From the NCBI RefSeq assembly GCF_029266855.1, contig NZ_JAQSWB010000008.1, positions 1 through 64,000 of the forward strand: 64,000 bases of DNA, given 5' to 3'. The stretch comes from Fluviicola sp. (GTDB lineage: Bacteria; Bacteroidota; Bacteroidia; Flavobacteriales_D; Crocinitomicaceae). The notes beneath the pieces are model-generated. The model was not told the origin of the DNA and searched no databases. It saw nothing but the letters and a program-made list of their open reading frames with translations. Shown here in pieces: positions 1 through 64,000 of this stretch. The translations under genes were made by a program, and so were the position numbers. Numbering within the stretch: the first letter of the stretch is position 1; each line of letters begins with the position of its first letter.

Positions 1-2053
1 TGCACCACATGTTGCCGGTGTAATTGCACTTTGTGTCAAATTCAAGATTGCCGGTTGAGTAATGGTTTGATTCACTGTTACCGTACAGTTATTTGCATCG
101 CGGATTGTAACAGCATACGTACCGTTACATAAACCTGTAAACGTATTCGAAACCTGGAATGTTCCTCCATTAGCACTATACTGATATGGAGGCACACCTC
201 CAGCAGGAGTAACCGTAATCGTTCCATTACATACTCCATTACAACTGACATTTACAGCTGCTAAAGTCCCACTCAAAGCCGTTGGCTGAGTAATGGAGAC
301 ATTCGCCGTTGCAACACAACCTGAATTGTCAGTCATTGTTATCGTATAAGCTCCTGCTCCTAAGTTCGAAGCGGTCTGAGTGGTTTGTCCACCGGTCCAG
401 GAATAAGTATATGGTGCCAATCCAACCGGTGTTGCCGTAGCAGACCCGGTAACCAATGGTAAAGTTTCCAGTTGTTGTACAACCATTGGCCCCCGTTACT
501 ATGTAATTGTAGTTTCCATCCGGTAAATTGGTGAAATTGGCAGTGGAACCGGCTGTATTTGCTTCGACAACAGAACCATTAACAGGTCCTGCAATACTTA
601 CTGTATATGGTCCTAGTCCTACAGGGTTATTGATAACCACAGAACCGTTATTGTAATTCGCACAGGATTCAGCTGTTGGAGTAACCGTCGGTGCAGTTAA
701 AGCGCCATAATTAACCACCACCTGATCTGTTACAGTAGTTCCACACAAGTCTACAGCAGTCACTGTATAAGTTGTTGTTGCTGCAGGTGAAACCGTCACC
801 GGAGTACCAGTCCCTGCACCATTACTCCACGTGTAAGTTATCGTTCCGGTTCCTCCTACAGATGTAGCAGAAAGAGGCACACTTGATCCGGCAGTACAAA
901 TAGTAACATCCGCATTAGCCGTAACAGCAAGTGGAGTAGCATCAATGATATTTACCGATATACTCCCCGTTGTACATACCGTTGCAGGATAGTTACAAAT
1001 CAAGGTTTCAGTTCCTTCGGCAGCTCCGTCAAGAAATACGTTTACAGGAATACTAACTGAAGTTTGGCCTGCCGGTACAGTAATTGTTGTCGGCAATGCA
1101 CCATAATCAACCCCGGAGGTTGCGCTTCCCGCCCAGGTCACATTGAATGAATAAGGCACTGCAAGCGCATTCGGAATGTTAAATGTCATCGTGTTATTTG
1201 AACAGCCTTCCGGGTAAATACCTGGTCCCGCACCACTTGAGGTAACTGACGAAACAGGTGGATTACCAACTGCAAACAACCCGTTTTGCTGAATGAATAC
1301 CCAAGAATCATAACTTGAATCTCCTCCATCGGCAATCATTAAACGGATATGATATGTTTGACAGGCAATAACTGCTCTTGACGCAGTCAACTGAGTGGTA
1401 TACCCATCCATCACATTATTATTAGGCGTACCTAAAACAATATTATTAACATAAGATCCTGCATTTACACCAGCATTAACATTATCAATCGTAACCGGAA
1501 CTGCTCCAATAACAGCAATATTCTGCGAACCGACAATACCTGGTCCGCTTATAAAAAAAGCAAATGCATCATTGAAACCACTACCAACCCATTCGTTGTA
1601 TTCTTCCGAACCAAAAATGTAATTTACATTGATGTTACTGGTAATGGGAACGAAATCAAACTCCAAAATAATACCATCAAATGTACCTGCTCCTGCAATT
1701 GTATTCAATTCAGCAACAGCAGCACCTGCATTATCATCAGTCTTAAAGGTCCCGGGACCACCCTGAAGTGCGGCGGCAGTGTTCACAAATCCTGTACTCA
1801 TGACAACACCGGTATTCATTGTCGCACCAATTCCTGCGGATGTACCACCTGTGAAATTAGCTATTGCAGCAGCGTCTCCTGTGAGGGTTACATTCGAAAA
1901 GGTAATTCCAGGACCACAAATTGCAGCTACATAGTTTGCAGCTGTAGTTTGACTTAGATTGATCTGGGCGGAAGAAACTTTTGAAAAACCTGTCATAAAT
2001 AAAAGCAACAGTAGAGAGTTACAGATTGCTCTGAAAGAAGTAATCATAGTCAT
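1..2053 (-). CDS. Choice-of-anchor L / SprB-repeat secreted adhesin, partial, frameshifted
   Basis: Secreted surface protein whose 3' end lies beyond the left edge. Residues 1-29 are a signal peptide ending in SSA-Q. Residues about 40-260 resemble the choice-of-anchor L domain, with the hallmark GSEEYNEWVGSGFNDAF stretch near residue 150. A Calx-beta-like domain (275-375) and an Ig-like module (375-450) follow, then SprB-type repeats. The frame opened at 2053 stops at 329, but the SprB-like reading (PYTYSWTGGQTT, then DNSGC) continues in another frame from about position 455 to position 1. One surplus base at 449-458 explains this, either a real mutation or a sequence error. It lies 57 bp downstream of a PorP/SprF gene, so it is probably the third gene of that operon and a T9SS cargo, although the C-terminal sorting domain is not visible. 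A second ATG at 2047 is an alternative start. Confidence 0.82.
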
Positions 2054-2110
2054 AGTGTATATCTAGTTCAATGTATTAACTTAATTTTTATCCAAGCCTT
2101 GCTTAACTTG

Positions 2111-3523
2111 TCAATTCTTCAGGTAATTTAAAATCCAAACTTTTTGTTTTTTCTTTGTTTTATAATCATTGAATGTTCTGGTGGCAAGTTCCTGATCCAA
2201 TGAATACAGTATTACAACATAGAAATAATTATTCGATTCGTTAATGACAAGATAAGAAGTAGGATATTCACTTAAGTTCTTCGCCAGCATTAAGTCCGCA
2301 TTTTGTCTGTTTGAGAAAACCCCGGTGATGACATAGAATCCGTCCGGTGATTCACTTTTATCCAAGTTAACAAAATGATATCCTTTGGCAACAGGAATTA
2401 CTTCAGGTGTTGTATTCTTAGGTTTAGGTTTTACAGTATCAATTGGTTTCACTACCAGGTTGGCCAAAGAATCTTTTTCTCTTTGCAGTCTATCCTTTTC
2501 CGCCCGATCCTCCAGGAGGCGTTTTAAGCGATCTTCCAATTCATCTTTTAATTTCTGAATGGAATCTCGTTCACGGGCTGCCAAATCATCAACAACTTTA
2601 ACTTCTTTTTCTACAATCTGAATTTCTTTTTCACGTTTTCCTTTGAAAGAAAAGCCTAAGAAAATCTCATGATTCATTCCCGTGTTGTATGTTTTGAGTG
2701 ATCCGATCAATAATTCGTAGCTATACCCCACTCTTAGAAAATCGAATACCCGGACACCTGCATTGAACTGCATTGCGTAATCTGACTTATAAGTTGCCGA
2801 AGCCCAAAGCACATTGTTATACATTGCCATTAAAGTTGCATCGTACTGGAATGGAATATTCGGCATGTATCTCAAAACTGCATTCGGGCGGATAATTAAT
2901 TTCTCACCTAAATGAAAATCATATTCAAGAGACATCATGTAATGTCTTTCAAGCTGATAATACCCTCTGCTTTTCTCACGGGCATACTTCACCTTTCCGC
3001 CAATAATCTGAGGTACTGAAATTCCAATTCGCAAATCTTTCCAGTTATACATTAAGCCCACATTCAGATCAAAAACCGGAGCTGTAGGTCTTAGACCTGT
3101 CAGATATGGATCGTCTATGTCCTCCGCATTGATTTGATTGTATTCTATCCGATTATCCAATACTCCGGCTGAAACACCAAAGCGGATATTATGATTTTCG
3201 TTGATTTTTAGCTTATAACTGTAATTCAGACTTGACATCAACTGTTGCTGAATTCCCTGGTTCTGGTGCGCTACGATAAGGCCAAGCCCCATATTTCCTT
3301 TAGCAATAGGCCCTTCAACTGTCAAATAATTATTTACAGCCGTAGAACCAAAAGAAGAGTAGCGCTGATTTCTGACAAAACTTGCGTTCACATAATCACT
3401 CCCTCCTGTTGAGGCAGGATTATAAACGAATGGGTTTATTAAATAATGATTGTAGAAAGGAACTTGTTGTCCAAATAAATTTCCCCAACACAAACAAACA
3501 CAAAGTAGTAGTAATTTATTCAT
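2111..3523 (-). CDS. PorP/SprF family T9SS outer-membrane protein with SPOR-like C-terminus
   Basis: Outer-membrane beta-barrel of the PorP/SprF family, 470 residues. SprF-like proteins are needed in Flavobacterium to export and attach T9SS cargo with type B (CHU_C) sorting domains. I chose the ATG at 3523 because it gives a clean signal peptide (MNKLLLLCVCLCWGNLFGQQ); the frame is open to 3568. The family motif NPFVYNPASTGG follows, then the barrel to about residue 290. Unlike ordinary family members it continues with a Glu/Lys/Arg-rich coiled coil (about 295-355) and a C-terminal domain of about 85 residues (GFYVITGVFSNRQNADLM and onward) that looks like a SPOR peptidoglycan-binding domain. 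Its ATG overlaps the stop of the upstream CHU_C gene by 8 bp, so translation is probably coupled. Confidence 0.88.
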   Translation of the reverse strand: MNKLLLLCVCLCWGNLFGQQVPFYNHYLINPFVYNPASTGGSDYVNASFVRNQRYSSFGSTAVNNYLTVEGPIAKGNMGLGLIVAHQNQGIQQQLMSSLNYSYKLKINENHNIRFGVSAGVLDNRIEYNQINAEDIDDPYLTGLRPTAPVFDLNVGLMYNWKDLRIGISVPQIIGGKVKYAREKSRGYYQLERHYMMSLEYDFHLGEKLIIRPNAVLRYMPNIPFQYDATLMAMYNNVLWASATYKSDYAMQFNAGVRVFDFLRVGYSYELLIGSLKTYNTGMNHEIFLGFSFKGKREKEIQIVEKEVKVVDDLAARERDSIQKLKDELEDRLKRLLEDRAEKDRLQREKDSLANLVVKPIDTVKPKPKNTTPEVIPVAKGYHFVNLDKSESPDGFYVITGVFSNRQNADLMLAKNLSEYPTSYLVINESNNYFYVVILYSLDQELATRTFNDYKTKKKQKVWILNYLKN

Positions 3524-5732
3524 TTCCCAATAGTGTAATTGTTCCTTTATATTCCTCTTCGGTACCACCTTTCAAAACAACATAATAATAAGTTCCGTTC
3601 GGCAAGGCGGAACCTTTATAGCTGCCATCCCAGTCGTTCTTATAGTCATCGTTTTCATAAAGTAATTTTCCATATTGATTAAAGACCTTTACAGCTGTCA
3701 TCGGGAAAAATTCAACACCAGTAATATTCCAGGTATCATTAACATCGTCATTATTCATTGTGATGACATTTCTAATATTGAATTGAATCGGATCCATCAC
3801 AGTAATGACTACCGTATCACTTCCGACACAACCTGAAATATCAATTACATAATATACATACGGAGTTGTCACAACAGGTGTGGCAACCGGATTAGCTATC
3901 ATTGAATCTGAAAGTGTTGTACCAGGCATCCATATTCCAGTAATACCACCAGAACCGTTCAATGTAACTGTTTCACCAACATAAATGGCGGTATCTATAC
4001 CCGCATCAGCAACGGGAGAAGGTATCATCGTAATATTTACAACATTTGAAATAGCGGGAGGACAAACACCACTTAGTGCAGTTACCTGGAATTGAATATC
4101 TTGTGTAATCGGGGAAGTAGTATAATCTATCGTATCGGAATTCGGGATTACCTGCCAAGTCGCTCCATTGTCAGAAGAATATTCCCAAAATAAAGAATCC
4201 GCAACCGAACCAAGCAAATGCAGTTCTTCAGAAATTGACTCACATACACTTCCGCTCTGATTTAAAACACCTACTACCGGCGCAGAATCCAATTGAATGA
4301 TTGCTGTGTCCGTATAATAATCCGGGCAAAGACGTCCGTCAAGGTGTACTCTATAAATTGTAGTTACGCTTTGTCCGCTGTAATCATACGAAGTGCCTGT
4401 GTTTGCAATTGTTGTCCAGGTGCTTCCACCATTCGTGGATGATTCCCAATTCAAAACAGGTGTTGTTGATCCGGTCATATTCAGTATACCAACTACTGCT
4501 GTTGCACAAACCGTATCGGAAAGACCAAGAGTAGGAGTTACCGGAAGTGCCTGAACATAAATAACTGCGGTATCAGAAACCACATCCGGGCATTGTCCGC
4601 CTTCCGAAATCATTCTGTAAAATGTAGTTTGCGTCAGATTGATATAAGCCTGACTTCCTGTCGTATTGGAAAGAGCCCCCCATGTAGATCCATTGTCCGT
4701 AGAGAATTCCCAATTCAAAACCGGACCAAATGAACCAGTAGCAATAACAAAACCTGTTGCATTCGTAATACATAAGGAATCACTTCCTGCTAAAACAGTG
4801 GGCGGATAAACAGGATCCACATAAATCATTGCGGTATCAGAATAAGCATCAGCGCAAATCAGGCCATCGACAAGTACACGATAGATTGTCGTTGTTGTGA
4901 GGTTTAAGTAATTATGTGTTGTGGTTGTATTGGCAATTGGAGTCCAGCTTCCTCCTCCATTCGTAGAAGATTCCCATTGTAAAACGCTTTGACTGTTTCC
5001 TGACAAAGTCAACATACCACTCGCCACGCTTTCGCATAAAGAATCGGAGCCGGAGATTGTTCCCGGAACCGGTGGTGACTGAGCTGTTATAGTGGCATAT
5101 CCCGAAGTATCATCCGGACAATAACCACCATCAATCAAGACATGGTATTGCGTGTTTTGACTCACATTATTGTATGCGTAGGAAGGAGTTGAATTCACAA
5201 TAGGTGACCAGGTGGAACCACCGTTAGTGGAAGACTCCCAAGCGATAATTGTTCCATAAGACCAACCGAACAATGATAAGGTTCCTGCATTCGCTCCCTG
5301 GCAAACTGTAATATCTGATGTCACTGTTCCCGGAACTATCGGACAATCATTCTGGACACTCCACTGCAGGGTATCATTTAATTGATTGACATCCCCCGGT
5401 CTGTTAAGCCAAACTTTCACAATGTGACTTCCGCAAGCAGATAAATTTGCTTTAACTGCAAAACTGAAATTCCAGGAAGCCCCGGCAGTCAGATTGGAAG
5501 ATAAAGGTTGATTTACCGCAGCACCGCCATCCACAGAATAATACATCTGGATGGTATTTGAAGGCATAATGACTCCGGAATTATTATTTACCAAAACCGT
5601 CACTGTTTCCAGGGTAGACAAACTGCACCCGGAATTAGGAGAAAAGTGGTTTTGTAACCAAACATCCTGTGCTCTGGTTATAGAAGAAAATGTGGTAAGT
5701 AAGATCAATAAAAATGAGTATCGGCGAAGCAT
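3516..5732 (-). CDS. Secreted Ig-like repeat protein with gliding-motility (CHU_C) C-terminal domain
   Basis: Cell-surface T9SS cargo of 738 residues. A signal peptide (MLRRYSFLLILL, ending near TRA-QD) precedes a CARDB-like domain to about residue 130. Five tandem modules of about 90 residues follow, each with a Cys near its start and the core WESSTNGGSTW, ending in a CPDxYSDTAxIxV-like strand. The last roughly 85 residues are a CHU_C/type B sorting domain (NNDDVNDTWNI, KVFNQYGKLLYE, WDGSYKGSALPNGTYYYVV). The frame is open to an ATG at 5777. I prefer 5732 because a good promoter at 5787-5818 would put transcription start almost on the 5777 codon, and because 5732 gives a compact signal peptide. 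First gene of an operon with the overlapping PorP/SprF gene, which is probably its dedicated secretion partner. Confidence 0.86.
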   Translation of the reverse strand: MLRRYSFLLILLTTFSSITRAQDVWLQNHFSPNSGCSLSTLETVTVLVNNNSGVIMPSNTIQMYYSVDGGAAVNQPLSSNLTAGASWNFSFAVKANLSACGSHIVKVWLNRPGDVNQLNDTLQWSVQNDCPIVPGTVTSDITVCQGANAGTLSLFGWSYGTIIAWESSTNGGSTWSPIVNSTPSYAYNNVSQNTQYHVLIDGGYCPDDTSGYATITAQSPPVPGTISGSDSLCESVASGMLTLSGNSQSVLQWESSTNGGGSWTPIANTTTTHNYLNLTTTTIYRVLVDGLICADAYSDTAMIYVDPVYPPTVLAGSDSLCITNATGFVIATGSFGPVLNWEFSTDNGSTWGALSNTTGSQAYINLTQTTFYRMISEGGQCPDVVSDTAVIYVQALPVTPTLGLSDTVCATAVVGILNMTGSTTPVLNWESSTNGGSTWTTIANTGTSYDYSGQSVTTIYRVHLDGRLCPDYYTDTAIIQLDSAPVVGVLNQSGSVCESISEELHLLGSVADSLFWEYSSDNGATWQVIPNSDTIDYTTSPITQDIQFQVTALSGVCPPAISNVVNITMIPSPVADAGIDTAIYVGETVTLNGSGGITGIWMPGTTLSDSMIANPVATPVVTTPYVYYVIDISGCVGSDTVVITVMDPIQFNIRNVITMNNDDVNDTWNITGVEFFPMTAVKVFNQYGKLLYENDDYKNDWDGSYKGSALPNGTYYYVVLKGGTEEEYKGTITLLGNE

Positions 5733-5786
5733 AGAGTGCAAGTGTTGATAAGCTATCGTATTTGAATTTTTGATCATTAACTAGTT

Positions 5787-5818
5787 CGAAATTAACAGTT
5801 TTTTACAATTATTCCAAA
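5787..5818 (-). promoter_or_regulatory. Bacteroidota-type promoter for the adhesin/PorP operon
   Basis: On the minus strand TTTG (5815-5818) is followed after 20 bp by TAATTTCG (5787-5794). This matches the Bacteroidota consensus TTTG-N19-21-TANNTTTG with one mismatch. Predicted transcription start near 5780, upstream of the 5732 start codon. Confidence 0.6.
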
Positions 5819-5923
5819 TGGACATTACTTACATTTACGGCAGAACAAGCGATTTGGTTTCCTAAAAGCGAATATTATTCAAAAATCACTTGCTCTTAAG
5901 TTATATTAATACACTGATTATCA

Positions 5924-6619
5924 ATGAGATATCTTAGTAAATTGACAAAGCAATTAACCTTGCTGTTTTTCTTAACATTTACCTCTTATTTTTTTGCACA
6001 AAAAATCGATTTAGCCCCAAAACTATTCTACGATTCGATTCATACAAAACAAGCACAACTTTTGGATGTACGAACTTCCAACGAGTATGCGCAGGGGCAT
6101 ATTTCCGGTGCTTTTCAGGCCGACTGGAACAATTTTGCTCAATTTAAAGAGCGTGTAGCTTCGCTTGACAAACACAGCCCGCTTTACATATATTGCCTTG
6201 CCGGCTCAAGAAGTGCTGCAGCCCAGGAATGGCTGATTAAAGAAGGTTTTGAAACGGTCATCAATCTGCGTGGAGGAATCAATTCGTGGAACCTGGAAGA
6301 TCTTCCACTGGAAGGAAAGAAAGAAACAGAACAACTAAGTATGGAAGACTTTCTGGCTTCACTTCCACCAAATAAAACCGTGCTTGTGGATTTCGGTGCC
6401 GAATGGTGTCCGCCTTGTAAAAAAATGAATCCGATTATTGATGAGTTAAATATGGAGGGGGCAGAAATCATCCGGGTGGATGGTGGTTCTCAAACTCAAT
6501 TGGTAAAAGAGTTACATGTGGAAAGCTTTCCCACTTTTATCAGTTTCAAAAACGGAAAAGAAATAACCCGAATTACAGGCGTTTGTTCTAAGGAGACTCT
6601 TCAAAAACTGTTAGATTAA
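5924..6619 (+). CDS. Exported rhodanese-thioredoxin fusion protein
   Basis: Predicted periplasmic redox/sulfur protein of 231 residues. A signal peptide (residues 1-25, ending FFAQ) is followed by a rhodanese domain (about 30-128) with active-site loop CLAGSRS (Cys91) and the family motif LDVRTSNEYAQGHI. A thioredoxin domain (about 138-231) has the redox motif WCPPC (Cys162, Cys165) and the cis-proline segment ESFPTF. Rhodaneses transfer sulfane sulfur and thioredoxins reduce disulfides, so the fusion suggests that one half reduces the persulfide or oxidised Cys of the other; that pairing is inference. Monocistronic, convergent with the next gene. WCPPC is less usual than the WCGPC of cytosolic thioredoxin and is more like TlpA/ResA-type exported proteins. 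Confidence 0.85.
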   Translation: MRYLSKLTKQLTLLFFLTFTSYFFAQKIDLAPKLFYDSIHTKQAQLLDVRTSNEYAQGHISGAFQADWNNFAQFKERVASLDKHSPLYIYCLAGSRSAAAQEWLIKEGFETVINLRGGINSWNLEDLPLEGKKETEQLSMEDFLASLPPNKTVLVDFGAEWCPPCKKMNPIIDELNMEGAEIIRVDGGSQTQLVKELHVESFPTFISFKNGKEITRITGVCSKETLQKLLD

Positions 6620-6647
6620 TATCTTAGAATCCTTATGATATTATGTT

Positions 6648-6663
6648 TTCGTTATATAACGAA
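6648..6663. other. 16-bp perfect palindrome in a convergent gap
   Basis: TTCGTTATATAACGAA reads the same on both strands and lies between the 3' ends of two convergent genes. It has no loop and no T-run, so a dyad protein-binding site is as likely as a weak terminator. Confidence 0.35.
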
Positions 6664-6694
6664 TGTGGGTACTGTGAAATTGAAATTTCTTCCT

Positions 6695-7258
6695 TTATTC
6701 ACTCAATAAAGCAATTGCCTCTTCCCTATCCTTCCAGATTTCATCCAATGTTAGTTGAATAGCAGGGTTTCTGGTTAACCAGCGCTGCAAATAATCTTTG
6801 TGGATCATGATTTTCCAGTCACTGACCTGATTCGGGTCTATGCGTTGCTCGCGAACGAGTTTCGGGATGATTTTTTTCAATCTTCCGGATGTGTCCGTAA
6901 AATCAAACCGTTCTCCCCTAATTCTCAGATAACAATGGCATTCAGGGATATTTGTGTAGGTTTTCCCATCAAAGAAACCATCCAGTTTTGAATGTGTTTC
7001 TCCGTTCATTAAGAAAATACCTGCTATCAATTCAATTTCCGGGTGTCCGTTTTCCAAAGCCAGGGAAGCGAGTAAGGCATGTTTTGAAGAACAGGTTCCT
7101 TTTCCTTCAGAAAGCACTAATCTGAAATCTTCCCGGTTCGCATTTCTGCCATAAGGAAGTTGAGCAATGAAACTGCAGGCTTCGCTAAAAGAATCTATTC
7201 CGCGCTCCTGAAAAGCAGTTGAGTATGTTTCAGAGGATGTAAGATTGAAATCTATCAT
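6695..7258 (-). CDS. Transglutaminase-like hypothetical protein
   Basis: Cytosolic-looking 187-residue protein without signal peptide or membrane segment. The central motif GKGTCSSKHALL (Cys near residue 56), a following GETHSKLDG (His) and a later RFDFTD resemble the Cys-His-Asp order of the transglutaminase-like/papain-fold superfamily. The substrate cannot be predicted and I do not recognise a named family. It lies downstream of ffh in the same orientation. The 90-bp gap between them holds an imperfect inverted repeat and a perfect TAATTTTG promoter box (7276-7283) just 18 bp before the start, so the gene probably has its own promoter. Confidence 0.6.
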   Translation of the reverse strand: MIDFNLTSSETYSTAFQERGIDSFSEACSFIAQLPYGRNANREDFRLVLSEGKGTCSSKHALLASLALENGHPEIELIAGIFLMNGETHSKLDGFFDGKTYTNIPECHCYLRIRGERFDFTDTSGRLKKIIPKLVREQRIDPNQVSDWKIMIHKDYLQRWLTRNPAIQLTLDEIWKDREEAIALLSE

Positions 7259-7263
7259 AAACT

Positions 7264-7341
7264 AATTATCAATGACAAAATTATCAATTATCAAGATGGT
7301 GAGTATCTCCTTGATAATTGCTCCATTGATCTTTTATAATT
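7264..7341. repeat. AATTATCAA-word inverted repeat, copy 1
   Basis: The left arm (7264-7295) is built of the word AATTATCAA repeated with spacers and ends AATTATCAAG. The right arm begins CTTGATAATT (7310-7319) and continues with an inverted ATTGATC/TATAATT run. The first 32 bp match 29 of 32 bases of 27329-27360. It lies between ffh and the gene starting at 7258 and could act as an ffh terminator as well as an upstream region. Confidence 0.65.
7276..7283 (-). promoter_or_regulatory. -7 promoter box (TAATTTTG)
   Basis: Perfect match to TANNTTTG on the minus strand, inside the word repeat, 18 bp before the ATG at 7258. No clear TTTG at the expected -33 distance. Confidence 0.4.
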
Positions 7342-7348
7342 GAATAAA

Positions 7349-8698
7349 TTACATTCCAGGCATTCCGCCCTTCATTCCTTTCATTTGTTTCATCATGCCC
7401 ATCATGTTTTTCGGATTACTCATCATTTTCATCATTTTCTTCGTATCCTCAAACTGCTTAAGCAATTTATTTACTTCCTGGATGTTCGTTCCGGAACCGT
7501 TTGCAATTCTTGTTTTTCTCTGACCATTCATTAAAGAAGGATTTGCACGTTCTTTAGGAGTCATCGAATAGATAATCGCTTCGATATGTTTGAATGCATC
7601 ATCCTGGATATCCACATCTTTAACAGCTTTCCCCATTCCCGGGATCATTCCCATTAAATCCTTGACATTTCCCATTTTCTTGATCTGCTGAATCTGACCA
7701 AGGAAGTCATTGAAATCAAACTGATCTTTCTGGATGCGTTTCTGAAGTTTTCTAGCTTCTTCTTCGTTGAATTGTTCCTGAGCGCGTTCTACTAATGAAA
7801 CAACGTCACCCATTCCCAAAATCCGGTCGGCCATCCGTTTCGGATAGAATACATCCAGCGCATCCATCTTCTCACCAGTACCAACGAATTTGATCGGTTT
7901 ATCTACAACTGTTTTGATTGATAAAGCTGCCCCACCACGCGTATCACCGTCTAACTTGGTTAAAACAACTCCATCAAAATTGATTTTCTCATTGAATGCT
8001 TTTGCGGTATTCACAGCATCCTGTCCGGTCATGGAATCCACAACAAACAAAGTTTCAGTCGGATTGATCGCCTGCTTCACACGTGCAATTTCATCCATCA
8101 TCACTTCGTCAATGGCCAAACGACCGGCAGTATCGACAATCACCACATTAAAGCCCTTGCTTTTAGCATAATTAATTGCTTCAGTAGCGATCTTAACAGG
8201 ATCTTTTTCTTCCTTATTTGAAAAAACCTCGATTCCAAGCTGTTCTCCAAGAACATGCAGCTGATCTATCGCCGCCGGACGGTAAACGTCACAAGCAACC
8301 AATAGGGGCTTTTTATTTTTCTTTGTTTTCAGGTAGTTGGCCAGTTTCCCTGAGAATGTAGTTTTCCCGGAACCCTGAAGTCCCGACATCAATACAATTC
8401 CCGGATTTCCCTGGATCTGGATCTCACTTTCATTTCCACCCATCAATTCCACCAATTCTTCGTGGCAGATTTTAATCATTAACTGGCTGGGAGAAATAGC
8501 AGTTAACACGTTTGCACCCATTGCCCTGTCTTTCACGCGAACGGTGAAATCTTTGGCAGTTTTAAAGTTCACATCGGCATCAAGAAGTGCTCTTCGAACC
8601 TCCTTTAATGTTTCTGCAACATTTATTTCTGTAATTTGTCCTTGTCCTTTTAAGACTTTAAAGGCGCGTTCAAACTTATCGGTAAGATTATCAAACAT
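7349..8698 (-). CDS. ffh: Signal recognition particle GTPase Ffh
   Basis: SRP54 homologue of 449 residues, normal length. It binds 4.5S RNA and signal sequences of nascent membrane proteins and delivers ribosomes to FtsY. The order is N domain (1-90), G domain with P-loop GLQGSGKT (106-113), DTAGR and TKLDGD guanine-contact motif, and a Met-rich M domain from about residue 300. The M domain ends in a run of Met/Gly/Lys residues, the signal-sequence groove and RNA-binding helices. The start is fixed by the typical MFDNLTDKFERAF N-terminus. A perfect TATCTTTG box lies 26 bp upstream. The gene is monocistronic or followed by the transglutaminase-like gene. Confidence 0.98.
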   Translation of the reverse strand: MFDNLTDKFERAFKVLKGQGQITEINVAETLKEVRRALLDADVNFKTAKDFTVRVKDRAMGANVLTAISPSQLMIKICHEELVELMGGNESEIQIQGNPGIVLMSGLQGSGKTTFSGKLANYLKTKKNKKPLLVACDVYRPAAIDQLHVLGEQLGIEVFSNKEEKDPVKIATEAINYAKSKGFNVVIVDTAGRLAIDEVMMDEIARVKQAINPTETLFVVDSMTGQDAVNTAKAFNEKINFDGVVLTKLDGDTRGGAALSIKTVVDKPIKFVGTGEKMDALDVFYPKRMADRILGMGDVVSLVERAQEQFNEEEARKLQKRIQKDQFDFNDFLGQIQQIKKMGNVKDLMGMIPGMGKAVKDVDIQDDAFKHIEAIIYSMTPKERANPSLMNGQRKTRIANGSGTNIQEVNKLLKQFEDTKKMMKMMSNPKNMMGMMKQMKGMKGGMPGM

Positions 8699-8723
8699 GC
8701 TATTGAGCGATTTTTTTCAGATA

Positions 8724-8731
8724 CAAAGATA
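8724..8731 (-). promoter_or_regulatory. ffh -7 promoter box (TATCTTTG)
   Basis: Perfect TANNTTTG match on the minus strand, 26 bp before the ffh ATG. The reiterated AAAATTGAAAA element lies immediately upstream, where the -33 box would be. Confidence 0.5.
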
Positions 8732-8736
8732 AGAGG

Positions 8737-8832
8737 AATTGAAAATGTAAAATGTAAAATTGAAAAGAAAGAGATAATTTATCAAAAGCATCACTCTGAT
8801 TGGAAGTCTTTTCAATTGTCATTCTCAATTTT
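8737..8832. repeat. AAAATTGAAAA-word inverted repeat between ffh and a divergent gene
   Basis: The left arm (8737-8767) is made of AATTGAAAA/ATGTAAA words and ends AATTGAAAAG. The right arm (8808-8832) begins CTTTTCAATTG and is its imperfect inverse. The arms overlap promoter elements of the two divergent genes, ffh (minus) and the DUF4838 gene (plus). Confidence 0.55.
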
Positions 8833-8845
8833 GGGTTTAAATTCG
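8815..8845 (+). promoter_or_regulatory. Promoter of the DUF4838 gene
   Basis: TTG at 8816-8818, a 19-bp spacer, then TAAATTCG (8838-8845), one mismatch from TANNTTTG. The ATG is 18 bp downstream of the box. Confidence 0.4.
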
Positions 8846-8862
8846 TGTAAAAAAAATCAGAC

Positions 8863-11079
8863 ATGCGGCCTTTTGTTCTTTTTCTACTTTTCGTTTTTTT
8901 TTCATGGAGCCATTCTTTTGCAAACAAACATGATTTTATCATTCACCCGAATAAAAGCATAGAAGTCTATCTTCAAGACACCCTGTCAAAAGATTTGAAC
9001 AATGCTTTTGAGCTTCTGAGCCGTTACATAGGACAAATGAATAACGCGGAATTAAAAAGAACAATCAAAACCAGATCGACAACTCTCATTTACCTAAAAC
9101 AAAACAAAAAACTCCATCCTGACGGATTCAAGATCACCATTCGTGAAAATAAGATGACAATTGAAGGTGGAATAAGAAAAGGAACCACTTATGCTGCAGT
9201 TCACCTGTTGGAAACATTGGGCGTTAAGCAATTTACGCCTGGTGGCTGCCAATATCCTCATGTGGAAGAGATCCGGATTTCATGCGGAATCCTAACAGAC
9301 CAGCCCGCAAATGATGTCCGGATTATCAATCTTTATTATCCGGAAGATCCAGAATACAGGGACTGGATGCGGCTTAATACGATTGAAGAGATCTACCCAA
9401 GAGGATATTTCGTACACACTTTTCACCGCCTGCTTCCCTGGGAAACATACTTTTCAGGTCATCCCGAATACTTTGCACTAGTCAATGGAAAGAGGAGCAT
9501 TGATCAGGTCTGCCCAAGTAATCCGGAGGTAAAAAAGATCATTTCACAAAAACTGCGGGAAGAAATGAGCAAACAAACTGATAAACAGAAATGGTCCGTG
9601 AGTCAAAACGACAATTTTACCTATTGTCAGTGTGACAAATGCAAAAGCATCATTGCAGAAGAAGGAAGCCCGGCAGGACCAATCATTCGTTTAGTCAACG
9701 ATATTGCAAAACAATTCCCCGACAAAATCATTTCTACCCTTGCTTACCAATACAGCCGGAAAGCCCCTTTAAAAGTAAAACCACGAAAGAATGTGGAAGT
9801 CATGCTTTGCACGATCGAATTACACCGTCATGCTCCTATTGAAACAAACCCGGAATGTACAGATTTCAAAAAGGACATAGAAGACTGGGGAAAAATCAGT
9901 TCCAATATTTTCCTTTGGGATTACACCATAAATTTCAACCACAGCATTTCACCCTTTCCCAATCTGCATGTTCTGCAGCCGAATATTCAATTTTTCACCA
10001 AAAACCATGTGAATGCTTTGTTTGAACAATCCAACAGCACGATCGGGTATGAATTTTCAGAGCTAAAGACATACCTGCTTTCAAAATTGATGTGGGACCC
10101 AAACCTGGATTTTGAATATGAGAAACAAAAATTTCTTCATGCAACTTATGGAACAGCTTATCCATATATTTCGCAGTACATTGACGCATTGAAAAAAAAC
10201 CTGAAGGAAACCAGCAGTAAACTCTGGATTTACGAGCATCCGGTGGTACACCAAAACGGATTATTCTCCGAAGAACACATGAAGGAATACAAGTGGTTTT
10301 TCGACATGGCGGAGCAAGCTGCTTCAAAATCAAAAGTCCCGGGGACGTTGGAACAAGTTCAACTGGCCCGTTTACCGCTCCAATATGCAGAAATGGAAAT
10401 TGCTGCAAACAACATGTTCTCGGAGCGTGGATGGTATTTGATTTCAGATGGAAAAGCCGTTCCAAACTATAATCTACGAAAAACACTCGACCTATTTGAG
10501 CAAACCTGCCACCAAAATCAGGTGCCCACGATCAATGAATCTGAATTAAGTCCTAAAAACTATATTCGCTCCCTGCGAAAAATGATTGATGTGAATATTG
10601 AGGGAAACCTGGCTTTTGGAAAGAAAATAAGTTCCTCCTCCCCACCCGACAAAAAATACCAGGACGGAGATCTATCTTATCTAAGCAATGGGGTGAACGG
10701 AGCAAGCGATTATAGCATCCATTGGCTGGGGTGGTTTGGAAACGATACCGAACTAATCTTAGACCTGGATACCTTAACGAAGGCAAAGAATATTTCCATC
10801 CATTCGCTTTGGAATGGGAAAAGCTGGATCCTGCACCCATCGGAAGTTTCGTGCAGTATTTCTATTGACGGAAAAACCTATTTCCCTATCGGTACCATTC
10901 GAGTAGATGGAGAACAACAGAAGGAAGATCCAATCCGCAATTACCTGTTTCAAACAGACGGCAACACCTATCGTTATGTAAAAATCAATGTAAAAGGAAC
11001 CGGAAAGTTATTCAACTGGCATCCCTCAGCGGGAGAACCTTCCTGGTTTTTCCTTGATGAAATAACAGTAAAAGATTAA
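8863..11079 (+). CDS. Secreted DUF4838 domain protein with C-terminal discoidin-like domain
   Basis: Exported 738-residue protein with signal peptide (1-20, SFANK). Residues about 25-125 look like the N-terminal alpha/beta domain shared with GH67 alpha-glucuronidases and GH20-like enzymes (GGIRKGTTYAAVHLLETLGV). The central region (about 135-420) matches DUF4838, with WSVSQNDNFTYCQCDKC and FLWDYTINFNH. The last about 140 residues form an F5/8 type C (discoidin)-like carbohydrate-binding domain. DUF4838 proteins are presumed glycan-active but I know of no assigned reaction. There is no T9SS sorting domain, so it is probably periplasmic or secreted by another route. Monocistronic; the convergent neighbour's stop is 9 bp away. 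Confidence 0.82.
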   Translation: MRPFVLFLLFVFFSWSHSFANKHDFIIHPNKSIEVYLQDTLSKDLNNAFELLSRYIGQMNNAELKRTIKTRSTTLIYLKQNKKLHPDGFKITIRENKMTIEGGIRKGTTYAAVHLLETLGVKQFTPGGCQYPHVEEIRISCGILTDQPANDVRIINLYYPEDPEYRDWMRLNTIEEIYPRGYFVHTFHRLLPWETYFSGHPEYFALVNGKRSIDQVCPSNPEVKKIISQKLREEMSKQTDKQKWSVSQNDNFTYCQCDKCKSIIAEEGSPAGPIIRLVNDIAKQFPDKIISTLAYQYSRKAPLKVKPRKNVEVMLCTIELHRHAPIETNPECTDFKKDIEDWGKISSNIFLWDYTINFNHSISPFPNLHVLQPNIQFFTKNHVNALFEQSNSTIGYEFSELKTYLLSKLMWDPNLDFEYEKQKFLHATYGTAYPYISQYIDALKKNLKETSSKLWIYEHPVVHQNGLFSEEHMKEYKWFFDMAEQAASKSKVPGTLEQVQLARLPLQYAEMEIAANNMFSERGWYLISDGKAVPNYNLRKTLDLFEQTCHQNQVPTINESELSPKNYIRSLRKMIDVNIEGNLAFGKKISSSSPPDKKYQDGDLSYLSNGVNGASDYSIHWLGWFGNDTELILDLDTLTKAKNISIHSLWNGKSWILHPSEVSCSISIDGKTYFPIGTIRVDGEQQKEDPIRNYLFQTDGNTYRYVKINVKGTGKLFNWHPSAGEPSWFFLDEITVKD

Positions 11080-11088
11080 ACTTCGACT

Positions 11089-12186
11089 TTAGAATCTCAC
11101 AAGAGCACTATATCCTGTCAACCCCAAAGATTGCGTCATTACTCCTCCGATGAAAACAGAATCATTGACAAAAGACAAAGAACCGGCCAGGCGGTAACTG
11201 TTTACACTTTGCGGATGATTTTTCAAATTCATGTATGTCAAGCGTTTTTTATTGCTTCCGTCAGCATCCATTATCCACCAATCTGCACCCTGAAGCTGTC
11301 CCGGGAAAATATCACATCCGGCCCCGGTCATATAAACAATTTTTTGTCCGTTTGGTGTATAAGTGGGTGCCTGTGAAAAGCTTTCCTCTGTTAGTTTAGT
11401 GGTATTTCCGCTTGCCAGGTCGATGCGGTAAATCGGAGTTGCAACCAGGTTATGAGATTCAAAGGTACTGTAGATCAAAATAGCTGTTTTTGCGGGATTA
11501 ATACTTTCTACTTCGCCGCCTGCAAGCTCTCCTCCGGGCTGGTAAGTTCGAATATTTGAAAAAACAGGATTGGGATTCCAACTCACATCTGCAACCTTGA
11601 ATACATAAGCTCCGGCAGCCAGATTTAAATCCAAAAATACAGGTGCCTGAATGCGTTCCGTCCATGCAAACATGGTTCCATCGGTTGAAATAGCTCCATG
11701 AATAATTCCATGATCGTAATCATTCGGGAAATTGGTCATTTGCCATGCCTGGCTTCCATCGCGTTTAATAATCCAAAGATCCGTATAAGCACCGTAGCCC
11801 GGAATTGCATCTTCCGGAGTGCGTGTATGCCCGCTTTCTGCAGCATAAGCTGTTTTTTCAATGTAGCAGTATAAATACTGTCCGGTCGGATCCCATTCTT
11901 CTGCCCATTGATGCCTGTCTGAAGCCCAGCCAGGGTAAGTCAGTTGTGTCTCTCCCGTTCCGTCGTAATTCGATATATAGATCTTGTATGTTCCGTCTCC
12001 ATCGGGTTTATTGTATGCGATACTATTGGTAGCCTCATTGTAAATAACCCCCATTGCATCTTCCTTGAAAACTTCCATGGAAGCATACGTTGACCCATCG
12101 TTATCCGGATCAAGCGGCTTCTTTTTGCAGGAACTTAAAGTGAGACCTATCAGGAAGAAAGGGAAAAGAGCAAGCTTCATAATCAA
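11089..12186 (-). CDS. TolB-like beta-propeller lipoprotein
   Basis: Predicted lipoprotein of 365 residues, with N-terminal lipobox TLSSC (Cys20) followed by KKK. The body contains repeated PD40/WD40-like strands (NKPDGDGTYKIYISNYDGTGETQLT, WIIKRDGSQAWQMTN, WWIMDADGSNKKRLT), the six-bladed propeller of TolB-type proteins. These usually mediate protein or oligopeptide contacts in the periplasm. No Tol-Pal genes are adjacent, so a TolB role in the Tol system is not supported. A second ATG at 12180 is possible. A TATATTCG promoter-like box (12199-12206) lies 13 bp upstream of the start and an AATTACGAATT word at 12213. Confidence 0.75.
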   Translation of the reverse strand: MIMKLALFPFFLIGLTLSSCKKKPLDPDNDGSTYASMEVFKEDAMGVIYNEATNSIAYNKPDGDGTYKIYISNYDGTGETQLTYPGWASDRHQWAEEWDPTGQYLYCYIEKTAYAAESGHTRTPEDAIPGYGAYTDLWIIKRDGSQAWQMTNFPNDYDHGIIHGAISTDGTMFAWTERIQAPVFLDLNLAAGAYVFKVADVSWNPNPVFSNIRTYQPGGELAGGEVESINPAKTAILIYSTFESHNLVATPIYRIDLASGNTTKLTEESFSQAPTYTPNGQKIVYMTGAGCDIFPGQLQGADWWIMDADGSNKKRLTYMNLKNHPQSVNSYRLAGSLSFVNDSVFIGGVMTQSLGLTGYSALVRF

Positions 12187-12212
12187 TTAGTTATTGAGCG
12201 AATATATCTAAT

Positions 12213-12239
12213 AATTACGAATTGGGCAATACGGAGTTA
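12213..12239. repeat. AATTACGAATT-word repeat, copy 1
   Basis: AATTACGAATT (12213-12223) followed by GGGCAATACGG. It is a diverged copy of the element seen at 33788, 36346 and 36937, placed 27 bp upstream of the start codon at 12186. Confidence 0.4.
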
Positions 12240-12247
12240 CCAGGAAA

Positions 12248-12263
12248 TCCCGAATGGTCGGGA
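12248..12263. other. Small hairpin in the 12.2-12.5 kb intergenic gap
   Basis: TCCCGA, loop ATGG, TCGGGA: a perfect 6-bp stem without a T-run. The rest of the 281-bp gap (12187-12467) shows no gene; it lies between the permease stop and the TolB-like start. Confidence 0.3.
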
Positions 12264-12467
12264 CAAGTTGTTAAGAATTCATACAAGTATATTTCGTTCT
12301 GCGAACTTCGTAAATTGAAAACTACTTCGCTCTTTGAGTTTCGAAGTTTGAAATGTGGGGTATCTATGCTTTATAGTCGCTTTATCCATGCTTGATCCAT
12401 ACAATACCTATACCCAAGCTTCGAGCATCTTAGGTTGTTCTCAATCTTTATGCGAATCCTATCGAAA

Positions 12468-14567
12468 TCAGGCGGTTTTTTGACCGAGCTTTGAGTTCTT
12501 TCTGCTGTAGATAAAATAAATGATCAAACCGACACACAACCAGATTACAAATGCGATCCAGTTTCTAAGTTCGATCTGACTCATCATATACAGGCAGGAA
12601 AGTAATCCGAGCAGAGGAATCAGGGATAAATTCTTCCGGATCGTTACCACTGTAATAAACAGGGTAAACAAGATAAAGATCCAGGTCGGGATTTTATGTG
12701 CAAAATGAGAGAAACCGCTGTTATACAATCTTTTTCCCGAAACACCGATTGGTTTCAAAGCATCATCAATAGCAATTTCGGGACCCTGAGCGTAATATTT
12801 TTCAAGATCCGAATCCATCAGTTTGAAGCCTTTTTCATCGTATCCTTCCAGGAAACGAATCAATCGATCTTTTGTTTTTTGGTCCAGCTGAGCAACCGTT
12901 TCCGCTTTTGACCGGCTTTTAATTCCTTTCAGGGAAGTTTCCAAATCAATTTTTGATGCCTGCTCGAAATAAGCCAGCAAATCAGATCCCACACGCTCCA
13001 GACCAACTTTATCGACCAACTCAATATTTTCTTTCAGCTGAGCGGATTCCTTTTCAGTTAAATCTACGATCAGATCTTTGGTTTCTTTTAATTCAGATTT
13101 GTTAGCGAGGAATCCCATCAATTCGTTTTTGTACTCTGTAAATCCAAGGATAAGACCTCCGATAACCAGGAAAGGAAGCACATATTTCCCATTGACATAA
13201 GGAGTCCTGAATTTACCTCTTGGGATATCCGTTCTATTCTGAAGAATCAAGACCCCACCGCACACCAAAACAAAAGCAAACAAGGTTCCGATACTGCAGA
13301 GATCCGTAACCATTGTTAAATTCATGAACAATGCCGGTACCGCCACAACAAAACCTACTACTATTGTTGCAAAAGAAGGTGTTTTGTATTTCGGATGCAC
13401 CTTTGAGAATTTTTTCGGCAGCAATCCGTCTCTACTCATAGACATCCAGATACGCGGCTGTCCCATTTGAAAAACCAATAAGACCGAAGCCATAGCAATT
13501 ACGGCAGAAACGGCGATAATTCCCGACATCCATTTCAGGTCTATTTCCCGGAAAACAAAGGCCAGCGGATCACCCACCGCCAATACTTTATAATTTACCA
13601 AACCGGTAAGGATCAAAGAAATAATCACATACAAAACAGTACAAATAATGATCGCCCACATCATTCCGCGCGGAAGATCCCTCTGCGGGTTCTCGCATTC
13701 CTCCGCGGTTGTCGATATGGCATCAAATCCGATATAAGCAAAGAAAACAGCCGAAACACCTTTTAAGATTCCCGAAACACCATTTGGTGCAAAGGGACTC
13801 CAGTTATCCGTATCGACATAGAAAATTCCGACGGCGATAACCAGGAGAATAATTGCCAGTTTAATGACTACCATGACGTTGCTGGCATTACGGCTTTCTT
13901 TCATTCCACGGTAAACCAGCCAGGTAATCAGTACAATAATGAACAAAGCCGGCAAATCGAAAATAATGTGAAAGTTGAAAATAGTTGGCGCTGTCTCCCA
14001 CGCTGTATGAGCAGCCTGCAAGCCGGAATCCAGGTTTGCAAAATCCTTTCCACCCCGAATAAGTGCTTCGGCTTCAGTATACCCGTTATGGGCCGTCAGG
14101 TAATCCGTTTGGATCCATTGCGGGAGGTGAATATTCAGACCTTCCAGCATTCCGGTAAAGTAATCACTCCAACTGATCGCCACTGTAATATTCCCAATGG
14201 CATATTCCATGATAAGTGCCCAGCCGATAACCCATGCGATGATCTCACCGAAAGCCACGTAAGAATAGGTATAAGCAGAACCTGCTACCGGAACCATCGA
14301 TGCAAATTCAGCATAAGCGAAAGCAGCAAATCCGCATGCAACAGCAGTGAAAATAAACAGAAAAATAACCGCCGGTCCGCCGTTGGAACTCGCTTCACCG
14401 ATCGTGGAGAAAATACCCGCACCAATGATTGCAGCTATTCCAAAAGCCGCCAGGTCGCGCACTTTTAAATGTTTTCCCAGAGACTCATGCCCGTCGGACT
14501 GACCTTCTTGGGTTGATGCCAGAATATCCTGAACAGTTTTTTTTCGGAAGAGGGAATTTTGTTTCAT
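12468..14567 (-). CDS. APC-superfamily amino-acid permease with extra soluble insertions
   Basis: Inner-membrane cationic/broad amino-acid transporter, 699 residues from the ATG at 14567. The frame extends upstream to a TTG at 14588, but that codon lies inside the promoter box. The N-terminus carries the APC signature GIAAIIGAGIFSTIGE (TM1) and the VPVAGSAYTYSYVAFGE segment, with IGFDAISTTAEECENPQRDLPRG further on, as in CAT/YfnA-type permeases. Two hydrophilic stretches are unusual. One is a roughly 60-residue loop between early TM segments (TDYLTAHNGYTEAEALI and onward). The other is a Lys/Glu-rich segment of about 150 residues (about 490-640) between TM helices near the C-terminus, before the last three helices. 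Their function is unknown. Monocistronic. Confidence 0.88.
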   Translation of the reverse strand: MKQNSLFRKKTVQDILASTQEGQSDGHESLGKHLKVRDLAAFGIAAIIGAGIFSTIGEASSNGGPAVIFLFIFTAVACGFAAFAYAEFASMVPVAGSAYTYSYVAFGEIIAWVIGWALIMEYAIGNITVAISWSDYFTGMLEGLNIHLPQWIQTDYLTAHNGYTEAEALIRGGKDFANLDSGLQAAHTAWETAPTIFNFHIIFDLPALFIIVLITWLVYRGMKESRNASNVMVVIKLAIILLVIAVGIFYVDTDNWSPFAPNGVSGILKGVSAVFFAYIGFDAISTTAEECENPQRDLPRGMMWAIIICTVLYVIISLILTGLVNYKVLAVGDPLAFVFREIDLKWMSGIIAVSAVIAMASVLLVFQMGQPRIWMSMSRDGLLPKKFSKVHPKYKTPSFATIVVGFVVAVPALFMNLTMVTDLCSIGTLFAFVLVCGGVLILQNRTDIPRGKFRTPYVNGKYVLPFLVIGGLILGFTEYKNELMGFLANKSELKETKDLIVDLTEKESAQLKENIELVDKVGLERVGSDLLAYFEQASKIDLETSLKGIKSRSKAETVAQLDQKTKDRLIRFLEGYDEKGFKLMDSDLEKYYAQGPEIAIDDALKPIGVSGKRLYNSGFSHFAHKIPTWIFILFTLFITVVTIRKNLSLIPLLGLLSCLYMMSQIELRNWIAFVIWLCVGLIIYFIYSRKNSKLGQKTA

Positions 14568-14585
14568 AGTATTTCGCAAGGGAGG

Positions 14586-14593
14586 CAAAAATA
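14586..14593 (-). promoter_or_regulatory. -7 promoter box of the permease gene (TATTTTTG)
   Basis: Perfect TANNTTTG on the minus strand, 18 bp before the ATG at 14567. It overlaps the alternative TTG start and so argues against that start. Confidence 0.5.
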
Positions 14594-14843
14594 AGAAAAA
14601 GCGTCAGCTTTTGATATTGGCAAACGTTAGTGCAGCCATTATTTGTTTAAAAAGTATATAAATCCTCAGATTTACCACCAAACTAAAGCTTTGCTTTTGG
14701 AGACGAGAAAATTTGCGGACCATAGATATTCGGACCGGGCTGAGTCGATTACCAATTCCTGGGAGGAACTATTTTCTTCCATAATACGGATGGGGTAAAC
14801 ACATAAATATCATTCTCATAAGCGGATATTTTAAGGGATTCAT

Positions 14844-14851
14844 TACTTTTG
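14844..14851 (+). promoter_or_regulatory. -7 promoter box of the M48 peptidase operon (TACTTTTG)
   Basis: Perfect TANNTTTG match, 25 bp before the ATG at 14877. The rest of the roughly 280-bp divergent gap (14594-14843) shows no gene or clear element. Confidence 0.5.
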
Positions 14852-14876
14852 CCCACACTTACCTAAAAAACTGGTT

Positions 14877-17078
14877 ATGTTTAAAACAACATTCATTCTA
14901 ACTTGCCTAATATCGATCACTCTTTCCAGTGGATTATCAGCACAAGTAAAAACGGATTTCGATCATTATAAAACACTTGCTTCCACCGGATCAATCCCTG
15001 AAGATTTCAGCATGTCTACTTATGAAAAAGTGGATCGAGATGTAAAAATAGACCGTCCCGAACTGGCTGTTTCATTAAGAAAACGATTCTATACCGGAAT
15101 CCATTCTGCTATTGACGGAATTCTTCAGTCCGAAGTATGTGTATTCGGCGACCCGCTTTCTCTTTATGTAAAAGATATTGCTAAGAATCTTTTAAAAGAT
15201 GACCGTGAGACCTACAAAGAACTGCGGTTTTACACCTTAAAATCAAACGAAACAAACGCCTTCTCTACAGACCAGGGAATCATATTTGTGACAACCGGGC
15301 TGATCTCCCAAGTGAGTTCAGAGGCTCAGCTTGCTTATGTACTTGCCCACGAGATTGCACATTACAAAAGAAAACACGTTTTGGAGCGCTTCAAGCAAAA
15401 GACCGTTTTAAAGAACGCGAACTATTACGAGCTAAGCACTTACAGCAAGGAGCGTGAGCTTGAAGCCGATTCAGATGCTATTGAATTGTACAAAAATGCA
15501 GGATATGAAGAAGCCTTGATCGAGCCAACGTTTGATGTTCTGATGTATTCATACCTTCCCTTTGATGAAGTACGGATTCCAGAAACCTTCTTCAATTCGA
15601 AGGCATTTTACGTACCGGCTTTTAAATTTCCGAAAGAAACATTTGCCATTACAGCCGAAGAAGATTATAACGACAGCAAGAGTTCACACCCCAACATTTC
15701 GAAAAGAAAAAAACAAGTTCTTGAAGTACTTGAAAAAGGAAGCGGCTGGAAAGGAACTGCTAATATCCTGGGAGCAGAACGCTTCAACGAAATGAGAACC
15801 ATCGCACGTTTCGAGTCAGTAAGAAACAGCATTTTGGCATTGGATCTTACAAATGCCTTATACTCTATTTTCATTTTAGAGAAAGAATTTCCGAATTCAC
15901 AGTATTTGACTTCCATGAAGGCTAAAACCTGGTTAGCCCTGGCACAAACGAAATCTGCTTCGGTATCAAAACCATTCGAATCCAAAATTCATAAAGAAGG
16001 AGAAATTGCTTCCCTGCACGCAATGCTTAAGAAAATGGATAAATTAGAACTTTCATCCATTGCTCTTCGCCAGATCTATGATATCCGTGAAGTTAATTCT
16101 TCAGACCCGGAAATCCAGGCTATTTATGACAGAATGGTTGAAACAGCTGCAAACACCAAACAATTTTCGCTGGAATCATTCTCCAAATACGACTATCATC
16201 AAGCCGTACAACGCAACAAAACTTACAATGATTCGATAGCTAAAATCCCTGCAGACAGTCTGACTAAAATCGAAACCAGCAAGACAGAATCCAAATACGA
16301 CAAGATCAAGAAAAAACGATCCGCGGACGGTAATATTGATGCCCAGGTATTTGACTCCACAGCCTATTACTTATATGGAATGACAGACATCATGTCGGAC
16401 AGCAGCTTTGTCAGATCATTCAAATCTGCACACAGTAAATCCCTGAATACAGAAGAAGCCAAGGAAAATAAATCCAAATTGATTCCTGCTATTCCCGACT
16501 TAAAAACGAAAAGTATTGCTCTTGTAGAACCAGATATTGAAATCGCGGAATCATCCAACAAAACGATCAAGGTATCAGAATCGATCAAGAAGAATTCGAC
16601 AGAACTGATCCTCCAGGAAGCAGCAGCGAACGGATATAATATAAGCACCGACAATGCACCCAACAGTCTGAATATTGAAGGAATCAACGCGTTTATGTAT
16701 CTAAAATCAGCCTTGAGACAAAATGAAGGTTACTCCAAAGTGAATTTCTTCCCGATTGACTATACAGAACTTCAAAACATGTCGAAAAAATACAGTTCCG
16801 ATGTGATCATGATCCCACTTGTTTTTTACATCGACAACAAGAAAAGCAACCCGATGGAAATTGCGAGACCTGTTTTGGGTACGTGGTATGTTCCACCAAT
16901 GGCTTTCATTCTACTTACCGGGAAATTACTGGACGCCCAAAAAACTTTCATCAATTTTATCGGTGTCGATTTAAAAAACGGCCATGCAGACTCTTCAGGC
17001 GAATACCTGATTAGCGGAAAACCATCTAAAATTCTATTGGGATCCAAGTACTACGAAATTTTTAAATCAACTAACTAA
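14877..17078 (+). CDS. Secreted M48-family metalloprotease with long C-terminal region
   Basis: Exported zinc metallopeptidase of 733 residues; signal peptide 1-22 (GLSAQ). The catalytic HEIAH lies at residues 158-162 in AYVLAHEIAHYKRKH, and the third zinc ligand is in ERELEADSDAIELYKNAGY (about 195-213), as in M48 (Oma1/BepA/YcaL-like) enzymes. Typical single-domain M48 proteins are 250-300 residues; here about 430 further residues follow. These include a region resembling helical repeats, a Lys/Ser-rich linker (about 470-550) and a C-terminal alpha/beta segment (NGYNISTDNAPNSLN). BepA-like relatives act on outer-membrane protein assembly. The barrel gene 9 bp downstream fits such a role, but that is inference. 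Confidence 0.85.
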   Translation: MFKTTFILTCLISITLSSGLSAQVKTDFDHYKTLASTGSIPEDFSMSTYEKVDRDVKIDRPELAVSLRKRFYTGIHSAIDGILQSEVCVFGDPLSLYVKDIAKNLLKDDRETYKELRFYTLKSNETNAFSTDQGIIFVTTGLISQVSSEAQLAYVLAHEIAHYKRKHVLERFKQKTVLKNANYYELSTYSKERELEADSDAIELYKNAGYEEALIEPTFDVLMYSYLPFDEVRIPETFFNSKAFYVPAFKFPKETFAITAEEDYNDSKSSHPNISKRKKQVLEVLEKGSGWKGTANILGAERFNEMRTIARFESVRNSILALDLTNALYSIFILEKEFPNSQYLTSMKAKTWLALAQTKSASVSKPFESKIHKEGEIASLHAMLKKMDKLELSSIALRQIYDIREVNSSDPEIQAIYDRMVETAANTKQFSLESFSKYDYHQAVQRNKTYNDSIAKIPADSLTKIETSKTESKYDKIKKKRSADGNIDAQVFDSTAYYLYGMTDIMSDSSFVRSFKSAHSKSLNTEEAKENKSKLIPAIPDLKTKSIALVEPDIEIAESSNKTIKVSESIKKNSTELILQEAAANGYNISTDNAPNSLNIEGINAFMYLKSALRQNEGYSKVNFFPIDYTELQNMSKKYSSDVIMIPLVFYIDNKKSNPMEIARPVLGTWYVPPMAFILLTGKLLDAQKTFINFIGVDLKNGHADSSGEYLISGKPSKILLGSKYYEIFKSTN

Positions 17079-17087
17079 AAAATAATC

Positions 17088-17960
17088 ATGTTAAGAATCA
17101 TATTCATTTTACTTGCAGTGACTATAGGATCTGCAAATTCTTTCGGTCAAACGAAGGGAACATCCGGTACTAAAAAGAAGGACCAAACAACCGGATTTTA
17201 CGGAAAGCGTTTTACACTTCAACTGGGAGCAGGTATAAACCACAATACCGTACTGAAACTGGCCAGTAACACGGAGCGACAATTAAGAAACCAGGCATAT
17301 TACAAGAAGTACAGGGAACAGATCAGTTCGGATCAGTTCAATTACAGTTTCTATGGAAATTTAGGAATCGTTTTGAAAGAACGCATCGCACTATCTGTAG
17401 ACTTCAATTATTACATGGGAAATATTTTTCTTCAAAACATCGGAAGAAAGGATGTTATTGATGAATGGGGGAATTATTATACCATCCAGGGATATGACAG
17501 CCGTGTAAAGTACAATACCATTCGGATCATGCCTCGAATAGAAATCGGATCAAGAGGTTCAAATATGCCAACAGGACTAGTGAGTGTTTTGGGTCTTGGA
17601 ATTGAACTTTCCAAATTAAAATCAGGAACCTATAAATCCATCTATCCCTACAATACTTACAATTATGAAGATACTACCCTAATTAGTGATCAAAATTTCA
17701 AGTTCGATGATGAGTTTTCATTCAACCTGACACTCCTTTACGGTTTGGAATACCGTTTACCGATATCCAAAAACATTGCATGGAATTTCGGAGGGTATGT
17801 TCACCTGAATCTCCCTATCCAGGAAATCATTTCGGAAGGAATTTTTGATATGTCCTATATGGGGATGAATAATTACGAAGAAGAGCACAAGCTCCAGTTA
17901 TCACGCTATCGTTTGCAAAACTTCTTCAGTCTGAGAACCGGTTTGGTTATTATGTTGTGA
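17088..17960 (+). CDS. Predicted outer-membrane beta-barrel protein
   Basis: Protein of 290 residues with a signal peptide (1-20, NSFGQ) and alternating hydrophobic/polar strands rich in aromatic ends (FTLQLGAGINHNT, YSFYGNLGIVLKERIALSVDFNYYMG, FGGYVHLNLP). It ends in an aromatic-rich strand (FFSLRTGLVIML). This is the pattern of an 8-10-stranded outer-membrane barrel (PorT/OMP_b-brl type). I recognise no specific family. It starts 9 bp after the M48 peptidase stop and is clearly in its operon, so it may be a substrate, anchor or partner of the protease. About 125 bp without features separate it from the next gene. Confidence 0.65.
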   Translation: MLRIIFILLAVTIGSANSFGQTKGTSGTKKKDQTTGFYGKRFTLQLGAGINHNTVLKLASNTERQLRNQAYYKKYREQISSDQFNYSFYGNLGIVLKERIALSVDFNYYMGNIFLQNIGRKDVIDEWGNYYTIQGYDSRVKYNTIRIMPRIEIGSRGSNMPTGLVSVLGLGIELSKLKSGTYKSIYPYNTYNYEDTTLISDQNFKFDDEFSFNLTLLYGLEYRLPISKNIAWNFGGYVHLNLPIQEIISEGIFDMSYMGMNNYEEEHKLQLSRYRLQNFFSLRTGLVIML

Positions 17961-18085
17961 TCAAGGAAAACTAATTTTCCAACCTTTTTGTTAAAAAAGT
18001 ATTAAAATAAGCAACAAACGTTACCATTCAAATAAAAATGGAATCGATAACCTTGTAAAATTGTAATTTAGAAAAAAAATAAACT

Positions 18086-19102
18086 ATGAAATTAAATTTA
18101 CTCTTAGCTACTAGCTTAATTACGGGAGCTGCTTTCGGTCAGTTCACGCAAACAAATGAACCAACTGTTGGAATGTACTCAACGATGTATGTTCTTGATT
18201 CCAATGCTGTAAATTATTCATCCATGACAGGTGCGGGTCAAACCTGGGATTACAGTAATACGATTGGAATTTCTTCCTCTGCAACAAAAGATGTTTCTGT
18301 TATGAATCCTTCTTCGACTCCATATTCAGCAAGTTACCCAAGTTCCACGAAGGCGATAGATATACCTGGATTTATGACTAGTTATTTCACCTCTTCTACA
18401 TCCTCCCGCTCTTCACAAGGATTTGTATTTGACGGAGGTGATCTAGCAGGAATGGTCGAAGTAATTTTCAGCGGTGACGAGGAATTATTGATGAATTATC
18501 CTTTTGCATTAAGCGGAACATTGACAGACGCTTTTGCAGGAACTGCAGAAACAACTTTGGGAAGTTTTCCAACAACCGGATCTATTACCGCTACGGTAGA
18601 CGGAACAGGATCTTTGAAATTGAATTCCACGACTACACTTAATAATATTACCCGGTACAAATTGGTTGATCAGGCTAGTGCAAACACTGGACTTTTCGGT
18701 AATATCCTGATGGATCGTGTGCAGTATGAATACTACGATTTATCAACGCCAAGTCTTCCTGTATTTGTTCACTCTGAATTGACAATCACTATCGGTGGAA
18801 CACCAACTGTTCAGCATTTAGTATTAAGCAGTGTTGCACCGGATGAGTACTTAAGCATTTCTGAGAATAACAAAGCTACATTCGGTTTATATCCAAACCC
18901 GGCTAATGAATCAGTAGTTATCTCCGGTTTGGCAGGAAACGAAACAATTTCGATCATTGACATGACTGGAAGAACTGTATTGACAGCACAAAATTCAGGA
19001 ACAACTCAAACGTTGAATGTATCTGATTTCCAGGCAGGAGTTTACAATGTAGTTGTAATTTCGAACGGAAGCAAAACAACAAAAAAACTGACTATTAACT
19101 AA
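18086..19102 (+). CDS. Secreted protein with T9SS type A sorting domain
   Basis: Secreted protein of 338 residues. Signal peptide (1-18, AAFGQ), a body of about 240 residues rich in Ser/Thr/Gly with no recognised domain, and a C-terminal type A sorting domain. The sorting domain is seen as FGLYPNPANESVVISGL, ISIIDMTGRTVL and GVYNVVVISNGSKTTKKLTIN. Such domains direct export through the T9SS and are cleaved when the cargo is attached or released. The body resembles many uncharacterised Flavobacteriales T9SS proteins and its function is unknown. Monocistronic, closed by a strong terminator at 19128. Confidence 0.85.
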   Translation: MKLNLLLATSLITGAAFGQFTQTNEPTVGMYSTMYVLDSNAVNYSSMTGAGQTWDYSNTIGISSSATKDVSVMNPSSTPYSASYPSSTKAIDIPGFMTSYFTSSTSSRSSQGFVFDGGDLAGMVEVIFSGDEELLMNYPFALSGTLTDAFAGTAETTLGSFPTTGSITATVDGTGSLKLNSTTTLNNITRYKLVDQASANTGLFGNILMDRVQYEYYDLSTPSLPVFVHSELTITIGGTPTVQHLVLSSVAPDEYLSISENNKATFGLYPNPANESVVISGLAGNETISIIDMTGRTVLTAQNSGTTQTLNVSDFQAGVYNVVVISNGSKTTKKLTIN

Positions 19103-19127
19103 GTTACAGTCATATAAATACTGAAGA

Positions 19128-19166
19128 GGTCCCGGCCCCGTACAAACGGGACCGGGACCTTTTTTT
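19128..19166 (+). terminator. Strong rho-independent terminator
   Basis: A 14-bp GC-rich stem (GGTCCCGGCCCCGT paired with ACGGGACCGGGACC, one mismatch) with a 4-base ACAA loop, followed by seven T residues, 25 bp after the stop at 19102. Confidence 0.9.
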
Positions 19167-19315
19167 GGGGGTTCCTGACCAAAGCTTTCTTTTTCACTTT
19201 TTATTCCATAAATTAGCCCTCCAATGATTTGAAAGACAAATCCTATTACTACAATTGAGGTATTGCAGGTTTGAGATATATTTTAATCCTTTGCATATCA
19301 GCTACAAGAATAAAA

Positions 19316-22300
19316 ATGAAGTGTTTTCTCCTTCTTATTACCGCTTATTTTTTGCTCAACCCGGTGTTGTATGCTCAATGTAATGCAAATGCCGGGCCTG
19401 ATTCAACGGTTTGTATCGGTGCTTCGATTCAATTAGGAGGAACTCCGGCGGGAAGTGGTCCCGGAACCCTATCCTACTCCTGGGCACCTGCGACCGGGCT
19501 TTCATGCACTACTTGCCCCAATCCTATATTTACAGCAGGTACAAGTCAAACATACACACTCACGGTCAGTTCTACTTCAGGATGTACGGATGACAATACG
19601 GTAAGTATTACAGTTGCCTCTCCGCCCACCGCCGCTTTTAACATTACAGGAAATAACAATTGTTCCAATATTCCTATCCAATTCACAAATACCTCATCGG
19701 GAAGCGGGCTCACTTACTCCTGGAATTTCGGAGATCCCGGTTCCGGTGCACAAAACACCAGCAATCTTATTAACCCGGTTCATCAATACAATGCCGTAGG
19801 ATCAGGGACACAAACGTATAATGTTACACTGACGGTTACCAACTCAAGCGGATGTACGGCAAGTATCAGTCAAACAGTAACAGTCAATGCACTTCCAAAT
19901 CCGGCGTTGATTGACCCGGTTGCCGGAATGCGGAATTGTGACGGCTCCAACTTCGCAATGACCGTTTTCGATGCTTCCTCTACGACACAGATCTCCAATT
20001 ATACCATTCAATGGGGCGATGGTTCCCCTGACTTCAATTCAAACAGCTTTCCCGGTGCCGGAGTTTCACATAACTATACTACGGCCGAAATTTTCACATT
20101 GAATTATACAGTAACAGGTAATAATGGCTGTGTTCAATCAATTGCTTATAATATTGCCAACATTACTAATCCCGCGATCGGAGCAGCCAACCCAGGAGCG
20201 ACAACGGGGTGCGGGCCAATCACACTTTGCTTTCCCCTTAATAATTATTCTTCCAATCACAACACCACTTTTTATGTTGTTAATTACGGAGACGGTTCAC
20301 CTACTGATACTTTGCCGCATCCACCTCCTGCAACTGTCTGCCACACTTATACTACTTCATCCTGCGGGCAAGCCGGAAATCAGTTTGTGTTCAGGATCAA
20401 AGCCATCAACTTATGCGACAGCAGTGAGGCTTCCATTTCACCAATTCGGGTTTATACCGGGCCCGTAGCAAATTTCAACGTTGCAGCGCCTAATAATTGC
20501 GTGGGATCTCCCGTCCTGTTTTTAAATAGCAGCCAGAGTGGATTTAACAGTGCCTGCAGCTCCAGCACCCTCTTTCAATGGAATTTCGGAGACGGTCAAA
20601 CGCTGACCACTGCTACCGCGACCAATCCGACACATGTTTATTCTGCCCCGGGAACGTATACCGTTACACTCACGGCCACAAACAATTGCAGTTCAAATGT
20701 GATTACCCGGACAGTTTGCATCGAGAATCCGCCGACACCTTCGTTTACCGTCATTCCAACATCGGCTTGTATTCCATTTATAGCGCAGGTAAGCGATGCT
20801 TCGAACCTGGCAAACACCTGTAATGTGACCAGAGTCTGGACTGTTCTTTTCAACGGAAGTCCCTGCCTGCCTTCGTCCGGAGCATTTTCATTTACCGGAG
20901 GAACAAACGCTTCATCCGTAAATCCACAAATCCAGTTTACCCAACCGGGAAATTATACCATTCGTTTAACACTTACCAATTCATGCGGTTCCTTTATAGC
21001 AAACCAGGCCGTTGTTGCCCAGGCACCACCCCAGGTAAGCATCAATGCAGTGCCAAGTGTGTGTGCAGGATTAAGTGTGAGCCCTGCGGCAGTTGTCAAT
21101 GATTGCCTTGAGCCATCCGACATTTATGCATGGACATTTACAGGAGCTACCCCTGCAAATGCAACAACTCTTATTCCGGGTTCGATTACGTATCCTGCAG
21201 CCGGAACTTTTCCTATTTCACTGGCCGTAACCAACGCCTGCGGAACGACGACCGCAAACACTTCAGTAGTTATCAGACCTATACCTCCGGTGCTTAATCC
21301 GCAGGTAAACAGTCCGGTATGTGCAGGCAGTACAGCCAACTTCACTTCCGATGCATCTCCTTCCACCACTTATTCCTGGTCTGGTCCTAATTCATTCACA
21401 AGTAACCAACAAAACTTCAATTTAACGAATGTCACAGCGGCCCAAGCAGGAACGTATACTTTATTCGGAACAATGGCAGGCTGTACAGGCCCCAGTTCGT
21501 CCGTAACATTAGTCGTAAACCCTATTCCCGTTATCACCGTCACCCCACCAAATGCAACTATCTGCAACGGTCAGTCTGTTTCCTTAACGGCTTCCGGAGC
21601 AAGCACTTATACCTGGAGTCCGGCCACAGGATTGTCGGCAACTAATACAGCTACCGTAACAGCAAATCCAACAGCTACTCAAACATATACCATTACAGGA
21701 TCTGACGGAGCATGTTCCGGTTCTACCACAGCAGTTATAACGGTAAATCCCTTGCCTGTTGTTAATGCCGGTCCAAATGTCACGCTATGTAATCAAGCAA
21801 TTCCATTTACACTAAGTCCAAGTCCGACAGGAGGAAGCTGGACCGGAATGCATGTTACTCCGGGTGGGATTTTCACACCGAACGGTACCGGGACCTTCCC
21901 TTTGGTTTATTCATTTACCAATGGAAATGGTTGTACTAATACAGACACACTCATAGTAACAGTTGTTGATCCAACAGCTGCATCTGCAGGCCCGGATTCG
22001 ACTACTTGTTTCGGTTCCCCAGCGATCGTTCTAAGCGGTACTCCAAGCGGGGGAGCGTGGACAGGAACGAACATTACCGCAGCAGGAGTATTTACACCCA
22101 ATACGGTCGGAACCCACTCATTGGTTTACACTTTCGGAACCGGGACCTGTTTATCAAGAGACACGATGCTCATGACGGTGAATCCATTACCGATTGTCGA
22201 CGCGGGAACGAACTTTGCCTTATGTATCGATGCCGGAATTCAGACACTCAACGGAACACCTTCGGGCGGAACCTGGAGTGGAACGGGAATTACAAACCCG

Positions 22301-25300
22301 ACGGGAGAATTTACTCCTTCCGTTGCAGGAGCAGGAAATAAAACACTTACTTATTCTTTTACAAACGGAAATGGCTGTACGGCATCCGACAATCTTGTTA
22401 TAACTGTAAATCCCTTACCGCTTGTAAATGCGGGACCGGATACTACGGCATGTGATCAGCCCAATCCGTTTCAATTAAGTTTTTCTCCGACAGGCGGAAC
22501 ATGGACCGGTTTAAACGTGAGCTCAACAGGACAATTTACACCAAACGGAACAGGAGTATTTACCTTAACTTACACTTTCACCAATGCGAACGGCTGTACA
22601 GCCAGTGATACACGGACCGTAACGATTATAAGTCCGACACAACCGGATGCAGGACCGGATTTCGATGTATGTATCGATGCTCCTAATGTCACTTTGGGTG
22701 CTACTCCTGCGGGTGGAACCTGGACAGGTTCATTCACAACATCCGGTGGAATCTTCAACCCCACAGTTGCCGGAAGTTTCAATTTGGTTTATACTTTGGG
22801 ATCAGGAGCCTGTTTGTTGCGCGATACCTTGGTTGCATTGGTAAATCCACTACCCCTTGTCAATGCCGGAACGGATTTCGCTATTTGTATTGATGCCGGA
22901 GTTCAAACTATCAGCGGAACACCTCCGGGAGGAACCTGGTCCGGAACCGGAATAACGAATCCGACAGGAGAATTCACTCCTTCCGTGGCAGGAACAGGAA
23001 ACAAAACACTTACTTATTCCTTTACAGATGCAAACGGGTGTACAGCTTCAGACATTCTTATCATTACGGTAAATCCCTTACCGGTCGTGAATGCAGGAAA
23101 TGACACTACTTTGTGTAATCAGCCGTTTCCTGTCCAGTTTACTGCAACTCCTCCGGGAGGTAGCTGGAGCGGCACAGGAATTACACCTACCGGTACTTTT
23201 ACTCCCGCCGTTACAGGAACTTTTAACCTGGTCTATACATTCACCAACGGAAATAGCTGCACCAATTCAGATACGCGGATTGTAACGGTTGTTAATCCGG
23301 CAATAGCAAATGCAGGACCCGACCTGGAAGCATGTATCGATGCTCCTAATATTCAACTAAGCGGAAGCCCTGCAAGCGGAACCTGGACCGGAAGTTTTGT
23401 CAATTCAAGCGGATTATTCAATCCAAGCATTGCAGGAACTTTCCCATTAGTTATTTCAAACGGTTCAGGAAACTGTCTGACCCGGGACACCATGCTATTT
23501 ACTGTTCACCCACTGCCAATTGTAAGCGTTGGGGCAAATGAAGATTTTTGTCCGAGTGATGCCCCGGTTACATTTTCAGGAAGTCCGGCGAATGGTGTCT
23601 GGAGCGGAAATGGAATTACCGATGCAGCTTTGGGAACATTTGATCCCGGAATAGCGCCAGTAGGAACACACACGATCATTTATACATTTACCAATCCTGT
23701 GACCGGATGTATTAACCGCGACACATTATTGGCAATGGTTCATCCAATGCCTACTGCAAATTTCACTTACAATCCGATCACCTGTATCGGCACTAACGAA
23801 GCTTTTACAAATACCAGTACACTTGCAAACCAGAGCAATTGGGATTTCGGTGACGGGACACTTATTTCCGCTGTCAGCCCGGGACATGCTTACAGTACTG
23901 CCGGTTTTTATGATATCGAATTGCATGTAAGTACTTCCTTCGGATGCCTGGATTCCATTACCCAGCAAATCGAGGTTCGGACTCCTCCGGTGGCAGATTT
24001 CACCTTACTACCCGACTCCGCTTGCGGACCAATGACAGTTACTTTCACAGACCAGTCTTCGGGACAAAGCTTAAGTTATAACTGGAACTACGGTAACGGT
24101 CAAACAAGTACCAACCCGGTTCCTGTTTCACAGACTTACCAGGCAAGCAATGTAACTGACACCTCCTATACCATTACCCTGAACCTAACAAATTTTTGCG
24201 GTACAAGCAGCCATTCCGAACAAATTACGGTGATGCCATCACCTACTGCTGTTTTCGGAACATTAAGCAATATAGGCTGTACGCCGCTTGTCCTGGACAT
24301 GGTGAATAACAGTTATGGAATGCCCGACGTCTATGAATGGAATTTTGGAGACGGAACGACCTCTGATACATCCGGAGCGACGCTTCAACATACTTTTTAT
24401 ACCGGCACAGAAGACACAACTTATACCATCCAACTTGTTGTAATCAACGAATGCGGATCAGATACCATCCAACACCAGGTAACTGTACTCCCACCGCAGG
24501 TAAATGCATTTTTCAATATTGACAATCCTTCCGGTTGTGTTCCCCATACGATCAACCTGAGTCAGTTTTCGCAGGGAGCCAGCTTTTCTTCCTGGGATTT
24601 TGGAGATGGCAACATTTCAAGCGCTTATAATCCATCCCACACATTTACAAGTGCAGGAACCTATGTCGTTTCGCTTTTTGCGGCCGGCTGTGGATTTGAT
24701 ACTGCCACAACCATTGTTACTGTTCATCCATTGCCGCAAATTGATTTTACTTCCCTGGATTCTGTTTGCGTGAACCAGGGCTTCACATTTACCAACCTGA
24801 GCAGCGGAATTGCTTCCATAAACTGGGATTTCGGTGACGGAACGACTTCTACATTGACGAATCCCAGCCACAGTTATTCCAGTGCAGGATCATACACCGT
24901 CACTTTATCCGGGATCAGTCAAACTTATGGCTGTACGACCCAAATAACAAAAACCATTCAGGCAAATCCTGCGCCTAACTCCCAATTTACTCTCGGTCCG
25001 AATAACGGCTGCGTGGATCTGACAGTTCAAATGACGAATAACAGCGTTGGCATTACAAACCAGGTGTGGGATTTCGGTGACGGAAACTCTTCTATTCAGA
25101 ACAGTCCAAATCATACATTTACTACCCCGGGTTCTTATGCCGTACAATTGATTGTTCTGGACAATATCGGCTGTGCAGACACTTCTTTTCAAGTGGTCAC
25201 TGTATATCCCTTACCGGTCGTTGATTTCACGTTTACGGTCGTCGATCCGTGTGTGCAGCCAACAGTTGTGAACTTTACAAACAACAGCAGCAACGCAGTG

Positions 25301-26272
25301 GGTTATACCTGGAGTTTCGGTAACGGGCTTTCTTCCGTACTCACTAATCCAAGTACTACTTACCAGCAAGCCGGAGATTATACCGTTTCCCTTGTCGGAA
25401 CTACCATTCACGGTTGTGTGGACAGTATCCAAAAAACAATTTCCTCCTACCAAATGGCAAGTGCCTCTTTTGTTTTACCAACGGACTCCATTTGTGTGGG
25501 AGAAGAACTACAGATCCAGGTTAATTCGCAATTTGCCAATTCCATTTCCTGGTCGATGGGTAACGGAACGGTTCTTACAGGAAACACTATAACTTACAGT
25601 TACAATGCAAGCGGTACATACAACCTTGTAGTCATAGCATATGGAAACGGCGGATGCAATGACACCCTTGCTTCCAATGGCACAATTACCGTATTGCCTC
25701 AGCCAACAGCTGATTTCAGTTATGCCAACATTGAAGGTACCGAACCATTGAGCGGGATTGTAGCATTTACGAACCTGAGCAGTTTAGCAGATTATTATTC
25801 CTGGGATCTTGGAAACGGAAGTTTCTCTTCCGAAGAACATCCGACAGAACGGTACGAGCAGGATGGTGAGTTCCAGGTTACACTTATTGCCACAACGATC
25901 TACGGCTGTGTCGACACCCTTGTAAAAACCATTACGGTAGACTTCTTTTACGGTTTATATATTCCAAATGCAATGAGTCCGGGACACACCGATTTCGAGG
26001 TGGCGAATTTCATTCCGAAAGGTGTCGGTTTAAAGGAATTCGAGTTATTGATCTATGATGACTGGGGAAATCTGATCTGGTCCACTACGGCATTGGATGC
26101 CGACGGAAGACCGACGGAGCATTGGGACGGAACATACCGCGGTGAGCCCGTTCAACAGGACGCATATGTATGGAAAGCAAGTGCAACTTTCGAAAATGCA
26201 GATGTCTGGGAAGGAAAAGAGTACCCGAAAGGAAGGATCAAACGGTCCGGAACAGTAACCGTAATACGATAA
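19316..26272 (+). CDS. Giant PKD/Ig-like repeat adhesin with gliding-motility (CHU_C) C-terminal domain
   Basis: Secreted surface protein of 2318 residues from the ATG at 19316 (MKCFLLLITAYFLL signal peptide); the frame extends upstream only to a TTG at 19271. The N-terminal about 800 residues hold Ig-like and PKD modules (WNFGDGQTLTTA). Nine modules of about 73 residues then form three successive near-identical 221-residue super-units (nucleotides 21752-23746). About nine further PKD domains follow (WDFGDGTTS, WDFGDGNSS and variants). The last about 100 residues are a CHU_C/type B sorting domain (FELLIYDDWGNLIWST, HWDGTYRGEPVQQDAYVWKA). PKD arrays in Bacteroidota mediate adhesion or form stalks of gliding adhesins such as SprB. 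The next gene, a PorP/SprF barrel, begins 3 bp downstream and is its probable secretion partner. Confidence 0.92.
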   Translation: MKCFLLLITAYFLLNPVLYAQCNANAGPDSTVCIGASIQLGGTPAGSGPGTLSYSWAPATGLSCTTCPNPIFTAGTSQTYTLTVSSTSGCTDDNTVSITVASPPTAAFNITGNNNCSNIPIQFTNTSSGSGLTYSWNFGDPGSGAQNTSNLINPVHQYNAVGSGTQTYNVTLTVTNSSGCTASISQTVTVNALPNPALIDPVAGMRNCDGSNFAMTVFDASSTTQISNYTIQWGDGSPDFNSNSFPGAGVSHNYTTAEIFTLNYTVTGNNGCVQSIAYNIANITNPAIGAANPGATTGCGPITLCFPLNNYSSNHNTTFYVVNYGDGSPTDTLPHPPPATVCHTYTTSSCGQAGNQFVFRIKAINLCDSSEASISPIRVYTGPVANFNVAAPNNCVGSPVLFLNSSQSGFNSACSSSTLFQWNFGDGQTLTTATATNPTHVYSAPGTYTVTLTATNNCSSNVITRTVCIENPPTPSFTVIPTSACIPFIAQVSDASNLANTCNVTRVWTVLFNGSPCLPSSGAFSFTGGTNASSVNPQIQFTQPGNYTIRLTLTNSCGSFIANQAVVAQAPPQVSINAVPSVCAGLSVSPAAVVNDCLEPSDIYAWTFTGATPANATTLIPGSITYPAAGTFPISLAVTNACGTTTANTSVVIRPIPPVLNPQVNSPVCAGSTANFTSDASPSTTYSWSGPNSFTSNQQNFNLTNVTAAQAGTYTLFGTMAGCTGPSSSVTLVVNPIPVITVTPPNATICNGQSVSLTASGASTYTWSPATGLSATNTATVTANPTATQTYTITGSDGACSGSTTAVITVNPLPVVNAGPNVTLCNQAIPFTLSPSPTGGSWTGMHVTPGGIFTPNGTGTFPLVYSFTNGNGCTNTDTLIVTVVDPTAASAGPDSTTCFGSPAIVLSGTPSGGAWTGTNITAAGVFTPNTVGTHSLVYTFGTGTCLSRDTMLMTVNPLPIVDAGTNFALCIDAGIQTLNGTPSGGTWSGTGITNPTGEFTPSVAGAGNKTLTYSFTNGNGCTASDNLVITVNPLPLVNAGPDTTACDQPNPFQLSFSPTGGTWTGLNVSSTGQFTPNGTGVFTLTYTFTNANGCTASDTRTVTIISPTQPDAGPDFDVCIDAPNVTLGATPAGGTWTGSFTTSGGIFNPTVAGSFNLVYTLGSGACLLRDTLVALVNPLPLVNAGTDFAICIDAGVQTISGTPPGGTWSGTGITNPTGEFTPSVAGTGNKTLTYSFTDANGCTASDILIITVNPLPVVNAGNDTTLCNQPFPVQFTATPPGGSWSGTGITPTGTFTPAVTGTFNLVYTFTNGNSCTNSDTRIVTVVNPAIANAGPDLEACIDAPNIQLSGSPASGTWTGSFVNSSGLFNPSIAGTFPLVISNGSGNCLTRDTMLFTVHPLPIVSVGANEDFCPSDAPVTFSGSPANGVWSGNGITDAALGTFDPGIAPVGTHTIIYTFTNPVTGCINRDTLLAMVHPMPTANFTYNPITCIGTNEAFTNTSTLANQSNWDFGDGTLISAVSPGHAYSTAGFYDIELHVSTSFGCLDSITQQIEVRTPPVADFTLLPDSACGPMTVTFTDQSSGQSLSYNWNYGNGQTSTNPVPVSQTYQASNVTDTSYTITLNLTNFCGTSSHSEQITVMPSPTAVFGTLSNIGCTPLVLDMVNNSYGMPDVYEWNFGDGTTSDTSGATLQHTFYTGTEDTTYTIQLVVINECGSDTIQHQVTVLPPQVNAFFNIDNPSGCVPHTINLSQFSQGASFSSWDFGDGNISSAYNPSHTFTSAGTYVVSLFAAGCGFDTATTIVTVHPLPQIDFTSLDSVCVNQGFTFTNLSSGIASINWDFGDGTTSTLTNPSHSYSSAGSYTVTLSGISQTYGCTTQITKTIQANPAPNSQFTLGPNNGCVDLTVQMTNNSVGITNQVWDFGDGNSSIQNSPNHTFTTPGSYAVQLIVLDNIGCADTSFQVVTVYPLPVVDFTFTVVDPCVQPTVVNFTNNSSNAVGYTWSFGNGLSSVLTNPSTTYQQAGDYTVSLVGTTIHGCVDSIQKTISSYQMASASFVLPTDSICVGEELQIQVNSQFANSISWSMGNGTVLTGNTITYSYNASGTYNLVVIAYGNGGCNDTLASNGTITVLPQPTADFSYANIEGTEPLSGIVAFTNLSSLADYYSWDLGNGSFSSEEHPTERYEQDGEFQVTLIATTIYGCVDTLVKTITVDFFYGLYIPNAMSPGHTDFEVANFIPKGVGLKEFELLIYDDWGNLIWSTTALDADGRPTEHWDGTYRGEPVQQDAYVWKASATFENADVWEGKEYPKGRIKRSGTVTVIR
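21752..23746 (+). repeat. Three 221-residue super-repeats, each of three modules
   Basis: Super-units begin near 21752, 22414 and 23077, about 662-669 bp each. Each has module A (VNAGPDxTxCNQ to NGNGCTxSDT), module B (AGPDxxxCIDAPN to CLxRDT) and module C (GTNFAICIDAG, SGTGITNPTGEFTPSVAG). Module C of the third unit is diverged. The similarity is stronger in protein than in DNA. Confidence 0.8.
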
Positions 26273-26275
26273 GTT

Positions 26276-27325
26276 ATGAGAGCGCTACTTTTATTCATAT
26301 CATTTATTGCTGCTGTGGGAAATACTTACTCGCAAGACCCCAACTTTTCCCAGTTTTACAATAACCCCATTTATTACAATCCTTCCATGACTGCCGTGAA
26401 TAACGGAATTGCCATTCGTTTGAATGCGCGTTCCTTATGGGGACCGATCCCAGGGAGATTTAACACCTTTTCCTTCTCAGCCGAAGCACAGACGATGTAC
26501 AAGATGGGACTTGGAATTATGGCCTATTCCGATGTAGGTGGCGAAGCACTTCTAAGAACTGCCGGAGGTTATATCAACTACTCATACAGACCCGTCGATA
26601 CCAAGAACTTTATTCTGCAGGCCGGAGTAAGCGGTGGATTTGTGACGAAAAATATTGACTGGTCGAAATTGACTTTCTCCGACCAGTTGGATGAGACGAT
26701 GGGAAAAATCAAGGAGAGTAATTTCAACCGACCGGGATACAACAGCGTTTCTTATGCTGATTTCAGTGCCGGGCTAGTAGCCCGATTCAATGGCTCTACC
26801 CGTAAACAAAGCAGTTCGTTTAAACGATTCAACGCCACCCTTGGCGGTGCAATCCATCATTTGTCGCAACCAAAAGATGCTTTCCTGGCAGATGGAGACA
26901 AATTACCGTTTAAATTAGTCTTTCATGCCTCATCCAACTTATTGTTCCATGAATTCGTGGTTTCCCCGGGAGCCGTTTTCGAAATGCAGAATGAATTCAG
27001 GACTTTCAGTATCGGTAGTAATTTTATCAATCAACCCTTCATTATCGGGATTTGGTTCAGAAACAGAACCGCTGCGTTGAGCTTCAAGCAATATGATTCG
27101 TTTATTTTCACACTTGGATTGAATATGCGAACGAAATACGAAAGTATCTGGCGTGTGACTTATAATTTTGACATGACAATTTCCCGTTTGAAGACCAGCA
27201 GTTATGGAAGTCATGAACTTTCCCTCTTATTTGAGATTCCGAACAAGGTGTTGTTTTCCAAGAATGTGAACAGCAAAAATGCACGGAGAAGATACCAGTG
27301 CCCGAAGGAGTTTAGCGGATTCTGA
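26276..27325 (+). CDS. PorP/SprF family T9SS outer-membrane protein
   Basis: Beta-barrel of 349 residues, normal for the family, without the SPOR tail of the relative at 2111. The signal peptide (1-20, NTYSQD) is followed by the family start NFSQFYNNPIYYNPSMTAVNNG and regular amphipathic strands. PorP/SprF proteins assist secretion or anchoring of the type-B-CTD protein encoded next to them. The ATG is 3 bp after the stop of the giant adhesin, so translation is probably coupled. After it comes an AT-rich inverted repeat (27329-27418) shared with the response-regulator gene on the other strand. The two PorP/SprF proteins in this window are clearly diverged, consistent with each serving its own cargo. 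Confidence 0.9.
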   Translation: MRALLLFISFIAAVGNTYSQDPNFSQFYNNPIYYNPSMTAVNNGIAIRLNARSLWGPIPGRFNTFSFSAEAQTMYKMGLGIMAYSDVGGEALLRTAGGYINYSYRPVDTKNFILQAGVSGGFVTKNIDWSKLTFSDQLDETMGKIKESNFNRPGYNSVSYADFSAGLVARFNGSTRKQSSSFKRFNATLGGAIHHLSQPKDAFLADGDKLPFKLVFHASSNLLFHEFVVSPGAVFEMQNEFRTFSIGSNFINQPFIIGIWFRNRTAALSFKQYDSFIFTLGLNMRTKYESIWRVTYNFDMTISRLKTSSYGSHELSLLFEIPNKVLFSKNVNSKNARRRYQCPKEFSGF

Positions 27326-27328
27326 GTA

Positions 27329-27418
27329 AATTATCAATGACCTAATTATTAATTATCAAGAGGAATTTCGAAAGAAAATGAGTCCACTTGATAATTACGA
27401 CATTGTTAATTAATTATT
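27329..27418. repeat. AATTATCAA-word inverted repeat, copy 2 (convergent gap)
   Basis: The left arm (27329-27360) matches 29 of 32 bases of 7264-7295 and ends AATTATCAAG. The right arm starts CTTGATAATT (27387-27396) and continues with inverted ATTGTTAATTAATT words. It fills the gap between two convergent stop codons, so a bidirectional terminator is plausible although T-runs are poor. Confidence 0.65.
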
Positions 27419-27421
27419 CCT

Positions 27422-28075
27422 CTAAACCCATTTCTTCTGCATGGCCAGGCGAACAGCTTCGACTTTTGAGTTTACATGAAGTTTTTCGTAGATATTGGTC
27501 ATGTGTTTGCGCACTGTATGCGGGCTAATGAATAATTCATCTGCAATAATCGTATAGCTTTTACCCTGTGCCAGGCAATTGAGAATATCCATTTCACGTG
27601 AGCTTAGCGGTGTTGTTTCCGCTGCGGAAGCTTCTTTGTTTTGATTCTGAATGAAATTATATGCTTTTTTTGCGATTGCGGGGGCTAAGGGAGCCGCTCC
27701 AAATTCAAGTACATTGTCGATTGCCAGATGAAGATTTGCAATCGATTCGTCCTTTAACAAATAGCCACTGGCCCCTGCCTGGATTGCAGCAAAAATACGT
27801 TCCTCATCATCAAATACCGTGATCATGATGAAATGGATCTGCGGGAACAGGATCTTGGCTTGTTTCACTGCTTCAATCCCATCCATCAGTGGCATATCAA
27901 TGTCCATGAAAATAATCTCCGGGAGCGGTGTCAGATTTGGAAGCACATAAAGGAAGGCCTGCCCGTTAAACGCAGACATCGTAATTTTTACTCCCGGTTT
28001 CGCTTCAAGCTTTTCGGTTAAGATTTGTACATTGTACATTTTGTCATCGACAATTCCTATTGGACAGATTCCCAT
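27422..28075 (-). CDS. LuxR/NarL-family response regulator
   Basis: Two-component transcription factor of 217 residues. Receiver domain (about 5-125) with acidic pocket IVDD, phospho-acceptor Asp58 in IFMDIDMP, the Thr of MITV and the Lys of LLKD. C-terminal LuxR-type helix-turn-helix (about 150-215, LSSREMDILNCLAQGKSYTIIADELFISPHTVRKH). Phosphorylation by the kinase encoded 36 bp upstream would drive DNA binding. It is the last gene of an operon propeller protein, histidine kinase, regulator. The targets are unknown. The convergent adhesin/PorP operon next door is a possible one, but nothing in the sequence proves it. Confidence 0.93.
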   Translation of the reverse strand: MGICPIGIVDDKMYNVQILTEKLEAKPGVKITMSAFNGQAFLYVLPNLTPLPEIIFMDIDMPLMDGIEAVKQAKILFPQIHFIMITVFDDEERIFAAIQAGASGYLLKDESIANLHLAIDNVLEFGAAPLAPAIAKKAYNFIQNQNKEASAAETTPLSSREMDILNCLAQGKSYTIIADELFISPHTVRKHMTNIYEKLHVNSKVEAVRLAMQKKWV

Positions 28076-28111
28076 ACAGACAAATGTGAGAATTTATTCA
28101 ACCAATTCCAA

Positions 28112-30007
28112 TTACGCAATTGTGCTATTTTTCTTCCATTTCAGGAACAAGATCATCCCGGTATGATCAGCACTTTTCCGGATAGAGTAAACCGCATTGA
28201 TTTTTTCGGCACGCTGCTCAATACTTTTTAAGCCATAGTGAAATTCGGGTTTTACCTCCGGATCGAAGCCAACACCAAAATCTTCAACGTACAATTCCAG
28301 GTAGTCGCCAGCCTCTTTCAAAGTTATTTCTACCTTCTCAGCTTTCGAATGCTTGTAAATGTTACTGATTCCTTCCTGAAAAATACGCATAACATGCAGA
28401 GAAACCCCAGGATCCAATCCGGTATTCAGTGACTCGCTATTTTCCATTTGAAGGTTAAATTTAACTTTTATGGAATTGTCTTCCAGCCATTTTTTTGCCA
28501 CGTTCTTCATCCGGCTCACTAAAACCTTCGAGGACATGTTTTCCGAGTGCAGTGCCCAAACCGTATCACGAAGTGAACTCATTGCCTCCTGGCTCATTAA
28601 AAAAGTGCGATTAATGCGTTCATTTTCTTTTTCATTGTGAGAAAGTAATTCCAGATTATTTACTACGAAACTCAGCTGCGATCCAACCAAATCGTGCAGA
28701 TCATAAGAAATCCGTTTGCGTTCTTCATTCGTTGCCTGAAACACCTGTTGCTGTGTGATCAATTCTTTTTTCAATGCGCGTCTTACGAAATAAAAGATCA
28801 AAGTGATCACGGTCAAAAACAAAAAAGCGACCAGAACGATCCAATAAGTATTTTCCAATTTCCGGCTCAATTGCTGTTCGCGCAATTCCGCATCCTTCTT
28901 TTTCCGGTAAAGTTCCGAGCGTTGTTTTTCTGATTTTATATCGTAAATAGCATTTGTTCTCGCGATCGTTTGATCCCGGAGTTCTCTGTAATATTTTCCA
29001 TGATAGATTTCATATTTTGTCCAGAAATCCTGTGCTTTTTTATTTTCTTTCCGATCCAGATAAATCAAACCGAGTGCTTTGGAAATTTTATACAATTGTT
29101 CGTTTGCCTGAAGTTTTTCTGCGAGGGGTAAGATTTCCAGCAGCAATTTCTCTTCCTGGACCTGATTTCCCTGATCCTTATAAACTCTTGCCCAATTAAG
29201 CAGAGTACTCAGATACAGGTATTCGTTACCAATTTCTTTGGCTAGGCGTGCGCCTTCGCTGTATGCTTCCTCAGACTCCTTGTATCTTTTAAGATCAGCC
29301 AAGATCATGGCCTTATTACACAAAATGATCCCCAAACCATATTTATTGGATGTTTTCCGGTATCCACTAATTGCCAATTCGGAGTAGTACATGCTGGAAT
29401 CTCTTTTTTCCAACATATTGAAAGCCGTAGCCATATTCGAATAAGCATCAAAAACCTGTGCTTTATCTTTCCCACGATGATAGGATGCAATGCTCTTCCG
29501 GTACCAAAACAAAGACGTCTGCGCTAAATTCAACTCCTGATAGAGCAAACCTAAATTATTCTGGGTTGCCCCCACACTTACGTAGTCGTCCATTTTCTCA
29601 AAGTACAATTTCGCTTTATGGAATGATTGAATTGCCCGTTTTAAATCGTTTTTATGCCAATAGATCAGTCCCAGGTTGTTCTGGCAGGAAGCAACTCCTT
29701 TGAAATAATCGATCCGTTTTGCAATGGCAAGTGCTTTTTGGTAATTGGCAATGGAGAGTTCTGTTTGCGAGAGCACATCATATGCAATTCCTATCCGGAT
29801 GTAGGCCCTGAGTTCACCGATGTAAAATTCACACTCGTTCGCCTGAACCGCTATTTTTTTGCATTCACTAATGGCCGCCTTCGGATCTTCATAGCACAGA
29901 TCCAGCACCTTATCGTTGCGCAGGTTTATGGCATTGGTATCGCATTGAGAATACCCCTTAAAAGAAGAAAGGTTCAGGAGTAAAGTAAGTAGCAGCAGTC
30001 GTTTCAT
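28112..30007 (-). CDS. TPR-repeat sensor histidine kinase (HisKA_3 type)
   Basis: Membrane sensor kinase of 631 residues from the ATG at 30007, which gives a signal peptide (MKRLLLLTLLLNLSSFKGYSQ); the frame is open further upstream into the previous gene. Periplasmic TPR array (about 40-370, repeats such as ASCQNNLGLIYWHKNDLKRAIQSFHKA), a coiled segment, a single TM helix near 400 (WIVLVAFLFLTVITLIFYFV), then the NarX/DegS-type dimerisation motif RKRISYDLHDLVGSQL with the phospho-accepting His. The HATPase domain has an N-box (GISNIYKHSKAE) and G box (VEDFGVGF). It sits 17 bp after the propeller gene and 36 bp before the cognate LuxR-type regulator. Confidence 0.92.
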   Translation of the reverse strand: MKRLLLLTLLLNLSSFKGYSQCDTNAINLRNDKVLDLCYEDPKAAISECKKIAVQANECEFYIGELRAYIRIGIAYDVLSQTELSIANYQKALAIAKRIDYFKGVASCQNNLGLIYWHKNDLKRAIQSFHKAKLYFEKMDDYVSVGATQNNLGLLYQELNLAQTSLFWYRKSIASYHRGKDKAQVFDAYSNMATAFNMLEKRDSSMYYSELAISGYRKTSNKYGLGIILCNKAMILADLKRYKESEEAYSEGARLAKEIGNEYLYLSTLLNWARVYKDQGNQVQEEKLLLEILPLAEKLQANEQLYKISKALGLIYLDRKENKKAQDFWTKYEIYHGKYYRELRDQTIARTNAIYDIKSEKQRSELYRKKKDAELREQQLSRKLENTYWIVLVAFLFLTVITLIFYFVRRALKKELITQQQVFQATNEERKRISYDLHDLVGSQLSFVVNNLELLSHNEKENERINRTFLMSQEAMSSLRDTVWALHSENMSSKVLVSRMKNVAKKWLEDNSIKVKFNLQMENSESLNTGLDPGVSLHVMRIFQEGISNIYKHSKAEKVEITLKEAGDYLELYVEDFGVGFDPEVKPEFHYGLKSIEQRAEKINAVYSIRKSADHTGMILFLKWKKNSTIA

Positions 30008-30024
30008 CCAATTGTTTTTTTTTA

Positions 30025-32166
30025 TTACTTGAGTTCCATTTTTTTGAGTCGCTTTCTCCGCTTGATATAGAGCAGTCCGAAGAACCCCACAAATATACCG
30101 GCAATGAACCAAACCAAGGTATCTTCATACCAGGAAGCTTTTATTTTAAAAGTTGTATTCACCGGTTCTGAAAAGCGTCCTGTTCCGGGATCAAAAAGTC
30201 TTAGTTCCAGGCTATAAGATCCGGAATTCAAATGCTCAAACGTCAATTTTGTTAAGCCCAACGAAGTGTTTGACCAATGGATCTGGTCTTTTTCATCGTT
30301 CCTAATAAGCCGGTACTGCAATTCATACGGGTGATTCCCCATTAATTCAACCAATTCGTAGGGGATATTTACTTCCGTATTTTCTGCTTCAAATTTGTTC
30401 GAGTTCTCTTTCTGATGATCTCCGCTTGGTTTTCCTAAAATAAAGGTCGGGAAATCCGTTTTCACCTTTTCCCATTTAAATTCGAAAAGGCCGAACTGTG
30501 TTGCAACGTAAACCTTATTATCCAGCACTACAAAATCCCGGAGAAACAAATCATTTAACCCGGAAAGTTCTTCCAGCCGTTCCAGGTTTCCATTCAATTT
30601 TTTGGTGCGATAGAGGGTTTTGTCCGAAAGAATGTAAAACTGGTCATTGTAAATTTTCAACTTCGAAACCAAGAGGTTACTGCCATTCTCACGAAAGTTT
30701 ACTTCGTGGATTACTTTCCCGTTCCTGATCGTAAAAATCTTATTTGCAGAACTGAGAACATACCATTTATGTTTGTGAAACAAGATCTGTGAAGGATCAA
30801 TATTCTCGTTAAAATAACGAATAGAATGGTATTCCAATGTATTGAGGTCCAATGTAAACAATCCGTCCAGGTTTGAAAATAAGACCTCAGTGGTATCAGC
30901 TTGTTCGAAAAGTTTTACCGGACTTTCCAGGATTACTTTCCGGGCAGATCCTTTTACCAGCTTTTCACGTAATTCCTTGCTGTTTTTTGCATCCAGGGTG
31001 AATAATCCTTTTGAGGTTACAAGCAGGTAATTCCCGGTATTCAGGGGAACTATTTTTTTCAGGAATTCATCCGCCAAAAAAACAGGCATTACAACCTTAT
31101 TAACTATCAGATTCTGCGGCTTAAGCTCATTCTTTTGAACAGCATTCCTTACTTTCCTGCCAAACTTATTTAAAACGATGAGTTCCGCAGCATTGGTTCT
31201 CGCAATGATTTCACCCTTGATCAGATCCAAAGAGTTGAATTCGACTGAATTCAGTAATTTGTATGAACCTGCAGGTATACAATACAATCCCTTTGATTTG
31301 GTACCAAGCCAAATATTTCCGTTCCGATCCTTGAAAACAGCAGTCACGTGTAATCCCACGATAATTGACTTCACGCGCATATCCCCGGCTTTCAGAACAA
31401 TCATTCCCGTTTCGGAAAGGAGGTATATTTTTTCATCAATCCGCACCACCTTTTGAATGGAATGGTTAAAAGCCCCCACTAGTTTGTTTAAGTTTTTGAA
31501 TCGTTTGTTGGAATATTGGAGTGAAATATTGGAATTCGGTCTTGCAGGAAATAGGATCAATTTGTTTTTTTCTCCCATCAGCCACCTTCCCGTCATTCCC
31601 GGAAGGGTTCTCGAAGCCTGGTCATTGATATCGACTAATTCATTATTTGACATTAAAGCAAAGCGTCCCTTATCGTTTTCACTGTAATCAATTAATTCCG
31701 ATCTTCCTTTCTCGTAAAATGGAATATTGGTCTTGGAAAGCAATGAAATCGGATTTACTTTGTACACATAAACGGCATCCGGACAAAGGATCTGCAAGTT
31801 TCCCTCCTGATTCTTTTCCAGGCGCAGGATCTGACTTTTAAGAGCCGGCAAAGTGATCAAAACGACCTCCTCCCCTTTTATTTCAAATAACTGCCCGGTT
31901 TTGTTCAAACCAAAGAATTTATTTTTCAGTTTCAGCAGCTGGATGATATCTTTGGAGTATAATTTTGATGAAGCAATTTGCTTCGACTGAAATCCGTTGA
32001 AGCTGAAAACACCTTTATCTGTACCAAGTATCAAACGCCCAAATGCATCCTGTTCGATCGCCGTGATGTGGTGATCTCTCAAAGAAGTCTGTACCGGATA
32101 ATAGTAAGGTCTTGTTTGAGCAAAAATAAGCGTTGTAAAGAGTAGAAAGATTGGTACTAATTTCAT
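30025..32166 (-). CDS. Two-component-type beta-propeller/Y_Y_Y sensor protein lacking a kinase domain
   Basis: Predicted inner-membrane protein of 713 residues whose bulk is periplasmic. Signal peptide (1-16, LIFAQ), then regulator-propeller repeats (IEQDAFGRLILGTDKGVFSFNG, KDRNGNIWLGTKSKGLYCIP). A Y_Y_Y-like Ig domain follows (about 600-680, YELQYRLIRNDEKDQIHWSNTS, KLTFEHLNSGSYSLELR), then one TM helix (LVWFIAGIFVGFFGLLYI) and a short basic tail ending KKMELK. In many Bacteroidota sensors this arrangement continues into HisKA/HATPase domains; here the protein stops right after the membrane. The kinase is encoded 17 bp downstream as a separate TPR protein. I infer a split receptor in which this protein senses ligand and the TPR kinase signals. 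Confidence 0.85.
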   Translation of the reverse strand: MKLVPIFLLFTTLIFAQTRPYYYPVQTSLRDHHITAIEQDAFGRLILGTDKGVFSFNGFQSKQIASSKLYSKDIIQLLKLKNKFFGLNKTGQLFEIKGEEVVLITLPALKSQILRLEKNQEGNLQILCPDAVYVYKVNPISLLSKTNIPFYEKGRSELIDYSENDKGRFALMSNNELVDINDQASRTLPGMTGRWLMGEKNKLILFPARPNSNISLQYSNKRFKNLNKLVGAFNHSIQKVVRIDEKIYLLSETGMIVLKAGDMRVKSIIVGLHVTAVFKDRNGNIWLGTKSKGLYCIPAGSYKLLNSVEFNSLDLIKGEIIARTNAAELIVLNKFGRKVRNAVQKNELKPQNLIVNKVVMPVFLADEFLKKIVPLNTGNYLLVTSKGLFTLDAKNSKELREKLVKGSARKVILESPVKLFEQADTTEVLFSNLDGLFTLDLNTLEYHSIRYFNENIDPSQILFHKHKWYVLSSANKIFTIRNGKVIHEVNFRENGSNLLVSKLKIYNDQFYILSDKTLYRTKKLNGNLERLEELSGLNDLFLRDFVVLDNKVYVATQFGLFEFKWEKVKTDFPTFILGKPSGDHQKENSNKFEAENTEVNIPYELVELMGNHPYELQYRLIRNDEKDQIHWSNTSLGLTKLTFEHLNSGSYSLELRLFDPGTGRFSEPVNTTFKIKASWYEDTLVWFIAGIFVGFFGLLYIKRRKRLKKMELK

Positions 32167-32220
32167 ATAACAAACACAGTTTTTTCTAAGTTAAGATTCT
32201 TTTTACGTTTTACTGATCGG

Positions 32221-32937
32221 TTATTTCCCTTTTGTTTTTCCGGTTCTCATTTCCGTTTCAAACCATTGCCACAACTTATCATCAGGCACTGGCGCCGTTA
32301 CTTTCACCGGTTCTTTGGATGTCGGATGTTCAAATTCCAATTCTCTCGAATGCAAATAAATGGAACCATCCGGATTGGAGCGTTTGGCACCGTATTTCAG
32401 ATCGCCTTTAATGATACAGCCGATGGCAGACAATTGCGCCCGGATCTGGTGATGTCTACCGGTTTCCAATTCCACTTCCAGTAAGGTATAATTGTCGGAA
32501 CTCAGTAATAAGCGGTATTTCAATCTTGCTTCTTTCGAATTTTTACGTGCTTCGCTGTAAGCGTAAGTCTTGTTTTGCTTTTCGTTCCGTTCCAAATGAT
32601 GGATCAGCGAACCCGATTTTTCCTTCGGTGCTTTTTCCACCACTGCCCAATAGATTTTCCGCGGATGTTTTTCTGCAAAAAGTTTATTCATACGGGTCAG
32701 GGCCTTACTTGTACGGGCAAAAACAATTCCGCCCGAAACCGGTCGGTCCAAACGATGGATCAAGCCACAAAAAACGTTCCCAGGCTTTTCAAATTTATGA
32801 CGGATGTATTCGCGTACTTTTTCTACCAGGGGAAAATCACCGGAAATATCTCCCTGCACATTTTCGCCTGCGTGTTTATTGACCACAATCAGGTGGTTGT
32901 CTTCATACAAAACATCTTCCGGACGGATTTGTTCCAT
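32221..32937 (-). CDS. RluA-family RNA pseudouridine synthase
   Basis: Cytosolic enzyme of 238 residues that isomerises uridine to pseudouridine in rRNA or tRNA. The catalytic motif HRLDRPVSGG is at residues 61-70 (Asp64). It also has the conserved ETGRHHQIRAQLS and GDLKYGAKR segments. There is no N-terminal S4 domain, so it is a short RluA/RluC/D-like form. The target position cannot be assigned from sequence. It starts 3 bp after the panB stop, so the two form an operon, a neighbour arrangement that is probably only transcriptional. Confidence 0.9.
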   Translation of the reverse strand: MEQIRPEDVLYEDNHLIVVNKHAGENVQGDISGDFPLVEKVREYIRHKFEKPGNVFCGLIHRLDRPVSGGIVFARTSKALTRMNKLFAEKHPRKIYWAVVEKAPKEKSGSLIHHLERNEKQNKTYAYSEARKNSKEARLKYRLLLSSDNYTLLEVELETGRHHQIRAQLSAIGCIIKGDLKYGAKRSNPDGSIYLHSRELEFEHPTSKEPVKVTAPVPDDKLWQWFETEMRTGKTKGK

Positions 32938-32940
32938 GAA

Positions 32941-33756
32941 TCAGTATTGTTCGTTTTGGTTCGGAAAATCTCCGCTTCTTACGTCCTTGATATAGTTTTG
33001 AAATGCTTCCAGCATGACATCATACAGGTTTGCATACTTACGCAGGAAGCGCGGAGAGAACTCATTGTTAATTCCAAGCATGTCGTGAACAACCAATACC
33101 TGGCCGTCTACCCCATTTCCTGCCCCGATTCCAATAATGGGAATAGAAACAGATTTTGCTACCTGTTCTGCCAGTGCCGCAGGAATCTTTTCCAAAACAA
33201 TTGCAAAACATCCGGCTTCTTCCAAGGCTTTCGCATCTTCCACCAGGCGCTGTGCCTCTGCTTCTTCTTTTGCACGAACTACGTAGGTACCAAATTTATA
33301 AATGGATTGCGGAGTCAGGCCTAAATGTCCCATAACAGGAATTCCGGCTGTCAAAATACGCTTAATCGATTCAATGATTTCAATTCCTCCTTCCAGTTTC
33401 ACACCGTGTCCACCTGATTCTTTCATAATACGGATGGCATTTGACAATGCTTCTTTGGAATTTCCCTGGTAGGAACCGAATGGCATATCCACTACAACCA
33501 AAGCTCTTTCGACTGCACGAACTACGGATCCGGCGTGGTAAATCATCTGATCCAGGGTAATCGGAAGAGTGGTTTCATGTCCGGCCATGACATTGGAAGC
33601 GGAATCGCCTACTAAAATGATATCAATCCCGGCAGTATCAATGATTCTTGCCATGGAAAAATCATAACCGGTAAGCATGGAGATTTTCGCTCCGGAATTT
33701 TTCATTTCTTGTAAAACGTTTGTTGTAACGCGTTTTACATTTTTGTGCACAGACAT
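32941..33756 (-). CDS. panB: 3-methyl-2-oxobutanoate hydroxymethyltransferase (PanB)
   Basis: First committed enzyme of pantothenate synthesis, transferring a hydroxymethyl group from 5,10-methylene-tetrahydrofolate to 2-oxoisovalerate. 271 residues, typical length. Family motifs are [25 protein letters not shown] (Mg-binding Asp), [23 protein letters not shown] and the C-terminal [20 protein letters not shown]. No panC or panD is in view. First gene of the panB-rluA pair. A perfect TAACTTTG promoter box lies 20 bp upstream and a word repeat covers the -33 region. Confidence 0.97.
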
Positions 33757-33776
33757 GAGCTTTTGTTTTAATCTAG

Positions 33777-33784
33777 CAAAGTTA
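33777..33784 (-). promoter_or_regulatory. panB -7 promoter box (TAACTTTG)
   Basis: Perfect TANNTTTG on the minus strand, 20 bp before the panB ATG. The AATTACGAATT-word repeat begins 3 bp upstream of it. Confidence 0.5.
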
Positions 33785-33787
33785 GTT

Positions 33788-33825
33788 AATTACGGATTAC
33801 GAATGCCGAATTACGAATGGGAATT
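33788..33825. repeat. AATTACGAATT-word repeat, copy 2
   Basis: Two to three reiterations of ATTACGAAT separated by GCCG. Positions 33796-33818 are identical over 23 bp to 36937-36959. It sits in the upstream region of panB. The rest of the 374-bp gap (33757-34130) holds a TTTGGC/GCCAAA hairpin at 33870-33886 and no convincing gene. Confidence 0.7.
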
Positions 33826-34130
33826 GTGGCTTAGAGATCGTTTCTTCACATCTCACGCAAATTCGCAAATTTGGCAGTTTGCCAAATGGCAAAACACAAA
33901 ACACCCCCTGGGCAAAATAAACAGATATCTATTCGTAAATTTTGAGAGTGATTTGTTCGGTTGTCAAAATACATCTAAAACAGCGCTACCCCTTCCACAT
34001 AGCACTTTGTCTTCGCATTAAAGAAAAAAAAGAGTTGAGTTACTTTTGTTTTGGGATAATAGAAACGATCCAAAGATGATTAAGCAAGTCTGAACCCAAA
34101 GTTAAAATGGGTGCAGATTTTGAATATTCC

Positions 34131-34787
34131 CTACTTTCCTGGTCTTACTTTGTAAACTTTGGAGTTAACAATCACTGTTTCAGGAAGTAATTTTGATAGT
34201 GGGATTTCAGCACCTTCAGTATTCAGAAAAGTAACCATTTTTATATATAAGTTGTTGATGTAACTATTATGCAGACAAAGATCATTTAGAAAATACATTG
34301 GTTTATAAATCATAAGAGATGAATCCTGTGCATATGCGCTGAGTACTATTTGTTTGGAAAGAGGCCTTTTAACTTTAATAAAATGAGAACGTTTATTATT
34401 ATCCTCTCTGGAAGGAGTTATTATCCGGGTTGGATATTTCAATCCGTTAACAATGAATTTCAAGCTATCCAGATGAGTCCATCCCGAACCAGTAGGAGCT
34501 GCTATAAATAATTCAATTTCCAATGAGTCATCGTGCAAGTTTTCTGATCGTGTAAATTCCAACTTGGTTATGTAATGAAATCCTGCAGAAATATCGGAAA
34601 AATAGAATGTATCTGCTTTGATCTTATAAAATCCTGTTTTGTATGTATCTTCATATCGAGGCTCATGATCAATTTTAAGTATGCAAACGGAATCATCCAC
34701 AATCGTTAATTCTGAAGTAAACTTATCCTGGGATATCGAGTAAAAAACACTGAAAACCAATAATATCGATAGATAAAATTTATACAT
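34131..34787 (-). CDS. Hypothetical secreted protein
   Basis: 218 residues with a signal peptide (MYKFYLSILLVFSVFYSISQ, residues 1-20). The rest alternates strand-like segments and has no motif that I recognise (SAGFHYITKLEFTRSENLHDD, LPETVIVNSKVYKVRPGK at the C-terminus). No lipobox, no T9SS sorting domain and no transmembrane segment, so it is probably periplasmic. It stands alone between panB and the dciA-recF operon; about 145 bp without other features separate it from dciA. A TATCTTTA promoter-like box occurs upstream on the same strand. Lower GC than its housekeeping neighbours suggests an accessory gene. Confidence 0.6.
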   Translation of the reverse strand: MYKFYLSILLVFSVFYSISQDKFTSELTIVDDSVCILKIDHEPRYEDTYKTGFYKIKADTFYFSDISAGFHYITKLEFTRSENLHDDSLEIELFIAAPTGSGWTHLDSLKFIVNGLKYPTRIITPSREDNNKRSHFIKVKRPLSKQIVLSAYAQDSSLMIYKPMYFLNDLCLHNSYINNLYIKMVTFLNTEGAEIPLSKLLPETVIVNSKVYKVRPGK

Positions 34788-34935
34788 GATGAAAAAAACA
34801 ATAAAATAAGGTTAAAGATACTATCAAATAATAGATAGACCAGATAAAAAACGACCAGGGCAAATTCAATCTTGGATTAATTTTAACTACAGCTTCGTTC
34901 CAACTGTATTTTGCTCAAGGTATCAAAATTTTTAA

Positions 34936-35247
34936 TCACTCGAACCACACGTCGTGGATAATCTTTTTACCGGCGGTTTGATTCACGCGTTCAATGATGA
35001 TTTGCTTTCCATGAGCCAATTCATCGCGCATGACGGAGGAATTTAGTCTTATAATCAAAACTCCCAGGCGAATCTGAAGATTGGTAGTCCGTGTTGCAAC
35101 GGCTTTTCCCATCATTTCTTCCCATTTGCTTAAAACTTCCATTTCGGTCATTTTTCCCTGCAATTGGTAGGCACTCATGAGTTTATCCACCAACTCTTTC
35201 ATAGGTTGTGCATTCCCTGATCTTTTACGTTCGTCCCATTCACTCAT
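34936..35247 (-). CDS. DUF721 protein, DciA-like helicase operator
   Basis: Small protein of 103 residues of the DUF721 family, whose best-known member DciA assists loading of replicative helicase DnaB. The fold signature is visible as VLSKWEEMMGKAVATRTTNLQIRLGVLIIRLNSSVMRDEL, the usual KH-like core with the W-(x)-(x)-(x)-G pattern. The C-terminal half is short compared with actinobacterial members. Its ATG overlaps the recF stop by 4 bp (ATGA), so the two are translationally coupled, which fits a replication or repair role. The specific DciA function is inferred from family only. Confidence 0.8.
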   Translation of the reverse strand: MSEWDERKRSGNAQPMKELVDKLMSAYQLQGKMTEMEVLSKWEEMMGKAVATRTTNLQIRLGVLIIRLNSSVMRDELAHGKQIIIERVNQTAGKKIIHDVWFE

Positions 35248-36338
35248 ACCAATTCGGAATTAAAGCTGATAATATTCGGTTTCACTTGAATTGTTTCAAA
35301 AATAGCTGAAACCCTGTTTTCATCGGTATCTGTTACCAAAACCTGTCCGAAGGTGTTCTTAGAAACCAATTCCATTAATTGCGCTACACGCAGGTTATCC
35401 AATTTATCGAAGATATCGTCCAGCAATAAGATCGGAGTTTGTTTCAAGCGTTCTTTCAGCCAGTCGAATTGTGCCAAACGCAAAGCAATCAGGAAGCTTT
35501 TTTGCTGTCCCTGCGAGCCAAAGCGTTTGATCGGTAAACCTTCAATTAAAAAAGTAATATCGTCCTTATGAATTCCCACCGAGGTATAATGAACGCGCAT
35601 ATCTTTCGGGTAAGCTTGTTGAATGAGGGTTCTGAAATCCGTTTCGGCAAGTTTGGATTCATAACTCAGGGAAACAGCTTCCTGCTCCTGCGAGATCCAT
35701 TTGTAGTAATGCTGAAATAAGGGAATAAAGGCTTCGATGAATGAAACCCGTTTGTTATAAATTGCTGTTCCGTAACGAATCAGCTGTTCATCCCAGATCT
35801 CGATGGCTTCGCGCTCAAAGAACCCGTTTTCGAATTGCAATTTCAATAAGGCATTTCGCTGGTCCAGTACTTTGTTGTAGCGCTGCAGATCACTCAGGTA
35901 TTCATGGTCGAATTGCGAAATGATGCCATCCATCCAGCGTCTTCGCACTTCACTTCCTTCAGAGATCAGGTCCGTGTCATAAGGAGAAATCATCACTACC
36001 GGGAAATTCCCGATGTGATCCGCCAGGCGGTCGTATTCCTTTTTGTTCTTCTTGAAAACCTTTTTTGAACCAGCTTTTACACCGCAATAGAGGTTGAAGG
36101 GTTGTTCATCTTTCATCCAACATCCCTGAATGACAAAAAATTGTTCGTTGAAACGGATATTTTGCCGGTCAGTCGGATTTAAATACGAACGACACATACT
36201 CAGGTAATGAACAGCATCGAGCACATTCGTTTTCCCCGAACCGTTTTTCCCCACAATACAATTGACCCCAGCTTCAAACTGAAATTCAGCTTCGCTGTGA
36301 TTGCGAAAATTGACTAAAGAAAGGGATTCGACGAACAT
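35244..36338 (-). CDS. recF: DNA replication/repair protein RecF
   Basis: SMC-like ATPase of 364 residues that helps load RecA at gaps through RecR. Walker A GKNGSGKT at residues 30-37, signature motif FGSQGQQKSFLIALRLAQ (about 275-290) and Walker B ILLLDDIFDKLD (about 300-311). The N-terminus FVESLSLVNFRNHSEAEF matches family starts. It overlaps the downstream DUF721 gene. A perfect TAATTTTG box (36343-36350) lies only 5 bp before the ATG inside an AATTACGAATT-word repeat. If it is used, the transcript would be nearly leaderless. Confidence 0.96.
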   Translation of the reverse strand: MFVESLSLVNFRNHSEAEFQFEAGVNCIVGKNGSGKTNVLDAVHYLSMCRSYLNPTDRQNIRFNEQFFVIQGCWMKDEQPFNLYCGVKAGSKKVFKKNKKEYDRLADHIGNFPVVMISPYDTDLISEGSEVRRRWMDGIISQFDHEYLSDLQRYNKVLDQRNALLKLQFENGFFEREAIEIWDEQLIRYGTAIYNKRVSFIEAFIPLFQHYYKWISQEQEAVSLSYESKLAETDFRTLIQQAYPKDMRVHYTSVGIHKDDITFLIEGLPIKRFGSQGQQKSFLIALRLAQFDWLKERLKQTPILLLDDIFDKLDNLRVAQLMELVSKNTFGQVLVTDTDENRVSAIFETIQVKPNIISFNSELV

Positions 36339-36342
36339 CTTA

Positions 36343-36350
36343 CAAAATTA
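36343..36350 (-). promoter_or_regulatory. Possible recF -7 box (TAATTTTG) within word repeat
   Basis: Perfect TANNTTTG on the minus strand, but only 4 bp before the recF ATG. It would imply a leaderless message, so use is uncertain. Confidence 0.3.
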
Positions 36351-36380
36351 CGAATTCCCAATACCGAATTACGAATTGAG
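36346..36380. repeat. AATTACGAATT-word repeat, copy 3
   Basis: AATTACGAATT, a CCCAATA spacer, then CCGAATTACGAATT. It occupies the divergent gap between recF (minus) and the NTF2-like gene (plus). Confidence 0.65.
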
Positions 36381-36448
36381 AAGTTAAATTATTAATGAAG
36401 AGATTCATTTATCAAGTAAATTGTACTTTTAAGTATCAATTCAAGTGC

Positions 36449-36937
36449 ATGTTTAAACTTTTCCTGATCATTTCTTTTTTGGCGACAACGAATATAATTT
36501 CAGCTCAAGCTGAAAAGAGTTCAGAGTTGTATCTTACTATTCTTTCGAAAGACAGCTTACTATTTAATATTGGTTTCAACACTTGTGATATTACTCAATT
36601 TGACTCCCTGCTTAGTGAAGATTTTGAATTCTTCCACGACACAGACAGTATCTCTTACCGAAAAGAGTTTCTGGATGGAATCCGAAAGGGTTTGTGCAAA
36701 TCACCAGCTACGTATCAATCGCGAAGAGAATTGATTGCAGGAAGTACGGAAGTTTTTCCGCTTTACAAAAAAGGAAAACTATACGGGGCAATTCAGCACG
36801 GCCGGCATAACTTTTATGAAAATCTGAAAGGAAAGCCGGAACGATTCGCAAGTACAGCCCGATTCACTCACGTTTGGCTTCTTGAAAACGGAGTTTGGAA
36901 ATTGAATAAAGGTTTGAGTTACGATCACCAAAATTAA
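36449..36937 (+). CDS. Exported NTF2-like (DUF4440-type) protein
   Basis: 162 residues from the ATG at 36449, chosen because it gives a signal peptide (MFKLFLIISFLATTNIISAQ). The frame is open to 36395, and a TACTTTTA promoter-like box at 36424-36431 falls between the two. The body has the SnoaL/NTF2-like pattern of cone-fold proteins: an early helix with CDITQFDSLLSEDFEFFHD, then YRKEFLDGI, and a terminal strand pair RFTHVWLLENGVWKLNKGLSYDH. These domains bind small ligands or are catalytic; none can be assigned here. Its stop codon lies at the edge of a word repeat that also contains the next gene's start. Confidence 0.7.
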   Translation: MFKLFLIISFLATTNIISAQAEKSSELYLTILSKDSLLFNIGFNTCDITQFDSLLSEDFEFFHDTDSISYRKEFLDGIRKGLCKSPATYQSRRELIAGSTEVFPLYKKGKLYGAIQHGRHNFYENLKGKPERFASTARFTHVWLLENGVWKLNKGLSYDHQN

Positions 36938-36960
36938 TTACGAATGCCGAATTACGAATT
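36935..36960. repeat. AATTACGAATT-word repeat, copy 4, containing a start codon
   Basis: 23 bp (36937-36959) are identical to 33796-33818. The repeat spans the TAA of the preceding gene (36935-36937) and the ATG of the next (36944), so it encodes residues MPNYE of that protein. Confidence 0.75.
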
Positions 36961-37408
36961 TTCAGATTATCCACAGCGAATTGAAAAAAGCATCCTGATT
37001 CAAGCCTCGCCAACAGAGATTTGGGAATACCTGACGAATCCTGAGTTGATGAAGCAATGGATGGGAGATCCTGAAATGAACATTGAGATCATCAGCGACT
37101 GGAAAACAGGCAATCCCATTACTATTAAAGGTTTTCACCATCTTCAATTTGAGAACACAGGAACAATCCTTCAATTGGAACCGGAAAAAATCTTCCGATA
37201 CGAGTATTTGAGTTCATTGTCGGATTTGGCGGATGAACCAGGTAATTATACAATTATTACGTTTACTTTAGTTCCAGAAGGAGAGCACACAGAAATAACC
37301 GTAGAAGCCGCCAATTTTCCAACTGAAGCTATTTATAAGCACGTGGAATTTTACTGGAACGGAACGATATATTTGCTGAAGCAAGTCATTCAAAATTCAA
37401 TCCGATAA
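36944..37408 (+). CDS. SRPBCC/AHSA1-family protein
   Basis: Cytosolic 154-residue START-like fold protein (Aha1 C-terminal/SRPBCC family). The family pattern begins at about residue 12: RIEKSILIQASPTEIWEYLTNPELMKQWMG, then LEPEKIFRYEYLS, TIITFTLVPEGEHTEITVEAANFP and a long C-terminal helix. Such proteins bind hydrophobic small molecules or have unknown roles in Bacteroidota. The start codon and first five or six residues are encoded by an intergenic word repeat, and no other in-frame start precedes the conserved region. Only 6 bp separate it from the preceding gene. A 14-bp palindrome CCGATAATTATCGG (37402-37415) overlaps its stop and may be a weak terminator. Confidence 0.8.
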   Translation: MPNYEFSDYPQRIEKSILIQASPTEIWEYLTNPELMKQWMGDPEMNIEIISDWKTGNPITIKGFHHLQFENTGTILQLEPEKIFRYEYLSSLSDLADEPGNYTIITFTLVPEGEHTEITVEAANFPTEAIYKHVEFYWNGTIYLLKQVIQNSIR

Positions 37409-37486
37409 TTATCGGGAGAACAATGTAAATTGAATCCAAAGCAGACTTACTTTCGCTTCGGATTAAGAAGTTAAAAGGTAATTAAC

Positions 37487-38296
37487 ATGATTCTATCCAA
37501 ACTAAAAATATTCCTGCCAGCGTTTCTAATCTTCGGACCAGGTTGCAGCGATCCTGCCCCGAAAAAGAATCAAATCAAAACTATTGAGACAGTTGTACCA
37601 AAAACAGAGGCGAAAGATTCGTTTATTGTTGATCATAGTGTATTTCCGATCAGGATCTTAACAACAGGAATCTTTCACAACGATGAGATTCCGGGGAATG
37701 CAGGCAACATGGAATGGGTCGGTTTATTCAAAACCCAAGATGGATATTACCTCAGCGAAGCGAAAGTTACCAGTGTTCCGGTTCACGACCCCGTTTTGGA
37801 TGAAAACGAATCAATTATGACCGGTTGGGAAGTAAGCACCCGGGAAAAAGACACCTCTATCCTTTTAATGCAAACCCTTCCCTATTTGGCAAAGCGAAAA
37901 ATCAAAGCGGTAAAACTATCAAAGAAAGAAATTTATCCGGGTGAAAAGCTTTCTTTCAACTACCTGGGAATTGACTATGAACTTTCTGCAAGCGGTAACA
38001 AAAAGAAAGAAAACCCGGACAGCGACTGGTACATTGTATCGAATTACAAACTTTACCTAAGTGCAAAAATTGACGGTAGACGAAGCAAAACACTGCTTTC
38101 AAGTCATCAAATGTTTGATGATGCGATGGTTGCTCTCATTTTCGCAGGAGATATCGATGGGGATGGTATATTGGATCTGATCCTGGACAATGCGAATCAC
38201 TACAATGTAACGGATCCGACACTCTTTTTTTCAAGGCCTGCCGGCAAAGGACAAGTTGTGAAAAAAGCAGGTTCATTCATGAGTGTGGGGTGTTGA
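37487..38296 (+). CDS. Hypothetical lipoprotein with Ca-binding FG-GAP-like motif
   Basis: 269 residues with a lipobox-like IFGPGC (Cys20). No family is recognised. Near the C-terminus AGDIDGDGILDLILDNANHY has the DxDxDG calcium-binding loop seen in FG-GAP/VCBS integrin-type repeats, here a single copy. The middle is strand-rich with many Lys. A TACTTTCG promoter-like box lies at 37448-37455. The next gene begins 20 bp downstream and is also a lipoprotein, so the two may be co-expressed and related in function, possibly surface or envelope proteins. They lie in a run of small lipoproteins that looks accessory. Confidence 0.62.
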   Translation: MILSKLKIFLPAFLIFGPGCSDPAPKKNQIKTIETVVPKTEAKDSFIVDHSVFPIRILTTGIFHNDEIPGNAGNMEWVGLFKTQDGYYLSEAKVTSVPVHDPVLDENESIMTGWEVSTREKDTSILLMQTLPYLAKRKIKAVKLSKKEIYPGEKLSFNYLGIDYELSASGNKKKENPDSDWYIVSNYKLYLSAKIDGRRSKTLLSSHQMFDDAMVALIFAGDIDGDGILDLILDNANHYNVTDPTLFFSRPAGKGQVVKKAGSFMSVGC

Positions 38297-38316
38297 ATGA
38301 AAAAATAATGAATTAC

Positions 38317-39124
38317 ATGAAACGAAACTCATTGCTTACAATCTCAACGATCGTTCTTCTGACATCTTGTAAGCAGCAAGAAGACAAGGAAGTTGAAAAA
38401 CCAGATCAAATTATCCGTACTCCGAAAAAAGAGCTTACAAGAACACCTTCAGATTCCATCAAATCCAAAGGAAAAACCATTACAGTTGGTTATTACAACA
38501 ATTATGAAAAAGTTCCCGAATTGGTGTTCGACAGTATCTCGGAAGCGGAATTCAATCGCTTAAAAGCACCGAAACACCTTGTCAAAATCAAAGCGAATCA
38601 AAAAGGTAATGACTTTTTTATTCAGACAGCAATAAGAAAGCATTTCTTCCCGAAATACAAAGATTATGGTGAACCGGAAAGCTGGAGCGGTTATGAATTA
38701 ACAGGCTTCTATCCTCAATTAAAACTATTCGCTTTAACGGAAAATTCCACTTCGGAACATTTAGGCTTCGGCGAGTTATTTTTATTGGACAGCATTACTG
38801 ATTACCGCTATGTCCTTTCGTCTTTTGGCGATGGCAGTGTAGAACCACCCATCCCTTCGATTAATGGCAAGTACCTCGTTTATTATTACAATGGAGTTTA
38901 TGAGAACGGAGTAGCTGACATTGGTGTTCTAAAAGTGAATGACAAAACAAAACCGGATTCCTATTTGAAAGAATGCCTTTTTTCATGCTTCTGATTTCGG
39001 TGTAGAAGAAATCAGGTGGAAATCGGATCATCTATTTTATGTGAAAGCTTTCTCTGAAATCCGTAATGAAACAAGCAGTAAACAGATTAGGGAATATCAT
39101 TATTACCGCGCCAGTTTCAAGTAA
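38317..39124 (+). CDS. Hypothetical lipoprotein, apparently frameshifted at a T run
   Basis: Lipoprotein with signal MKRNSLLTISTIVLLTSC from the ATG at 38317 (ATG 38308 and GTG 38290 are further upstream). The frame stops at 38994 just after a run of six T residues (38978-38983). Reading on with one T removed gives 47 further sensible residues (FHASDFGVEEIRWKSDHLFY to YYRASFK) and a stop at 39122-39124. The 3' part therefore is, or recently was, coding. The cause may be a real mutation, slipped-strand variation or a sequence error. No family recognised; Lys/Glu-rich and strand-rich. Confidence 0.65.
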
Positions 39125-39217
39125 ATATTCGAAAGAAACAGTAAATTAAATAATCAGCTGATATTTGCCGGAAACATTTTTTAATTTTCGGTCGAAACCC
39201 ATAAAACAAACCAATCC

Positions 39218-40462
39218 ATGAAACGGTTTACCTTAATCGTGCTGATCATTTTTCTTAACCCGAAAACCTTTGCCCAAAAAACAGATTCCATATTTGCTCA
39301 CAATTACACCTATCGGCAAGCAGCAGAATTAGTCAAATTTCCGGAACTCCGGTACTTGAAACTATATGCTTACAAGGACACTGTTTTGCCTGATATTTTT
39401 GGTCAGTTACCGGAGCTGGAATACCTGGAAATCAATGCTTCGGAAATCACAGTAATTCCAACAAGTATCGGTAATCTTTCCCAACTAAAAACCTTGATTA
39501 TTTGTAATGGCTATGATCCGATAAAAATCCCTTCTGAACTGGGAAAACTGACACAGCTTACAAAGCTTGAACTTTACAATTACCACTTCAAATTGCTCCC
39601 TGCCGAACTCGGAAACCTGGTTAACCTGGAAAGCAGCATGCTTTGCGGAGATCTGACAGATCTTCCAGCCTCCATTCAAAACTGGAAAAAACTCAAAAGG
39701 CTCTATTTGGCAGGAAACAATTTTCAAAAAATCCCGTCTCCGATCTTTCGGTTAAATCAATTGGAATATTTGGACTTAAGTAGCAATAAATTATCCCAGT
39801 TAAATGATTCGATCGGGATGCTTAACCAATTAAAAGAATTGAACCTAGGTTCCAATATCGAAACGGATCAATTGCCGTCGGGAATTTGTGAATTACAGAA
39901 TTTAGAAACACTGTATTTGCAAAACACCAAAATTAACTTGCTGCCCTTGTGCCTAAACCAGATCCATTCACTCAAACGGATCAGAATATGCAAAACAGTG
40001 ATCGATGATCCTGCAGAAACGGATTCCATATTCAAGAAAAAGATGGACTGGGATTCGTGGTGTCCGGGTTTTGAACGTTATTTAGTTGATTTCTCTGAAA
40101 TTTACGGCCAATACACCTTGAATTTCGAAAAGAAGAAGGATACAACTATTCTGCACTATGGTTATTTTTATAATCAACCAGGCTCCATTGATGAAGAGTA
40201 TACCCGAAACATTACGATTAAAATTCTTCAAAAAGACAGCTTGAAACTAAATCGTGTTTATACTGCTACAAACCCGAATTTCATTATCTCAAGCAATCAT
40301 TTCAGCGTTTGGGATTGGGAGCCTGACAAAAATCAAAAAGTCATTGGCTATCTTCAATTTGTGGAATTAACGAATAAAAGATGTAAAGTGTATTTAAACC
40401 TGGAATTGGTCGAAGGCACTCAAAAAAGGAAGCTGGTAGATAAATTATTGCTTTTTGAATAA
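39218..40462 (+). CDS. Leucine-rich-repeat exported protein
   Basis: 414 residues; signal peptide 1-19 (KTFAQ). Residues about 45-260 are ten or so 22-23-residue leucine-rich repeats of the LxxLxLxxNxLxxLPxxI type (NQLEYLDLSSNKLSQLNDSIGM, KLTQLTKLELYNYHFKLLPAEL), forming a curved protein-binding surface. The C-terminal 140 residues are strand-rich and unknown (FERYLVDFSEIYGQYTLNF). No sorting domain or anchor is seen, so location is probably periplasm. Its partners are unknown. It stands in a block of small secreted proteins, all on the plus strand. Confidence 0.8.
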   Translation: MKRFTLIVLIIFLNPKTFAQKTDSIFAHNYTYRQAAELVKFPELRYLKLYAYKDTVLPDIFGQLPELEYLEINASEITVIPTSIGNLSQLKTLIICNGYDPIKIPSELGKLTQLTKLELYNYHFKLLPAELGNLVNLESSMLCGDLTDLPASIQNWKKLKRLYLAGNNFQKIPSPIFRLNQLEYLDLSSNKLSQLNDSIGMLNQLKELNLGSNIETDQLPSGICELQNLETLYLQNTKINLLPLCLNQIHSLKRIRICKTVIDDPAETDSIFKKKMDWDSWCPGFERYLVDFSEIYGQYTLNFEKKKDTTILHYGYFYNQPGSIDEEYTRNITIKILQKDSLKLNRVYTATNPNFIISSNHFSVWDWEPDKNQKVIGYLQFVELTNKRCKVYLNLELVEGTQKRKLVDKLLLFE

Positions 40463-40537
40463 TCAAAAAAGCAGATACAGAGGGCGTTTTGCTGAATTCC
40501 GGTAAAAAATGCTACCTTCAACTTCAAATCAGATCGC

Positions 40538-40993
40538 ATGAAATTTTTGTTTTTCCTTTCACTTACCGCATCGCTTCTTTTCGGATGCAATACAACAAAA
40601 CCGATTACTTCTCTTGATCAGGTCATTAGCGTTACACACGGAACCAATTTCGGGCATTGCAGAGGATACTGCAGAAAGGAAGTGGTCTTCACAGAAGGAC
40701 AGACCGAATACATTGAATCCAGTGTTGATTCTGCAAAAAATCCGGTGAAAGTGGAAAATTTCAAAAACACTTCAAACTGGAAAAGCATCACGGATAAAAT
40801 CAACTGGGAAAAATTCAGCAATCTCCAGGAAAGTTACGGTTGCCCGGATTGTGCGGACGGAGGTTCGGAATACATTGAGATCAAAACAGCAAGCGGAACA
40901 AAACGCGTAACCATTGAATTTGGCAAAGACCTGGTTGAATTAGAGCCATTGCTTACCGAGCTTCGCAATCAGAGAAAAAAACTCGGAAAATAA
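40538..40993 (+). CDS. Small Cys-containing lipoprotein
   Basis: 151 residues with lipobox LLFGC (Cys17). The mature part has a HCRGYC motif (about 40-45) and a CPDCADGG motif (about 100-107). Such paired cysteines could form two disulfides or a metal site. The layout (HCRGYCRKEVVF, then the CPDC loop and EYIEIKTASGTKRVTIEF) resembles the DUF6438-like envelope proteins of Bacteroidota; the match is tentative. A TTTG-N21-TACCTTCA promoter-like arrangement (40488-40520) precedes it. Monocistronic. Confidence 0.68.
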   Translation: MKFLFFLSLTASLLFGCNTTKPITSLDQVISVTHGTNFGHCRGYCRKEVVFTEGQTEYIESSVDSAKNPVKVENFKNTSNWKSITDKINWEKFSNLQESYGCPDCADGGSEYIEIKTASGTKRVTIEFGKDLVELEPLLTELRNQRKKLGK

Positions 40994-41057
40994 AAGATCT
41001 TCATACCCGGTTTGAACGAAAAAAGCATTTGGCTGTATTCAATCAAAAACCCACAGT

Positions 41058-42185
41058 ATGAAATCGATCATTGTTACACTTGTCAGCTTAGCAGCCGGGA
41101 TTCAGTTCTCTCAGGCTCAACCTGTTCATCCAAGCGATGAATCCCGTAAAATCCAAATTGCGATCCTGTTCGATACTTCCGGAAGTATGGAAGGATTGAT
41201 TGAACAAGCCAAATCCACCATCTGGAAAATCGTGAATATTGCTTCCAAAATGTCGGACAAAGGAAAAGCTCCTCAATTGGAAATTGCATTGTACGATTAC
41301 GGCAACGACGAAATCAAGACTCCCAATTGGATCCGTAAGCGAACCGATCTGATTGCAGATCTGGACTCAATCTCAGGCCAGCTATTCTCACTCAGAACCA
41401 ATGGCGGGTCAGAATACTGCGCAGCAGTAATTGAATCTTCGATCAACGACCTGAAGTGGTCTCCCGATCCCCAAGATTTGCGCCTGATCTATATTGCAGG
41501 AAACGAACCTTTCAATCAAGGGCCTATCGATTACAAAAAGATTCTAAAGATTGCCGCCAGCAAAGATATTATTGTAAACACCATTTATTGCGGACCTTAC
41601 GATCAGGGAGTCAAAGAATTCTGGTACGACGGAGCACTTCAGACCCAGGGTTCTTATTTCAACATCAATTCAAACGATGAGATAAGACATATCGACACTC
41701 CTTATGATAAGGAAATTATCAGCGTAAACGATTCCCTAAACAAAACGTATATCGGTTACGGAAAAGAAGGAGCCTACCGCGCCAACAAACAAGCAACTGA
41801 AGACTATAATGCCAGCTCGAAAGGTTATGCTGTCATGAGTGAACGTGCAGAAGCAAAATCCAAATCGAATTACAAAAACGGCAATTGGGATTTGGTAGAC
41901 GGAATCGAACAGGGAAATGTAAAACTGGACAGTCTTCGTGTAGAAGATTTACCGGCAGAATTGAAAGGAAAATCCAAAGAGGAACAAACGAAATATATTG
42001 AAAACAAAAAAGCCGAGCGAACCAAGTACCAAAATCAAATCGGGGAACTTTCCAAAAAACGCGAGGCATTTATTGCAGAAGAAATGAAGAAGATCAGCGA
42101 AACAAATGCGAAAAAAGATCTTGGATCAGCAATCATTGAATCACTAGTTGCTACCGCACAAAAAATAGGATTCACGGTTGATTAA
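41058..42185 (+). CDS. Exported von Willebrand A-domain protein
   Basis: 375 residues; signal peptide 1-20 (QFSQAQ). vWA domain about 30-230 with a complete MIDAS: DTSGS (Asp39, Ser41, Ser43), a Thr/Asn in LRTNGGSE, and Asp further on. vWA domains bind ligands or partner proteins through Mg/Mn. The C-terminal part (about 260-350) is Lys/Glu-rich and predicted coiled coil (KSKEEQTKYIENKKAERTKYQNQIGELSKKREAFIAEEMKK). No MoxR or other CoxE/BatA-type partner is adjacent. Closed by a terminator at 42191. Confidence 0.85.
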   Translation: MKSIIVTLVSLAAGIQFSQAQPVHPSDESRKIQIAILFDTSGSMEGLIEQAKSTIWKIVNIASKMSDKGKAPQLEIALYDYGNDEIKTPNWIRKRTDLIADLDSISGQLFSLRTNGGSEYCAAVIESSINDLKWSPDPQDLRLIYIAGNEPFNQGPIDYKKILKIAASKDIIVNTIYCGPYDQGVKEFWYDGALQTQGSYFNINSNDEIRHIDTPYDKEIISVNDSLNKTYIGYGKEGAYRANKQATEDYNASSKGYAVMSERAEAKSKSNYKNGNWDLVDGIEQGNVKLDSLRVEDLPAELKGKSKEEQTKYIENKKAERTKYQNQIGELSKKREAFIAEEMKKISETNAKKDLGSAIIESLVATAQKIGFTVD

Positions 42186-42190
42186 AGATT

Positions 42191-42223
42191 AAGCCCCGAT
42201 GAATGAACGTTGGGGCTTTTTTC
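42191..42223 (+). terminator. Rho-independent terminator after vWA gene
   Basis: AAGCCCC (42191-42197) pairs with GGGGCTT (42212-42218) around a 14-base loop and is followed by a T-run, directly after the stop at 42185. Confidence 0.8.
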
Positions 42224-42351
42224 TTAAAAAAAAACGGCCTTTTGGGATAAGAGGGTACTTATATTTTTCTTACCATGGTAACTATATAATCTACATTGAT
42301 TACTCGTAAATCAGGACCACCTTCCTTATCTTTACATTCCAAGAATAACCG

Positions 42352-42861
42352 ATGATTGAATTTGAAACAGACATCAAAGCACTTGATTATTTAAATTACT
42401 GGTTCGTAGAAATCACCCCTGATATTTTGGCTCAGCTTCCCGGCAGGAAAGAAAAAGGAGACTTCAACCAGCGCTTGCTTATTACCCTGGACCGAAAGAT
42501 TCAATGGCAGGCAGGCATCCTGGCTTTAGGGAACGGCAGCGGACTTGTTACCGTTCAAAAGGGCCGTTTGAAAAAGATCGGAAAGACTTTGGGCAATACC
42601 GTATTTGTTCAATTGGAAAAGGACGAATCTGAATTTGGAGTTCCCGTAGCTGAAGAAATAAAGGAATACTGGATCCAGGTTCCGGAATCCAAAGACCGCT
42701 TCGATGCACTTACTCCGGCAATGAAACGCTACATTTTAAATCATGTCTCTACGGCAAAATCAACGGATAAAAGATTGGAACGAACTCATTTATTGCTTTC
42801 GAACCTGCTATTAGCTCCCCAAGGAAAAGAAACATTTCGGTTTCTTCTTGGAAAAGATTAG
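42352..42861 (+). CDS. DUF1905/YdeI-OmdA-like protein
   Basis: Cytosolic 169-residue protein in two parts. Residues about 1-105 match DUF1905 (GDFNQRLLITLDRKIQWQAGILALGNGSG, LGNTVFVQLEKDESEFG). Residues about 118-155 match the short OmdA/YdeI domain (RFDALTPAMKRYILNHVSTAKSTDKRLERT), named after bacteriocin-protection proteins. The family function is unclear and the bacteriocin link is historical. A TATCTTTA promoter-like box at 42327-42334 lies 17 bp upstream. The next gene, cysteine desulfurase, has its own promoter box. Confidence 0.8.
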   Translation: MIEFETDIKALDYLNYWFVEITPDILAQLPGRKEKGDFNQRLLITLDRKIQWQAGILALGNGSGLVTVQKGRLKKIGKTLGNTVFVQLEKDESEFGVPVAEEIKEYWIQVPESKDRFDALTPAMKRYILNHVSTAKSTDKRLERTHLLLSNLLLAPQGKETFRFLLGKD

Positions 42862-42884
42862 TTCTTTTCTTCCCTTGAATCTAT

Positions 42885-42892
42885 TAAATTTG
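42885..42892 (+). promoter_or_regulatory. -7 promoter box of cysteine desulfurase gene (TAAATTTG)
   Basis: Perfect TANNTTTG match, 14 bp before the ATG at 42907. No clear -33 TTTG. Confidence 0.4.
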
Positions 42893-42906
42893 TAATAAAA
42901 AAATTG

Positions 42907-44046
42907 ATGCGAGTATATTTAGACAATGCTGCAACCACGCCTCTTGCGAAAGAAGTTGCCGAAGCGATGATCCCTGTTTTACAAAATGAATTTGGAAATC
43001 CTTCGTCTACACATTTCTACGGCAGGCAAACCAAAGCATTGATCGAGACTTCCAGACGTTCCATTGCAAAACAATTGAATTGCTCCCCTAACGAATTGAT
43101 CTTCACATCAGGAGGTACGGAAGCGGATAATATTGCTTTGAATACTGCTGTATATCAATTAGGTGTAAAACGCATCATCTCCACAACCATCGAGCACCAT
43201 GCTGTTTGCCATACTATTGAACATTTGGCTCAAAGAGAAAACATCGAGGCCGTTTGGTTAAGTGTTGATTCGAAAGGAAACATCGATTTAACAGAATTGG
43301 AAAACCATTTGAAGGACGAAAAACCAACATTGGTTTCCTTAATGCATGCAAACAATGAGATCGGAACTCTGACTCCAATTGACAAAGTGAGTGTGCTTTG
43401 CAAAAAACACAAGGCCTATTTTCATACCGACACAGTACAAACAATGGGGCATTATGCCTTCGACCTGGAAAAACTGGGGATCGACTTTGTGACCTGTGCT
43501 GCTCATAAATTTCACGGACCCAAGGGAATCGGTTTTTTATATGCAAACAAGCGTATCAAAACAGATATCCTGATTCATGGCGGAGCCCAGGAAAGAGGTT
43601 TGCGCGGAGGTACGGAAAACGTTTACGGTATAGTTGGTCTTGCAAAAGCAATTGAATTGGCTTACAGCCATTTGGAAGAACATCAGGCACACGTTCAGGG
43701 TTTAAAATCCTACATGATCGAGCGCTTAAAGTCAATCCTTCCTGATGTAACTTTTCACGGGGAAACAGATCCTGAAAAAAGTTTGTACACGGTATTGAAC
43801 GTTTGTTTACCGGCATCGGAAAAATCCGGAATGCTTTTGTTTACACTGGATCTTAGAGGTGTTGCATGTTCAGGTGGTTCTGCATGCTCTTCAGGAGCTG
43901 CAAAAGGTTCACACGTACTGGAAGGTATTCAGGCAGACAATTCGCGTCCAAACGCACGTTTTTCGTTTTCAAGATATACCACAAAAGAAGAAATTGATTT
44001 TGCCATTGAACAGCTTGAAGCAATTTATGAGAAAGTCCTGGTCTAA
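42907..44046 (+). CDS. Cysteine desulfurase (NifS/IscS family)
   Basis: PLP enzyme of 379 residues that takes sulfur from L-cysteine as a persulfide for Fe-S clusters or tRNA thiolation. The start is the ATG at 42907; a TTG at 42904 is in frame but gives no extra sequence of value. Motifs: LDNAATTPL at the N-terminus, ATTIEHHAV, PLP-binding Lys in AAHKFHGPKGIGF (about 200), and the active-site Cys in GGSACSSGA (about 325). The SACSSGA loop with a long mobile segment is of IscS-like group I. No isc/suf genes are adjacent. Confidence 0.95.
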   Translation: MRVYLDNAATTPLAKEVAEAMIPVLQNEFGNPSSTHFYGRQTKALIETSRRSIAKQLNCSPNELIFTSGGTEADNIALNTAVYQLGVKRIISTTIEHHAVCHTIEHLAQRENIEAVWLSVDSKGNIDLTELENHLKDEKPTLVSLMHANNEIGTLTPIDKVSVLCKKHKAYFHTDTVQTMGHYAFDLEKLGIDFVTCAAHKFHGPKGIGFLYANKRIKTDILIHGGAQERGLRGGTENVYGIVGLAKAIELAYSHLEEHQAHVQGLKSYMIERLKSILPDVTFHGETDPEKSLYTVLNVCLPASEKSGMLLFTLDLRGVACSGGSACSSGAAKGSHVLEGIQADNSRPNARFSFSRYTTKEEIDFAIEQLEAIYEKVLV

Positions 44047-44107
44047 TTCGAAAGTTTTTTTTAGAACCAATTGATTTTTGCATTTTGCATTAATAATTTG
44101 AATTTAT

Positions 44108-45394
44108 ATGAAACATACCCTACTCCTACTGACCTTTATTCTTGGCTTTTCAGGCTTAAAGGCTCAAACGTATTTCCCTCCGCTTGCCGGAACTACCTGG
44201 TCCACCACTGATCCTTCGTCTTTGGGCTGGTGCCAGGATTCGATCAATAAACTATACGATTGGCTGGAAGATAGTGACTCAAAAGCTTTCATAGTTCTGA
44301 AAGACGGGAAGATCGTCTTAGAAAAATACTTTGGGACTTTCACTGTAGATAGTTTTTACGTATGGAACTCAGCGGGAAAAACCCTGACTGCTTATGCTGT
44401 CGGGATTGCACAACACGAAGGCTTTTTAGACATCGATGACCCCACAAGTGATTATCTCGGAACCGGCTGGACCAATTTGACCGCCCCGCAAGAAGGAGCT
44501 ATCACCATTAAACACCAATTAACGATGACCACCGGTTTGGATGACGGAGTTCCTGACTTCCACTGCACCGATCCCGCATGTTTGGTTTACCTGGCAGATC
44601 CGGGAACACGCTGGGCTTATCATAATGGTCCGTATACTTTGCTTGACACAGTGATCGAATCTGCAACCGGGATGACCTTAAACTCCTGGGTAAACCAAAA
44701 AATCGCTACAAAAATCGGACTAGTAGGAACTTACCTTCAATTAGGATACAATAACGTATTTGCATCAAAAGCACGCGGAATGGCCCGTTTCGGCTTGTTA
44801 CTTTCCCAGGATGGCTACTGGAACGGAAATCCCGTACTTCCCGATCTGACATACCTCAATGAAATGCGAAACAGCAGTCAGTCCTTAAATAATTCATACG
44901 GTTATTTAACCTGGCTGAACGGGAAAGCTTCTTTCATGCTTCCGCAGTCCCAGTTTGTTTTCCCCGGGGAGTTATGCCCCAATGCCCCGGCAGATATGTA
45001 TGCTGCAGAAGGAAAGAACGGACAGATCATCAATGTGGTGCCCTCACAAGGCTTGGTTGTTGTCCGGATGGGAAGCACTATGGGAACTAGTTTTGTGGGG
45101 ACCCAGTACAACGACACCATTTGGCAATATATGAATAGATTGAGTTGTGTTGCAGGAATCAATGATCACTTATTGGAAAACATTCAAATTTCACCAAATC
45201 CCGCAAATGAGTTAATTACGATTTCCGGTCTTATAGGGAATGAAATATTCGAACTAAAAAATCAACTGGGTCAACCTGTTCCTTTCCAACAAATTGGAAA
45301 TCAAATCTCGTTGAAAAAAATACCATCCGGCTTATATTTTCTCACAATTCGTAAAGAAAACAACATAAAAACTTTCCGATTGGTGCTTAATTAG
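44108..45394 (+). CDS. Secreted serine hydrolase (beta-lactamase class C family) with T9SS type A domain
   Basis: 428 residues; signal peptide 1-19 (GLKAQ). Beta-lactamase/penicillin-binding fold with catalytic SxxK (Ser88-Ala-Gly-Lys91 in VWNSAGKTLTAYAVG), Tyr-x-Asn in WAYHNGPYTLL, and a late G-rich strand. The last about 75 residues are a T9SS type A sorting domain (ISPNPANELITISGL, GLYFLTIRKENNIKTFRLVLN). Substrate unknown; this class includes esterases and D-aminopeptidases as well as beta-lactamases, so resistance should not be inferred. T9SS export suggests cell-surface or secreted action. Confidence 0.9.
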   Translation: MKHTLLLLTFILGFSGLKAQTYFPPLAGTTWSTTDPSSLGWCQDSINKLYDWLEDSDSKAFIVLKDGKIVLEKYFGTFTVDSFYVWNSAGKTLTAYAVGIAQHEGFLDIDDPTSDYLGTGWTNLTAPQEGAITIKHQLTMTTGLDDGVPDFHCTDPACLVYLADPGTRWAYHNGPYTLLDTVIESATGMTLNSWVNQKIATKIGLVGTYLQLGYNNVFASKARGMARFGLLLSQDGYWNGNPVLPDLTYLNEMRNSSQSLNNSYGYLTWLNGKASFMLPQSQFVFPGELCPNAPADMYAAEGKNGQIINVVPSQGLVVVRMGSTMGTSFVGTQYNDTIWQYMNRLSCVAGINDHLLENIQISPNPANELITISGLIGNEIFELKNQLGQPVPFQQIGNQISLKKIPSGLYFLTIRKENNIKTFRLVLN

Positions 45395-45418
45395 TGAAAA
45401 ATCCACTAAATTTAGCCA

Positions 45419-46558
45419 ATGCCCGGCACGAAAAGACATATTCTCATTATGAGTTCATGGTTTCCAACACGCGTAGATCCGTATGCTGGAAATTTCGTTG
45501 AGCGCTTTGCACATTTGCTTTCGGACAAATACGAGGTAACGGTGCTGCATACCATGGGGGACAAAAACTGCAGTTCCATTGAAGTCGATGAGCAGCAATC
45601 TGATAAATTACGGATCATCCGGATCTATCATCCCATTTCTAAAAATCGTTTTTTCCATTGGTGGCTGCAGCGAAAAGCACTCAGAAGAGGGCTATCATTG
45701 CTTGATCACATTGATTTGATCTTTGCTCATGTCTTTCTTCCGAGAGCCGTACAATTCGCCAAAGTACAGCGTTATTTCCATGTACCCCTGATTGTAATGG
45801 AACATGGATCCTATTATCGCAATAAACTCCGTAAGAATTTCATTTCCCTTTATCAACAGGTCATTAAGCGCGGAAGCAGGCATACGAGTGAAATTGTAGC
45901 TGTTTCCAATGTGTTGAGAACAGATATGAAACCACTCTTCCCGACCACAAAGATTCAGGTAATTCCAAACTTTGTGGATGAAGAAATTTTCACTTTAAGA
46001 GATACCAATCCAAAGCAGCGAAAAAAATTCATTCATATTTCGACACTTGATAAGAACACCAAAAACCCGGATTTCCTATTCGATGGTTTTTTAAATGCTT
46101 ATCTGGAATCCGGAAAAAAAATCAGCTTGACAGTAGTTTCCGATCAAAACACGGATGAATGGGAACGATGGGCAAAACTAAACAGCTGTAGCGAAGCCAT
46201 TAACTTTACAGGGCCGTGCGAGTGGCGTGAGGTTAGTCAGTTATTGAAAGATCACGATGCGCTTATCCTGACTTCCGAATACGAAACATTCAGTATTGTA
46301 ATTGCAGAAGCCTGGTTAACAGGAACACCCGTGATATCGACACCTGTAGGAATCGCAGCAAATATGACAGAAGCACTTGGCATTAAGATCGAACACAATA
46401 ACATTGCAGATCTGAAACACGCTATTTTGGATATGATGAATGGGAAGTTTGAATTTGATAAAGACTTTTTGCGCTCTTTCGGGATGCAATTTTCCAAAGA
46501 GAATGTCAAAAACCAACTGATCGAATTATTTAATAAGCACTTTATTATATACGAATAA
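45419..46558 (+). CDS. Glycosyltransferase family 4 protein
   Basis: GT-B fold glycosyltransferase of 379 residues, cytosolic face of the membrane, probably acting on cell-surface polysaccharide. N-terminal ILIMSSWFPTRVDPYAGNFVERFA is the donor-independent Rossmann half. The C-terminal half carries TPVISTPVGIAANM and the preceding SEYETFSIVIAEAWLTG, the EX7E-type donor site. The sugar and acceptor are unknown and no polysaccharide cluster surrounds it. It starts 24 bp after the serine hydrolase stop, so transcription may be shared. Confidence 0.88.
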   Translation: MPGTKRHILIMSSWFPTRVDPYAGNFVERFAHLLSDKYEVTVLHTMGDKNCSSIEVDEQQSDKLRIIRIYHPISKNRFFHWWLQRKALRRGLSLLDHIDLIFAHVFLPRAVQFAKVQRYFHVPLIVMEHGSYYRNKLRKNFISLYQQVIKRGSRHTSEIVAVSNVLRTDMKPLFPTTKIQVIPNFVDEEIFTLRDTNPKQRKKFIHISTLDKNTKNPDFLFDGFLNAYLESGKKISLTVVSDQNTDEWERWAKLNSCSEAINFTGPCEWREVSQLLKDHDALILTSEYETFSIVIAEAWLTGTPVISTPVGIAANMTEALGIKIEHNNIADLKHAILDMMNGKFEFDKDFLRSFGMQFSKENVKNQLIELFNKHFIIYE

Positions 46559-46560
46559 TT

Positions 46561-46700
46561 AAAGACTACCGACTAAAAGACAAAAGACCAGAGACAAATC
46601 CCTCTTCTCCCTCCCAAAAAATTAAAGTTTAAACAAGATACCATATATTATTTAGGGAAATCAAGTCTCTTCTCTTACATTTAAAGTCTTAAGTCTCAAA
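46561..46700. repeat. AAGACT-word inverted repeat, copy 1
   Basis: The left side has GACTA/AAAGAC words (46561-46600), and the right side has inverted GTCT words ending TTAAAGTCTTAAGTCTCAAAG (about 46670-46702), around an AT-rich loop. It ends about 6 bp before the ATG at 46707. Confidence 0.55.
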
Positions 46701-46706
46701 GAAAAC

Positions 46707-47150
46707 ATGAACAAAAAAGCACTTTTCGAACACCTGTCCGGTATCATTAAAGAAAAAATTTCCAGGCTGCAGTCAGACATTGCTGATTTACAAAAGGGTA
46801 TTGCTGAAGACAGCAAGAGTTCGGCAGGAGACAAGTTCGAAACTTCGCGCGAAATGGCACAGCAGGAGCTTGGGAAACTAAGTACTCAATTAAATGAGCA
46901 GCAGCGACTGAAAAGTTTAATCGACAATCAGTCTGCAGACAAATCAACCCAGGTTCAGTTAGGAGCAATTGTGGAAACCAATAAAGGTTTGTTCCTTATC
47001 GGGATTCCGATCGGAAACAGTTCATTTCAGGGAAAAGAGGTAATCGGGATCGGTTTGGGGGCTCCTCTCGGTCAGCTGTTACTGAATAAAAAGAAATCAG
47101 ACCAGGTAAGCTTCAATAATCAGCAATTCAATATTGAAGAAATTTATTGA
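46707..47150 (+). CDS. GreA/GreB-fold coiled-coil protein
   Basis: Cytosolic 147-residue protein. The N-terminal half is a coiled coil (KEKISRLQSDIADLQKGIAED, REMAQQELGKLSTQLNEQQRL) that holds SSAGDKFETSREMA. The C-terminal half (LGAIVETNKGLFLIGIPIG, IGIGLGAPLGQLLLNKKKSDQVSF) resembles the FKBP-like domain of GreA, including a loose form of the SPLGxALLGKxxGD motif. Similar Bacteroidota proteins are often labelled 3-oxoacyl-ACP synthase, which this length and sequence do not support. Role in transcript cleavage or RNA-polymerase secondary-channel binding is possible; the acidic tip residues of GreA are not evident. Monocistronic, start beside a word repeat. Confidence 0.6.
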   Translation: MNKKALFEHLSGIIKEKISRLQSDIADLQKGIAEDSKSSAGDKFETSREMAQQELGKLSTQLNEQQRLKSLIDNQSADKSTQVQLGAIVETNKGLFLIGIPIGNSSFQGKEVIGIGLGAPLGQLLLNKKKSDQVSFNNQQFNIEEIY

Positions 47151-47322
47151 AAAAAATCTCATCCAAAACGCTAACTTTGGCTTGGAACAAAATCCTTTTA
47201 GCCGCTTATTAATTTAATGTTAAGAGACTTCATAATTTGTTTACACAAGCCTCACAATCCAATAATTTTACACTTAATTTAGAATAATCTTGTAGCTGTT
47301 CCTTTGTGGCAAAATTAAAGCT

Positions 47323-50295
47323 ATGAAGATATTTCTTTCCGTTGTTGCATTATTGATTGTCGGTTTTGCATTCTCGCAAGACAAAAGCACCGGAGTAATT
47401 CAAGGAAAAGTAATCGATTCCGAAACAGGTGAAGGCCTTCCTTCAGCCCAGGTGGAATTGGTTGAGCAAAGTAAAAAGGTATTATCTGACATTGAGGGTA
47501 TTTACAACTTCAGCAAATTGGAAAAAGGAGCCTACTCGGTAAGAATCGTGTATCCCGGATTTCCTACTCAGGTTGTAAATGACATCCAGGTAAAAAGCGG
47601 AGAAGTTATTACCATTGATGTAGTAATGGCTCCTGCAGCCAGCGAAGATACGATCGGAGAAATTGTGATCACCGCTAAGAGAATCACAGATACCGACCAG
47701 GGAGTTGTACTGGCTCAAAAAAACGCGTCAAGCGTTGGCGACGTTATGTCCAGTCAATCCATTCAGCGATCCACAGCCAGCAATACCAGTGATGTACTTA
47801 AAATGGTAAGCGGTGCAAGCATCCAGGATAATAAATTTGCAGTTATCCGCGGTTTGAATGACCGCTACAATGCTGCATTTCTGAACGGTTCTCCGCTTCC
47901 AAGTTCTGAAAGTGACCGGAAAGCCTTCTCTTTTGATATGTTTCCGTCAAATATGCTGGATAACTTAACAATCACCAAATCAGCTACCCCAGATCAGCCA
48001 GCAGAATTTGCCGGCGGACTTATTCAGATTAACACGAAAAGCATTCCTGAAAAGAACTTTTTCTCTTTCCAGGTTGGAACAGGAATCAACACCATTACGA
48101 CATTCAAGGACCGTACTTCTTATAAAGGAGGGAAAATGGATTGGCTTGGAATTGATGACGGAACCAGAAAAATTCCTTCGGCAGTTGCACCTTTCGGGCA
48201 ATACCCTTTAAATATTCACGATCAGGCTAACGTAGCCAAACAAGTATCAACCAACTGGGAAACAACCGAAAGTAAATTTCTTCCCAATCTAAGTCTCCAG
48301 GCATCCGGTGGTTTCAATAAGAAATTCGGCAAACGCGAGTTAGGAATGATCGCTGCTTTGACTTACAGCAGAAGTTTCAGCTATAATGAAACAGTTCGCA
48401 ACAGTTATTTAAACAGTACGGATCCGAATTCGGCTCAGACCACTCAAATGGAAAATGACTACCTGGACAAGAATAACGTAACAAACTTATTGGCAGGAGC
48501 ATTGGCTAATTTTGCATTCAAGATCAACGAGCGCAATACCATCAACTTCAAGAACATCTACAGTATTAATTCCTCAGACAAATTAATCAACAGAACAGGA
48601 GCTACAAACGCCTCGGAATCAAACCCTATTCTTATCCGTTCAAATGCACGCTGGTTTACATCCGACCGTGTATATTCCGGACAATTGGAAGGGCAGCACG
48701 GATTGAGAGCAAAAGGACTTAAACTGAACTGGTTGGCCGGTTACAGCAATGTAAACCGTTCGATTCCGAATCTAAGCCGTTCTGTGTACTCACGCAATAA
48801 AAACGTTATCGATCCATCCAATCCGGACGCCAGAGATACCATGTACTCTGCAAATATTTCTTCATCCAGCGTAGGTCCTGCTTACGGCGGCGGAATGTTC
48901 TTCTCTGAAAACAAAGAAAGTTCAGTGAACAGCCGTTTGGATCTTGCCTATTCAACTGACCTGTTCGGAAAATTCAAAAGTGAATTTAAGATCGGAGTTT
49001 ACAACCAGGTCCGTACCCGTAAATTTGCTGCACGTCAGTTGGGATACACCAAATACGGTGTAAGTGGGGGAAATATTCAATTCGACGAGAGCTTGTTATA
49101 CCTTCCTGAAGACCAAATTTTCGCTTCTCAAAATATGGGATTGATTGAACCAGCAGCTAACGGAAACCCTGGAAAAGGAGGGTTCAAACTGACAGACGGA
49201 ACAAAACCATCTGATCAATACGATGCTCAATCCGTTCTCAATGCAGCTTATATCCAATTAGACAACCGTTTTGGCAAGCGTTTCCGTTTCATTTACGGTG
49301 CCCGTATAGAATATTTCCAGCAAGAGCTCACAGCTTTGAAAGACGATCTTTCCGAATTAAAAATCAGTACAAAGAAATTGGACGTTCTTCCTTCGATCAA
49401 TGCAATCTTTGAAGCTAACAGAAAAACAAACGTTCGTTTGAGCTACTCTCAGACATTGAACAGACCGGAATACAGAGAGCTTGCACCATTCGCATTCTAT
49501 GATTTCACCACCAACTTCGTTGTTTCCGGAAACGATACTTTGGAACGTGCTTTGATCCACAACCTGGACCTGAGATACGAAACATTCCCTGGAAGGGGCC
49601 AATTATTTTCAGCTACTATCTTCTACAAAAACTTCATCAACCCGATCGAGCAAAAATCCCGTCCGGATGTAGTAGGTGAAATTTCCTTTCAAAATGTACC
49701 TTCTGCAACAAACTATGGACTGGAACTGGAAGCACGATCACTGGTTTCTACGGTTTTCGGCCTGGACACTTCTTCATTCTTTGATGATTTAACCATCTAT
49801 TCAAACCTGTCGATTATCCGCTCCCAGGTAGATGTATCCGGCGTAGCGGGAAGTGTGGCGGATTCCAGACCACTTCAGGGGCAATCACCTTATGTTTTCA
49901 ATGCCGGTATCCGTTACGACAATCCGCGCAATCAATGGGGAGCATCATTGAATGTTAACCGCGTAGGACAGCGAATTTACATCGTAGGGAACGTAAATGA
50001 ACCGGATCTTTGGGAACAGGCAAGAACGTTTCTTGATCTGCAAATCACCAAAACATTCATGAAAGGCAGAGCTCAATTTAAATTGAATATCCAAAACATC
50101 CTTGCTCAAGACCAGGTGTTCTACCAGAACAACTCAACAGTAAGATCGGAAGCAAAAGGAATGAACGGATTCTTTAATACTATTTTCGTTGGAGATAAAA
50201 ACAATGTAAAAGGTTTTGATAAGGATATTGATCAGCAAGTTTGGAAAACGAATTTCGGAAGAACATTCAGCGCTTCCATCAGCTTCAAATTATAA
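47323..50295 (+). CDS. TonB-dependent outer-membrane receptor
   Basis: Outer-membrane transporter of 990 residues. Signal peptide (1-18, AFSQD), CarboxypepD-regulatory-like domain (about 22-105, GKVIDSETGEGLPSAQVELVE), plug (about 120-240, AVIRGLNDRYNAAFLNGSPLPSSESDRKAF) and a 22-strand barrel ending in SFKL. Substrate not determinable. The next gene in line encodes a T9SS beta-helix-like protein that commonly accompanies such receptors in Bacteroidota. The upstream region (47151-47322) contains AATGTTAA at 47216-47223, a word repeated in the upstream region of that partner. Ends with a terminator at 50317. Confidence 0.93.
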   Translation: MKIFLSVVALLIVGFAFSQDKSTGVIQGKVIDSETGEGLPSAQVELVEQSKKVLSDIEGIYNFSKLEKGAYSVRIVYPGFPTQVVNDIQVKSGEVITIDVVMAPAASEDTIGEIVITAKRITDTDQGVVLAQKNASSVGDVMSSQSIQRSTASNTSDVLKMVSGASIQDNKFAVIRGLNDRYNAAFLNGSPLPSSESDRKAFSFDMFPSNMLDNLTITKSATPDQPAEFAGGLIQINTKSIPEKNFFSFQVGTGINTITTFKDRTSYKGGKMDWLGIDDGTRKIPSAVAPFGQYPLNIHDQANVAKQVSTNWETTESKFLPNLSLQASGGFNKKFGKRELGMIAALTYSRSFSYNETVRNSYLNSTDPNSAQTTQMENDYLDKNNVTNLLAGALANFAFKINERNTINFKNIYSINSSDKLINRTGATNASESNPILIRSNARWFTSDRVYSGQLEGQHGLRAKGLKLNWLAGYSNVNRSIPNLSRSVYSRNKNVIDPSNPDARDTMYSANISSSSVGPAYGGGMFFSENKESSVNSRLDLAYSTDLFGKFKSEFKIGVYNQVRTRKFAARQLGYTKYGVSGGNIQFDESLLYLPEDQIFASQNMGLIEPAANGNPGKGGFKLTDGTKPSDQYDAQSVLNAAYIQLDNRFGKRFRFIYGARIEYFQQELTALKDDLSELKISTKKLDVLPSINAIFEANRKTNVRLSYSQTLNRPEYRELAPFAFYDFTTNFVVSGNDTLERALIHNLDLRYETFPGRGQLFSATIFYKNFINPIEQKSRPDVVGEISFQNVPSATNYGLELEARSLVSTVFGLDTSSFFDDLTIYSNLSIIRSQVDVSGVAGSVADSRPLQGQSPYVFNAGIRYDNPRNQWGASLNVNRVGQRIYIVGNVNEPDLWEQARTFLDLQITKTFMKGRAQFKLNIQNILAQDQVFYQNNSTVRSEAKGMNGFFNTIFVGDKNNVKGFDKDIDQQVWKTNFGRTFSASISFKL

Positions 50296-50316
50296 AAGAT
50301 CAACATGATGCCTGAG

Positions 50317-50344
50317 AGGCCACCCGTGACGCGGGTGGCTTTTC
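50317..50344 (+). terminator. Rho-independent terminator after TonB receptor
   Basis: GCCACCCG (50319-50326) pairs with CGGGTGGC (50332-50339) around a 5-base loop and is followed by TTTTCTGTTTT. Starts 22 bp after the stop. Confidence 0.9.
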
Positions 50345-50408
50345 TGTTTTCAAAGCTTTTAGACCTTATAAAAAAAACTATGTGCCCTATGTGGTTCTAG
50401 CTTCAGCT

Positions 50409-50451
50409 AATGTTAAATTAATGATACTTCATTTAAGATGAGCTTAACATT
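50409..50451. promoter_or_regulatory. Inverted AATGTTAA/TTAACATT pair upstream of T9SS protein
   Basis: AATGTTAA (50409-50416) and its exact inverse TTAACATT (50444-50451) are 27 bp apart in the 236-bp gap before 50532. AATGTTAA also occurs upstream of the TonB receptor (47216-47223). A regulator-binding site is possible but unproven. Confidence 0.3.
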
Positions 50452-50531
50452 TATTTACCTGAATCGTAACTTAAAGTAAAGGATAGAACAAGCTTAGTAA
50501 ATCAATTTTGTATCAGAAAAAAAATAGAAAA

Positions 50532-52148
50532 ATGAAAAAAATTTACTTAAGTGCATTGTTCGCAAGTTTAGGAACTTTAGCAGCATTCGGACAACAGTTT
50601 GAAGAAACAACTTATCGTGGTGCTTTTGCTCCTGCTCCAACTCCGATGTGGACTGAAGGATGGGCAAACTGGGATCCGCAAAACACAAACTACGGTACTC
50701 CAAACCAAACAATCTCAACCAACATTACAGCAAACACAACCTGGACTGCAGGAAATGTTTACTTATTGCAAGGGCAGATTTATGTGAAAAACAACGCTAC
50801 TTTGACAATTGAACCGGGAACGATCATCATGGGTGATAAATCTGTTCAGGGATCAGGTTTGTTCATTACCAAAGGTGCAAAATTAATGGCACAGGGTACA
50901 GTAAACGCTCCGATCGTATTTACTTCCAATCAGGCTGTCGGATCTCGCTCTGCTGGTGATTGGGGAGGAATTATCCTTTTAGGAAAAGGTGTTAACAACC
51001 AAACAAACGGTATTGCAAATATCGAAGGACTTGCTCCAACTACCGATACTGAATTTGGTGGCGGAATGACTGCTGACAATACAGATAATTCAGGTAAATT
51101 AACGTTTGTACGTATTGAATTCCCTGGATATGCTTACCAAACTGATAAAGAGATCAATGGTTTGACATTTGGTTCCGTAGGTTCGGCAACTGAAGTAAAT
51201 TTCGTACAGGTTTCTTTCTCCAACGACGACGCATTTGAATGGTTCGGTGGAGCAGTAAATGCTAAGCACCTGGTTTCTTACAGAAATTTGGATGATGATT
51301 TTGATACGGATTATGGTTTCTCCGGAAACATTCAATTCGGATTGATCGTTCGTGACCCGAACATCGCTGATAACCCGGCAGTTTCTACTTCAGAAGGTTT
51401 TGAATCAGATAATGATGCTACAGGATCCACAAACACTCCTCAAACAAACGCTACATTCTCAAATATTACTGCAGTTGGACCATACAGAGGAAATACAGCA
51501 AACACGATCGCAGCAGGTTACCGTCGTGGAGCTCGTATTCGCCGTAACTCTGCTATTGATATCCGTAACTCTATTTTCATGGATTTCCAGAGAGGAGTTT
51601 TCATCGACGGAACTGCATGTGAATCAAATGCGACAAATGGCTTGATTCTTTACAAAAACAACATCGTTGCAGGTAATGCAACAGGTAAAGTAACTGAAAG
51701 AACTGCTTCAAGCACATTTGCAATCCAGGCTTGGTTTGCTGCCGGTATGAATGACTCTATCGCTTCTACAGCCGGAATTTTAACTACTCCGTACAACTAC
51801 CTGGCTCCTGACTACCGTCCGGCAGCAAGTTCACCGCTTTTGTCCGGGTCTGATTTTACAGGTCTTTTAGGAATTAAAGAAGTTTCAGCTATTGCAGGTA
51901 TTTCTTTGTACCCGAACCCAACAAACTCAGATGCGAAATTATTTGTTGATGTAGCTCAAAACAGCACAATCGAAGTAACTGTAATGAATGCAAACGGTCA
52001 GGTAATGCAAACAGTAGGTACCAAGTATGCTGAAGTTGGAACACACGAATTCACAATCAACGCTACAGATTTCGCTCAGGGGTTATACTACGCAGTTGTT
52101 AGAACCGGTGATGCGGTTAAAACTGTGAAGTTGAGCGTTGTAAAATAA
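50532..52148 (+). CDS. T9SS type A protein, beta-helix-like, partner of TonB receptor
   Basis: Secreted 538-residue protein from the ATG at 50532; the frame extends to a TTG at 50508. Signal peptide 1-20 (LAAFGQ). The body (about 50-440) is a right-handed beta-helix-like array (GNVYLLQGQIYVKNNATLTIEPGTIIMGDK, GDWGGIILLGKG, FGSVGSATEVNFVQVSFSNDDAFEWFGGAVNAKHLVSYRN, EGFESDNDATGSTN). This family is widely found beside TonB-dependent receptors in Flavobacteriales. The last about 80 residues are a type A sorting domain (ISLYPNPTNSDAKLFVDVAQ, GLYYAVVRTGDAVKTVKLSVVK). A CAATTTTG promoter-like box is at 50503-50510. Function with the receptor is inferred. Confidence 0.88.
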   Translation: MKKIYLSALFASLGTLAAFGQQFEETTYRGAFAPAPTPMWTEGWANWDPQNTNYGTPNQTISTNITANTTWTAGNVYLLQGQIYVKNNATLTIEPGTIIMGDKSVQGSGLFITKGAKLMAQGTVNAPIVFTSNQAVGSRSAGDWGGIILLGKGVNNQTNGIANIEGLAPTTDTEFGGGMTADNTDNSGKLTFVRIEFPGYAYQTDKEINGLTFGSVGSATEVNFVQVSFSNDDAFEWFGGAVNAKHLVSYRNLDDDFDTDYGFSGNIQFGLIVRDPNIADNPAVSTSEGFESDNDATGSTNTPQTNATFSNITAVGPYRGNTANTIAAGYRRGARIRRNSAIDIRNSIFMDFQRGVFIDGTACESNATNGLILYKNNIVAGNATGKVTERTASSTFAIQAWFAAGMNDSIASTAGILTTPYNYLAPDYRPAASSPLLSGSDFTGLLGIKEVSAIAGISLYPNPTNSDAKLFVDVAQNSTIEVTVMNANGQVMQTVGTKYAEVGTHEFTINATDFAQGLYYAVVRTGDAVKTVKLSVVK

Positions 52149-52268
52149 AAGAAAGCACAGCTTTCGATTATGACAAGCGTTAGCGCGGAATACGATCCAA
52201 GACATTTGGATTCGCGCGAAAATTGAGAAGAAAATTTTCTCTGTTAGTTTAGTTTTATAGCAAGTTAG

Positions 52269-52295
52269 AGGGTTCGCAACAGCGGACCCTTTTTC
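52269..52295 (+). terminator. Rho-independent terminator after T9SS protein
   Basis: AGGGTTCGC (52269-52277) pairs with GCGGACCCT (52282-52290), with one G-T wobble, around loop AACA, followed by TTTTCC. Confidence 0.85.
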
Positions 52296-52297
52296 CT

Positions 52298-52313
52298 ATC
52301 ATGATATCATGAT
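52298..52313. other. 16-bp perfect palindrome
   Basis: ATCATGATATCATGAT is self-complementary and is followed by a partial TTTCGTGATATT copy. It lies in the 328-bp gap (52149-52476) between a terminator and the FMN-reductase gene; a TACCTTCG promoter-like box occurs at 52456-52463. Confidence 0.35.
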
Positions 52314-52476
52314 TTCGTGATATTGCGAATGACTACTGAAATTCAGGAGTTTAACAAAGTAAAGTCACTCAAAAACTTTCATCACCACTTTTTCACGAAA
52401 CTTCATCCTGTAAAATCTGCAATTAAAAGAATCCCTTTAATCTCGGAATATCCTTACCTTCGTAAAAACAATTCAC

Positions 52477-53010
52477 ATGAAAATATTAGCGTTCGGAGCA
52501 AGTACCAGTAAATCATCCATTAATCAGCAATTTGCGCATTTCGCTGCTCACCAGTTTGAGGGAGAGGTAAACATGATCGATTTAAACGACTTCGAAATGC
52601 CTGTATTTTCTGTTGACAAAGAAAAAGAAGAAGGTTATCCCGTTCAGGCTCATGAACTTCATGAGATCATTGAAAGTTCTGACTTTTTGGTTATTTCCAT
52701 GACTGAGCACAACGGAAGTTACTCTGCAGCTTTTAAAAACACATTGGATTGGTGTTCCAGGTTGAACAACAGTGTATTTCACGACAAGCCTATGCTGTTA
52801 ATTTCAACGTCTCCGGGAAAATTGGGAGCGAAATTCGTCCTGGAAGCTGCATTGAGCCGTTTTCCGCGTCATACTGCCAATATTATCGGGCATTTCAGTC
52901 TGCCAAGCTTCGGAGAGAATTTCAAGGATGGAATTATCAATGAGGAACTGGCAAAGGAATTCAATGATTTGATCGGGAACGTAAAAGAAACCTTAGCGAA
53001 GATCAAATAA
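52477..53010 (+). CDS. NADPH-dependent FMN reductase
   Basis: Cytosolic flavodoxin-like reductase of 177 residues. The phosphate-binding loop is FGASTSKSSINQQFA near the N-terminus. SMTEHNGSYSAAFKNTLDW and STSPGKLGAKFVLEAA are the flavin- and NADPH-contacting segments typical of the family. It reduces FMN, quinones or azo compounds; the specific partner is unknown. Its 3' end overlaps the 3' end of bshB1 on the other strand by 18 bp. Confidence 0.9.
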   Translation: MKILAFGASTSKSSINQQFAHFAAHQFEGEVNMIDLNDFEMPVFSVDKEKEEGYPVQAHELHEIIESSDFLVISMTEHNGSYSAAFKNTLDWCSRLNNSVFHDKPMLLISTSPGKLGAKFVLEAALSRFPRHTANIIGHFSLPSFGENFKDGIINEELAKEFNDLIGNVKETLAKIK

Positions 53011-53712
53011 GGAATCTACCCCCAAAATTCGTTCTACCGTAAACCCTTCTGCATAACGCACTCCGATACTGCGGCCGAATTCTGCCATTCTGCCGCGAAG
53101 GAATTCAAAGAATTCTTCCCCGGAGATCGGTGTTTTTGGTTCAGAGGAATCCGGATCCCAAAATTGGGTCTTGTATGCTTTGATAGAGGCAAATTTCTGT
53201 TCTACGAAATCAGTTACATCTATCACGAAATCAGGTTTCAGGTAACGATCCTGGATGTAATGATATACGAACTTTGGTCTGTGAGCTTCCTGGGACTTGC
53301 CTTCCCAAGTCGTTTCAATTCTTCTTAATCCGGCTAGAAAACAAGCTTCGGAAGCCAATTTACTTCCCTTTCCATGATCGGGATGACGATCTGAAACTGC
53401 ATTCAATAAAACAATTTGCGGTTTGAAACGACGAATTTGCTCTACGATCAGTCTTAGATTTTCTTCGGAATGTTCAAAGAAGCCATCGGCCATCTTCAAA
53501 TTAACACGGTCCGTTAAGCCCAGAATTTCGGAAGCAGCCAAAGCTTCTTCCCTGCGAATTTCTTTTGATCCCCTGGAACCAAGCTCACCTTGCGTCAGGT
53601 CAATTACTCCAGTTGTAAACCCGAGTGCGCGGTGTTTTAATAAGGTTCCGGCAGCAGAAAGTTCTACATCATCCGGGTGTGCACCGATCGCTAATACATC
53701 AATTTGATTCAT
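52993..53712 (-). CDS. bshB1: Bacillithiol biosynthesis deacetylase BshB1
   Basis: LmbE/PIG-L metal deacetylase of 239 residues that removes acetyl from GlcNAc-malate in bacillithiol synthesis. Zinc motif AHPDDVE (residues 11-17), GELGSRGSKEIRREEA, SDRHPDHG and FVYHYIQDRYLKPDFVIDVT are typical of BshB1. Last gene of an operon ccsBA, gpx, bshB1; its ATG overlaps the gpx stop by 4 bp. Other bsh genes are not in the window. Confidence 0.93.
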   Translation of the reverse strand: MNQIDVLAIGAHPDDVELSAAGTLLKHRALGFTTGVIDLTQGELGSRGSKEIRREEALAASEILGLTDRVNLKMADGFFEHSEENLRLIVEQIRRFKPQIVLLNAVSDRHPDHGKGSKLASEACFLAGLRRIETTWEGKSQEAHRPKFVYHYIQDRYLKPDFVIDVTDFVEQKFASIKAYKTQFWDPDSSEPKTPISGEEFFEFLRGRMAEFGRSIGVRYAEGFTVERILGVDSLFDLR

Positions 53713-54173
53713 GATTTTTTGATCCAGTCTAAAATGTGAGAGTCGGCCGGCTCTGTTTGAGGTGAATGAAAACCGGTCACTTCCCCTTTTTCATTGATCA
53801 GGAACTTTTGAAAATTCCAGCTTACTTCTGCCCCGGTTTCATCCAGCAGCCACTTATAGACCGGGTGAATCTCAGAACCAATGGTATGTACTTTTTCGGT
53901 AAGCGGAAAGCTCACTCCATAGTTTACAGAACAAAATTCAGCAATCTCCTCTGCCGTTCCCGGCTCCTGTCCAGCAAAGTCGTTACAGGGAACTCCCAGG
54001 ATGGTGAAGTCTTCTCCACCAAACGCTTCTTGCAACTCCTGCAATTGAGTGTACTGCGGTGTCAATCCGCATTGAGAGGCAACATTCACCAATAAGATCT
54101 TTTTGCCTTTGAATTCATCCCAGTTAATGGGTTTACCATCCAGGCGATTCAACGAAAAATCATACAGCGTCAT
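53709..54173 (-). CDS. Glutathione peroxidase-family thiol peroxidase
   Basis: 154-residue peroxidase of the Gpx family with Cys in place of selenocysteine (Cys35 in NVASQCGLTPQY). Gln69 (NDFAGQEPG) and the SWNFQKFLIN Trp/Asn complete the active site. Short-form enzymes of this type usually use thioredoxin. Because it overlaps bshB1 by 4 bp, a link to bacillithiol is possible (inference). It also overlaps the ccsBA stop by 4 bp. No signal peptide, so cytosolic. Confidence 0.92.
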   Translation of the reverse strand: MTLYDFSLNRLDGKPINWDEFKGKKILLVNVASQCGLTPQYTQLQELQEAFGGEDFTILGVPCNDFAGQEPGTAEEIAEFCSVNYGVSFPLTEKVHTIGSEIHPVYKWLLDETGAEVSWNFQKFLINEKGEVTGFHSPQTEPADSHILDWIKKS

Positions 54174-57100
54174 AACAATTCTCTTTGAGCTTTAAGGTAC
54201 TGCTTATTTCTAATTCCGGCAATAATTGTAATGATAATGAACAAAGCAACACTAACCCAAACAGAAACGGGCAGATTTACGGAACCATCACCATTTGCGT
54301 AGGAATGAAGTCCCACCAGGATAAAGTTTACCCCGAAGAACGTAAACAAAATAGCGGCATATCCCCACATACTAGCAACATTAAAAGCAAATTTTCCTTT
54401 CAATCCCGGAATAAACCTGAAATGCAGAATAATGGCGTAAACAAGTACAGAAACCAAAGCCCAGGTTTCCTTCGGATCCCATCCCCAATATCTTCCCCAG
54501 GATTCATTGGCCCATATACCGCCAAGGAAGGTTCCGATTGTCAGCATAAATAAACCTACCGTCATTGTCATTTCAGAAACATAGGTCAATTCGTTGATGT
54601 TTTTAGTAACTCTTTTCCCATTGGACGGGCCGCGGAAAATATACAGTATAATGTTAAATATCCCGAGGATACAAGCCAATCCCAGAAAACCATAACTGCT
54701 TGTAATAATTGCTACGTGAATCATTAACCAATAACTTTTCAATACCGGTTGCAGATTCGTAATCTCCGGATCCAAAAGATTCATTTCAGTAACGAAGATC
54801 ATAAATGCGGCTAAAAGAGCAGAACCTGCCAAAATTCCTGCATTTGCACGGGAGAAGATCAAACCGGCAAGCATGGTGATCCAGGCAATAAAGACAACTG
54901 CTTCGTAACCATCACTCCATGGGGCGTGTCCTGAAATATACCAGCGCATTCCCAAGCCTGCACCGTGATAAAGGAAAATAATCACCAATAAAAAAATAAT
55001 GATTCTCCGGATGTTCATGTAACGTTTTTCCGACTTGTCAGAAGGATTGAAAAGCACGCGAATAAAAAAGACAATCATTAAACTGATTCCAAATAATAAA
55101 TAAGAATATTCCGTATTCTTAAAAATCCCCATTTTGTTATAGGAAACTTCCATTTTCACATGGGTTTCAGAGGGTAGAATTGAAGCCGGTGCCAATGAGC
55201 GTTGCAATTTCTTTAAATCATTCAATAACTTCGTAGACTTAGAGAAATTGTTATTCGATTTTGCTGCATCATTCAGTGAACTGATGTAGTTCAAAGCCAA
55301 ACGACTGGTCACACTGTCTCTCATCATCAATTCCTGGTTGAAAGGCATAAACCAGCGATTTGCTTTATCTCCTTTTAACGGAATGATTTTCATGAAATTC
55401 CAATTCACAACTCCAAGCAATACCTGGTATTTCTCTCCCAGCTTAATTAATTTCTTCTGTGTTTCGGATTGCTGGGACTCCGGTTTTTGCAAAGCGACAT
55501 TATAATCGTTGATCCATTTAAAATTACCGGTTTCATCTGTCAGCTCTCTGAAAGAAACATATTTTGTCAAATTGTATTTATCAAATAAGGCAGCAGGAAC
55601 CAAGATTACTTTTTCATTCATCCAGTAATCCGGGTACATATGCATACTAATTACGGTTTGCACTGCATTCCTGTCTTCATACTTATTTGCGCGGTATAGT
55701 TTTCTAAGCACCTGATCGCACATGGTGTGCATTGGAATAATTCTTCCCCTGTTGTCCTGTACCAATAAAGTTGCCAATTCATCACTTTGATCCTCAGAAA
55801 TAAAATAAACCACCGGATTTACAGGTGCTGCCGGGATCTGCTGTTCCTGCGCATGATTATGAGTGTGATCATGATCGTGATCGTGGTCGTGCGTATGTTC
55901 CGGAGAATCCTGGGCGAATGCAGACACAGAACTCAATGCAAACAACATCATTACAGCAGCCTTTGCATTAGATGCTTTTAGATTGCTTAAAAGCTCTCTA
56001 AAACGGGAACTTGGAGCAAACAAACTGAAGATCATTCCGATAAACATCATTAAATAACCTAAATAAGTGACGTTGGTTCCCCAAAAATCGTGATTTACAC
56101 TTAGAATAGTTCCCTTCTCATCTGCATCGTAAGATGACTGGAAGAAGCGGTAACCTCCGTAATCCAATACGTGGTTCATAAATACATGCTTTGTTCCGAA
56201 TTCATTGTTTGCAGTATCCAGGACCTGTAAATCACTGGCGTAAGAGGAAGGCATATCCGAACCGGGATAACGGTCCAGCATAAAGTCATTACATTTCATA
56301 TAGAATGGAATTTTGATGCGTTTCATCCCGTACTCCAAATGATAATTCAACCCGTTGAATTCAAAGAAAACCGGAACACCAACCATTTTCAATCCACCTT
56401 CCAGACGAACGATCTTTGATTTGGAACCATCTGTTATTTTAACTGTCAGGTAATCCGAACCAAAGTCTCTTCTTCCTGATGGAACTAAAACTTTCCCTAC
56501 ATTCGGAATCTCTTGTTTAAAAACAAACTGCTGACCTCCGATTTGGTATAAGGTAGTTGTTGCAAATACGATCTCTTGTCCCGGGGCTACTTTCACAAAT
56601 ACAGAATCCGGCGGAGCAATCCCGCTCTGACGTGCTTTCTGCATTTCCTTCATAGGAATGTATTGTAAAGGCATATTCGGTCTTAAACGCAACGTATCGT
56701 TCTTTCTATAGATATTTACTCCGTTCACCAGTTGATCTGTAAAAGCAATATCCAAACCATTCAGGGAGAAAATTTCGTCATTGATAATGTAGTTGGACTT
56801 CATTCCATCGGTGACAATGTCTAATGCACTGGTTTTATATTTTGAATCGATCTGAATCGTATCGATTTGTTTTGATTTGAAATCAAGGTATTCTATTGAG
56901 ACCTGGTTTTTATGATTCGGAAAATCAATATCCATGGATACCGAATTAAACGGATAGGATTCTGCTAAAATTGCTTTGGTATCGTGAGTATACTGCACTT
57001 TTCCGTCATTGATATTAACCCACAAATATGGATCGGAAGTATAAACAACGTTTGAAGCGGCTCCTTCACGGATCATCATCATTCCTTCATAGCTAACATA

Positions 57101-57388
57101 GCGGGTAATCCAGGCCCCAAGGATGATCACGATAAATGAAATATGGAAAAGCAAAACGGCTATCTTTTCCCGCTTCCACATTTGATAACGGAAAATGTTT
57201 GCTATTAAATTCACTGACAGGAACCCCAATAACAATTCGAACCATTTCGCATTGTAAACCCAAAGCTTTGCGGCCTGTGTAGTTTCGTATGATTCAATAA
57301 AGGTAGCGATTGCAATTGCTGAAAGGAAGATGAATAATCCCATTGCCATTGCTCTCATAGAGAAGAGAGCTTTTGCTAGTTTTTCCAT
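54170..57388 (-). CDS. ccsBA: Cytochrome c biogenesis protein CcsBA (fused) with His-rich insert
   Basis: Inner-membrane system II cytochrome c maturation protein of 1072 residues, with ResB/CcsB-like N-terminal half and CcsA-like C-terminal half. The latter carries the heme-handling motif WGRYWGWDPKETW (about 964-976) and conserved His residues on TM segments. Between the halves is a second signal-like hydrophobic segment ending in SAFAQ (about 475-492). A His/Asp-rich stretch THDHDHDHDHTHNH follows (about 497-511), then a periplasmic domain of about 260 residues. The His run may bind metal or heme; that is inference. First gene of the ccsBA-gpx-bshB1 operon; a perfect TATTTTTG box (57417-57424) precedes it. 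Confidence 0.93.
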   Translation of the reverse strand: MEKLAKALFSMRAMAMGLFIFLSAIAIATFIESYETTQAAKLWVYNAKWFELLLGFLSVNLIANIFRYQMWKREKIAVLLFHISFIVIILGAWITRYVSYEGMMMIREGAASNVVYTSDPYLWVNINDGKVQYTHDTKAILAESYPFNSVSMDIDFPNHKNQVSIEYLDFKSKQIDTIQIDSKYKTSALDIVTDGMKSNYIINDEIFSLNGLDIAFTDQLVNGVNIYRKNDTLRLRPNMPLQYIPMKEMQKARQSGIAPPDSVFVKVAPGQEIVFATTTLYQIGGQQFVFKQEIPNVGKVLVPSGRRDFGSDYLTVKITDGSKSKIVRLEGGLKMVGVPVFFEFNGLNYHLEYGMKRIKIPFYMKCNDFMLDRYPGSDMPSSYASDLQVLDTANNEFGTKHVFMNHVLDYGGYRFFQSSYDADEKGTILSVNHDFWGTNVTYLGYLMMFIGMIFSLFAPSSRFRELLSNLKASNAKAAVMMLFALSSVSAFAQDSPEHTHDHDHDHDHTHNHAQEQQIPAAPVNPVVYFISEDQSDELATLLVQDNRGRIIPMHTMCDQVLRKLYRANKYEDRNAVQTVISMHMYPDYWMNEKVILVPAALFDKYNLTKYVSFRELTDETGNFKWINDYNVALQKPESQQSETQKKLIKLGEKYQVLLGVVNWNFMKIIPLKGDKANRWFMPFNQELMMRDSVTSRLALNYISSLNDAAKSNNNFSKSTKLLNDLKKLQRSLAPASILPSETHVKMEVSYNKMGIFKNTEYSYLLFGISLMIVFFIRVLFNPSDKSEKRYMNIRRIIIFLLVIIFLYHGAGLGMRWYISGHAPWSDGYEAVVFIAWITMLAGLIFSRANAGILAGSALLAAFMIFVTEMNLLDPEITNLQPVLKSYWLMIHVAIITSSYGFLGLACILGIFNIILYIFRGPSNGKRVTKNINELTYVSEMTMTVGLFMLTIGTFLGGIWANESWGRYWGWDPKETWALVSVLVYAIILHFRFIPGLKGKFAFNVASMWGYAAILFTFFGVNFILVGLHSYANGDGSVNLPVSVWVSVALFIIITIIAGIRNKQYLKAQRELL

Positions 57389-57416
57389 GTAAAAACGGAT
57401 TGATAATTTTCAGGTG

Positions 57417-57424
57417 CAAAAATA
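57417..57424 (-). promoter_or_regulatory. ccsBA -7 promoter box (TATTTTTG)
   Basis: Perfect TANNTTTG on the minus strand, 28 bp before the ATG at 57388. The rest of the gap to 57610 shows only a small TCCGGC/GCCGGA hairpin (57526-57543). Confidence 0.5.
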
Positions 57425-57610
57425 AGTATTCGTTTGGGTTTTCGGCTTAAAAATCGTACTAATTATCGGCTGAGCGTACCGAATTTCATGTCATGTCGAA
57501 TATCCCGCTCATGGTTCTCTATACCTCCGGCTTTTCGGCCGGACACTCGAACTGACATTTGCGGATGTATTGAGACGAACATGGTGCAATTCCCCACAGA
57601 CAAGTACCCC

Positions 57611-57644
57611 AAATAAAAAAGGGATCCGTACAAACGAATCCCTT
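57611..57644 (-). terminator. Rho-independent terminator after zinc-ribbon gene
   Basis: On the minus strand AAGGGATTCGT (from 57644) pairs with ACGGATCCCTT with one mismatch around a short loop, followed by a T-run (57611-57620 read in reverse). Confidence 0.8.
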
Positions 57645-57666
57645 CACAACAACCAGTGTTCTATTT

Positions 57667-58419
57667 CTATTGTTCTACTACTTCAGCAGGAACTAAAATT
57701 CTTCCGCAATGTTCGCAAACGATTACTTTTCTGCGTGTATCGATATCCAATTGACGTTGAGGCGGGATCTTATTGAAACATCCTCCGCAAGAATCACGAT
57801 CAACACCAACTACAGCTAATCCGTTTTTCGCATTTGTGCGTAAACGATCGTAAGCTGCAATTAATCGTGTATCGATCAATGCTTTTGCCTTTTCAGACTG
57901 AGCAATCAATGCCTCCTCTTCTTTTTGCGTTTCACCAACGATCTCGTTCAACTCATCTTGTTTCACTTTCAAATCGCCTTTACGCAATTCCAAACGCTCT
58001 TTTGCTTCGTCAAGTACTTCTTTTTTAGCAGTAATCTTGATTTTTGCTTCTTTCATGCGCTTGTCGTGCAACTTAATCTCTAACTCCTGGTATTCGATTT
58101 CTTTCGCCAACGATTCAAACTCACGATTATTTCGTACATTATTTTGTTGATCTTTGAACTTAACAATCGCAGCCTCAGCATCTTTTATTGCCATCTTGCG
58201 ATCGGAAACTTCAGTATCCAATTCTTTCGCTTCGTCTTGCAGGTTCTTGATTCTAGTCTCTAGCCCTTCGATCTCATCCTCCAAATCCTGAACCTCTAAA
58301 GGCAATTCACCACGAACGGTTCTAATTTTATCGATTTGAGAATCAATCTTTTGCAACGCATATAATGCGTCCAACTTTTCAGCAACTGTTGTTTCTTTTG
58401 TACTTGCTTTTGCAGCCAT
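57667..58419 (-). CDS. C4 zinc-ribbon coiled-coil protein
   Basis: 250-residue cytosolic protein. Residues about 15-190 are a long coiled-coil hairpin (Glu/Lys-rich heptads, for example LEDEIEGLETRIKNLQDEAKEL). The C-terminus is a four-Cys zinc ribbon (CGGCFNKIPP and CEHCGRIL). This is the CT398/zf-RING_7 family, which in some bacteria interacts with sigma-54 or flagellar/T3S factors, but the role in Bacteroidota is unknown. The gene follows the Nif3-like gene by 3 bp; the two are a conserved pair. Terminator at 57611. Confidence 0.85.
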   Translation of the reverse strand: MAAKASTKETTVAEKLDALYALQKIDSQIDKIRTVRGELPLEVQDLEDEIEGLETRIKNLQDEAKELDTEVSDRKMAIKDAEAAIVKFKDQQNNVRNNREFESLAKEIEYQELEIKLHDKRMKEAKIKITAKKEVLDEAKERLELRKGDLKVKQDELNEIVGETQKEEEALIAQSEKAKALIDTRLIAAYDRLRTNAKNGLAVVGVDRDSCGGCFNKIPPQRQLDIDTRRKVIVCEHCGRILVPAEVVEQ

Positions 58420-58422
58420 ACT

Positions 58423-59517
58423 TTAGAGATAATTTATCGGATTCGTATTTACACTCGTTAAACGAACCGCAAAATTAGTAAATTTTTTCTTCAATTGCGC
58501 TACTAACCACTCAGAAGTATATTGTTCTGACTCAAAATGACCGATATCAGCAATCATCAGGTGATTTTCAGCGTCGAAAAACTCGTGGTATTTGAAGTCA
58601 CCAGTGATAAAAACGTCTGCTTTGGCCCGAATTGCATCTTTTAATAAAAAACTTCCGGCTCCGCCACAAACGGCAATTGTTTTTACAGGTGATTTGGTTG
58701 GATTGGTATAACGGATCGTTCCGCAATGAAATGTGAGCTTGACAAAATTCAGGAATTCCATGACTTCCATTCCTTCGGGCAGTGTTCCGATCATACCGCT
58801 TCCGATGTATTCATTGGTATTTGTCAGACCGATCAGATCGTACGCAATTTCTTCATACGGATGTGTTGCTTTCATTGCATGTAAAACAGCTGAGATTGCA
58901 TGTTCGGAAACAATTACTTCGATCTTGATCTCTTCCACAACTTCCAGTTCACCTGGCTTTCCAAGAAAAGGACTTGCATCCTTATCCGGTTTGAATCTTC
59001 CTTCACCTTTTGAACTGAAGCTGCATGAATCATAAGAACCGATCATTCCCGCACCTGCTTTGGCCATGGCTTCTCTTAACAGATCTGCATGAGTTTGAGG
59101 CACAAAAACAGCCAGTTTATAATTGGTCGCCGCTTTCGGACTCAGTATTTTGAGATTGGTAAGTCCCAGCTTCTCTGAAATAATGTGGTTCACCCCAAAG
59201 TGTACATTATCCAGGTTGGTATGAATGGCAATCAGATTGATGTCGTTTTTGATAGCCTTCAAAACTGTTCGCTCCACATAATTTGAACCGGTGATTCGTT
59301 TCAAACCTTTGAAAATAATGGGATGATGGGTCAGGATGACGTTCGCCCCATGTAAAATTGCCTCATCAACAACTGTCTCAATACAATCCAAAGCAACCAG
59401 CACTCCCTTAACCGGAGCATTCGGGTCACCTACCAGTAATCCGGAATTATCATACGATTCCTGGTACGCAAATGGCGCAATGTGATTTAAATAAGATACG
59501 AGCTCTTTTACCTGCAT
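58423..59517 (-). CDS. Nif3-like dinuclear metal-centre protein
   Basis: 364-residue member of the NIF3/DUF34 family; hexameric with two metal ions per subunit. Metal ligands appear in ILTHHPIIFKGLK (His pair, about 60-72) and in ADIGHFESEQ near the C-terminus. The long form has a central insert domain (about 130-235, PII/CutA-like, FVPQTHADLLREAMAKAGAG). Enzyme activity unknown; GTP cyclohydrolase-like or NIF3 roles have been proposed for the family. Operon with the zinc-ribbon gene 3 bp downstream. Confidence 0.9.
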   Translation of the reverse strand: MQVKELVSYLNHIAPFAYQESYDNSGLLVGDPNAPVKGVLVALDCIETVVDEAILHGANVILTHHPIIFKGLKRITGSNYVERTVLKAIKNDINLIAIHTNLDNVHFGVNHIISEKLGLTNLKILSPKAATNYKLAVFVPQTHADLLREAMAKAGAGMIGSYDSCSFSSKGEGRFKPDKDASPFLGKPGELEVVEEIKIEVIVSEHAISAVLHAMKATHPYEEIAYDLIGLTNTNEYIGSGMIGTLPEGMEVMEFLNFVKLTFHCGTIRYTNPTKSPVKTIAVCGGAGSFLLKDAIRAKADVFITGDFKYHEFFDAENHLMIADIGHFESEQYTSEWLVAQLKKKFTNFAVRLTSVNTNPINYL

Positions 59518-59599
59518 TTTTCAAGGATTTGATGATCAAAGATACGAATTCTTAAGGGAAAGGCGAAGTGAGAATCCCTCATTATTGTTAATGAATTCA

Positions 59600-60583
59600 T
59601 TACAAATCATAAAAAAACATTTTTGAGATGGTGGTTTTATAAAATCCCTTTAATTCTGATTCTGAAAAAAGAGTTGAATTTAAAATCTGTGCCTGATCGC
59701 AATTCGGTATCCTGTTCAATCCTGTCAGCGGATGCCCAAAAATACCATTAGGGAATTTTTCCGGTTCATGACTTACCCAAATAAACGGAATATTCTGCCC
59801 TATCAGCAATTTAGCGGTCAAACGTCCCTTCTGCCCGGTTCCGTTTACAACTAGCTGCTGTTTTGGATCCCAATCCAAAGCAATAAAACGATTGATCTTC
59901 AAAGAAAAAAATGCTTTCTGCTGATAGTTGGCACTTGTTTTTGAAGTCCGTAAATCGTGATCGCGCCACAAATGTGTTATCAAATCCAAGCCCTCAATAA
60001 CATATCCTGCTTTATACCAGCGAAACAGCAGATCATAATCCTCCGGATAGTTCAATCCAGCAAAACCACCGCATTGTTCCAAATCCGATTTGAGTATCAT
60101 CCAATTTCCGGAGGCAAGTGAACATTCACGGTAAATGTGAGAGTAAAAATCCTGGTGATCAACCCGGTCATTCAGCCATTTTTCATACGCCAGGTAACCC
60201 GGTGTAACAGATCCTGTCGCGGTGAAATACTTCACTTTTCCAGTTACAACATGAATCTTCTTATTTTCGAAAGCCTGAAGCATTTGTGCTAATTTAAATT
60301 CAGGCATTACATCATCGGCATCCATACGTGTGATGTATTTCCCGTTTGCCAGTTCAGAAGCCGTACACAATGCGTCCACAATTCCCTTTCCTTTGTTTTC
60401 AAGTAAAATGATTCTCGGATCCTTCAACAAATCGGCTAACGTTTCCTTTTCATTTTCCGCACTGTGATCATTTACCAGGATCCACTCCCAATCGGCATGT
60501 GTCTGAGCAAAAACAGACAAGGCCGTTTCCCGGATATAAGCTGAAGCATTGCGAAAAGGAGTCAAAATAGAAATGAGGGCCAT
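59600..60583 (-). CDS. Glycosyltransferase family 2 protein
   Basis: GT-A fold enzyme of 327 residues. N-terminal ISILTPFRNASAYIRETALSVFAQTHADWEWILVNDHS is the GT2 start, and RMDADDVM contains the DxD metal-binding motif (about 93-98). YPEDYDLLFRWYKAGY is the acceptor-side ED motif. The C-terminal about 100 residues (LVNGTGQKGRLTAKLLIGQNIPFIWVS) look like an extra Rossmann-type segment and are unusual. Substrate unknown; monocistronic. Confidence 0.86.
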   Translation of the reverse strand: MALISILTPFRNASAYIRETALSVFAQTHADWEWILVNDHSAENEKETLADLLKDPRIILLENKGKGIVDALCTASELANGKYITRMDADDVMPEFKLAQMLQAFENKKIHVVTGKVKYFTATGSVTPGYLAYEKWLNDRVDHQDFYSHIYRECSLASGNWMILKSDLEQCGGFAGLNYPEDYDLLFRWYKAGYVIEGLDLITHLWRDHDLRTSKTSANYQQKAFFSLKINRFIALDWDPKQQLVVNGTGQKGRLTAKLLIGQNIPFIWVSHEPEKFPNGIFGHPLTGLNRIPNCDQAQILNSTLFSESELKGFYKTTISKMFFYDL

Positions 60584-60688
60584 GAGCGTAAATTTAAAAG
60601 ATTCCCGAGTTTATCTCATACATCTTTCCCGATATAAATGAATATCAAAGAACTGATCCAGATCATATTTTATCCCGAAAGCCCCTCG

Positions 60689-60696
60689 TATTTTTG
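60689..60696 (+). promoter_or_regulatory. -7 promoter box (TATTTTTG)
   Basis: Perfect TANNTTTG, 32 bp before the ATG at 60729. No clear -33 TTTG. Confidence 0.4.
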
Positions 60697-60728
60697 ATTT
60701 ATACGAATATCAGTAAAATTAAAAAACA

Positions 60729-61070
60729 ATGGATGCAAGCAGGAATTGGTTTGAAAAACTGGACGGTTATAATTATGAAGTACTACTACTCCAAAATCAT
60801 TTAGAAGAAGTTGCTGGCAGGAACAAACAAGAAGACGTTCAAATTGTAGTTGAAAAATTTCGAAGTCAACTAACCGGCTGCATAAAATCGATCAATGAGA
60901 TCAAACATCAATTTACAGAAATTAATATTGTGCAGGACACAGTGGAAAATTCCCTTGCAGCACATCATCGAAGCGTTGAATTCCGGGAAGCTGAAGAGAA
61001 AGTTATAACTATTCTTGAGAAAGTTTTTCAGGAATTAAGCAGCGAATTCAGCCGTTTAATTTCCAAATAG
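60729..61070 (+). CDS. Small coiled-coil hypothetical protein
   Basis: 113 residues, no signal peptide or membrane segment, one internal Cys. Two helical coiled-coil stretches (about 15-60 and 70-110; VQIVVEKFRSQLTGCIKSINEIKHQF, VITILEKVFQELSSEFSRLIS). No family recognised. It has its own promoter box and 109 bp separate it from lpxK; codon use looks normal for the region, so it is probably real. Confidence 0.65.
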   Translation: MDASRNWFEKLDGYNYEVLLLQNHLEEVAGRNKQEDVQIVVEKFRSQLTGCIKSINEIKHQFTEINIVQDTVENSLAAHHRSVEFREAEEKVITILEKVFQELSSEFSRLISK

Positions 61071-61166
61071 ACAGCATTCGGCAATTCCAGTAATTACCAG
61101 GTAACCGAAAAAGAATAATACCACTTCCCGTAACAGTTTGCATTAACTGAAATAAAGGATTTCCAT

Positions 61167-61174
61167 TATCTTTA
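61167..61174 (+). promoter_or_regulatory. Possible lpxK -7 box (TATCTTTA)
   Basis: TATCTTTA is one base from TANNTTTG and ends 5 bp before the ATG at 61180. If used, transcription would start at or next to the ATG, giving a leaderless message. Confidence 0.3.
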
Positions 61175-61179
61175 CCTCC

Positions 61180-62220
61180 ATGTATTCATGGCGGATTGTT
61201 TTACTCCCTTTCTCCTGGCTTTACGGCTTGGTTGTAAGTATTAGGAACTGGTTCTACAACATCGGGCTTTTTAAATCCCAGCCGATCCAGGGAGCATCCA
61301 TCTGTATTGGAAATATTACCGTTGGCGGAACCGGTAAATCCCCGTTAACTGCTTACATTGCGAACTTATTCAAAGCAGAAAGACCGGTGATCCTATCACG
61401 CGGATACGGCAGAAAGACACAAGGTCTGCACATAGCAAACAGTCAAAGCACTGCCAGCGAGATCGGCGATGAGCCTATGATGTACTGGACAAACTTCAAT
61501 CATCAAATTCCGGTGATAGTAGCTGAAAAACGGCAAATCGGGGTCGACTGGATCCGAAAAAACAACGAAGATTCTCTTATTCTATTGGATGACGCCTTTC
61601 AGCACAGAGCCGTAAAAGCAGGATTGAATATTTTACTCATGACCTATGACAGGCCTGTATTCTCGGACTTTGTTTTCCCAGCAGGAAATTTAAGAGAACC
61701 CAGAGCAGGGATGAAACGGGCAGATCTTGCACTTGTGACCAAATGTCCGGACGGATTAACTGAAAACGACAAACTGCCTTTTCGAAAAAAAATTCCCCTT
61801 GAACAGGATAGAATATTCTTTAGTGAGGTTGTTTACGGAACTTTAAAAGGCCTTTTCGGAGCAATTTGGGAACCCTTTGATCAAATTATATTGGTGACAG
61901 GAATTGCCCGGCCCGAACCGCTATATCGTTTTTTAGCTGAAAACCATCGGGTTGAAGCATTGAAATTCCCGGATCACCACAGCTTTACCCGTGAGGATAT
62001 TCAACAAATTCAGCAAAAAGTTGCTACTTTTGCAAACCAACGTTGTGTGGTAGTTACAACCGAAAAAGATGCGGTGCGTTTTGCAGAGTGGAAAGAAGTG
62101 ATTTTAGAAAGCAATATTCCATTTTTTGTACAAAGCATTTCGTTAAAAATAGACAGAGAAGAAGATTTTAAAGAATTACTCAAAAATTATGTTGTTAGAG
62201 CAAATGAAAGAAGCTGCTGA
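61180..62220 (+). CDS. lpxK: Tetraacyldisaccharide 4'-kinase (LpxK)
   Basis: Inner-membrane kinase of lipid A synthesis, 346 residues, phosphorylating the 4'-position of the tetraacyl disaccharide. N-terminal membrane anchor (1-22, LLPFSWLYGLVVSIRNWFY), Walker A GNITVGGTGKSPLT (about 44-57), ILSRGYGRK, LLDDAFQHRAVK and DHHSFT are family motifs. Overlaps the purine nucleoside phosphorylase start by 32 bp. The start matches the conserved family N-terminus, so it is not easily moved downstream. Confidence 0.95.
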   Translation: MYSWRIVLLPFSWLYGLVVSIRNWFYNIGLFKSQPIQGASICIGNITVGGTGKSPLTAYIANLFKAERPVILSRGYGRKTQGLHIANSQSTASEIGDEPMMYWTNFNHQIPVIVAEKRQIGVDWIRKNNEDSLILLDDAFQHRAVKAGLNILLMTYDRPVFSDFVFPAGNLREPRAGMKRADLALVTKCPDGLTENDKLPFRKKIPLEQDRIFFSEVVYGTLKGLFGAIWEPFDQIILVTGIARPEPLYRFLAENHRVEALKFPDHHSFTREDIQQIQQKVATFANQRCVVVTTEKDAVRFAEWKEVILESNIPFFVQSISLKIDREEDFKELLKNYVVRANERSC

Positions 62221-63004
62221 TTATATCAACAGCAAAACACAGGTTAAACCAAGTATCGGGATCATCCTGGGAACCGGATTAGGCGGATTGGTTAAAGAAA
62301 TTGAAGTGATTGATGAGATTTCCTACCAGGATATCCCACACTTCCCTGTTTCTACTGTGGAAAGTCATTCCGGGAAATTGATTTTCGGGAATTTAGGTGG
62401 AAAAAAAGTGGTTGCTATGCAGGGCCGTTTCCATTTTTACGAAGGTTACAACATGCAGCAGGTTACTTTTCCTGTTCGGGTAATGAAGTTATTGGGAATC
62501 GAACGTTTGTTCGTGAGTAATGCATCCGGTGGTGTAAACCCGGATTTCGTTGTTGGTGAGATCATGATTTTGAACGATCATATCAACCTGTTCCCTGCTC
62601 ATCCTCTGATCGGTAAAAACATCGATGAATTAGGTCCCCGTTTCCCGGATATGAGCGAGCCTTATGATCATCAAATGATTGAAGTAGCCAAAAACATTGC
62701 TGCAGAAAACAATATTAAAGTTTCAGTAGGAACATACGCGGCTTTGACCGGACCAACATTGGAAACACCGGCTGAATATGGATACGTTCGTGCAATCGGA
62801 GCTGACGCTGTTGGAATGTCTACTATTCCTGAAGTCATTGTGGCCCGTCACATGGAAATTCCATGTTTTGCGATCTCGATTATTACAGATTTGGGGGTTC
62901 CCGGAAAAATTCAAAAGGTAAGTTTACAGGACGTAATCGATGTGGCAAGCAGACAAGAGCCGAAAATGACATTAATTATGCGTGAGTTGATTTCGAAAAT
63001 ATAA
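62189..63004 (+). CDS. Purine nucleoside phosphorylase
   Basis: Cytosolic trimeric-type (class I, low molecular weight) phosphorylase of 271 residues, splitting purine nucleosides with phosphate to base and ribose-1-phosphate. Phosphate site LGTGLGG, ESHSGKLIFG, QGRFHFYEGY, SNASGGVNPDF, GPTLETPAEY and the late MSTIPEVIVARHM are typical. ATG 62189 gives MLLEQMKEAADYI; an internal ATG at 62204 is possible. It overlaps lpxK by 32 bp, so translation may be coupled. An AAGACT-word inverted repeat follows, ending 2 bp before gatB. Confidence 0.95.
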   Translation: MLLEQMKEAADYINSKTQVKPSIGIILGTGLGGLVKEIEVIDEISYQDIPHFPVSTVESHSGKLIFGNLGGKKVVAMQGRFHFYEGYNMQQVTFPVRVMKLLGIERLFVSNASGGVNPDFVVGEIMILNDHINLFPAHPLIGKNIDELGPRFPDMSEPYDHQMIEVAKNIAAENNIKVSVGTYAALTGPTLETPAEYGYVRAIGADAVGMSTIPEVIVARHMEIPCFAISIITDLGVPGKIQKVSLQDVIDVASRQEPKMTLIMRELISKI

Positions 63005-63088
63005 AAAGACTTAAGACTATAGACGCTAGACAAAAGACTTGATAAAAGCTTTGTCTAATGTCTTTGGTCTAATGTCTCAAGTCTATAA
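63005..63088. repeat. AAGACT-word inverted repeat, copy 2
   Basis: The left half has AAGACTTAAGACTATAGAC and later AGACAAAAGACTT words. The right half has TTTGTCTAATGTCTTTGG and CTCAAGTCTATAAA, its imperfect inverse, with AAAAGCTTTT-like centre. It lies between purine nucleoside phosphorylase and gatB and ends 2 bp before the gatB ATG. Confidence 0.6.
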
Positions 63089-63090
63089 AA

Positions 63091-64000
63091 ATGGATAAAG
63101 AAATAAGAGATAAATACGAAGTTGTCATTGGATTGGAAGTCCATGTGCAGTTGTTAACCAAAACAAAGGCCTATTCTTCCGACATCAATGAATACGGCTC
63201 ACATCCGAACACCAATGTGAGTGTGATTACTTTGGGACATCCGGGAACATTGCCTGTGATGAACAAAAAAACCATTGAATTTGCAGTTAAACTTGGTTTA
63301 GCTTGCGGCAGTACCATTGCAGAACACCAGCATTTTGCACGCAAAAATTATTTCTACCCCGATCTTCCGAAAGGATACCAGATTACACAGGATACAACTC
63401 CTATCTGTACCGGTGGATCCATTGTGATTAAAACAGAAGATAACCAGGAGAAAACGATCGGTTTGACACGGATCCACATGGAAGAAGATGCAGGTAAATC
63501 GATTCACGATGTAGATTTGTATGACACATTGGTGGATTTGAACCGGGCCGGAACTCCCCTGCTGGAAATCGTTTCCGAACCGGAAATCCGTTCAAGCCAG
63601 GAAGCTTACAACTACGTGACTGAAGTCCGCAGATTGGTTCGTTACCTGGACATTTGTGATGGGAACATGGAGGAAGGCTCTATGCGCTGTGATGCGAATA
63701 TTTCCGTTTGTCTGAAAGGTGCAGCGGAATTTGGCACAAAAGTCGAGGTGAAAAACATGAACTCAATCCGCAATGTACAGCGTGCCATCGAATTCGAAGT
63801 TGAGCGCCAGATAATTGCAGTGGAAAACGGTGAACGTATTTCACAGGAAACACGCAGTTTTGATGCTTTAAAAGGAATTACAATCTCCATGCGAAGCAAA
63901 GAAGCAGCGAATGATTACCGTTACTTCCCCGAACCGGATTTACAGCCATTGGTTGTTGATGCAACATATGTGAATCAGGTAAAAGCGAAAATGCCTGCTC
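63091..64000 (+). CDS. gatB: Aspartyl/glutamyl-tRNA amidotransferase subunit B (GatB), partial
   Basis: First 303 codons of GatB; the 3' end lies beyond the right edge. The protein starts MDKEIRDKYEVVIGLEVHVQL, with YEVVIGLEVHVQL and RKNYFYPDLPKGYQITQ typical of the family. IGLTRIHMEEDAGKS, DLNRAGTPLLEIVSEPE and MEEGSMRCDANISV are the conserved kinase-domain segments, and KNMNSIRNVQRAIEFE the hallmark. It amidates mischarged Glu-tRNA(Gln) or Asp-tRNA(Asn) together with GatA and GatC. The start lies 2 bp after a word repeat. Confidence 0.97.
   Translation, partial: MDKEIRDKYEVVIGLEVHVQLLTKTKAYSSDINEYGSHPNTNVSVITLGHPGTLPVMNKKTIEFAVKLGLACGSTIAEHQHFARKNYFYPDLPKGYQITQDTTPICTGGSIVIKTEDNQEKTIGLTRIHMEEDAGKSIHDVDLYDTLVDLNRAGTPLLEIVSEPEIRSSQEAYNYVTEVRRLVRYLDICDGNMEEGSMRCDANISVCLKGAAEFGTKVEVKNMNSIRNVQRAIEFEVERQIIAVENGERISQETRSFDALKGITISMRSKEAANDYRYFPEPDLQPLVVDATYVNQVKAKMPA

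Follow-up and report, generated by a model that had tools for sequence, protein, structure and literature searches.

A propeller protein without an output domain beside a TPR histidine kinase in Fluviicola: probably not an obligate pair

Propeller/Y_Y_Y sensors play an important part in how Bacteroidota perceive their surroundings, and nearly all of those examined here combine sensor and output on one chain. In a 64,000-nucleotide stretch of a Fluviicola sp. contig (NZ_JAQSWB010000008.1; hereafter the window), an output-less propeller protein (P0001) is instead encoded beside an ordinary TPR kinase (P0002) and a response regulator (P0003; Table 1). This raises the question of whether a sensor and a kinase on separate chains must interact, as a sequence-only reading of the locus had concluded. 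The comparison of related genomes set out below indicates that propeller and kinase are probably not an obligate pair, while contact between them, as an optional interaction, is possible.

Table 1 Features of the propeller-kinase locus and its flanks, in window coordinates.
Feature	Position	Strand	Size	Parts and remarks
Convergent flank	19271..27325	+		2333-aa PKD-repeat protein and PorP/SprF-family protein
NarL/LuxR-type response regulator P0003	27422..28075	-	217 aa	Receiver plus GerE
Sensor histidine kinase P0002	28112..30007	-	631 aa	ATG at 30007, stop at 28112; signal peptide, periplasmic TPR solenoid, membrane helix (~387-410), HisKA_3 with HDLVG H-box, HATPase_c
Gap, propeller stop to kinase ATG	30008..30024	-	17 bp	
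Output-less propeller protein P0001	30025..32166	-	713 aa	Intact ORF; signal peptide ~1-16 (by eye), propeller ectodomain ~18-575, Y_Y_Y-like domain ~576-677 (by fold only), membrane helix ~680-702, cytoplasmic tail ~703-713
RluA-type pseudouridine synthase	32221-32937	-		Upstream, co-directional
PanB	32941-33756	-		Upstream, co-directional

The propeller protein ends right after its membrane helix, as had been described: the N-terminus is hydrophobic, and the single C-terminal membrane helix is followed by KRRKRLKKMELK and then a stop about 11 residues past the helix, with no output domain in the same chain. Ten other full-length orthologues likewise end just past the membrane helix. Of the propeller/Y_Y_Y/TM composition assigned earlier, the propeller (Reg_prop, PF07494; 30.6 bits against a Pfam cut-off of 20.4) and the membrane helix stand, while the Pfam profile of Y_Y_Y (PF07495) has no match in P0001 at E ≤ 0.1, and we infer a Y_Y_Y-like domain from fold alignments of the structure model to BT3049, BT4673, and BT4663 that run through residue 677. 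The 15 best Foldseek PDB matches of this model (pLDDT 70, pTM 0.49) are all sensor domains of HTCS proteins, with E-values of 5e-23 to 2.5e-19 yet TM-scores of only 0.27-0.44 and 11-12% sequence identity, and in VIA-align unrelated propellers score level with the HTCS sensors. Identity with PorZ was rejected, as P0001 reaches 20.5 bits against the 27-bit cut-off of the PorZ N-propeller profile and has no sorting-domain match; a separate PorZ-like gene (L089, 94.8 bits) is present in this genome.

The remaining genes were also as first described, with the kinase following the propeller after 17 bp and a LuxR-type regulator following in turn. In P0002, TPR_12, HisKA_3, and HATPase_c all exceed their Pfam cut-offs, with the membrane helix between them, and the structure model shows a continuous helix over residues 322-458. 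The top Foldseek matches of this model are the TPR domains of LGN in complex with partner proteins. A longer P0002 frame from a TTG at 30112 was rejected, because the alignment of relatives begins at the position of the ATG. P0003 begins 36 bp past the kinase stop, outside the interval first considered (28112-32166), and its Response_reg and GerE domains exceed their Pfam cut-offs at 69.6 and 70.5 bits. In the convergent flank, the CHU_C-like end of the PKD-repeat protein is below cut-off.

The conserved RluA/PanB flank (32221..33756) served as the anchor for locating the site in other genomes. An orthologue of P0001 was found in 12 of 14 Fluviicola genomes, 11 full-length and one split, and is fused to an output domain in none of the 12. 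The split orthologue, in G199, consists of two frames with a stretch holding four ambiguous bases, in a fragmented assembly that is 83% complete. With a full open frame in 11 of the 12 orthologues, P0001 was rejected as a truncated gene or pseudogene, and the situation that would have spoken for one, fused relatives in all close genomes, is not what these genomes hold. Orthologues of the kinase are present in nine of the 14 genomes, all nine at the propeller site, and eight of the pairs include a full-length propeller. The survey of the gene trio proposed with the sequence-only reading recovered the order propeller-kinase-regulator in this genome and five further close ones, with 7-18 bp between propeller and kinase in all six, and the trio is therefore more than a chance arrangement. 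On the divergent branch, the two genes are 295 bp apart in G109 and 958 bp apart in G202, and a 342-aa ORF separates them in G199.

Could the propeller and the kinase nonetheless be mere neighbours? The propeller would then be an independent periplasmic or envelope protein, the TPR kinase would sense a ligand of its own, as is described for FimS, and the operon would reflect shared expression or a chance order at a variable rluA-porP site. This explanation is a serious one, although we hold it to be somewhat short of even odds. The site does take in other genes; in G202, for example, rluA and the propeller are separated by a His_kinase-family kinase and a LytTR response regulator. Likewise, TPR-HisKA_3 kinases occur without an adjacent P0001 relative, L095 and L096 being examples from this genome and L059 and L060 from genus g6, and tblastn of P0001 against these four loci returned nothing. 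Against mere neighbourhood stand the same propeller-kinase order on both sides of a deep split, across which the propellers share 27% identity, the position of every genus kinase at the propeller site, and the tight spacing in six genomes.

The same adjacency and spacing would also be expected of an obligate split receptor, in which the propeller would bind the ligand for this kinase as a dedicated subunit and do nothing else. Here, three genomes are informative. G139, G127, and G085 encode an intact propeller of 710-715 aa, while the orthologues of both kinase and regulator are missing genome-wide; the best P0002 match is at E 1.5e-26 or none, and the best regulator match at 47% identity or none. 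No kinase or regulator remnants were found beside the propeller in these genomes by tblastn, and blastn gave only chance matches of 10-14 bases. The propeller dN/dS (NG86) is 0.069 between the kinase-less G127 and G085 and 0.04-0.086 in the five computable kinase-bearing pairs, values that are rough because dS approaches or exceeds saturation (1.98 for the pair G127-G085); 21 of 36 pairs were not computable. By these estimates, the full-length propeller of the kinase-less genomes is under purifying selection. Because loss of the kinase has left the receptor in place in some related bacteria, obligate pairing is unlikely, and the claim that sensor and kinase must interact is not borne out, with three of the 12 propeller genomes lacking kinase and regulator. 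An obligate split receptor is thus strongly disfavoured and seems very improbable to us, whereas mere neighbours would be expected to behave in this way, the propeller outliving the other two genes. In a nucleotide tree that includes the propeller gene, G139 is separated from G127 and G085 by kinase-bearing lineages with 99-100% bootstrap, and therefore at least two events are implied; the in-group topology comes from that tree, and the outgroup G109/G202 has a very long branch with inconsistent attachment.

A dependence of the propeller on its kinase may also be sought in the membrane helix and tail. The divergence of this region relative to the rest of the propeller has a mean ratio of 0.20-0.62 in kinase-bearing genomes, a conservation that would suit an obligate split receptor, and of 1.27 in G139, 0.87 in G085, and 0.19 in G127, where the consensus is kept (in the alignment used, A1, G200, G203, G052, and G106 are short by 1-3 residues at the end). 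A label permutation test that ignores phylogeny gives no significance to the association of tail divergence with kinase absence (7 of 84 permutations). Nor is the association specific, because kinase-less genomes show an excess divergence just as large at residues 486-521 (2.41-fold) as at residues 678-713 (about 2.35-fold). The G052 kinase has diverged in its TPR (54% identity) and membrane helix (50%) with no matching change in the G052 propeller. Both this and a tail signal that is neither significant nor unique are in line with mere neighbours. In the genomes covered by a promoter pattern scan, one full match lay before the G109 propeller and none ahead of a kinase or regulator.

Alternatively, the propeller may be a promiscuous receptor that serves different kinases by species, another kinase reading it where the usual one is missing. 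Two of the three kinase-less genomes do hold other, more distant kinases matching P0002, such as the TPR kinase with a regulator at C19 in G139, and the His_kinase-family kinase beside the propeller in G202 could be read likewise. However, among the kinases matching P0002 no candidate is common to G139, G127, and G085, and G085 has no match to P0002 as query at E ≤ 1e-15; we hold this explanation to be rather unlikely.

Fusion of propeller and kinase had been named as the usual arrangement, and the relatives in this genome support this: besides P0001, ten propeller proteins carry a fused kinase and one a fused nucleotide cyclase. The count leaves aside three weak Reg_prop places, two of 13 bits in frames of 548 aa and 1421 aa and one in L091 (20.3 bits alone). 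Searched against 395 genomes of the phylum with at most two candidates scored per genome, a scope that may miss some relatives, a profile of 11 P0001 orthologues matched only the genome of the window at E ≤ 1e-15. Among 199 genomes of the order, with the best five candidates of each scored, 26 had a P0001 match; those outside the genus are frames of 882-1151 aa, which look fused by their length, with the sole exception of a 421-aa propeller ORF in G183 that is followed by a SpoIIE ORF. A Y_Y_Y search of 120 genomes of the order, blind to P0001-like proteins as the profile does not match them, gave a match in 95. All ten frames below 900 aa among the matches listed have an output domain (SpoIIE in four, LytTR in three, His_kinase in two, HisKA_2 in one) in the ORF itself or, for L127, whose frame is broken at an ambiguous base, in the next ORF. 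It could be speculated that an ectodomain of the HTCS kind became a free-standing membrane subunit as the ligand-sensing partner of the TPR kinase, that the kinase half was dropped at least twice in the genus, and that the receptor retained another function independent of the kinase; this history is doubtful as a whole.

Taken together, the reading we prefer, at a probability of roughly 0.4, is a locus of two separable modules, a propeller with its own role and a TPR kinase/regulator unit that most likely reads the propeller or its ligand state. The first module would be a periplasmic propeller anchored in the inner membrane, in effect an HTCS-like ectodomain without output. A role of its own is supported, because purifying selection maintains the propeller even in genomes that have lost the kinase. 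The second, the TPR-HisKA_3 kinase and the LuxR-type regulator, is present or absent as a unit and is attached in most species. TPR solenoids are a typical protein-binding fold, and where both modules are present that of P0002 may read the propeller or its ligand state by periplasmic or membrane-helix contact, with phosphate then passed to the regulator. Within the genus, the dependence would run one way, the propeller not needing the kinase and the kinase being found only with the propeller, the latter weakly tested by just two genomes without a propeller. Outside the genus, G228 and G234 carry related kinases (35-36% identity) with no relative of P0001 next to them. With an output-less propeller beside an ordinary TPR kinase, and cultured kinase-less species as natural knock-outs, the ability of such ectodomains to work as separate subunits and the binding partners of TPR kinases are open to direct testing. 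Should propeller and kinase not interact, operon adjacency would prove misleading.

Among known systems, the HTCS sensors of Bacteroides (BT4663, BT4673, BT3049) resemble P0001 in ectodomain fold (Foldseek; VIA-align to residue 677) and in the membrane helix after the ectodomain, whereas P0001 has no kinase, receiver, or DNA-binding part past that helix. PorZ, in the passages of PMC5121618 on its structure, shares two propellers and an all-beta C-terminal domain with P0001, yet this domain is of the T9SS type in PorZ while P0001 ends in a membrane helix. The kinase recalls FimS/FimR of Porphyromonas gingivalis, with a periplasmic TPR sensor, membrane helix, histidine kinase, and cognate response regulator; passages of PMC11053733 describe FimS as sensing through its own periplasmic TPR domain and mention no propeller partner. 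P0002 is, however, far under the NCBIfam equivalog cut-off of FimS (52.3 vs 600 bits), and it likewise stays below that of UhpB (57.4 vs 408 bits). UhpC is transporter-like and an integral membrane component, unlike the propeller P0001. As described in part of PMC4790336, signal detection in the UhpC-UhpB-UhpA system falls to a separate membrane protein that activates the kinase UhpB, and UhpB in turn phosphorylates UhpA; by analogy this system, although UhpC is not a propeller, may serve as a works-like model for a split propeller and kinase.

The locus is transcribed from the minus strand in the order PanB, RluA-type synthase, propeller protein (P0001), TPR histidine kinase (P0002) and LuxR-type regulator (P0003), and past the regulator lie, in convergent orientation, a PorP/SprF-family gene and then a 2333-aa PKD protein. 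The arrangement proposed by the sequence-only reading, a propeller protein stopping after its membrane helix and followed after 17 bp by a TPR kinase and then a LuxR regulator, was confirmed in the window. The C-terminus of P0001 consists of a membrane helix and a basic tail, KRRKRLKKMELK; Pfam matched Reg_prop in P0001 and gave no match to Y_Y_Y. An AlphaFold2 model of P0001 based on an 11-row genus alignment is of moderate confidence (pLDDT 70, pTM 0.49) and has a long helix at 679-712. Using Foldseek, the best 15 PDB matches were all Bacteroides two-component sensor ectodomains (BT4673, BT3049, BT4663), with TM-scores of just 0.27-0.44 over the whole chain. In VIA-align, three of these matches span P0001 from around residue 20 to 677, but numerous unrelated propellers score comparably (Z 18-20) over a single propeller domain. 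Residues 321-370 (window 31057-31206), between the ectodomain halves, are hypervariable (33-50% identity, in a protein of 67-81% identity). The P0002 model (pLDDT 82) consists of a TPR solenoid, a single continuous helix (322-458) and a kinase core. Among PDB entries, TPR domains such as that of LGN match it best, with DesK lower down.

Features of the locus and other propeller proteins of the same genome
Feature	Location	Strand or orientation	Remarks
Propeller protein P0001, 713 aa	32166-30025	minus	
TPR histidine kinase P0002, 631 aa	30007-28112	minus	TPR, HisKA_3, HATPase_c by Pfam
LuxR-type response regulator P0003, 217 aa	28075-27422	minus	
2333-aa PKD-repeat protein and adjoining PorP/SprF gene	19271-27325	convergent with trio	
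Propeller-His_kinase fusions	L093, L094, L098, L099, L100, L101 (two), L102, L107		own genome
Propeller-HisKA_3 fusion	L092		own genome
Propeller-nucleotide cyclase fusion, 1302 aa	L097:3070-6978 (contig C5)		own genome; propeller/Y_Y_Y/membrane plus adenylate/guanylate cyclase domain (156.7 bits), a receptor-cyclase layout
PorZ-like propeller	L089		own genome
357-aa propeller	L090		own genome; without membrane helix (hydropathy)

The expectation that a propeller is usually fused to its kinase holds for ten other propeller proteins of this genome, nine with His_kinase and one with HisKA_3. Leaving out three weak Reg_prop places, P0001 is the sole examined propeller of the genome that has a membrane helix but no domain after it. 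Frames of ~1300 aa, resembling the cyclase fusion by length alone, recur among Y_Y_Y matches in the order, and other order members carry propeller/Y_Y_Y fused to LytTR (L129:1853-4465, L130:3090-5651, L133:1191-3773; membrane-bound regulators of 853-870 aa) or to SpoIIE phosphatase domains (L126, L131, L135).

Among the 14 genus genomes surveyed, orthologues of the propeller (E <= 1e-20) were found in 12, of the kinase in nine (39-100% identity) and of the regulator in eight (65-100%). Propeller and kinase share one site in 9/14 genomes, adjoining directly in G000 (the window's own genome), G124, G200, G203, G052 and G106 with spacings of 17, 18, 11, 10, 10 and 7 bp. They are separated by 295 bp in G109, by 958 bp holding two small reverse ORFs in G202, and by a 342-aa ORF in G199, where the regulator is beyond view because the contig stops inside the kinase. 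The site is variable: in G202 (L057:4557-6357), rluA and the propeller are also separated by a His_kinase-family kinase and a LytTR response regulator. A kinase without a propeller was seen in none of the 14 genomes, while three (G139, G085 and the single-contig G127) have the propeller without kinase or regulator. Here, the propeller stop lies ~50 bp (G139) or ~190 bp (G127) from the PorP stop; G085 additionally lacks PorP and the PKD gene. Neither propeller nor kinase was found in G094, where different genes follow panB-rluA, or in G201, whose contig stops just past panB.

A nucleotide tree of the panB, rluA, recF-like and propeller genes groups G127 with G085 (100%) as sister to kinase-bearing G106 (100%), and G139 with kinase-bearing G200, G203 and G052 (99%). 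A protein tree of the three flank genes also gives G127 with G085 (98%), its other nodes being less well supported. As propeller and kinase also occur together in the divergent G109, G202 and G199, the simplest history is that the kinase-regulator pair was lost at least twice. Propeller dN/dS (NG86) was computable for 15 of 36 pairs and ranged from 0.04 to 0.095, with 0.069 between kinase-less G127 and G085; these values are rough, given that synonymous sites are close to or past saturation. That selection still acts on the propeller in species lacking the kinase calls for another role.

Whether the propeller is coupled to the kinase can be weighed from both sides. The tight spacing in six genomes and the gene order kept across a 27% identity split favor coupling. 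So do the membrane helix and tail, which are conserved where the kinase is present (mean ratio of 0.20-0.62 relative to the rest) and looser in kinase-less G139 (1.27) and G085 (0.87). Against this, kinase-less G127 has the consensus tail (0.19), and the observed association was reached in 7/84 label permutations. Moreover, residues 486-521 show an excess of equal size in kinase-less genomes (2.41-fold versus ~2.35-fold), and the tail is thus not special. G139 and G085 (L052, L055), although from separate lineages, have the same tail substitutions: RKR to RKH, E to Q, D to E. Also against coupling, the G052 kinase is altered in its TPR and membrane helix while its propeller is unaltered, and TPR kinases occur without a P0001 relative beside them in the window's own genome (L095, L096) and outside the genus, in genus g6 (L059, L060). 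FimS, as described in PMC11053733, is a further such kinase. S46 and M48 peptidases are among the neighbors of the L059 and L060 kinases; in G234 (L060:3802-6788), an M48-peptidase-like gene precedes the related TPR kinase, and the homologue of this gene in the window (14877-17078) lies ~11 kb from the kinase.

The genes are intact, the kinase and regulator are absent as a pair, and the propeller is retained without both. The split-receptor reading is partly supported: it holds as to intact genes, but its claim that sensor and kinase must interact is not supported, as the propeller is kept where the pair is missing. These natural knock-outs make the coupling question testable. The locus is a real, narrow variation on a known type; among the open-access papers listed, no title or abstract opening describes a propeller sensor that lacks an output domain and is paired with a TPR kinase, which is weak evidence of novelty.

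BT4663 is described as binding disaccharides on both propellers and dimerizing (PMC5121618), and signaling by a scissor-like movement has been reported for it (PMC8534201). By analogy, the propeller protein would bind a ligand and may dimerize. Because it is without an output domain, it could signal only through a partner, for which the kinase, where present, would be the obvious candidate. Accessory proteins controlling kinases are known (PMC8534201), as is control by a separate membrane protein in UhpC-UhpB (PMC4790336). The propeller protein and TPR kinase, as proposed, would resemble UhpC-UhpB in that a separate membrane protein governs the kinase.
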